Source: Gloeomargarita sp. SKYG116
Lineage (GTDB): Bacteria > Cyanobacteriota > Cyanobacteriia > Gloeomargaritales > Gloeomargaritaceae
Direction: 5' to 3'
Assembly (NCBI GenBank): GCA_025056115.1
Contig: JANWVM010000026.1
Coordinates: 1 to 32,029 of the forward strand
Length of the DNA stretch: 32,029 nucleotides
A model generated the notes under the pieces. It ran no database searches. It saw only the letters and a program-made list of their open reading frames with translations, and was not told the DNA's origin. The position numbers and the translations under genes were made by a program. The first letter of the stretch is position 1. Each line of letters opens with the position of its first letter. Positions 1-32,029 of the stretch are shown piece by piece.

Positions 1-918
1 CACAGCCGACAGATACGCATTATTGGGGATTTACCCATCTATGTTGCTCATGACAGTGCTGATGTATGGGCGCACCCAGAGTTATTTGCTATCGACCGAG
101 AGACAGGGCAAGTGACCTTTATGGCGGGAGTACCCCCCGACTACTTCAGCGAAACTGGCCAACTGTGGGGCAATCCGGTGTACAACTGGGACGTGCTGGT
201 AGAGACCGATTTTGCCTGGTGGGTGCAACGGTTACGGCATTTGCTGCAACTGGTGGATATTATTCGCATTGATCACTTCCGGGGTCTCGAATCCTTTTGG
301 CGAGTACCGCGCGGCGAGACAACAGCTATCAATGGGGAATGGGTGCCAGCGCCGGGGGCAGATTTATTTCGCACTTTGCAGCGGGAACTAGGAGAACTGC
401 CGATTATCGTGGAAGATTTGGGGGTGATCACGCCGGAAGTGGAAGCACTGCGCGATGAATTTCAATTTCCAGGTACAAAGGTTCTGCAGTTTGGTTTTGA
501 TGGCAACCCTGACAACCCCTTTTTAACTTACAATTTCACGCCCCACTGCGTTGTTTATACCGGTACTCATGACAATCCCACCACCGTCGCCTGGTACGCA
601 GCCCTAGATGCAGAAACGCAACGGCGGGTGATTCGGTATTTGGGCCATCTAAGTGCTCAGGGGATTCATTGGGACCTGATTCGCCTAGCGATGATGTCGG
701 TGGCCCGCTGGTGCATTATTCCGTTCCAAGATGTATTAGGGTTAGGGCCTGAAGGTCGCATGAATGCTCCTGGTGCAACGAATGGTAATTGGGAATGGCG
801 TTGCGCCGTTGACTGCCTTACTTCTGACTTAGCGGCAAAGCTGGCACATCTTACCCGTACCTATGGTCGCGCCCACGAAAAATGGCCCGTTCTCCCCAGC
901 AGTAAAATAAATCCATGA
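1..918 (+). CDS. malQ: 4-alpha-glucanotransferase (amylomaltase), 3' part
   Basis: Disproportionating enzyme of family GH77 that transfers alpha-1,4-glucan segments in glycogen and maltodextrin metabolism (cytoplasmic). The reading frame is open from base 1, so the N-terminal part lies outside the window; 305 codons remain. Family landmarks are present: IIGDLPIYVAHDSADVW near the left edge, then the nucleophile Asp in IRIDHFRG (codon at 271), the acid/base Glu in VEDLG (codon at 412) and the third catalytic Asp in GTHDNP (codon at 571). These correspond to D293, E340 and D395 of Thermus aquaticus amylomaltase. The C-terminus is the usual place for this family. An internal ATG at 112 is not the start, because conserved sequence continues upstream of it. 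Confidence 0.95.
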   Translation, partial: HSRQIRIIGDLPIYVAHDSADVWAHPELFAIDRETGQVTFMAGVPPDYFSETGQLWGNPVYNWDVLVETDFAWWVQRLRHLLQLVDIIRIDHFRGLESFWRVPRGETTAINGEWVPAPGADLFRTLQRELGELPIIVEDLGVITPEVEALRDEFQFPGTKVLQFGFDGNPDNPFLTYNFTPHCVVYTGTHDNPTTVAWYAALDAETQRRVIRYLGHLSAQGIHWDLIRLAMMSVARWCIIPFQDVLGLGPEGRMNAPGATNGNWEWRCAVDCLTSDLAAKLAHLTRTYGRAHEKWPVLPSSKINP

Positions 919-945
919 GCCGGTGCGACAAACTATCATCTAGCC

Positions 946-1524
946 ATGACGACTGTTGCAACCCGTTTAACTCTCGATGAATTCCTGCGGTGGGATGACG
1001 GTAGTGAATCACTGTACGAACTGGAAAATGGTCAATTGATACCCATGCCCGCCGAAAGTGAAGTCAATCAGAGAATTGCCATGTTTCTCATCCTTTATTT
1101 GGGACGGCTAGGCATAGGTGCCAATCGCCTGAGACGGGGGACAGAAATCATGGTCAGCAGTGGTACGGTAGGCGTGCGGGTTCCAGATTTAGTTATTCTT
1201 TCAGAAGAGCTGGCCCAGGTCATGCAAGGTGCAACTCGGTCACTGGTCACGTTGGAGATGCCGCCGCCGCTACTAGTAGTTGAAATTGTCAGCCCCGGTC
1301 AGGAAAAGCGCGATTACCGCTACAAACGGTCGGAATATGCTGCTAGAGCCATCCCTGAGTATTGGATCGTTGACCCACTGCAAAATAAAGTAACCATCTT
1401 GGAATGGGTGGAAGGGTGGTACGAAGAATGCATTTTTACGGGTCAAGAAAACCTGGTTTCTCCACAACTAGGCACTTTATCAATAACGGCTGATATGCTC
1501 CTGTCTGCTCGTGAAGAACTATAG
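946..1524 (+). CDS. Uma2-family (DUF820) PD-(D/E)XK endonuclease-like protein
   Basis: A 192-residue protein of the Uma2/DUF820 family, which is greatly expanded in cyanobacteria and has a restriction-endonuclease-like fold; its biological role is not settled. Visible features are the N-terminal signature TLDEFLRW..YELENGQLIPM, the acidic strand motif VPDLVILSEE (about residues 78-87), and LLVVEIVSPG followed by DYRYKRSEYA and IPEYWIVDP (about residues 107-147), which carry the likely D-E-K catalytic residues. It starts at the ATG 27 bases after the malQ stop without a clear Shine-Dalgarno. A second Uma2 gene at 7629-8298 is broken, so this is the intact one here. Confidence 0.88.
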   Translation: MTTVATRLTLDEFLRWDDGSESLYELENGQLIPMPAESEVNQRIAMFLILYLGRLGIGANRLRRGTEIMVSSGTVGVRVPDLVILSEELAQVMQGATRSLVTLEMPPPLLVVEIVSPGQEKRDYRYKRSEYAARAIPEYWIVDPLQNKVTILEWVEGWYEECIFTGQENLVSPQLGTLSITADMLLSAREEL

Positions 1525-1633
1525 TTGGGTTAGTGATGCTTGTTATTGGGTTAGAGGAAGTACCAGTAACGGGGCATCGCCCTATGACCCAAGAAATAAC
1601 GAGCCTAGATAACTCGCTGAGGTTCGTCCTATC

Positions 1634-2269
1634 TTAAGTTAACGCAGCGTTCTTCTTAATCACACCATACTTCAGCCAGTTACTAAGAATTTTTAGACCG
1701 ACAGCACCTGACTTTTCTGGATGAAACTGGGTGGCCCAGCAATTTCCTCTAGCAACAGCAGCCGTGACACATTCTCCCCCGTATTCTACTGTGGCAATCA
1801 ATGTATTTGGGTCAGCGGGGACGGCATGGTATGAATGCACAAAATACACCCAGGCTGGCGTTGGGATATCCTTCCATAACGGGCAATCAGACTGTGTGAA
1901 ATGCAGTTGATTCCAGCCCATGTGAGGCACTGGATAGCCTGGTGCTGGTCGTAATTCCTGCACGTGACCTGGAATGACATTCAAACCCAGTTCTTGTCCC
2001 TCAGCGCTGGTCGTAAATAATAACTGCAACCCCAGACAAATCCCTAGAAACGGCCGGTCTTGACGAATCCAGTTTTGTAAAGGCGTAATCAGATCACGTT
2101 GCCGTAAACGCTGGATGGCTGGATCAAAAGCACCTACACCCGGTAGGATGAGCGCGCTGTAATCATCGGTAATACTGGCGGTTACTTCTGCTGGGACTCC
2201 TAAATAGGCCAGCGCTTTGAGAACAGAATGCAGGTTGCCCATGTCGTAATCAATAACCCCTAACCGCAT
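1634..2269 (-). CDS. hisH: Imidazole glycerol phosphate synthase glutaminase subunit HisH
   Basis: Class I glutamine amidotransferase subunit that feeds ammonia to HisF in histidine biosynthesis. At 211 residues it has the normal family length. The nucleophile is Cys78 in GICLGLQLL, and the His-Glu pair is His183/Glu185 in TQFHPEKSG. The N-terminus (GVIDYDMGNLHSV) is also typical. It is the last gene of a minus-strand run with radC and a glycosyltransferase. Its ribosome binding site GGAGAG directly follows the stop codon of the glycosyltransferase, only 10 bases upstream, which suggests translational coupling. HisF is not in the window, so the histidine genes are dispersed. Confidence 0.96.
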   Translation of the reverse strand: MRLGVIDYDMGNLHSVLKALAYLGVPAEVTASITDDYSALILPGVGAFDPAIQRLRQRDLITPLQNWIRQDRPFLGICLGLQLLFTTSAEGQELGLNVIPGHVQELRPAPGYPVPHMGWNQLHFTQSDCPLWKDIPTPAWVYFVHSYHAVPADPNTLIATVEYGGECVTAAVARGNCWATQFHPEKSGAVGLKILSNWLKYGVIKKNAALT

Positions 2270-2279
2270 GGCGCTCTCC

Positions 2280-3242
2280 CTATTCAGACTTGAGAAAACT
2301 TTGGGATTTTAGCCAATGCCATAACTGTCCCTTCAGGTATTTTAATCGCCCTGGCAACGTATCCCGATAGCGCCATTCTCGGCCCCCAAATACCCAGTCA
2401 AAGACATGGCGATCGGCATCTACATTGCGAGTCAAGAAGGGGGGGTGGGTAATTTCCGGCAGCTCTTGCGTGGGTAGGTTGGCCAGACGATGCTTGGGAT
2501 TGTGGGTATGGGTCGCCTTGACGCCGAAACCCAAATTGGAAACTAAGTTCACACAGGGAGTTGCCGCCAAACCGCTCTGACTAAAACAAGCAAACATAAA
2601 GGGATAATCCCAGGTGTCAATTTTCCCGCAGTACATCTCCTCAAACTTCTGATACCAATAGCGATATTCATATATATCATCACTAACAAACCGAAGATAG
2701 CCTCCATCTCGAAATTCGGGCCAGTGCTTCATTTCTAAATCATAGTAACGCCAGGCCCGCGCCCAGGTTGCCCATCCCCAACAGTGAAAGTATTTGGAGA
2801 AGTAATAGCTGTAGGGTGTAACCAACTGTCCCTGTTGATAGTTAGTGCCGTTGATAGCCATCACCCGCTCATTATCCTGATAGTAGTCCAATAGGTCATT
2901 ACAAAAATGGAAAAAAGAGAGATTAGGTAAACAATCATCCTCCAGGATAATGGCTCTGTCGGTTTGACTAAAAACCCAGTTTAACCCGCTCGAAACTCGT
3001 TGGCGGCAGCCCAAATTCCTATCGGCATAATTGCATTCTACTTGGCAGCTCCAGTCAATTTGCTTTTCTACAATATCCCGCGTTTGTTGACAGATGGCAA
3101 TTTCTGCTTCATCCCGTGGCCCATCGGCAACCACAAATAACCGTTTAGGTTGAACTTGACGAATCATCTGAAAAACTTTTTGAGTGAGTTCAGGGCGGTT
3201 AAAAATCAACAGGACGACCGGTGCGGTTAAAGTCACTGCCAT
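2280..3242 (-). CDS. Family-2-like glycosyltransferase (HlpA-like)
   Basis: A 320-residue protein resembling the GT-A-fold glycosyltransferases often named hemolytic protein HlpA-like. It starts with the strand APVVLLIFNRPELT (residues 7-20) and has FVVADGPR at 36-43. The metal/sugar-nucleotide acidic motif is ILEDDCLPN (residues 99-107), followed by an aromatic-rich acceptor half. The sugar and acceptor cannot be told from sequence. Start choice: the Shine-Dalgarno AGGAGG overlaps the radC stop and lies only 2 bases from the ATG at 3242. A GTG two codons later (3236) has better spacing (8 bases) and is a serious alternative. No membrane segment is visible. Confidence 0.82.
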   Translation of the reverse strand: MAVTLTAPVVLLIFNRPELTQKVFQMIRQVQPKRLFVVADGPRDEAEIAICQQTRDIVEKQIDWSCQVECNYADRNLGCRQRVSSGLNWVFSQTDRAIILEDDCLPNLSFFHFCNDLLDYYQDNERVMAINGTNYQQGQLVTPYSYYFSKYFHCWGWATWARAWRYYDLEMKHWPEFRDGGYLRFVSDDIYEYRYWYQKFEEMYCGKIDTWDYPFMFACFSQSGLAATPCVNLVSNLGFGVKATHTHNPKHRLANLPTQELPEITHPPFLTRNVDADRHVFDWVFGGREWRYRDTLPGRLKYLKGQLWHWLKSQSFLKSE

Positions 3243-3248
3243 TGCCTC

Positions 3249-3980
3249 CTAAAAGGTTACTCCTGCTTCTTCCCACAAACGGGTTACTTGGCGCAGGCTA
3301 CAGTGCTGACCTTGGCCTAAAATCAGGTGATCCAACAGGGGAATGTCCAGAATCTTACTGCATTCAATCAGTTGGCGCGTCAGTTGCATATCGGCTTCGC
3401 TGGGGGTGACATTGCCGGAGGGATGGTTGTGACCAATGATCAAGCGGGTGGCGCCGAGGCGAATGGCTTCCCGGAAAATCTCGCGCGGGTGAGCCAATGT
3501 TTCGGTCGCCGTGCCCACGGTTAATACCCGACTACCGAGTAACCGGTGTTTGACATCCAGCAGCAACACAGCCAAACGCTCGGTCTCCGCCCACATCAAA
3601 TCGGGCGCTAGGACGGCTGCGGCAAGTTCTGGACTGTCTATCACTGGGCGTTCGAGGGGACGGCTCAGAAAAACGCGCTTGCCCAATTCAATGGCTGCCA
3701 GGATAGTGGTGGCTTTGGCGAGACCAATCCCTGGAATTGCCATTAATTCAGCGGGTTTGATGTCGCGCAATACGGCTAGCGGGTCTTGCTGATGTTGTCC
3801 TAATACTTGTAACAAGTATTGCCCGAGTCCTACCGCCGATAGCTTGCCAGAACCCGTCCCCAGTAAAATTGCTAACAACTCGCTAGTCCCAAGGGCAGCG
3901 ACGCCCTGTTGCAAGAGTCGTTCCCGGGGTCGTTCGCTGGTTGGTAGGTCGCAGATGCGCAGGCGGTAAATCTCACTCAT
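3249..3980 (-). CDS. radC: RadC-family JAMM/MPN protein
   Basis: RadC (UPF0758) protein of 243 residues, the normal length. An N-terminal helix-hairpin-helix-like part contains [15 protein letters not shown] (around residues 78-92). The C-terminal JAMM/MPN metalloprotease-like domain contains [15 protein letters not shown], with His184, His186 and Asp197 as expected metal ligands. The historic link of radC to DNA repair is weak, and its biochemical activity is unproven. It heads the radC - glycosyltransferase - hisH run. Its TAG stop forms the first bases of the next gene's AGGAGG site. It is divergent from the helix-turn-helix gene at 4022, with 41 bases between start codons. Confidence 0.95.
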
Positions 3981-4021
3981 CGCTGATTTATACTAGAAAA
4001 AGTGCCTGAATCATTGAGTCT

Positions 4022-4918
4022 ATGCCCCGCGCCAAGTTAACACCTGCTGATCGTAGCCAAATTGCCCAGCGTTTTCGGGACACTGCGGCCACGGCCACCA
4101 GTCTGGCGGCGGAATACGATGTTAGCATCAGCACGATTATCCGTATCTTAAAAGAAGAGTTGACCGAGGCAGTTTATGATGCGCTAGTGCCCAAGAAACG
4201 GGCTGGCCGCTGGCAAGAATCACCCTCGGCAACGCCCACTCTCTCAGCGCCAGCGACAGCTCCCAAAATTCGCGCCTACAAACCGGTGACCGATACAACG
4301 CCAGACTCATCCAGTCAGGTCAATGAGATGGCGACCCATCCGCCTCTGCCCCCTGAACCACCACTTTTGGTGCCACCGCCAGACCCTGAACCTGCCCCAT
4401 TGCCGGAATCCCAGATGCCGGACGATGAACCAGAAGATGAGGAGGAGACTGAGGTTGGCGAGTCCACCGCTGTTCTGCCAGAATGGGAAGCTGACGTTCA
4501 GGACGATTGGGATGAGGAGGAAGGGGATGGCTCTGACGAAGAGGACGCTTCCCCAACCACCTTCAGCGCTGCTCCCCTGAGCCAGCAGATTTTGCCGCTG
4601 GAAGAATCGGTCTTACCCGCCACTTGCTATTTAGTGGTGGACCGTTTTGCCGAGCTGGTGGCGCGCCCCCTCAACGAATTTAGCCGCTGGGGAGAACTGC
4701 CGATGGCGAATACAACTGCGGTGACGCTGCCGGTGTTTGATAACCATCGGGTGGCCAAGCGGTTTTCGGGACGCAACCAGCGGGTGCTCAAGGTTCCCAA
4801 CGGCCAGTTAATCTACAAAACCAGCCGTTATTTGTATGACAAAGGCATTACGCACTTGCTGGTAAATGGGCAGGTTTACACGGTGACGCCGAACCCACGG
4901 GTAACGTCAGAAGCCTAG
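4022..4918 (+). CDS. Helix-turn-helix protein with long acidic/proline linker and conserved C-terminal domain
   Basis: A 298-residue protein without a name I recognise. Residues 1-60 look like a resolvase/transposase-type helix-turn-helix: RSQIAQRFRD, then TATSLAAEYDVSISTIIRIL. Residues about 80-190 form a low-complexity stretch rich in Pro, then in Asp/Glu (for example DEPEDEEETE and DDWDEEEGD), probably disordered. Residues about 200-298 form a compact conserved-looking domain (CYLVVDRFAELVARPL, then FDNHRVAKRFSG and GQLIYKTSRYLYDKGI). DNA binding through the N-terminus is inferred. Charge pattern and layout recall cyanobacterial conserved hypothetical proteins rather than an active transposase: there is no DDE or other catalytic domain. 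It ends in a 4-base overlap with the convergent WD40 gene. Confidence 0.85.
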   Translation: MPRAKLTPADRSQIAQRFRDTAATATSLAAEYDVSISTIIRILKEELTEAVYDALVPKKRAGRWQESPSATPTLSAPATAPKIRAYKPVTDTTPDSSSQVNEMATHPPLPPEPPLLVPPPDPEPAPLPESQMPDDEPEDEEETEVGESTAVLPEWEADVQDDWDEEEGDGSDEEDASPTTFSAAPLSQQILPLEESVLPATCYLVVDRFAELVARPLNEFSRWGELPMANTTAVTLPVFDNHRVAKRFSGRNQRVLKVPNGQLIYKTSRYLYDKGITHLLVNGQVYTVTPNPRVTSEA

Positions 4919-6021
4919 GGGGTGATAGCCCACAATTTCACAGTTCTATCCACACTGCCGCTTGCTAACCAACGGCCGTCAGGGCTAAAGCTGATGCCGT
5001 AAATCCAGCCTGTATGACCGGCAAGCTGAGCGACTTCCCGGCCTTGAGTCAAGTCCCATAGGCGGATGATCTGGTCTCGGCCAGCACTAGCGACCCAGCG
5101 TTCATTACGGTGCATGGCAACGGTAAAGATTTCCCCCACATGACCGGTGAAGGTGCGAATGGCTTGGCGTGTGTTGAGGTTCCAGTAGCGGAGGGTGGCA
5201 TCGCGGCTAACGCTGACAAAGGCTTGACCATCTGGGGCAAAGGCTAACCAATTCACATCGCTGGTGTGGCCGGTGAAGGTGTGATAGGGACGGCCATTCT
5301 GCCACCAGCGGATGGTTTGATCCACACTGGCGCTCAGGAGGTGCTGACCATCTGGGCTATAGGCGACATACAGGACAATATCGCGATGCCCTTTGAGGGT
5401 TTGCAAGGGACGGCCATTGATCTGCCAAAGGCGCACCGTGCGGTCATAGCTGGCGCTGGCAAAACTCGTTCCTTGGGGATGGACGGCAATAGCGGTAACC
5501 CAATAGCCATGTCCCCGGAGCGTTTGGCGTTCACGGCCCGTTGTCAAATCCCAGATTTTGATTAATTTATCCTTGCCACCACTGATCGCCGTTTTCCCAT
5601 CAGGCGTCACGGCAACGCCAAGCACTTCCTCGGTATGGCCGACCAGCGTTCGGATGGCTTGACCGGTGCTCACTTCCCATACCCGAATGGTTTTGTCCTC
5701 GCTTGCGCTGAGTAGGTACTTGCCGTCGGGGGTAAACACCACCGTATTGATGTAGCCCGTGTGACCAGTAAGCGTGGCATGCAAACGTCCCAGGTTGGGT
5801 GTGGTGGCAACGTGAGCGGGTGGCGTTGGAGCAGTACGGCGCGTCAACCAATACCCCCCGAGACCAAGGACCGTTAAACCCGCAACCAAACCCATCAGCG
5901 TCAGCAGTGGCGGGCGTTTGTTCAGGGGAAAATTACAGATTTCACAACGGTTGGCCTGGCTGGGATTGCGGTCATAACTACAACGGGGACACTTGATATA
6001 GGGGTCGTTCCCGGGTGTCAT
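4915..6021 (-). CDS. Membrane-anchored WD40 seven-blade protein with N-terminal zinc ribbon
   Basis: Starts at the ATG at 6021 (368 residues); a TTG 18 bases upstream is possible but neither has a clear Shine-Dalgarno. Residues 8-30 form a short zinc ribbon with two CxxC pairs (Cys11/Cys14 and Cys26/Cys29, in KCPRCSY and RCEICNF). A hydrophobic segment at about 39-58 (LTLMGLVAGLTVLGLGGYWL) should cross the membrane. From about residue 75 to the end there are seven WD40 repeats, each beginning with a GH such as LTGHTGYIN, LVGHTEEV, LRGHGYWV, LKGHRDIV, FTGHTSDV, FTGHVGEI and LAGHTGWI, enough to close one propeller. It is likely a scaffold at a membrane; the partner is unknown. Confidence 0.9.
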   Translation of the reverse strand: MTPGNDPYIKCPRCSYDRNPSQANRCEICNFPLNKRPPLLTLMGLVAGLTVLGLGGYWLTRRTAPTPPAHVATTPNLGRLHATLTGHTGYINTVVFTPDGKYLLSASEDKTIRVWEVSTGQAIRTLVGHTEEVLGVAVTPDGKTAISGGKDKLIKIWDLTTGRERQTLRGHGYWVTAIAVHPQGTSFASASYDRTVRLWQINGRPLQTLKGHRDIVLYVAYSPDGQHLLSASVDQTIRWWQNGRPYHTFTGHTSDVNWLAFAPDGQAFVSVSRDATLRYWNLNTRQAIRTFTGHVGEIFTVAMHRNERWVASAGRDQIIRLWDLTQGREVAQLAGHTGWIYGISFSPDGRWLASGSVDRTVKLWAITP

Positions 6022-6096
6022 GGCTTTTTTCGTAGTCAACCGGCGATAACTTGAGTGTAATCCACACCCCCGACGGTGGTCCTGCGGTTTGTCCGT

Positions 6097-6102
6097 TAAA
6101 AT
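6097..6102 (+). promoter_or_regulatory. Possible -10 element upstream of ffh
   Basis: TAAAAT within an AT-rich island (GTTAAAATAG) lies about 55 bases before the ffh start, in the 135-base gap between the divergent WD40 and ffh genes. No convincing -35 hexamer sits 16-18 bases upstream, so this is only a weak call. Confidence 0.3.
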
Positions 6103-6156
6103 AGACTAACCTTGGGAATCTCAACAACCAACGGGCCGTGTTAGAGCGTTCAGAGC

Positions 6157-7548
6157 ATGTTTGAAGCCCTGACTGAACAACTCGAAGCCGCTTGGAAAAA
6201 GCTGCGCGGTCAAGACAAGCTCACACCAAGCAACATTCAGGACGCTTTGAAGGTGGTGCGCCGCGCGCTGTTGGATGCGGATGTCAACGTCCAAGTCGTG
6301 CGGGAATTCATTCAGGCCGTCGAACAGCGGGCCATCGGCAAAGAGGTTATTGCTGGTGTGCGTCCCGATCAGCAATTCATCAAAGTGGTGTACGACGAAC
6401 TGGTCGCTGTCATGGGGGGCCAGCAAGCGCCCTTACAGGCAGCTCCCACCCCTCCCAGCATCATCCTCATGGCCGGGTTGCAAGGGACAGGAAAAACCAC
6501 GGCTGCGGCGAAACTCGCCCTGTACCTCAAGAAGCAAGACAAAAAACCCCTACTGGTGGCTACTGACATCTACCGGCCAGCGGCGATTGACCAACTGCAA
6601 ACCCTCGGGCGACAGATTGATGTACCCGTATTTGCCCTGGGAACCGAGGTCAATCCGGTGACGATTGCCGAGCAAGGGGTGGCCCACGCCCGGGCGGAGG
6701 GTTACGACTGGGTCATTGTAGATACGGCAGGCCGCCTGCAAATTGACCAGGACATGATGGCAGAACTCGCCCAGATCAAAGCAGCGATTCAACCCCACGA
6801 AGTGCTGCTTGTGGTGGATGCCATGACCGGCCAGGAAGCCGCCAATCTCACCCGGGCGTTCCATGAACAGATTGGTATTACTGGCGCCATCTTGACCAAA
6901 GTCGATGGGGATAGCCGGGGCGGCGCCGCGCTTTCCGTGCGTTACGTCTCCGGTCAACCGATTAAATTTATCGGCACTGGTGAAAAAGTCGAAGCCCTGC
7001 AACCTTTTTATCCTGAGCGAATGGCCTCGCGGATTTTGGGCATGGGAGATGTATTAACGCTCGTGGAAAAGGCCCAAGAAGCTGTAGATTTGGCCGATGC
7101 TCAAAAAATGCAGGAAAAGATTCTCCAGGCCAAATTTGACTTCACTGACTTTCTCAAACAATTACGCTTGCTGAAAAACTTGGGGTCACTGGGGGGATTT
7201 TTGAAGCTCATCCCTGGCATGAATCAACTCAAAGCCGAACAAATCCAGCAGGCGGAAAAACAACTCAAACGCGCCGAAGCCATGATTAATTCCATGACCC
7301 CTGAAGAGCGGCAAAATCCCGATTTATTAGCCAGTAGTCCCTCCCGGCGACGGCGGATCGCCAAAGGTTCAGGTCATACCGAAGCCGAAGTCGCCAAGCT
7401 AGTACAAGACTTTCAACAAATGCGTACAATGATGCAGCGATTGAGTACGGGAGCATTGCCAGGGATGGGCATGGCTGGTGTGGGTAGTGGTCGTGCAGCC
7501 CGCCGCAAACAACAACCCAAAAAACGCAAGGGATTTGGTCAGTTATGA
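6157..7548 (+). CDS. ffh: Signal recognition particle protein Ffh (SRP54)
   Basis: GTPase of the signal recognition particle that binds SRP RNA and signal peptides and docks with FtsY for co-translational membrane targeting. It has 463 residues with the N domain (1-90), and the G domain with P-loop GLQGTGKTT (107-115), DTAGR and TKVDGDSRGGAALS motifs. It ends with a Met-rich M domain holding KLIPGMNQ and the helix-turn-helix RNA-binding part near SPSRRRRIAKGSGH. The C-terminus is basic (GRAARRKQQPKKRKGFGQL). The start at ATG 6157 matches the family N-terminus (MFEALTEQLEAAWKKLRG); no strong Shine-Dalgarno precedes it. It stands alone in its direction. Confidence 0.98.
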   Translation: MFEALTEQLEAAWKKLRGQDKLTPSNIQDALKVVRRALLDADVNVQVVREFIQAVEQRAIGKEVIAGVRPDQQFIKVVYDELVAVMGGQQAPLQAAPTPPSIILMAGLQGTGKTTAAAKLALYLKKQDKKPLLVATDIYRPAAIDQLQTLGRQIDVPVFALGTEVNPVTIAEQGVAHARAEGYDWVIVDTAGRLQIDQDMMAELAQIKAAIQPHEVLLVVDAMTGQEAANLTRAFHEQIGITGAILTKVDGDSRGGAALSVRYVSGQPIKFIGTGEKVEALQPFYPERMASRILGMGDVLTLVEKAQEAVDLADAQKMQEKILQAKFDFTDFLKQLRLLKNLGSLGGFLKLIPGMNQLKAEQIQQAEKQLKRAEAMINSMTPEERQNPDLLASSPSRRRRIAKGSGHTEAEVAKLVQDFQQMRTMMQRLSTGALPGMGMAGVGSGRAARRKQQPKKRKGFGQL

Positions 7549-7628
7549 CAATAGCACCCCGACCTTCTGCTAGGAAAATTTCAGGTAAAACTAGATCCTT
7601 CAAGAAGGGCAAATTTAGATGCAATAGA

Positions 7629-8298
7629 CTATGTGGGTGAGCACTGGCTAGCAAGGTAATTTTGTATGATTTTCCGCCAGGTTTGCTCCGCTGCCACCTC
7701 ATCCTGTTGCGCCTGTTCCAAAAAGCGATAGAGATGCTCTTTTTCTACCCAAGGAAAAGTGGGAGAGTGGTCACGTTCTACGTAAACTCCTTCCACCAGT
7801 TGAAAAATTCGCCATTCTTGCCCGTTATACCGCCAGAATTCTGGGACGCCTAGCGCAGCATAAAATCGGTTTTTATCAATATCAGTGCGAGTAATGTCTA
7901 TTTCGACAACCAAGTTGGGGGGTGGGTCAACCGCAAAATTCACAGCGCGCCCTGCCACCTGCGGTTGATGTTGGATGTTGAATGTAGTAGGTGCAATCAG
8001 GTTCAGCGCTGCGTTGCAAGTCTTCCCGGTCAATTCTTGTGGATCCCATCGTTTTAACCTTCATCCCCATTGCTGTCACCAGGGCAGTAATAAAATGCTC
8101 GATTAAACGCAAGGCAAATTCATGTTCTTGTAAGGGTATAGTCATTTCCAAAACGCCCTGGTCGTAGGTGAAACGGGCTGCGCGCGATTGGGGCAGTGCC
8201 TGCAGAATTTGTTGATACGCCTGCCAGGTCAGGCCGTGTAACGTGACCCGTTTTTCGCCCATCGGTTGTGTAGCGCTTGGGGAGATAGCTGTGACCAT
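7629..8298 (-). pseudogene. Uma2-family (DUF820) gene broken by a 7-bp tandem duplication
   Basis: Two overlapping minus-strand frames together make one Uma2 protein. The first frame begins at ATG 8298 (MVTAISPSATQPMGEKRVTL) and runs through the family N-terminal half to CTYYIQH. The C-terminal half (QPQVAGRAVNFAV, PPPNLVVEIDITRTDIDKNRFYA, GVPEFWRY) continues in another frame to the stop at 7629. At the joint, GATGTTG is repeated head to tail at 7967-7980. Removing one copy restores a continuous 220-residue frame reading IQHQPQVAG. The gene starts 2 bases after pdxJ and is probably cotranscribed with it. It may be a real inactivation, a slippage-switchable gene or a sequence error. Confidence 0.85.
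7967..7980. repeat. 7-bp perfect tandem duplication (GATGTTG x2)
   Basis: Two adjacent copies, 7967-7973 and 7974-7980, lie inside the second Uma2 gene. The extra 7 bases shift the reading frame by one, and deletion of one unit restores it. Confidence 0.9.
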
Positions 8299-8300
8299 CG

Positions 8301-9023
8301 CTATAACTCGCCCCGCATCGCCCGTTTCATGTCTTGCACGGCTTGAGTCAATCCCACCAGTACTGCCCGGCTGATGATGCTGTGACCAATATTCAGTTCC
8401 TCCATCCCCGGGATGCAAGCCACCGGATAGACATTTTGATACGTCAATCCATGTCCGGCGTTGACTCGCAACCCCAACTCCTGGGCCAGCTTCGCTCCCA
8501 TGGTTAACCGTTGCAATTCTTGCTGGCGCTCGGCTTCGTGGCGGGCAAGGGCGTAGGGGCCAGTGTGCAACTCAATCCACTGAGCACCGGTTTGCTGGGC
8601 GGCGCGAATCTGCTCTGGCTCGGCATCAATAAACAAACTCACCGGTATCCCCTGCGCTTGCAAAGTTGCCACTGTCTGTGTCAGTTCCTTGAGGTTTCCC
8701 ACCACATCTAACCCGCCTTCGGTGGTAATTTCTTCCCGGCGTTCTGGCACCAGCGTTACATAATCCGGGCGCACCTCCAAGGCAATTGCTACCATTTCCG
8801 GTGTAGCCGCCATTTCCAGGTTTAGGTGGGTCTGTACAGTTTGCCGCAGGCAGCGGACATCTCGCTCCTGAATATGCCGCCGGTCTTCCCGCAGATGCAC
8901 GGTGATGCCATCGGCTCCTCCCAGTTCGGCCAGAACTGCTGCGGCAACCGGGTCCGGTTCGGTTGTGCGTCGCGCCTGCCGGACTGTGGCAACATGGTCT
9001 ATGTTCACACCAAGCGTTGGCAC
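8301..9023 (-). CDS. pdxJ: Pyridoxine 5'-phosphate synthase PdxJ
   Basis: Condenses 3-amino-2-oxopropyl phosphate with deoxyxylulose 5-phosphate to pyridoxine 5'-phosphate, the last ring-forming step of DXP-dependent vitamin B6 synthesis. Landmarks: [17 protein letters not shown] at the N-terminus, [17 protein letters not shown], then [30 protein letters not shown] and the C-terminal LRVNAGHGL and EELNIGHSI. Start: the GTG at 9023 gives the N-terminus usual in the family (240 residues) and has GGGAG 9 bases upstream. An ATG at 9053 would add ten residues and also has an AAGGG site, so it remains possible. The divergent permease gene begins immediately next to it. Confidence 0.95.
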
Positions 9024-9024
9024 C

Positions 9025-9879
9025 GTGTTAGACTCCCACCCCTTCTCTGCCATTGTACCCTTCTGGCAACGCCAGTCCCCCACTCAGCGAGTATTTCTAC
9101 TTATCGGTCTGGCCTTGGTGCTCCTGTACGCGGTTGCGGCGTTGTTGGCCCCCTCGCTGCTGACGATAGGCTTACCGGACCCCCAAGAATTCCTCACGCA
9201 TACCCCCCAACAACCCCCGAGTCCGCAGCATTGGTTCGGCACTGACCGCCAGGGTTACGACGTGCTCAGCCGGGTGATTTTCGGGGCGCGGGCGGCGTGG
9301 CAGGTGGTGTTGTGGGCAACTGGATTGAGCCTGGGCATTGGGTTTCCGCTAGGCGCTGTGAGCGGGTATTGGGGCGGCAAAGTGGATAAGGTGTTGTTAT
9401 TTCTCATGGACACGCTGTACACCCTGCCGGGGTTGCTCTTGTCCTTGACTGTGGCGTTTGTGGTGGGGCGAGGGGTATTGAATGCGGCGATTGCCCTGAG
9501 TATTGCCTACATTCCCCAGTACTACCGCGTGATTCGCAACCACACCTTGAGCCTGAAAAATGAACTGTTTGTGGAAGCAGCGCGGGCGTTGGGCGCCAGT
9601 GAGTTATCCATCCTAATACGGCATTTGAGCGGACATTTAGGGCGAGATTTGCCGGTTTTGATCAGCGTCAACAGCGCCGATGCCATTTTGACCTTAGCAG
9701 GGCTAGGGTTTCTGGGGTTGGGATTACCGCCGGAAACGCCAGAATGGGGACACGAATTGGCCCAGGCGCTCGACAGTTTACCAACGGGTGTGTGGTGGAC
9801 AACGCTGTTTCCGGGTCTCGCCATGACCGGGTTGGTGGTGGGTTTATCGCTGATCAGCGAAGGGTTGGGAGAAGCCTGA
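9025..9879 (+). CDS. DppC/OppC-type ABC transporter permease
   Basis: Inner-membrane permease of the binding-protein-dependent (oligo/dipeptide or nickel) family, 284 residues from GTG 9025. A first membrane helix ([24 protein letters not shown], here given in part: [13 protein letters not shown]) is followed by the diagnostic [20 protein letters not shown]. Four to five further hydrophobic segments follow, as does the cytoplasmic EAA loop ([18 protein letters not shown]) that contacts the ATPase. Sequence upstream of 9025 in this frame is the antisense of pdxJ, so a longer protein is unlikely. The partner permease, ATPases and binding protein are absent from the window, which makes substrate prediction unsafe. 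Confidence 0.85.
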
Positions 9880-9926
9880 CAGCCATTGGTCTAGGGGTTA
9901 GTATAGATAAAAAAAACACACAACAC

Positions 9927-10475
9927 ATGGAACTGGATGACCTGTACGCAGAATTAAGCCTGTTGCGGCGAACCAATGAGTTATTGCGCCAGGAAAACGA
10001 AAACTTGAAACTGGGGCGGGACAGCCTGCTAGAGCGATTACGACAACTCGAAGTCATCACCACCCCTTGTCAAAACTGCTTAGCCATGAGTGAAAGTTGG
10101 TTGTTGCAGGCGTCAGGAGTCAATTATGCACGCTTGAAGGACTTTTTAGCTCAAAAGGATTGGGAAGCTGCCGATTTAGAAACCCAACGTTTATTACTGA
10201 AAATTGCCGGTCAAAAAGCTGAAGAACGAGGATTTTTAGACGCTGCTGATATTGACCGGTTACCCTGTATTGATTTGAAGATTATTAACAAACTGTGGAG
10301 CGTCTATTCCAACGGTAAATACGGTTACATTGTTCAACAGCGCATTTGGTTACAGACCCGCAGCACAGCCAATTTATGGGGGCATCCTGATTTTGACGGG
10401 TATTACCCGATGCGGGAAGGCATTGGTTATTCACTGGCCCAGCGCCTTCTCCGATGTGCTTTGGAGAGTTTTTAG
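9927..10475 (+). CDS. GUN4-domain protein with N-terminal coiled coil
   Basis: 182 residues from ATG 9927. Residues 1-45 form a Leu/Glu/Arg-rich coiled coil (ELSLLRRTNELLRQENENLK). A CQNC pair at 48-51 follows, and the GUN4 domain occupies about 65-175: NYARLKDFLAQKDWEAAD, ETQRLLLKIAGQ, LPCIDLKIINKLWSVYSNGKYG (read in parts) and WGHPDFDGYYP. The true Gun4 binds porphyrins and activates Mg-chelatase ChlH. Cyanobacteria also have several GUN4-domain proteins with other N-termini whose role is unclear, and this one belongs with those. It lies 47 bases after the permease and 3 bases before the DUF4350 gene, whose AGGGA site overlaps its stop. Confidence 0.88.
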   Translation: MELDDLYAELSLLRRTNELLRQENENLKLGRDSLLERLRQLEVITTPCQNCLAMSESWLLQASGVNYARLKDFLAQKDWEAADLETQRLLLKIAGQKAEERGFLDAADIDRLPCIDLKIINKLWSVYSNGKYGYIVQQRIWLQTRSTANLWGHPDFDGYYPMREGIGYSLAQRLLRCALESF

Positions 10476-10478
10476 GGA

Positions 10479-11588
10479 ATGTTCAGAAACTGGCGGTGGT
10501 GGGGGCTTGGGCTGATTGCCCTGGTAGTCATCGTTGGATTAACGGTGTTTTTGGCGCCAGCAGGTAATATTCGCCAACGAGGCTCTACTTATAGTCGCGC
10601 GCCAGATGGCTACAGCGCCTGGTACGAATTCATGCAACAGCAAGGTCACCGGATTAAGCGTTGGCAAAAACCGTCAGACCGCTTAAAAAAAATGGAAACT
10701 CCCATAACCCTTGTGCGGGTGAATAGTCAGCTTTCTCCAGGATGGCTCAGCTCTAGCGATGCCGATTGGATAAGAGCCGGTCATGTGCTGATTGAATTAG
10801 GCATACAAAGACCCGTAACGGCTGCCGCATTTACAACCCTGCATCGGACGCCCTACGGCGCAGTCAAAATCCAAACCCGGCGACGCTTTGCTCAGTACCC
10901 ACCAGAGCCATACTCGTTCCTGCTACGAGACGAGCATGGGGGCATTATTCAACAGGTTTCGCTGGACAAAGGCCAATATATTCAAGTGATCACCCCCTAT
11001 CTAGCTGCCAATGCTTACCAATCAGAAGCTGGTAATTTTGCTTACTTAGAATCATTGGTCATCCAGCCTGGATTTCCCATTTATGTAGATGAATTTATCC
11101 ATGGTTACAAAGATGCTGAAACACGACAACAAAAAGGCCGGCGTGACTGGATCAGTTATTTAGCACGAACCCCCTGGCGCGTGATATTTATGCAAGCCCT
11201 AATGATTGGACTCGCTGGTCTATGGGGGTTGAATGCCCGGTTAGGGCCAGCCCAATCACTGCGCGTAACTGAACCTGATAACAGTCGCATGTATATTAAC
11301 GCGCTGGCTGCCGTACTCATGAAAGCGGGTGCGTCTGGATGGGTTGTGGAAACAATCCAGAAAGCTGAGCAACAGCATCTCCAAAGACAATTGGGTTTGG
11401 GCGATGAATTGTTAGACATCACGGATTTGGCAGCTATCTGGGAGCAAAGAACAGGTCGTTCGGCTGAGCAATTGACCCGTATCTTTACTGCGCAACCCCG
11501 GCGTTGGCGTGACCAAGCGTTGGTGGCTTGGTTGACCCAGTTACAGGAACTTCGCACTGTCCTAGAACGACCAGAACATCGTGTTTAG
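10479..11588 (+). CDS. DUF4350-domain membrane protein
   Basis: 369 residues. An N-terminal membrane helix (about residues 8-26, LGLIALVVIVGLTVFLAP) is followed by an extracytoplasmic part with the DUF4350 signature: STYSRAPDGYSAWYEFMQQQ, then LVRVNSQLSPGWLSSSD. A second membrane helix lies around 228-247 (VIFMQALMIGLAGLWGLNAR). The C-terminal cytoplasmic part carries RLGPAQSLRVTEPDNSRMYI. DUF4350 proteins often sit with MoxR ATPases and DUF58 proteins, but here the only close neighbour is the GUN4 gene. No enzymatic residues are recognisable. It is translated directly after GUN4 (3-base gap), so the two are probably an operon. Confidence 0.8.
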   Translation: MFRNWRWWGLGLIALVVIVGLTVFLAPAGNIRQRGSTYSRAPDGYSAWYEFMQQQGHRIKRWQKPSDRLKKMETPITLVRVNSQLSPGWLSSSDADWIRAGHVLIELGIQRPVTAAAFTTLHRTPYGAVKIQTRRRFAQYPPEPYSFLLRDEHGGIIQQVSLDKGQYIQVITPYLAANAYQSEAGNFAYLESLVIQPGFPIYVDEFIHGYKDAETRQQKGRRDWISYLARTPWRVIFMQALMIGLAGLWGLNARLGPAQSLRVTEPDNSRMYINALAAVLMKAGASGWVVETIQKAEQQHLQRQLGLGDELLDITDLAAIWEQRTGRSAEQLTRIFTAQPRRWRDQALVAWLTQLQELRTVLERPEHRV

Positions 11589-11945
11589 TTAACTCCCCTG
11601 AAGTTAGTCCCACCTCGGGTTACGGATTGTCGTCTTGCACCGGTTTAGACTATTTCAGCTTGCCTAGCGACGCATCGCCAAGTCATCTGTGCTGGTCATC
11701 CCCTAGGACGCAGAGTAAAGGGTTTTCCGCCATCTTTCCGATAAATTAGAATGGACATGTACTAAGGTCCCTTTATCAATTGCCAATTAGCAGTCGCAGG
11801 GGGCGCTCCCTGTCTCTATTCTTCACAAACCCACATAAGTACATAAGACGAACAAGCAATGCTGCAAGTTTCTTGCACGTTGCAGGGAACCCAAGCCGAT
11901 CCTGTCCTGTCTGCTTTATCAGTTCGTGTGAGTTATGAAACAGCC
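11589..11945. other. Intergenic region / probable leader of the SLH gene (357 bp)
   Basis: No gene is recognised. A possible -10 (TAGAAT, 11747-11752) lies about 195 bases before the SLH start with only a poor -35. Two small inverted repeats follow: CAGGG/CCCTG at 11797-11812 and GCAAG/CTTGC at 11864-11876. An in-frame ATG at 11859 would extend the SLH protein, but that extension would mask the signal peptide, so I read this as a long untranslated leader. Confidence 0.5.
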
Positions 11946-13280
11946 ATGAACACTCTACGTATCCTGCGTCTTTGCGGCGCAAGCGGCTTGACTTTGCTTT
12001 TAGCAACACCCAGTTTTGCTTTCAGCGATACCCGTAGTTTTTGGGCAGAAAGCTGCATTCAGCAATTGGCCAATCGAGGCATTATCAGTGGGTATGCCGA
12101 CGGCTCCTTTCGTCCCAATAACCCTGTTACCCGTGCGGAATTCGCCACCATGGTCAACCGGGCCTTCCTGACGGGTTCTGGCCGGGCAGGGATTGGTTTC
12201 CGGGATGTACCACCGGGTTTCTGGGCCTATGATGCGATCAACCAGGCGGCTAGCGCGGGATTCATGTCTGGCTATCCTGACGGCACCTTTCGACCCGAGC
12301 GAAACATCTCACGGGTGGAGATGCTGGTAGCCCTCAGCAGTGGGTTGAACCTCAGCCCGACGGACGTTCCAGACGTGACCCTGAACCGCTTGTATCGGGA
12401 TGCCAATGCCATTCCTAATTACGCCCGCCCAGGCGTCGCCGCTGCGAGTGAACGGCAGTTGGTGGTGAATTACCCCGACGTCACGCTTTTGCGCCCGAAC
12501 CAATTGGCGACACGGGCGGATGTGGCAGCTAGCCTGTGCCAGAGCTTGCAAATAGCAGGCATTCCTAGTCAGTACATTGCCAACGCCGCTCCCACAACTC
12601 TGGCGCAATCCACAGTTGCTACTCTGCCCCAGGGAACCCTAATCGTCGCTCGCCTCGGGAATCAGCGGGTGATTGTTGCTCCCCAAGATACCCTGCCCCT
12701 CACGCTGACCGTCGCTCAAGATGTGCGAGATAGTCGCGGTCGAGTGGTGTTGCCTGCAGGGAGCACAATTACGGGTCGGCTCCAACCGGCTGGTCAAGGC
12801 TCCCAGTTTGTAGCCCAGCAGGTCAATGTACGCGGCCAAACTATTCCCCTCGATGCCACATCAGCGCCGGTGCGGCGGACGCGAGAAGTGAGCGAGCGGA
12901 GTTTGCGGCCCATCCTTCCCGGCGCACTCGTAGGTACGGCGGCGGCGGCCTTAATTGCTGGTGTTTCTGGCGACCGGCGAATTGAAGCAGGCGAAGTGCT
13001 GGCTGGCACGGTCGCTGGGGCGGCTGCTGGCTTGAACTGGGGCCGGGAACCTGGCAAAGCCTTGCGCGATTTTGGGATTGGTGCCGGTCTGGGTGCAGCG
13101 ATTGGGGGTCTGTCCGGTGACCGGCGCGTAACGGCAACGGAAGTCCTGGGCGGAGCCGTCCTGGGTTCTGTGGTCGGCGGCGCGGCAGACCGGCGGCAGA
13201 TCAGGGAAGTGATCGTGCTGGAACCAAACAGTGATTTGGTCCTGACTGTGAACCAACCGGTCAACTTGCCGTTGCAGTAA
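11946..13280 (+). CDS. Secreted SLH-domain protein with C-terminal glycine-zipper repeats
   Basis: 444 residues from ATG 11946. A signal peptide (MNTLRILRLCGASGLTLLLA, cleavage near PSFAFS) is followed by two clear S-layer homology repeats (SFWAESCIQQLANRGIISGY..; GFWAYDAINQAASAGFMSGY..) and a third degenerate one ending near residue 220. The middle (about 235-310) is a beta-rich part (GTLIVARLGNQRVIVAPQDT). The C-terminal third contains two related glycine-zipper units, each with G-rich hydrophobic runs around a SGDRR motif (SGDRRIEAGEVLAG and SGDRRVTATEVLGG). SLH repeats suggest attachment to peptidoglycan-linked polymer; the zippers suggest membrane or self-association. Role unknown. Its 3' end overlaps the methyltransferase gene by 20 bases. 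Confidence 0.88.
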   Translation: MNTLRILRLCGASGLTLLLATPSFAFSDTRSFWAESCIQQLANRGIISGYADGSFRPNNPVTRAEFATMVNRAFLTGSGRAGIGFRDVPPGFWAYDAINQAASAGFMSGYPDGTFRPERNISRVEMLVALSSGLNLSPTDVPDVTLNRLYRDANAIPNYARPGVAAASERQLVVNYPDVTLLRPNQLATRADVAASLCQSLQIAGIPSQYIANAAPTTLAQSTVATLPQGTLIVARLGNQRVIVAPQDTLPLTLTVAQDVRDSRGRVVLPAGSTITGRLQPAGQGSQFVAQQVNVRGQTIPLDATSAPVRRTREVSERSLRPILPGALVGTAAAALIAGVSGDRRIEAGEVLAGTVAGAAAGLNWGREPGKALRDFGIGAGLGAAIGGLSGDRRVTATEVLGGAVLGSVVGGAADRRQIREVIVLEPNSDLVLTVNQPVNLPLQ

Positions 13281-14091
13281 CCGGATGTGGCTCATTCCCT
13301 GGGGTCAACGACTCTGGGGAATGGGTCAATATCAACGTGCGTGAAGGCATGACCCTCCATAAGTTGCTGCCATCACCGTAACAGGGTGGGCCAGAGCGAC
13401 GAAATTCTCTGTTTAGCGTTTTTTCTAGGTCTAACCAAACTTCCATAAAACGGTCTTTTTGGGCATCTGGCAATGTTTTGATCAAACTTTTCAGGCATTC
13501 CAGATTGCTGTAGAAACTAGTTTGAATATGCCAACCCAATTCCGACAACAGTTGGTCAATCTCGGCTTGGATAATCCGCTGTTGAAAAGGAGCCACGTAA
13601 CCACATCGAGCCAGGAGTGGGGCCAACCAATTATGCAACGCTACTTTGAACGCTGGTAACCAGGTCGAGGGTTGATGTAAATCAAGCAGTGGTCGAAAAT
13701 GCCCGTCGTCATAGTTCAGGTAAAAAATACCGTGGCTAGCTAACTGCTTTTTGGCCATCAACAGATATTGGCGGCGGTCATAAACATGCTCCAGCACGCT
13801 AAAACTCACAATAAAGTCTGCATTGAGCTGTATTTGTTCTAACTCGCACCAACCGATAATTTTCGCCGGCAAGCCAACTAGTTGTTGTTGGGCTTGTTGT
13901 CGCCGCCGCTGATTCGGTTCAAATCCCCACCACTGGATTTGCGGATAGTCCCGGAGAATTTGCGGCCAATATCCCCCATCTCCACAACCATAATCAAACA
14001 CCACACAGGGAGTATCTGCTGGCAAGCGCCCCAGGAGGTCTTGTATCACCCAAGATTTGGCGGCATTCCCCCACCAGTAAGCCCCAGGCAT
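13261..14091 (-). CDS. Class I SAM-dependent methyltransferase
   Basis: 276 residues. Motif I is VVFDYGCGDGGYWPQIL (about residues 30-46), followed by WGFEPNQRRRQQA at the second strand. The post-motif FIVSFSVLEHVYDRRQYLLMAKKQL at about 92-116 (here cited around SFSVLEHVYD) fits the methyltransferase 11/12 type. The substrate is unknown. The N-terminal WWGNAAKSWVIQDLL resembles enzymes acting on polysaccharide or lipid-linked sugars, but that is only an impression. It is divergent from rsfS (90-base gap) and convergent with the SLH gene. No Shine-Dalgarno precedes the ATG at 14091. Confidence 0.82.
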   Translation of the reverse strand: MPGAYWWGNAAKSWVIQDLLGRLPADTPCVVFDYGCGDGGYWPQILRDYPQIQWWGFEPNQRRRQQAQQQLVGLPAKIIGWCELEQIQLNADFIVSFSVLEHVYDRRQYLLMAKKQLASHGIFYLNYDDGHFRPLLDLHQPSTWLPAFKVALHNWLAPLLARCGYVAPFQQRIIQAEIDQLLSELGWHIQTSFYSNLECLKSLIKTLPDAQKDRFMEVWLDLEKTLNREFRRSGPPCYGDGSNLWRVMPSRTLILTHSPESLTPGNEPHPVTATAS

Positions 14092-14181
14092 AAGGCAAAA
14101 AATGCTTAAGTTCGTCCTTTACAGTACCACAGTCTCTATCCCCCTCGGTTACGATAGAAACAGTCGTGTACCCTCTACGGG

Positions 14182-14556
14182 ATGACTCACAGCCCATATC
14201 TAGACCCTGCCACCCAACTGGCCTTAACAATTGCCCGGGCGGCAGATGAACGCAAAGGCCAAGACATTCTACTCCTGCGAGTTGCTGAGATTTCCTACCT
14301 AGCTGATTACTTTGTTCTGGTCACGGGTTTATCGCCAACCCAGGTGCGAGCCATCGCGCGGGGCATTGAAGAGCGGGTGGCAGAACAGTGGCATCAACGC
14401 CCCCGGCACCAGGAAGGCTCGCCGGAAGGAGGCTGGGTGTTGCAAGACTACGGTGATGTCATCGTGCATATTTTCTTGCCCCGTGAGCGAGCCTTTTATG
14501 ACCTAGAGCGGTTCTGGGCCCATGCCGAACGGTTGGCATTTGCACCCGTCAGTTAG
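14182..14556 (+). CDS. rsfS: Ribosome silencing factor RsfS
   Basis: 124 residues of the RsfS/Iojap family, which binds ribosomal protein L14 (uL14) and blocks 30S-50S joining under starvation; the chloroplast relative is Iojap. The family core is visible: AADERKGQDILLLRV, ISYLADYFVLVTGLSPTQVRA (cited around SYLADYFVLVTG), GWVLQDYGDVIVHIF and FYDLERFW near the C-terminus. A short loop containing RPRHQEGSPEGG replaces the usual turn before the conserved Trp. A TACGAT hexamer about 25 bases before the ATG could be a -10. It is followed after 12 bases by tRNA-Ser. Confidence 0.95.
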   Translation: MTHSPYLDPATQLALTIARAADERKGQDILLLRVAEISYLADYFVLVTGLSPTQVRAIARGIEERVAEQWHQRPRHQEGSPEGGWVLQDYGDVIVHIFLPRERAFYDLERFWAHAERLAFAPVS

Positions 14557-14568
14557 AATAAAGCCCAA

Positions 14569-14653
14569 GGAGAGGTGGCAGAGTGGTTGATTGCACTCGA
14601 CTTGAAATCGAGCGAGACGCAAGTCTCCGCGGGTTCGAATCCCGCCCTCTCCG
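14569..14653 (+). tRNA. tRNA-Ser (anticodon UGA)
   Basis: 85-nucleotide class II tRNA. The acceptor arms are GGAGAGG (14569-14575) and CCTCTCC (14646-14652) with discriminator G at 14653. The anticodon stem CTCGA/TCGAG flanks loop CTTGAAA with anticodon TGA at 14603-14605. The long variable arm is GAGAC-GCAA-GTCTC, as serine tRNAs require, and the T arm reads CGGGTTCGAATCCCG. The 3' CCA is not encoded. It reads UCA codons and, with modification, other UCN codons. It ends 5 bases before the convergent pstA stop. Confidence 0.97.
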
Positions 14654-14658
14654 TCTGT

Positions 14659-15639
14659 TTAGCGACGCTGCTGGAATCGCGCCCGCAACACAATGGCGAC
14701 GCTGTTCATGATCACCAGCAACCCCAGCAGCGCAATAATCCCGGCGGCAGCCACCTTGTGAAACTCTTGCTGAGGCCGGCTGGCCCAGTTAAAGATTTGA
14801 ATGGGCAAGGCGGTAAAGGGCGTTTGCAGCGCCTCGATAAATGAACCCAATCCCAATGACACCTTTTCAATAATCACTTGCCCCTGCTCGTTCACCGCCG
14901 TTGTCACTGGCCACGGGGGTAAAAAGGCAATAAAGGTCAAAGCTCCCAGCGTGATCAACGGCGCTGTTTCCCCAATCGCCCGCGCCAACGCCAGAATGGT
15001 CCCAGTCAAAATCCCCGGAAACGCCATCGGCAATACGTGATACCAGATCGTTTGCCACATCGTCGCGCCCACGCCATAGGCAGCCTCCCGAATCTCCCGT
15101 GGCACGGCCCGGATAGCTTCTCGCGTTGAAATAATAACGACCGGCAACACCAGCGTCGCCAGCGTTAACGCCCCCGATAGTAACGTCCGCCCCTTAGTAA
15201 TCGGCTCGAATAACCGCACGTACAATTCCAACCCCAGCAACCCGTAGATGATGGAAGGCACACCTGCCAGGTTGGAGGTGTTAATTTCCAGCATCCGGTT
15301 GTACCAGATATCCCGGTCGGCGTACTCCTCCATGTAAATCGCCGCGCCAATTCCCAACGGAAACGCAAAGATGGGGATTAAAAACATCAACCAAATCGAA
15401 CCCACCAGCGCTGACAGGATACCAGCTTCTGCCGGGTCCCGCGAGGGAAACGTGGTCAGAAACTTCCAGTTCAAATAGGGCAATCCCTGACTAAACACGT
15501 CATAGAGTAACAAGCCCAGGAAGAATAACCCAAAAATCGTGGCCAGGAAGGCAATGACAGCAAAAACGTTTGTCCAGGCCTTACGCGCCTCATAATTAGA
15601 CCGGAAATTGCCTTCTAGCTGGGGTAGGGTAACAGTCAT
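14659..15639 (-). CDS. pstA: Phosphate ABC transporter permease PstA
   Basis: One of the two inner-membrane permeases of the high-affinity PstSCAB phosphate importer. Start at ATG 15639 (326 residues), with GAGG seven bases upstream; a GTG two codons earlier has its site too close. Six membrane segments are visible, the first around residues 22-50 ([20 protein letters not shown]). PstA-typical stretches include [32 protein letters not shown] (in part [12 protein letters not shown]), the EAA loop [20 protein letters not shown] and [14 protein letters not shown]. It is the last gene of the pst operon here: pstB does not follow; instead a convergent tRNA begins 5 bases past the stop. Confidence 0.97.
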
Positions 15640-15654
15640 CGCCACACCTCAACA

Positions 15655-16605
15655 TTAGTAAACGATGCGATACTTGCGTACAAACCAGTCCGCCAGAATA
15701 TTGAGCACCAGCGTCATCAAAAACAGGATGAAGCCGGCGAAAAAGATACTGTAAAACGACAGGGTTCCCGTCGGCGTATCCCCTAAACTTACCTGCACAA
15801 TAAATGCTGTGATTGTCATCACCGACTGCAACGGATTGAGATTGAGCGCTGGATTTTGTCCTGCTGCCAACGCCACAATCATCGTTTCTCCCACTGCCCG
15901 CGATACCGCCAGAATAAACGCCGAAACAATCCCCGATAAGGCTGACGGAATGACCACGCTAAAAATGGTTTCAAACTTGGTCGCCCCCAAACTGTAGGCT
16001 CCCTCACGTAGCAAATTCGGCACAGCATAGAGAGCGTCTTCGCTCAGGGACGCTACCAGAGGAATGATCATGATGCCCATTACAAACCCAGCGCTCGTGG
16101 CGTTCAACCCGGCTACCACCTCCTCCCCATTGGGAATAATCTTTTGCAAAGCCGGCCCAATCACCAACAGCGCGAAAAAGCCATATACTACCGTCGGCAC
16201 ACCCGCCAGAATCTCTAACATCGGCTTCAACACAGCCCGTAGCCCTGGCGGCGCATATTCACTTAAAAAGATGGCACTCAATAACCCCACCGGCAATGCC
16301 ACAATCATCGCAATCACTGATGTAATAACCGTGCCCATGATGATGGCGATAATGCCGAATCGGGGTGGTTCAAATAAGGGTGTCCAGTCGGTTTCAGTAA
16401 ACAGCTGCGTCCACGAATGCCCCTCTAACGCCAACTTCCGAAAGAACAAAATGCTTTCCAAGAAAAGAATCAGGGTGATGCCTACCGTCACCACAATCGA
16501 AAACGAAGCAAACGCCCAAGTCACCCCTCGCATGATGCGATTGACCCAGCGACTCCGAGCATGCTGTTGTTCGTAGCCAACAAACCCCTGATCGGCAAGC
16601 GTCAT
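15655..16605 (-). CDS. pstC: Phosphate ABC transporter permease PstC
   Basis: Partner of PstA in the phosphate importer. Starts at ATG 16605 (316 residues), with GGAG eight bases upstream; a GTG three codons earlier would overlap that site. Six hydrophobic segments are visible. Typical PstC stretches are PLFEPPRFGIIAIIMGTV, LPVGLLSAIFLSEYAP, LEILAGVPTVVYGFFAL, the EAA loop REGAYSLGATKFETIFSVV and SRAVGETMIVALAAG. It is separated from pstA by 15 bases and from the upstream pstS by 95 bases that can form a stem-loop. Confidence 0.97.
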   Translation of the reverse strand: MTLADQGFVGYEQQHARSRWVNRIMRGVTWAFASFSIVVTVGITLILFLESILFFRKLALEGHSWTQLFTETDWTPLFEPPRFGIIAIIMGTVITSVIAMIVALPVGLLSAIFLSEYAPPGLRAVLKPMLEILAGVPTVVYGFFALLVIGPALQKIIPNGEEVVAGLNATSAGFVMGIMIIPLVASLSEDALYAVPNLLREGAYSLGATKFETIFSVVIPSALSGIVSAFILAVSRAVGETMIVALAAGQNPALNLNPLQSVMTITAFIVQVSLGDTPTGTLSFYSIFFAGFILFLMTLVLNILADWFVRKYRIVY

Positions 16606-16650
16606 AGATGTCACTCCAGTTGGGTTGAGGGAGTTAGTTACGAGGATACT

Positions 16651-16689
16651 GGAGGAGGGACATTGTGTGTCCAGTCATGCCCCCCCTCC
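16651..16689 (-). promoter_or_regulatory. Stem-loop between pstS and pstC
   Basis: An inner perfect stem GGACA/TGTCC (16658-16662 with 16668-16672, 5-base loop) lies within an outer pairing of GGAGG (16651-16655) with CCTCC (16685-16689). There is no T-run, so it is not a classical terminator. Stem-loops after binding-protein genes commonly stabilise their mRNA 3' end and lower downstream permease expression; that role here is inferred. Confidence 0.45.
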
Positions 16690-16700
16690 CTTGGCTAGAA

Positions 16701-17714
16701 CTAGTTGACCCGTTCCAGCTTCATCAACTCGTCAATCGTTAGACCCACACGGTTTTCACCGCCGAATACCGTTCCCGTGCGGTTGCGCCGAATGGTGTCC
16801 AGGTTAGCGGCATAGGCCCGGGTGGGCAAGGGAATGTAACCCGTCTTGGGAATCAGCTTAGTCCCATTGCGCATGTAGAACTCCACAAATTCCCGCACCT
16901 CAGGCCGCCGGATAGATTCGGCGTTCACGTAGATGAAGATAGGCCGCGACAGGGGGTTGTAAGAGCCATCTTCCACTGTCTTCCGGCTCGGCATAACCGC
17001 TTTCCCTTGGGAATTAACGATGGGCACCGCTCTCAGGCGCTTGGCATTTTCTTCATAGTAGGCAAACCCAAAGTAGCCCAACGCGCCCACGTCAGTGGCA
17101 ACCCCTTGCACCAGCACGTTGTCATCTTCACTGGCCGTGTAGTCGCTCCGGCTTTGCTTGGCCTTGCCGACGATGGCTTCCGTGAAGTAGTCGAACGTCC
17201 CCGAGTCCGTGCCAGGCCCAAACAGCCGCAGCGGTCGGTTGGGGAAGCTCGGGTCAACCTGATTCCAGTTCCGGATTTTCCCCTGAGCTGCTGGCTCCCA
17301 TATCGTCTTCAACTGCTGTACCGTCAATTGCTTGACCCAATTGTTCTTAGGGTTGACCACCACCGTTAAGGCGTCAAAGGCCACCGGCAGCTCAATATAG
17401 GAGATGTTCTTGGCCCGGCAGGCTTCCATTTCCCGCTTGGAGATAGGCCGCGATGCGTTGGAAATGTCGGTCTCACCGTTGCAGAACTTCTTGAAGCCAC
17501 CACCGGTTCCAGAGACGCCCACCGTCACCTGCACTTGACCCCGCTTGGCCTTCTGGAACTCTTCGGCCATCGCCTCAGTGATGGGGAATACCGTACTCGA
17601 GCCATCCGCCTTGATAACTGCGCGTGTCTGCGCTACGACCTGAGTGACCCCAGTCAGACCTGCCGCCAGGGTGGCAGCTGCCGTTAACGCCCAAAATTTC
17701 GTCGTTGTTTTCAT
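16701..17714 (-). CDS. pstS: Phosphate-binding protein PstS
   Basis: Periplasmic high-affinity phosphate receptor of the Pst importer. Start at ATG 17714 (337 residues): GGGAGGG ends nine bases upstream, whereas the upstream ATG at 17723 touches that site. A signal peptide [20 protein letters not shown] leads to a likely cut after VAQ. Phosphate-contacting motifs are present: [35 protein letters not shown] (in part [13 protein letters not shown]), [10 protein letters not shown] and [15 protein letters not shown]. Three tandem Pho boxes and a TTGACA promoter lie upstream, so induction by phosphate limitation through an SphR/PhoB-type regulator is expected. Confidence 0.97.
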
Positions 17715-17770
17715 ATAACTCATCCCTCCCAAAATTAGGAGCTATACCCTATGGGCTTACGTCCCTCTCT

Positions 17771-17798
17771 ATTGTTTCAAAAAAATACACACTGTCAA
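17771..17798 (-). promoter_or_regulatory. Candidate pstS promoter (-35 TTGACA, -10 AACAAT)
   Basis: On the minus strand a perfect TTGACA (17798-17793) is followed after 16 bases by AACAAT (17776-17771). The -10 matches TATAAT at four of six positions. This would start transcription about 50 bases before the pstS ATG. The Pho boxes lie 25 bases upstream of the -35. Confidence 0.5.
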
Positions 17799-17823
17799 GC
17801 CGCAACCTGCGTTTTTGCCATTT

Positions 17824-17853
17824 TTTAATCCATTCTTAACCATTTCTTAAATC
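17824..17853 (+). promoter_or_regulatory. Three tandem Pho-box repeats upstream of pstS
   Basis: Three 8-bp direct repeats with an 11-bp period: TTTAATCC (17824-17831), CTTAACCA (17835-17842) and CTTAAATC (17846-17853), each separated by 3 bases. They match the cyanobacterial Pho-box pattern Py-TTAA-Py-Py-W recognised by SphR, allowing one or two mismatches. They lie on the strand opposite to pstS. Confidence 0.72.
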
Positions 17854-17955
17854 AAAGGTTGCGGTATCCGCTTAAGAGTCGGACATGGCTAAATGTCTTT
17901 GAAATATCTTTTTTACATCTCTGTAAATTGCCCAGTCCTTCACCAGGCTCAGCCT

Positions 17956-17971
17956 GCTTCTAGCGAGAAGC
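17956..17971. terminator. Hairpin downstream of the DUF5340-like gene, no T-run
   Basis: GCTTCT-AGCG-AGAAGC, a perfect 6-bp stem with a 4-base loop, extended by GGCT (17946-17949) pairing with AGCC (17974-17977). It lies 74 bases past the stop of the minus-strand gene at 18045. The missing T-run leaves its role as a terminator doubtful. Confidence 0.35.
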
Positions 17972-18044
17972 CTAGCCTTATTCCGCCAGTTCCTGCACCG
18001 ATTCACACTGGCAATGACGGGCTGGGAGTTGATAGGCGAAACGC

Positions 18045-18290
18045 TTAGGACAGGTGGGCAGGTAACTCGGTTTGATGGATAGACCAGCGGTACTCAATCG
18101 TGAATCCGGCGCGGCGACATTCTTCCTCAAGACATTCCTGTTGGACGCTGGCCTTGCGCAGGGTTGCAAGCAGGTCATGGAGTTGTTGCCGCTGGCCGGG
18201 GTGCTGATCGAGAGCCTTGAGGGTGTGCCGTTCTAGGAGTTGCATCAATAGTTCGTAGTGGATCGGCGCGGGCAAAACAACTGACTTCAT
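18045..18290 (-). CDS. Small DUF5340-like protein
   Basis: 81 residues from ATG 18290. The core VVLPAPIHYELLMQLLERHTL, with later LRKASVQQECLEEECRRAGF and YRWSIHQ, resembles the small cyanobacterial DUF5340 family as I remember it; function unknown. The protein is mostly helical, with no signal or membrane segment. Start is uncertain: an ATG at 18311 would add seven residues (MPFFSNA), and neither start has a well-placed Shine-Dalgarno. It is divergent from the DUF3143 gene with about 95 bases between starts. Confidence 0.6.
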   Translation of the reverse strand: MKSVVLPAPIHYELLMQLLERHTLKALDQHPGQRQQLHDLLATLRKASVQQECLEEECRRAGFTIEYRWSIHQTELPAHLS

Positions 18291-18385
18291 AGCGTTCGAG
18301 AAAAACGGCATTCCCAATTTTAATCGCTTTTGGGCCAGATAATCTTGGCTAGAATAGGCTTGCGAAGGATAAGGGTACCAGGTCT

Positions 18386-18658
18386 ATGCGTCCCTGGCCG
18401 AGTCCCGATACGCCTCTGTACAACCATTCGCTGGCGGCAATTGAGGATTGGTTGAGGACTCTAGGCGCCCAGCAGGATGAGCAGGAACTGAACCGCTGGT
18501 CGTTGCAGGGTGCCGGTTGGCAGGCGGAACTGTCTTTAGAAATCGAGGAGCTGCAAGTACGGTACCGGGGCGCAGCAGCAGGGCGGGATGTGGTACGGCA
18601 TTTCAAATACTCCATGAGCCGGCAGGATGTCGAGACCGCAATTTTGCAAGGACCTTAG
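18386..18658 (+). CDS. DUF3143-domain protein
   Basis: A 90-residue protein of the small cyanobacterial/plastid-lineage family DUF3143. Recognisable parts are LPSPDTPLYNH-like SPDTPLYNHSLAAIEDWL near the N-terminus, then WQAELSLEIEELQVRY and HFKYSMSRQDVETAILQGP at the end. It has no known biochemical role. An AAGG site sits about 15 bases ahead of the ATG. ndhB follows 58 bases downstream in the same direction, but a link to NDH-1 is only positional. Confidence 0.85.
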   Translation: MRPWPSPDTPLYNHSLAAIEDWLRTLGAQQDEQELNRWSLQGAGWQAELSLEIEELQVRYRGAAAGRDVVRHFKYSMSRQDVETAILQGP

Positions 18659-18716
18659 CCAGCAGCAGCAAATTCCATTACCCTAAAAGAGAACAGCCCA
18701 AAGGAAGGTGGTGGGA

Positions 18717-20240
18717 ATGATTCCGTTGGCAGACCTGAATACGGGGACGATTTGGCCGGAATTGATTGTGGTTTTAACGTTGACAGGGGTGTTGCTGGCT
18801 GACCTCATCACAGGGCGGCAGGCGACGCGCTGGACTCCCTACTTGGCAGTGGCGGGTTTGCTGGCATCGCTGGTGGCATTGGCGGCCCAGTGGTCGTTAC
18901 CTGTTACCGAGGGGTTCGCTGGCAGTTTTCAAGCTGACCGGCTGGGGATTCTCTTTCGCGGGATGATAGCTCTGTCAGGAGCGATTGGGGTATTGATTGC
19001 CATCCGTTACGTCAATGAGGTGGGCAGTGCGTTAGGGGAGTACATCACCATTCTGCTGGTAGCCACGGTCGGAGGGATGTTCCTGGCTGGGTCAGATGAA
19101 ATGGTGATGGTGTTTGTTTCACTGGAAACCCTGGGGCTGGCGTCCTACCTGCTGGCAGGTTACATGAAGCGGGATGTGCGCTCCAATGAGGCGGCTTTGA
19201 AATATTTGCTGATTGGGGCGACAAGTTCAGCGATTTTCCTGTATGGGCTATCACTACTGTATGGGCTGTCAGGGGGAGAGACCCGCTTGGGTGCGATTGC
19301 ACAGACGCTGGTGCGTCAGGATTTGGGGCAGTCGCTGGGGGTATTGGTAGCCCTGGTATTTGTGATTGCCGGGATTGCGTTTAAGCTGTCGGCGGTACCG
19401 TTTCACCAGTGGACGCCGGATGTGTATGAAGGTTCGCCGACGCCAGTGGTGGCCTTTTTGTCGGTGGGGTCGAAGGCGGCTGGTTTTGCGCTAGCGATTC
19501 GGTTACTGGTGACGGCTTTTCCAGAGGCGACTCCTCAGTGGCGGTTCGTGTTTGAGGCGCTGGCAATCTTGAGTATGGTGCTGGGGAATGTGGTCGCCCT
19601 CACCCAAACCAGCTTGAAACGACTGCTGGCTTATTCCTCGATTGGGCAGGCCGGGTTTTTGATGATTGGCTTGGCAATTGGGACGCCAGAGGGCTACGCT
19701 AGCATCCTGTTTTACACCTTTATCTATCTCTTCACTAACTTGGGGGCCTTTGCTTGTGTAATTCTGTTCAGCCTCCGGGCCGGCACCGATGAGATTAATG
19801 AGTACGCTGGTCTTTACCAAAAAGACCCGTTGTTGACGCTGGGTTTGAGTTTGTGTTTGTTGTCACTGGGTGGGATTCCGCCGTTAGCGGGCTTTTTCGG
19901 TAAGCTCTACATTTTCTGGGCCGGTTGGCAAGCGGGGGCCTACACGCTGGTGCTGGTGGGACTGGTGACGAGTGTGATTTCCATTTACTACTACATCCGG
20001 GTGGTGCGGATGGCCGTTGTGAAGGAACCCCAGGAAATGTCCTTGGCGGTGCAGAACTATCCAGCGATCACCTGGGACCGGCCAGGCTTGCCGGAGTTGC
20101 GAGCGGTGCTTGTGACGTGTGTGGCGGTAACAGCAGTGGCGGGACTGCTGGCCAATCCGTTGCTGGCTGTGGCCAATCAAGCAGTGAACACCACACCCTT
20201 TTTGCAGTCGTCAGTAGCTCAGCAGCTTGCCCGGCGGTAG
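18717..20240 (+). CDS. ndhB: NAD(P)H-quinone oxidoreductase subunit 2 (NdhB)
   Basis: Antiporter-like membrane subunit of the cyanobacterial NDH-1 complex, which serves respiration, cyclic electron flow and CO2 uptake in the thylakoid membrane. 507 residues from ATG 18717, with GGAAGG eight bases upstream. About 14 hydrophobic helices are visible. Family motifs include [38 protein letters not shown] (in part [12 protein letters not shown]), [20 protein letters not shown] with the proton-channel Lys, [12 protein letters not shown] and [19 protein letters not shown]. The end overlaps the convergent NlpC/P60 gene by 22 bases. Confidence 0.98.
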
Positions 20241-20896
20241 GCCTGGGGTTGGTAAGAGGCGACCACCCGACCAGCGCCTCGCCATTGCCGCCAGTAGGTC
20301 TCACCAATCGGGCCACGGTCTGGTCCCAGGGAATCAACGCCAATCCCATTACGACCCTGGTCTTTGCCTGAGCAGTGAATGTACTGTTGCTGACCCAGAT
20401 AAATACCTACATGGGTTGCGCGTTCGGGCGTACCGAAAAAGACCAAATCCCCTGGCGCCAGGGCTTCGGCAGCAATCGGCATGACAAACGCTTCCTGCTG
20501 GTAGGCATCCCGCGGCAACCAAATTCCTGCCTCGGCAAAGGCAGCCTGCACCAGACCGGAGCAGTCGTAATCTGGCCCCACTGTTCCGCCCCAGCGATAG
20601 ACATGGGGTTGCCCCATCGCCTGAATGGCAAAGTTGATGACCAGAGGCAGACGCGGAATAATAGCGGCGCGGTTGAGTTGCGGCGGGTCGTACGTCTCGT
20701 CAGTGACCACTACCTGCCTTGCCCAATCCGCCACCTCTACCCAGCCAGCGTAATCATCCTCGGCCAGCGTGACCAGCAACCGTTCCCCCTGCTTCTGCCC
20801 CGGGTACAACCAACGACCAGCCCGAGCCTGCGTCGCCAAACGGTCACTGGTAGGGGATTCATACAGGTTCAGGGTTGCCTGACACCGATAGGGCAT
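20219..20896 (-). CDS. SH3b + NlpC/P60 cell-wall peptidase
   Basis: 225 residues. An N-terminal SH3b-like part (residues 1-70, [20 protein letters not shown]) is followed by an NlpC/P60 domain at about 85-215. Catalytic Cys112 is in [12 protein letters not shown], His162 in ATHVGIYLG and His174 in YIHCSG. Relatives in cyanobacteria cleave gamma-D-glutamyl-diamino-acid bonds in peptidoglycan peptides (AvPCP type). No signal peptide is apparent, as in that group. Its ATG follows the stop of the 46-residue basic gene by only 3 bases (TAA CCC ATG), so the two are translationally coupled. Confidence 0.93.
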
Positions 20897-20899
20897 GGG

Positions 20900-21040
20900 T
20901 TACGTCTGAGGTTCCGTCTCCGGTGCAGGCTCCCGCATGAGGCGTCCCCGGCGATGGGAATTCACTTTGCGGCTAAATCTGCGGGCGTAGGCCCGATTCC
21001 GCAGCGCTTTCTCTTTCTTAGGATTTCGGCGTTTCGCCAC
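20900..21040 (-). CDS. Small basic protein (46 residues), GTG start
   Basis: Starts at GTG 21040 with GAGGG seven bases upstream, and ends 3 bases before the NlpC/P60 start and 22 bases after the RRM gene. The protein begins VAKRRNPKKEKALRNRAYAR (first residue read as Met) and continues RFSRKVNSHRRGRLMREP to a short acidic tail. Nearly 40% of residues are Lys or Arg, so it probably binds nucleic acid or ribosome. RRM genes of cyanobacteria are often followed by rpsU (S21), but I do not see the S21 signature, so I leave it unnamed. The same frame continues upstream as antisense-like sequence; the GTG with its own ribosome site argues for the short form. Confidence 0.7.
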   Translation of the reverse strand: MAKRRNPKKEKALRNRAYARRFSRKVNSHRRGRLMREPAPETEPQT

Positions 21041-21062
21041 AAATGCACCCTCGGAATTGGTC

Positions 21063-21338
21063 TTAAACCCGCGAGCGTTGGAAGCCCCGCCGGTTTTCCT
21101 TGGGACGGGCTTTATTGACCCGCAACTGCCGCCCCATCCATTCTGCGCCGTCAAGCTCAGTGATAGCCTTGTCTTCCTGTTCGTCGGCCTGCATCTCGAC
21201 AAAGGCAAACCCCCGCATCCGACCGGTTTCCCGGTCCATCGGCAGAACAACGCTCTTAACATCGCCGTACTCGGCAAAAACTTCTTCCAGGTCCTCCTTG
21301 GTGACCCGATAACTCAAATTACCTACGTAAATTGTCAT
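21063..21338 (-). CDS. RRM-type RNA-binding protein (cyanobacterial Rbp)
   Basis: 91 residues, a single RNA-recognition motif. RNP2 is IYVGNLSY (residues 3-10) and RNP1 is RGFAFVEM (about residues 42-49), with the linking YGDVKSVVLPMDRETGRM. Conserved aromatic residues for base stacking are present. The C-terminus is short and basic (RPKENRRGFQRSRV) rather than glycine-rich. Cyanobacterial Rbp proteins are often cold-induced; some anchor mRNAs near membranes. GAGG seven bases upstream supports the ATG. It heads a minus-strand run with the small basic gene and NlpC/P60. Confidence 0.95.
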   Translation of the reverse strand: MTIYVGNLSYRVTKEDLEEVFAEYGDVKSVVLPMDRETGRMRGFAFVEMQADEQEDKAITELDGAEWMGRQLRVNKARPKENRRGFQRSRV

Positions 21339-21453
21339 GGCTACGCCTCAATGGAAATGGTCAATGACCGTGCAGTCGGTTGCGGAAAATCTCTTCTAGC
21401 CGTCTTGAGAAACCCAGAAGAACCCTTGACCCAGACTTACAGCAGTACTCTTT

Positions 21454-21459
21454 TATGAT
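21454..21459 (+). promoter_or_regulatory. Possible -10 (TATGAT) for the dciA-clp cluster
   Basis: TATGAT lies 43 bases before the start at 21502. A TTGACC is present at 21426-21431, but the 22-base gap is too long for a standard promoter, so only the -10 is suggested. Confidence 0.35.
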
Positions 21460-21501
21460 AGAGGACAATGAAAGAATTGGCTATAGCCACCTGGTAGGGC
21501 A

Positions 21502-21990
21502 ATGGGTTGGGCATCCCTCAGCGGTATTCTGCAACATCTGGACAACAGTCCCACCTGGGAACGGTGTCGGCAGTGGCAGGAGTTGCTCCGTCTGTGGGCT
21601 GAGGTGGTGGGACCGACTGTCCAACGCCAGACGGAACCCATTTACATCCAGCGAGGGATACTGTATGTGGCAACCCGTTCTCCCGTGTGGGCGCAGAACC
21701 TGGCGTTTGAACGACAGCGATTGCTCCAGCGTTTGAACGCCCATCTGCCGCAACCCTTGCAAGACATTCGCTTTCGCCCCTTGCTGACGCCGGATGGTCA
21801 ACCCCCTGCTGGTCGGATATTTCGCGGCGGCACCCGCACACCTGCGTCCCCCTGCGCTCCGACTCCTGTTTACCGGCGTCCCCCCATCTGTCCCCGCTGT
21901 CACACACCGGCACCCCTGGTGGAACTCGACCGTTGGGGCGTTTGTAGCTTGTGCCGGGCGGCGGAACTGGCGTTTCAAAGGCTAAACTAG
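21502..21990 (+). CDS. DciA/DUF721-family protein with C-terminal zinc finger
   Basis: 162 residues. Residues about 5-95 match the DUF721 (DciA) domain: LWAEVVGPTVQRQTEPIYIQ, then GILYVATRSPVWAQNLAFER (in part LYVATRSPVWAQNL) and INA-like LNAHLPQPLQDIRFRP. DciA is the ancestral bacterial loader/partner of the replicative helicase DnaB. A Pro-rich linker leads to a C-terminal zinc finger with CPRC (Cys130/Cys133) and CSLC (Cys148/Cys151), a common extra in cyanobacterial members. It starts a plus-strand run with clpR, clpP3 and a J-protein, separated from clpR by 22 bases. Confidence 0.85.
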   Translation: MGWASLSGILQHLDNSPTWERCRQWQELLRLWAEVVGPTVQRQTEPIYIQRGILYVATRSPVWAQNLAFERQRLLQRLNAHLPQPLQDIRFRPLLTPDGQPPAGRIFRGGTRTPASPCAPTPVYRRPPICPRCHTPAPLVELDRWGVCSLCRAAELAFQRLN

Positions 21991-22012
21991 TAGAGACCCG
22001 CGAGGATGCACC

Positions 22013-22666
22013 ATGGTTCAGTCACCGTACTACGGCGATTACTACTACCGCACGCCACCGCCTGATTTACCTTCCCTACTGCTGAAGGAACGAATTATTT
22101 ACTTGGGAATGCCCATCGTCCAGCAGGTCACGGAGTTGATCATTGCCCAGTTGCTGTACCTGCAGTACGAAGACCCGGAAAAACCCATCTACTTCTACAT
22201 CAATTCCACCGGCACGTCGCGGTTCGATGGGGAGCCAGTCGCCTGGGAAACGGAAGGGTTTGCCATTTGCGATACGATGGCCTACATCAAGCCGCCGGTA
22301 CATACCATCTGTATTGGCGTGGCGATGGGGATGGCCGCTGTGTTGCTGTCAGCGGGAACCAAGGGGCACCGGGCCAGCTTACCCAACGCCTCGATTATTT
22401 TGCGCCAGAGCCGGAGTTACACCCGGGGGCAGGCTTCCGATATTCAAATCCAGGCGCGAGAAGTCTTGCACAACCGGGAAGTCATGCTGGACATTCTGGC
22501 CGCCAACACGGGGCAACCGCGCGAAAAAATTGCTAAAGACATGAGCCGGACGTTTTACCTGACGCCCCAGCAGGCCAAGGAATACGGTTTGATTGACCGG
22601 ATTTTGGAGCCGACCCGGAAAATACCGCCGGCGATGGCCCAAGCCCTATCATCTGGTAAGTCCTAG
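22013..22666 (+). CDS. clpR: Inactive Clp protease subunit ClpR
   Basis: 217 residues of the ClpP family without the catalytic dyad. The serine position reads [11 protein letters not shown] (Gly106 in place of Ser) and the histidine position reads IILRQSRS (Arg131 in place of His). An insertion of about nine residues in the loop after NSTGTS ([13 protein letters not shown]) is the ClpR hallmark also seen in chloroplast ClpR. In Synechococcus ClpR and ClpP3 form mixed rings that work with ClpC in an essential protease. GAGG eight bases upstream supports the start, and clpP3 follows after 32 bases. Confidence 0.97.
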
Positions 22667-22698
22667 ACTATTTATTGTTGCGTCGAGGAGCGCTGGTT

Positions 22699-23295
22699 AT
22701 GCCGCTAGGTATTCCCAAGGTTCCCTATCGTCTCCCTGGCGAACCCTACACCCAATGGATTGATATTTATAACCGCCTCTACCGGGAACGCATTATTTTT
22801 TTGGGGCAAGAAATAGACGACGAAATTGCCAATCAGATTGTGGCAGTAATGTTGTATTTGGATTCGGAAGACCAGACCAAGGATATTTATCTGTACATCA
22901 ATTCACCGGGGGGGTCTGTCCACGCGGGATTGGCTATTTACGACACGATGCAACACGTCAAATCCGACGTGGTGACCATTTGCGTGGGGCTGGCGGCCTC
23001 GATGGGAGCGTTTTTGTTGGCAGCCGGTACCAAGGGGAAACGGTTGGCGTTACCCCACTCCCGCATCATGATTCACCAGGTGTCAAGCGGCGCGCGGGGA
23101 CAAGCTTCAGATATTGAGATTGAAGCGCGGGAAGTTCTACGCATTGACCACCAATTGAACCAACTTCTGGCCTATCACACGGGTCAACCCCTGGAGAAAG
23201 TCCAGCAAGACCAGAAACGGGATTTTTATATGTCAGCCCATGAGGCCTTGGCTTACGGGATTGTGGATAAGGTGATTGAGGGGAAGGCGCCCTGA
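22699..23295 (+). CDS. clpP3: ATP-dependent Clp protease proteolytic subunit ClpP3
   Basis: 198 residues from ATG 22699, with GAGGAG nine bases upstream; an in-frame TTG farther upstream is less likely. The catalytic triad is Ser101 ([11 protein letters not shown]), His126 (RIMIHQVSS) and Asp171 ([11 protein letters not shown]). It has the usual handle and [19 protein letters not shown] stretch. Its place directly after clpR matches the conserved clpR-clpP3 pair of cyanobacteria, which identifies it as ClpP3 rather than ClpP1 or ClpP2. The J-protein gene starts 5 bases past its stop. Confidence 0.96.
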
Positions 23296-23300
23296 CCACT

Positions 23301-23891
23301 ATGACGGACCCTCAATTGGTGCAGAGTTATCGCTGTCTGGGTCTAGCGGTCGGTGCGTCGTTAGCAGAAGTGAAAACGGCTTATCGGCGGTTGGCCCGGC
23401 AATGTCACCCGGATTTACACCCCAACGACCCCCGCAGCCATGCCCAGTTTATCGCGCTGCAACAGGCGTACCGTTACTTACTCGACCACTTGACGGAAAA
23501 CCAAACAGTTCCCCCACCGGAGGTTCACCTGCGGGTTGAGGTGCGTCGCCGACCGGCGCCTGAGCCAGGTCCGCCCCTGACGCCAGAGGAACGCCATCTC
23601 AAACACAAGTTCCAAGTCCAGTGGCGGACATTCCTGGAACAGGAGCGGTTTGCGCGGGCTGTTGCTTTACTGGAAACGCTGCGGCAACGCTTTCCCCAGG
23701 ACCCAGACATTCCCACCTGGCAAGCTCAGACTTACCAACGCTGGGGCCGTACTCTAATCGACCAGGGCCAGTGGGACAAAGCGCGGGCTTGCCTAAAAAA
23801 GGCATTACGTTTAGACCCCCACAACCACCTGCTCTGGCAAGAGGTCAACCGGGAGTTTATTCGACTGGACCAGCGGATCAACAAGTACTGA
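23301..23891 (+). CDS. J-domain protein with TPR-like C-terminus
   Basis: 196 residues. The J domain covers about residues 5-65 with the HPD triad at 36-38 (ARQCHPDLHPNDP), which stimulates a DnaK/Hsp70 ATPase. A Pro-rich linker (residues 72-95) leads to a helical C-terminal region of about two TPR-like repeats (FARAVALLETLRQRFPQDP, then KARACLKKALRLDPHNHLLW). It is not a full DnaJ: the G/F region, zinc fingers and CTDs are missing. It follows clpP3 by 5 bases, so it may supply clients to, or be regulated with, the ClpR/P3 protease; that link is positional only. Confidence 0.92.
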   Translation: MTDPQLVQSYRCLGLAVGASLAEVKTAYRRLARQCHPDLHPNDPRSHAQFIALQQAYRYLLDHLTENQTVPPPEVHLRVEVRRRPAPEPGPPLTPEERHLKHKFQVQWRTFLEQERFARAVALLETLRQRFPQDPDIPTWQAQTYQRWGRTLIDQGQWDKARACLKKALRLDPHNHLLWQEVNREFIRLDQRINKY

Positions 23892-24230
23892 TTCCGTTGG
23901 CCAACGATTGGGCTGTGCCAGGTTTGTCCAGGAACCTTGATGACCATACCATCTACGCCAACTTGGCTAGTGAATTTGGGTTCCAGCCAGTAGAGGATTG
24001 CTGGGTGAAATGCAGCGATGGAAGAACCAGTGGCGCGGACGCCCCCCTGCAACCGTTCATTGGCAATTGATAGAATCATTGGCAATTGATAGAAACGCCT
24101 TGAAAGTGGCTTGGCTAGAGTTACATTTAACGACAACGTTTGGGCAAGGTTAACAAGAGATTACAAGAAGTTAAAGACTGCCAGGGGACGGGTGGGCCGG
24201 TGATAGCGTAGAAATAGGAGACAACACTAA
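23892..24230. other. Upstream region / probable long leader of lrtA (339 bp)
   Basis: No gene is assigned. The first 180 bases stay open in two opposed frames, but neither reading gives a recognisable protein. A 19-bp tandem repeat lies at 24057-24094. A weak HLR1-like pair (ATTACAAG and GTTAAAGA, 10-base period) lies at 24160-24177, and a lone GTTACATT at 24120-24127. lrtA transcripts in other cyanobacteria have long light-sensitive leaders, which fits this spacing. Confidence 0.5.
24057..24094. repeat. 19-bp perfect tandem repeat upstream of lrtA
   Basis: TCATTGGCAATTGATAGAA occurs at 24057-24075 and again at 24076-24094. Each unit contains the palindrome CAATTG. Function unknown. Confidence 0.92.
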
Positions 24231-24833
24231 ATGATTGTGGGGTTTATGCCTATGAAGATTGTGATTCACGGCAAGAACATTGCCATTACTGACCCCATTC
24301 GTGAGTATGTGGAAAATAAGCTGCACAAGGCGCTCGATCACTTTAACGGCTGGATTACAGAAGTGGATGCTCATCTGTCGGTCGCCCGCAATCCCCGTAT
24401 TCACGATACGCACGTGGCAGAAGTGACGGTCTATGCCAAAGGCCATGTTTTGCGGGCGGAGGAGCGTAGTGAAAATCTGTATGCCAGCATTGATTTAGTG
24501 GCTGACAAGTTGAGCCGCAAAGTCCGCAAATTTAAGGAGAAAAAACAAGCGAAACTGCATCAGACACCGGTGCCAGTGCCGTCGGGAGAATGGGTCGCCC
24601 CGAGCCTAGAACGGTCGCCAGAGCTGCCCAAGGAAGTGGTGCGCCGTAAATACTTTGCCATGCCACCCATGACGGTAGAGGAGGCGCTGGAGCAGTTGGA
24701 ATTGATTGACCATGATTTCTACGTGTTTCGCAATGCCGAGACAGGGGAAATCAACGTTGTTTATGAGCGAAATCATGGCGGGTATGGGTTGATCCAGCCT
24801 CGGGGCAACGGGCAGCCCAAATCGCACGCCTAG
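24231..24833 (+). CDS. lrtA: Long-form ribosome hibernation promoting factor (LrtA/HPF)
   Basis: 200 residues. The N-terminal domain (about 8-105) has the S30AE/YfiA fold sequence: [44 protein letters not shown] and [18 protein letters not shown]. The C-terminal domain (about 140-195) is the long-HPF dimerisation module: [38 protein letters not shown]. It pairs ribosomes into inactive 100S particles in the dark or under stress; in cyanobacteria the gene was first found as light-repressed lrtA. AGGAG ends about ten bases before the ATG at 24231. A second ATG at 24252 gives the more usual N-terminus and could be the true start. Confidence 0.96.
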
Positions 24834-24842
24834 GGCTTAATT

Positions 24843-24883
24843 GGGGGTTACACTAGAAAAGCTGACCCATAGGAGTAGCCCCC
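24843..24883 (+). promoter_or_regulatory. Predicted hairpin abutting the lysA start codon
   Basis: GGGGGTTAC (24843-24851) can pair with GTAGCCCCC (24875-24883) over nine positions with one G-T wobble, leaving a 23-base loop. The 3' arm ends on the base just before the lysA ATG, and the AGGAG site (24871-24875) lies at the loop/stem edge. Folding could hinder lysA initiation, or, less likely, serve as a terminator for lrtA, since no T-run follows. Confidence 0.5.
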
Positions 24884-26251
24884 ATGCAGCCATTGGCACC
24901 TAACCAGCAACTTCTCCCCCTCACCGCCTGCGTTAATGAACGGGGGCACCTGGTCATTGGCGGCTGTGACGTGGTGGAATTGGTGGCCCAATGGGGTTCG
25001 CCGCTCTACATCGTAGATGAAGTCACCCTGCGCACGGCTTGTCGTTACTATCGCGAGGGGTTTAAGCGTTTCTACCCAGGGCCAAGTCAGCCAATCTATG
25101 CCGCCAAAGCCTGGTGTTGCCTGGGCATCTTGGCGATGGTGGTCAGTGAGGGGTTGGGGCTGGATGTGGTCTCTGGGGGGGAATTGACAACAGCCATCCG
25201 GTTGGGCGTTCCCCCGGAGCGGGTGTATCTCCACGGCAATAACAAGTCGCAGGCGGAACTCACACTGGCTCTGGACTACGGCTGCCGGATAGTTGTGGAC
25301 AATTGGCATGAACTCAAAACCCTGGCGCAACTTGCCCAAGAACGGGGGCGCCGTGTGCCGATCTTGATCCGCCTGACGCCGGGAATTGAGTGTCATACCC
25401 ACGAGTACATTCGCACAGGGCATCTGGACAGCAAATTTGGATTTGATCCGAGTCAATGGCCAGCGCTGGTGGACTGGTTGCTAGGGCAATCCTATCTGGA
25501 GTGTATCGGCCTGCATGCCCACATCGGTTCCCAGATTTTTGCCCTGGACCCCCATCGGGACTTGACCGAGGTACTAGTGGATTACTACGCCCAGGGGTTG
25601 CAGGCGGGTTTGCCGTTGCAGGCAGTGAATGTGGGCGGCGGCCTGGGGATTCGCTACGTGGAGACCGACCAACCGCCAGCCATTGCCGATTGGGTGCGAG
25701 TAGTTAGCGAGGGTGTAACCCAACATTGTCAAGCGCGGGGGGTGCCGTTGCCGCTGTTGATCAGTGAACCCGGGCGTTCGATTGTAGGACCAGCCGGTGT
25801 CACCGCCTACACGCTGGGAGGGCGCAAGGAAATTCCTGGCGGGCGGACCTATATCAGTGTGGATGGCGGCATGTCGGATAATCCTCGTCCCATTACGTAC
25901 CAAGCTCGTTATCAAGCGCTAGTGGCCAACCGGTGCCTCGACCCCATTGCGGAAACAGTGACGGTGGCTGGCAAGCACTGTGAGTCGGGCGATATTCTGA
26001 TTCGGGACATCTCCATGCCCTTGACCCAACCGGGGGATGTACTGGTGGTGCTGGCAACCGGCGCGTACAACGCCAGCATGGCCTCCAACTACAACCGCAT
26101 GCCCCGGCCAGCAGCAGTAGTGGTGCGTGACGGCGATGCGGAGTTATTGGTCAGACGAGAAACTTGGGAGGATTTATTGCGCCACGATTGCTTGCCCCTG
26201 CGATTGGAATTGGCAGAGTCATGCGACGGTGGGCGGGGGTGGGGGGACTAG
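24884..26251 (+). CDS. lysA: Diaminopimelate decarboxylase LysA
   Basis: PLP enzyme of fold type III that decarboxylates meso-diaminopimelate to L-lysine, the last step of the pathway. 455 residues. The PLP lysine is Lys75 in YAAKAW. Other family motifs: LDVVSGGEL, HGNNKS, HEYIRTGHLDSKFGF, GLHAHIGSQIF, NVGGGLGIRY, EPGRSIVGPAG, and the second-subunit Cys in GKHCESGDILI, followed by ATGAYNASMASNYNRMPRPA (in part TGAYNASMASNYN). A Shine-Dalgarno AGGAG lies eight bases ahead within a possible hairpin. Its last 31 bases overlap the start of the DUF2459 gene. Confidence 0.97.
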   Translation: MQPLAPNQQLLPLTACVNERGHLVIGGCDVVELVAQWGSPLYIVDEVTLRTACRYYREGFKRFYPGPSQPIYAAKAWCCLGILAMVVSEGLGLDVVSGGELTTAIRLGVPPERVYLHGNNKSQAELTLALDYGCRIVVDNWHELKTLAQLAQERGRRVPILIRLTPGIECHTHEYIRTGHLDSKFGFDPSQWPALVDWLLGQSYLECIGLHAHIGSQIFALDPHRDLTEVLVDYYAQGLQAGLPLQAVNVGGGLGIRYVETDQPPAIADWVRVVSEGVTQHCQARGVPLPLLISEPGRSIVGPAGVTAYTLGGRKEIPGGRTYISVDGGMSDNPRPITYQARYQALVANRCLDPIAETVTVAGKHCESGDILIRDISMPLTQPGDVLVVLATGAYNASMASNYNRMPRPAAVVVRDGDAELLVRRETWEDLLRHDCLPLRLELAESCDGGRGWGD

Positions 26252-26874
26252 CAGCCTTGCTGGGATTGGGGTTGGGGTCGTTAGTGCCACGGCGCTGGCC
26301 TGTCTCTCGGGATGTTGCTTGCCCGATTGCGGTCTATCTGGTGGGGGGCGTGATTCACAGCGACTTGATTCTACCCCGCCGGAACACTCATTTTGACTGG
26401 AGTCAGGTCTTACCCCTCCCCTCTGAACCAACCTATCTCAGCTTTGGGTTTGGCGAGCAGAAGTTTTATATGGATGCACCTGGCCCCCTGTGGCAGCGCT
26501 GGCCGGACGGGTTGCGGGCGTTACTGTGGGCTAATCCGGCTATTGTTTACGTGAATCCTGTATCCCATCCGCCCTCCCAAGCCCAGTGTATTGGCCTACA
26601 ACCGGAGCAGTACCAACGACTGGTGCAGTACATTCACAGCTCCTTCCGGCGGGACAGTCAGGGACGAGTGATCTCCCTGGGGCGCGGCTATCAACCAACG
26701 GGTCAGTTTTTCCAAGCCGAGGCGACCTATTCCCTCCTATTCACCTGCAATCACTGGACAGCCGAGGGCTTGGACCAAGTGGGTGTACCTATGCCTTGGC
26801 TGCCTCTGTTCACGGCCAGTTTACTGTGGCACAGTCGCAACGGTTGTCCTTGCCCTCACACCACTAGTTCCTGA
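26221..26874 (+). CDS. DUF2459-like exported/membrane-anchored protein
   Basis: 217 residues from ATG 26221, inside the end of lysA. An N-terminal hydrophobic segment (WAGVGGLAALLGLGLGSLV) is a signal anchor. The remainder has the order of motifs I associate with DUF2459 (TIGR02117-like): VYLVGGVIHSDLILP, LSFGFGEQKFYMD, and near the end CNHWTAEGLDQVGVPMPWL. The family is thought to be periplasmic and has no proven activity. It ends with a Cys/His-rich tail. The 31-base overlap with lysA suggests coupling, and its 3' end overlaps pntA by 19 bases. Confidence 0.7.
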   Translation: MRRWAGVGGLAALLGLGLGSLVPRRWPVSRDVACPIAVYLVGGVIHSDLILPRRNTHFDWSQVLPLPSEPTYLSFGFGEQKFYMDAPGPLWQRWPDGLRALLWANPAIVYVNPVSHPPSQAQCIGLQPEQYQRLVQYIHSSFRRDSQGRVISLGRGYQPTGQFFQAEATYSLLFTCNHWTAEGLDQVGVPMPWLPLFTASLLWHSRNGCPCPHTTSS

Positions 26875-28001
26875 GCTAGAGCGTCCTTCACCCGTTGTGA
26901 GCGAATCTCACCCGCGTGGGTAATGCAGGCCGCTTGGATAATCTCATCGTTGAAGTCCAGATGCACCTGCCGGTCGCGGATGAATAAACTCAACAGGCTG
27001 AACAGATTTTTGCTGTACATCTGGCTGGCATGCACTGGCATTGTCGCCGGGAGATTGGTCGGTCCCATAATCAGCACGCCATGTTTAACCACCTGCCGGC
27101 CAGGTTCGGTGAGGGCGCAATTCCCCCCCTGCGGCGCCGCCAAGTCAACAATCACACTGCCAGGTTGCATCTGGGCTACCATGGCCTCCGTCACCAACAA
27201 GGGCGCCCGTTTCCCCGGCACTTGCGCCGTTGTAATCACCACATCCGCCCGGGCGACATGGTCGCTGATGAGCTGGCGCGATTTTTCCTTGCTGGCCTCA
27301 GAAACGTCCCGAGCATAACCGCCGCCGCCCTCTACCGCTTCCTCGAGAGCCACCTCTACAAACTTAGCCCCCAGACTTTGTACCTCCTCCTTCACCTGGG
27401 GACGAATATCAAACGCCTCCACGACGGCTCCCAAGCGCCGGGCTGTGGCAATCGCCTGCAAACCAGCGACCCCAGCGCCAATGATAAACACCCTCGCTGG
27501 CGGTATGGTTCCGGCTGCCGTGGTCAACATCGGAAAGAACTTAGGCAAGTGGGTTGCCGCCAGCACCACCGCCCTGTAACCAGCCACCGACGCCTGGGAT
27601 GACAACGCATCCATACTCTGAGCACGGGAGATGCGAGGAATCATCTCTACACTGAAGGTGGTCACCCCTTGCTTAGCTAAATCCTTCACCAGCAGCGGTC
27701 GTCCTAAGGGGTCCACAAAACAGACCAGCACGGTTCCCGGTCGCAGCAAACGCACTTCGCTGTCCTGGGGAGGCGCCACCTTCAAGACCACATCCGCCTC
27801 AGCCAGCAACGCTTCCCGGTCAGGGAATACCTCTGCTCCCGCAGCTACATAAGCCTCATCGGGAAAATAAGCAGCAACCCCGGCCCCTGGTTCAATCGCT
27901 ACCGCTAACCCCTGTTGCACCAACCGTCTAACAGTCTCCGGCACCAGCGCTACCCGCGTTTCCCCTGCCTCGCGCTCTTTGAGAACTGCCACCCGCATCA
28001 T
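26856..28001 (-). CDS. pntA: NAD(P) transhydrogenase subunit alpha, part 1 (PntA)
   Basis: NAD-binding domain I subunit of the proton-pumping transhydrogenase, which exchanges hydride between NADH and NADP+. 382 residues from ATG 28001, six bases after a GAGG; the next codon is also ATG. Motifs are KEREAGETRVALVPETV at the N-terminus, MDALSSQASVAGYRAV and the Rossmann FIIGAGVAGLQAIATARRLG. The mobile-loop segment contains GGYARDVSEA and is followed by DVVITTAQVPGKRAP and GPTNLPATMPVHAS. It lacks the C-terminal membrane part, as in cyanobacteria, where alpha is split; the second alpha piece and pntB are not downstream within this window. Confidence 0.96.
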   Translation of the reverse strand: MMRVAVLKEREAGETRVALVPETVRRLVQQGLAVAIEPGAGVAAYFPDEAYVAAGAEVFPDREALLAEADVVLKVAPPQDSEVRLLRPGTVLVCFVDPLGRPLLVKDLAKQGVTTFSVEMIPRISRAQSMDALSSQASVAGYRAVVLAATHLPKFFPMLTTAAGTIPPARVFIIGAGVAGLQAIATARRLGAVVEAFDIRPQVKEEVQSLGAKFVEVALEEAVEGGGGYARDVSEASKEKSRQLISDHVARADVVITTAQVPGKRAPLLVTEAMVAQMQPGSVIVDLAAPQGGNCALTEPGRQVVKHGVLIMGPTNLPATMPVHASQMYSKNLFSLLSLFIRDRQVHLDFNDEIIQAACITHAGEIRSQRVKDALAQELVV

Positions 28002-28357
28002 CCCTGACCTCAACGGCAAACCAACAGTTCATCGGTTAGATACTTCAATGTGGCACGAGCAACGACCTACCCACCCTGAAAATGCAGAAAATTTTCAGAA
28101 TTCGTCCGGCTGGCTTCTCTATGTACTTATTATGTATTTATATCCCTGCCTAGCACAAGGGTTATTCCAACTGGTCGGGAATTGCCAAGAACCCAGAGAT
28201 GATACAGCACTAGAAGCAGGGCACGCCCCTCCGTCGTTTGGGCAAGTGGTTATACGGCGGCGGGTTACCAGGTCTAGCTTCGTACTAACTTTCCAAACCC
28301 TCCGCATCGCCCGCCTCGCTATACAATGCCATCTGGTATCGTTACGAACTGTTTCCT
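28002..28357. other. Divergent intergenic region pntA/dnaE (356 bp)
   Basis: No gene is recognised. It must hold promoters for pntA (minus) and dnaE (plus). TATACAAT (28320-28327) about 30 bases before the dnaE ATG is a fair -10 without an obvious -35. An 8-bp inverted repeat lies at 28076-28098 on the pntA side. The remainder shows no structure that I can interpret. Confidence 0.5.
28076..28098. repeat. Inverted repeat CTGAAAAT/ATTTTCAG upstream of pntA
   Basis: Perfect 8-bp arms at 28076-28083 and 28091-28098 around a 7-base centre, with its middle about 85 bases before the pntA start. It could be an operator or a leader hairpin. Confidence 0.5.
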
Positions 28358-30940
28358 ATGTCCTTTGTGCCCCTGCACGTCCACACTGAGTACAGCCTGC
28401 TCGACGGCGCTAGTCAAATTCCCCAGTTGGTTGAACAGGCCGTCGCCCTGAACATGCCTGCCATTGCCGTCACTGACCACGGGGTAATGTACGGCGCTAT
28501 CGAACTGATCAAACAATGTCGAGAACGGGGCATTAAACCCATCGTTGGCAACGAAATGTACATTATCAATGGGGACATCACCAAACAGGAACGCAGCCCC
28601 CGTTATCACCTTGTCGTTCTGGCCAAAAACACCCAGGGTTACAAAAATCTGGTTAAATTAACGACGATTTCCCACCTGCAAGGCATCCAGGGCAAAGGCA
28701 TTTTTTCCCGCCCCTGCATCAATAAAGAATTGCTGCGCACCTACCGCGAGGGCTTGATTGTTACCAGTGCTTGCTTAGGCGGTGAAATCCCTCAAAAAAT
28801 CCTCCAAGGTCAGTCTCAAGAAGCGCGGCAAATTGCAGCCTGGTACCAGCAAACGTTTGGGGATGATTTTTATCTGGAAATCCAAGACCACGGCTATCCA
28901 GAAGACCGGATTGTCAATGTGGAAATTATCCGCATCGCTCAAGAGCTAGGAATTAAATACATTGCCACCAATGACTCCCACTACATTTCCTGTTACGATG
29001 TAGAAGCCCATGATGCCCTGTTGTGTATTCAGACTGGCAAATTGATTACCGATACCAAGCGCCTGCGCTACAGCGGTACGGAATACCTGAAGTCTGCCCA
29101 AGAAATGGCGCAACTATTTCGGGATCACCTGGACGATGACATCATCCAAACTGCCCTCAAAACCACCCTGGAAATTGCCCAAAAAATCGAACCTTATCAC
29201 ATCTTGGGAGAACCCCGCCTACCAGAATATACTGTGCCGGTTGGGCATACGGTAGATACCTATCTTGAACAATTGGCTTGGCAAGGTTTGTCGGAGCGGT
29301 TGGGTGTCAAACGAGATCAGATTCCAGCCGAGTATAAAGACCGGTTGGTTTATGAATTAAAAATCATCCAACAACGAGGCTTTTCCGGTTATTTTTTGGT
29401 GGTGTGGGATTACATTAAATATGCCCGAGACCATGGCATTCCAGTTGGGCCAGGCCGGGGGTCAGCAGCCGGTTCCCTAGTGGCCTATGCCCTGAAAATT
29501 ACCAACATTGACCCGGTGCATCATGGCCTGCTGTTTGAGCGCTTTTTGAACCCGGAGCGCAAATCCATGCCCGATATTGACACTGACTTTTGCATTGATA
29601 ATCGCGACCGCCTGATTGAATACGTCACCCAGCACTATGGCAACGACCGGGTCGCCCAGATCATTACTTTTAACCGCATGACCTCTAAAGCTGTTCTGAA
29701 AGATGTCGCCCGCGTGCTTGAAGGAATTAGTCACCGTGAAGCCGACCAAATGGCCAAGCAAATTCCTGTATTTCGCGGCAAACCAACCCCCCTGCGGGAA
29801 ATGATTGGCGAGGATACCCCTTCACCCGAATTCAAAGCTCGCTATGAACAAGAAGAAAAAGTCCGCCATTGGTTAGATTTAGCCATGCGGATTGAAGGAG
29901 TTAACAAGACATTTGGAGTTCATGCTGCCGGTGTCGTGATTGCGCCGCAACCTCTCGATGAGTTAGTGCCTTTGCAACGTAATAATGATGGTACTATCAT
30001 CACGCAATACCCCATGGAAGATATTGAGTCCCTGGGGTTGCTCAAAATGGACTTTCTAGGGTTGCGCAACTTGACCCTAATTCGCCAGGCAGTAGAACTC
30101 ATTGAAAAAAACCATCACACTCGCATTGACCTAGACCATTTGCCTTTGGATGACCCCAAGACCTATGCGCTATTAGAAAGAGGAGAGGTTGAGGGAATTT
30201 TCCAACTGGAATCAGCAGGAATGCGGCAAATTGTGCGAGACTTGAAGCCCTCGAGCATTGAAGATATTTCGTCCATTTTGGCCCTCTATCGTCCGGGTCC
30301 TTTAGATGCTGGTTTAATCCCCAAATTTATTGACCGTAAACATGGCCGTGAGAAAATTGAATACGCCCACCCCATGCTCGAACCAATTCTACGGGAGACC
30401 TATGGGTTGATTATTTACCAGGAACAGATCATGAAAATTGCCCAGGACATGGCCGGTTATTCCTTGGGTCAAGCGGATTTGCTGCGGCGGGCCATGGGCA
30501 AAAAGAAACCCGAAGAAATGGAAAAGCAACGACAGGTTTTCTTGGAAGGGGCAGCCAAAAATGGTATTCCCAAAGAAATTGCTGTGGAACTGTTTGAACA
30601 AATGGTCCTGTTTGCGGAATACTGCCTCACCTATGAAACTGAGGTATTGACAGTGGAATACGGCCCTTTGCCTATCGGCTACATCGTGGAACACCGCTTG
30701 GCATGTACCGTGTACAGTGTCAATGACCAGGGCGAACTTTATACCCAACCCATTGCCCAGTGGCATGACCGGGGTGAACACATAGTCTATGAATACGAAC
30801 TTGATGACGGTACCATAATCCGCGCTACTCCCGACCACGAGTTCATGACCACCGACGGCCAGATGCGACCCATAGATGACATCTTTACCCAAGGACTAGA
30901 GTTGCTGTCAGTGCCAGTTGTCTCCCTAGCGCGAGTTTAG
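28358..30940 (+). CDS. dnaE: DNA polymerase III alpha, N-terminal half fused to split-intein N-fragment (DnaE-N)
   Basis: 860 residues. Residues 1-755 are the first part of the replicative polymerase: PHP domain ([16 protein letters not shown]), ATNDSHY, the palm with [15 protein letters not shown] and PDIDTDFC (catalytic Asp406 and Asp408), and [12 protein letters not shown]. At residue 756 (codon 30623-30625) the protein changes to an intein N-fragment of 105 residues: junction [17 protein letters not shown], then [12 protein letters not shown] and block [11 protein letters not shown]. The gene stops there. The second polymerase half with the intein C-fragment must be encoded elsewhere, and trans-splicing should rebuild full-length DnaE, as known for cyanobacteria. 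Confidence 0.97.
30623..30937 (+). other. Split DnaE intein N-fragment coding segment
   Basis: Encodes residues 756-860 of DnaE-N, a Hint-fold trans-splicing fragment. The nucleophile is Cys1 (CLTYETE), with block B Thr69 and His72 (intein numbering, in RATPDHEF). It resembles the Npu/Ssp DnaE fragments (about 102-123 residues) in length and sequence, but its C-terminal tail [12 protein letters not shown] is its own. The extein residues AEY before the cut match the usual DnaE junction. Confidence 0.95.
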
Positions 30941-31123
30941 CTTTTTGCAACTTTTATGCAACACTTGAACCGGTAAAGCCTGCCTCCGAAGATAAAAAGA
31001 GCCAGAGCAGACCGCCCCGGCTGACCTGTGTATCCATCTGAGAGAGGAGAACTCGAGAATTAACATAGCACTTGTTGAAAATATTTGTCAAGAAGTGAGG
31101 CAAGGGAACCCAGCGTGGAGCAA

Positions 31124-31150
31124 TTGCATCGGGAGAGGATGGACTACAAT
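31124..31150 (+). promoter_or_regulatory. Candidate promoter of the secreted protein gene (TTGCAT / TACAAT)
   Basis: TTGCAT (31124-31129) and TACAAT (31145-31150) are 15 bases apart, slightly short, ending about 20 bases before the ATG at 31171. An AGGAG site sits eight bases before that ATG, giving a very short leader. Confidence 0.4.
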
Positions 31151-31170
31151 CAAGCCACAGGAGCCAGACG

Positions 31171-32029
31171 ATGAAGCGGATGCAGCGGGTTATTGTGACC
31201 GGGTTAGTGAGTTTAGGGTTGATGGGTGGAATCCTAGCGCCAGCAGTTTTTGTGCCGGCAGTTGTCGCGCAGCAGGTGACCGACCCCAATCCTGAGCCGG
31301 ACAGTCGGCAGGTGCCCCCCGATACATCCATTTCCGGTGTGTTTAGCGGCGGGCCAGTGAATCCCAATTCGGTACGGATTTTTGTGAATGACCGGGACGT
31401 GACCGCCCAAAGTACCATTACGCGCATGTTTTTCAGTTACCGGCCTCCCAGCCCTCTACCGCCAGGGCGCAACACAGTGCGGGTAACCTATGCAGGCATG
31501 GATGGGATACCGCGTACCGTGCAATGGTCGTTCCGGGTGCAACAACCCCAGGCGCAGGTGCAAATCAGGGCAGTCAGTCACAATGCCGATAGCCAACCCT
31601 TGGGGCCGGGAAGTACATTTTTAGCCACGATTAACGGCACGCCTCGTTCCCAGGCAACCATCTGGCTGATTCGCGAAGGACGGGCGCCGGAAGCCTTGAG
31701 CACTCAGGAAGTGTCGCCAGGCGTGTATGTGGCTACGAAAACCGTGCAGCCGGGGGATGTGTTTCGCAATGGCGTGGTGGTGGCCCGGTTACAACGGGAT
31801 GGGCAGGTGGTGCATGCGGCAGCCCCTCAGCCAGTCGAGTTCATTGCCACAGCGACGACAACGCCGGTGCCCCCGATTAACCCAGCGCCGTTGCCGGGAC
31901 CGAGCAATCCATCTGTCATTCCTTTGCAACCGCGATTCATTAGTCACCAGGACGGCGATGAAATTCGCACTCGCGGCTTCACGTTAGTCGGGCAAACCCG
32001 TCCCCAGGCAGTGGTGCAAATCCGGGTGA
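31171..32029 (+). CDS. Secreted beta-rich (Ig-like repeat) protein, 5' part
   Basis: Open from ATG 31171 to the window end (286 codons), so truncated. An N-terminal signal peptide (MKRMQRVIVTGLVSLGLMGG, likely cleaved after AVVAQ) precedes a Pro/Val/Thr-rich, cysteine-poor region that reads as beta-sandwich repeats. VRIFVNDRDVTAQSTITRMF and PPGRNTVRVTYAGMDG (residues about 70-110) resemble Ig-like or TIG domains. A Pro-rich linker (TTTPVPPINPAPLPGPSNPS) follows, and a second repeat begins (FISHQDGDEIRTRGFTLVGQ). It is probably periplasmic or surface-exposed; function unknown. Confidence 0.75.
   Translation, partial: MKRMQRVIVTGLVSLGLMGGILAPAVFVPAVVAQQVTDPNPEPDSRQVPPDTSISGVFSGGPVNPNSVRIFVNDRDVTAQSTITRMFFSYRPPSPLPPGRNTVRVTYAGMDGIPRTVQWSFRVQQPQAQVQIRAVSHNADSQPLGPGSTFLATINGTPRSQATIWLIREGRAPEALSTQEVSPGVYVATKTVQPGDVFRNGVVVARLQRDGQVVHAAAPQPVEFIATATTTPVPPINPAPLPGPSNPSVIPLQPRFISHQDGDEIRTRGFTLVGQTRPQAVVQIRV

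Follow-up and report, generated by a model that had tools for sequence, protein, structure and literature searches.

A recent slippage-type duplication of 7 bp has, with a probability of roughly 0.77, inactivated an accessory Uma2 gene in the 32,029-nt stretch of DNA analysed here (the window), a case of ordinary pseudogenisation within a large, redundant and patchily distributed gene family. The heptamer GATGTTG occurs twice at positions 7967–7980 of the plus strand, exact and head to tail (CAACATC twice in the sense of the gene), which confirms in the sequence the extra copy reported in a preliminary description. From the ATG at 8298 to position 7632 the gene spans 667 nt, or 220 codons plus 7 nt, which bears out the intact frame of 220 codons proposed in that description, and the remainder of the frame contains no further stop or indel, as had also been claimed there. 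The predicted product from ATG 8298 is 123 aa long, against 220 aa if the frame were unbroken. The features of the locus are as follows.

7632–8298, minus strand: frameshifted Uma2-family (PF05685) gene, with its stop codon at 7629–7631 (Pfam, alignment, translation)
7981–8298, minus strand: N-terminal part in the original frame, with the conserved Pro-Asp at P88-D89 (alignment A4)
7981–7987, minus strand: CTACATT, an older, imperfect version of the repeat unit, immediately upstream of the duplication in the gene (sequence, alignment)
7967–7980, minus strand: 7-bp tandem duplication, derived, the relatives having one copy (sequence, comparison with relatives)
7927–7966, minus strand: out-of-frame segment after the lesion, running to the premature stop at 7927–7929 (translation)
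7629–7966, minus strand: C-terminal part in a different frame, with the conserved Glu (E118) and Lys (K128) (alignment)
8301–9083, minus strand: pdxJ, intact, directly upstream (Pfam, genus search)
6157–7548, plus strand: ffh (SRP54), intact, convergent neighbour (Pfam, genus comparison)

The most likely mechanism, to judge from the sequence, would be slippage during replication. The heptamer CTACATT shares five of seven letters with CAACATC (ACAT being common to both), was already present in the one-copy relative G001 and, together with CAACATC, forms an imperfect repeat that coincides with conserved Tyr-Tyr-Ile-Gln codons; it is a plausible seed for the slip. Aided by this older imperfect heptamer pair (CTACATT-CAACATC), the nascent strand would slip back by seven bases and CAACATC would then be copied again, giving a 7-bp tandem duplication that would shift the frame of the Uma2 gene between pdxJ and ffh and inactivate it. 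The truncated protein of 123 aa would keep the conserved Asp and lose the conserved Glu and Lys. Structure at the site was considered as a cause of the slip and rejected, as no unusual single-strand fold was found (z −0.58).

Family assignment and conserved residues

Both halves of the gene align to the Pfam model of the Uma2/DUF820 family (PF05685), the C half with 37.9 bits over profile positions 90–153, above the gathering cut-off of 27, and the N half with 20.6 bits over positions 7–81, below that cut-off. The two pieces in the window together retain the P-D, E and K positions that are conserved in the family, but the copy differs from its family in that a frameshift separates the conserved Asp (D89) from E118 and K128, the conserved Glu and Lys. 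A member of PF05685 would be expected to have one continuous frame; this copy, interrupted at 7967–7980, is a broken member of the family. Across 94 aligned rows, made up of 15 relatives and 79 Uma2 ORFs (some genes having been entered twice), D89, E118 and K128 are kept in 92, 93 and 87 rows, respectively, and P88, D89, P113 and E118 are each kept in 92–93. DUF820 has been assigned to the PD-(D/E)XK superfamily, with 1wdj as the representative structure (PMC1913061), and by analogy with that superfamily D89, E118 and K128 would be natural candidates for the active site. Over the stretch of conserved residues, the profile of the relatives also finds one PDB chain, 9y1l (E 3e-4), whose annotation is putative restriction endonuclease domain-containing protein. 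The break presumably deprives this Uma2 copy of its activity.

Comparison with relatives and age of the lesion

The derived state of the duplication is evident from the relatives. The best DNA match, in the genome G001 of the same genus (72% identity), has one CAACATC after CTACATT, and the corresponding heptamer is single in all six aligned relatives, with the same letters in G001 only; ragged ends aside, the coding part of this DNA alignment has no gap but the 7 nt. At the protein level, 54 related loci were compared, namely those of the best matches in searches of the genus and of the class, and those from a scan of named cyanobacterial contigs; the contig scan contributed 11 loci from other named cyanobacterial records and may omit records of this genome or of very near ones. 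Both halves are matched across the site with zero gap and in one frame by 49 of the 54 loci, or by 44 after the removal of five whose first 60 aligned residues equalled those of another locus. The five loci that lack such a joint match comprise four with partial matches (L012, L016, L018 and L019) and one with none (L020). Among the 49, L157 carries a stop at another place. As expected for a pseudogene that arose by tandem duplication, there are intact homologues that retain the single copy of the ancestor. The extra heptamer copy was found in none of the 49 read-through relatives, which include no genome of the same species. A search for a second genome of the same species found none, viral contigs gave no match to an exact pattern from the gene, plasmids gave no match to the locus, and a literature search found no publication on this Uma2 lesion.

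The lesion is considered recent because no other stop is present and only two of 54 columns that are invariant in 15 intact relatives are changed (E45Q and D114N), as in the intact relatives themselves, which show 0–3 changes in 14 of 15 cases when left out in turn (the most distant, L015, shows eight). Both positions vary in the set of 94 rows, E45 being kept in 41 and D114 in 73. Under neutrality, about 30 stops and 116 changes at invariant columns are expected per substitution per site when all single changes are counted, and the presence of no stop and at most two damaging changes bounds the divergence since the break at less than about 0.042 substitutions per site (P = 0.056 at 0.042 and 0.024 at 0.05, so that the bound lies close to the 5% level). 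This bound is rough, since equal mutation rates are assumed, and it gives no absolute date. A single lesion with no further clear decay agrees with the recency that had been claimed from the sequence.

Frequency of tandem repeats and the question of a switch

The repeat alone is unremarkable, and it is the comparison with relatives that marks it. One exact period-7 tandem pair is present in the window, where 50 dinucleotide shuffles gave 1.98 on average, and a 432-kb sample (the window and 20 other stretches of the genome) contains 22 such pairs, against a mean of 20.6 and a range of 11–29 in 10 first-order simulations. Eight period-8 pairs were seen in the same sample, with 6.5 simulated. A general proneness of the genome to short tandem duplications was therefore rejected, as pairs of period 7 and period 8 occur at the simulated frequency. 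Longer units, for which fewer pairs are expected by chance, may be slightly overrepresented, as single pairs were found at period 10 and period 11 (simulated means 0.1 and 0.0, respectively) and at period 19, the last of these lying in this window.

The preliminary description had suggested a slippage-based on/off switch, in which one copy of the heptamer would be the on state and two copies the off state, with toggling in the population. Phase variation by simple sequence repeats (SSRs) is a high-frequency and reversible form of switching, and it is found by hypermutable repeat numbers beyond the expectation from genome composition (PMC11868660). The locus resembles the SSR contingency loci described in the excerpted part of that paper in that copy number of a direct repeat sets the frame, and the rest of the gene is almost intact. 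It differs from them in that the 7-mer is present in two copies only, period-7 pairs occur at chance level (22 seen, 20.6 expected) and the extra copy is absent from the read-through relatives (0/49); at the GATGTTG site the tract is thus no longer than composition predicts and the repeat number does not vary across these relatives. On these grounds the suggestion of a phase-variable switch is highly improbable. Any small duplication may revert at a low rate by back-slippage, and this would not amount to a switch. Silent resistance genes of S. aureus, for which reversion at 1e-4 to 1e-10 has been reported (PMC6819657), offer a partial parallel in the excerpt of that paper: a small frame-changing lesion lies in an otherwise intact gene and low-rate reversion is conceivable, but reversion was measured there and Uma2 is no resistance gene. 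A broader version, in which low-rate heritable slips at the Tyr-Tyr-Ile-Gln codons would repeatedly toggle copies across the Uma2 subfamily and maintain a reservoir of dormant nucleases, is just as improbable a conjecture. Simple inactivation of one accessory copy remains the preferred reading.

Assembly and translation as alternative explanations

An error of assembly or sequencing, with a true genome that has one copy and an intact Uma2 gene, is unlikely, but it carries clearly more weight than a switch. The genome under study (G000, 2.37 Mb) is a draft of 258 contigs, and two of 20 sampled stretches each contain 10 N, a sign of gaps or scaffolded joins in the assembly; the near-pristine state of the remaining frame is also what an intact gene would give. 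The window itself is, however, free of N, and no near-copy that could have been mis-merged was found, since the genome has a single site that fits a 17-letter pattern from the gene with at most one mismatch, and the next protein match there is 37% identical. The lesions in other Uma2 copies are of different types. A systematic error is opposed by a screen of the 432-kb sample, where 33 tandem pairs have a period of at least 7 that is not a multiple of three and no pair among them other than the Uma2 one was found to split a real frame. Split frames were called in this screen when at least 60 open codons lay on each side, and two of the 33 pairs passed these thresholds, the Uma2 locus and L127:2657–2672; the latter was rejected as a split frame because it sits within an open frame of 442 aa, which reads as a putative EPSP synthase. 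The screen also flagged 28 period-5 pairs, a period at which pairs are frequent by chance. From this evidence we infer that the assembly is correct at the site.

A programmed +1 shift that restores the frame in translation, or a function of the two halves as separate proteins, is the least probable of the explanations considered. From a TTG at 8033 onwards the C-terminal frame is open, and about 100 nt of it overlap the N-terminal frame, as either possibility would allow, yet this arrangement is due to a lesion that the relatives lack. The context in which RF2 frameshifting takes place is CTT TGA, whereas the N-terminal frame ends in GGT TGA, and in separate proteins the conserved residues would sit on different chains.

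Genomic neighbourhood

The Uma2 gene between pdxJ and ffh is accessory and of rapid turnover. Only 2 nt separate the pdxJ stop from the Uma2 ATG at 8296–8298 (TAG CG ATG), and the far end of the Uma2 gene faces ffh. While pdxJ was found in all seven genomes of the genus, the ffh-pdxJ junction was found among the six other genus genomes in G003 alone, where it lacks Uma2, the ffh and pdxJ stops lying 2 nt apart with nothing between them; in the five others, neither ffh nor this Uma2 was found in the compared stretches of about 10 kb. The gene may thus have been gained in G000 or else lost in G003, either being compatible with this distribution. The G001 copy occupies a different genomic place. 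Of the 291 genomes of the class, 56 have DNA relatives of this copy with E 1e-20 or better; within the genus these are confined to G000 and G001, with a weaker DNA relative in G005. A selection for loss beside pdxJ had been raised as a question in the preliminary description, and no evidence for it was found: ffh and pdxJ are both intact, and Uma2 copies elsewhere in the genome are also broken, at unrelated places.

Uma2 genes across the genome and genus

The genome G000 has 31 Uma2 matches at 30 loci (two matches share one locus), and 5 to 63 matches, partial ones included, were found in each of the six other genus genomes. After five loci at or near contig ends had been set aside (L024, L033, L037, L047 and L050), at least six of the 25 remaining loci of G000 are broken, by different lesions; these are the window locus, L031, L039, L040, L048 and L045. 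In L040 and L048 the Uma2 gene is spread over several frames, and L045 is a C-terminal remnant. The Uma2 gene of L031 (about 1465–2028) has one in-frame TAG and is otherwise full-length, seemingly a second fresh break by a single lesion, and that of L039 (1390–1990) has an internal deletion of 125 bp and a 1-nt gap relative to its relative in G003. One further locus (L049) is doubtful, with a weak Uma2 match and no support from tblastn. No break was seen in the remaining 18 of the 25 loci; among these, comparison of L023 with one relative puts a piece at the N-terminal edge into a second frame. The window also contains a second Uma2 gene, which is intact (946–1524, 101.7 bits).

Expansion of the family is known from Thermosynechococcus strains TA-1, CL-1 and PKUAC-SCTE542, with 16, 17 and 15 Uma2 copies, respectively (PMC9403480). 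The likeness to the present genus lies in the high copy number and its variation between close genomes; the counts, as given in the excerpt of that paper, cover intact homologues only and include neither this locus nor its lesion. In Synechocystis, the hox operon includes a DUF820 gene, close to toxin-antitoxin genes (PMC4963859), and Uma2 genes have been given as putative restriction genes (PMC9716671), although the excerpted parts of these two papers have no bearing on the lesion. The locus allows gene death to be seen early, with intact, freshly broken and deeply decayed nuclease-like copies within one small cyanobacterial genome. The coexistence of these states supports the view of Uma2 copies as expendable genes with fast turnover, and no wider mechanistic surprise arises from it.

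Other features of the window

An exact 19-bp tandem duplication (TCATTGGCAATTGATAGAA, twice) is present at 24057–24094, between a DnaJ/TPR gene and an S30AE ribosome-associated gene, and it is far longer than the pairs found in the shuffles, which covered periods up to 12. It starts within a short dispersed repeat at about 24012–24075, a copy of about 53–60 bp with a core like AGAACCA..GGGGGTGCCCCCCTGCGACCGCTAATTTGCAATTGATAGA and a G/C palindrome. The dispersed repeat also occurs at several places in G005, G002 and G004 and at C110 of the genome under study. In the window it lies within an insert of about 250 bp, and the same spacer is found without the insert in G003 and G001. At three of 10 repeat loci examined (L175, L176 and L177), a Uma2 gene lies at most about 160 bp from the repeat.

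Matches to GUN4 and Ndh2 in the window fit a cyanobacterial host, to which related records also point. A DNA polymerase III alpha gene at 28358–30940 has a frame of 860 aa with PHP, alpha and finger domains and stops shortly past the last of these. An intein often splits DnaE in cyanobacteria, and such a split would explain the early end of this frame.
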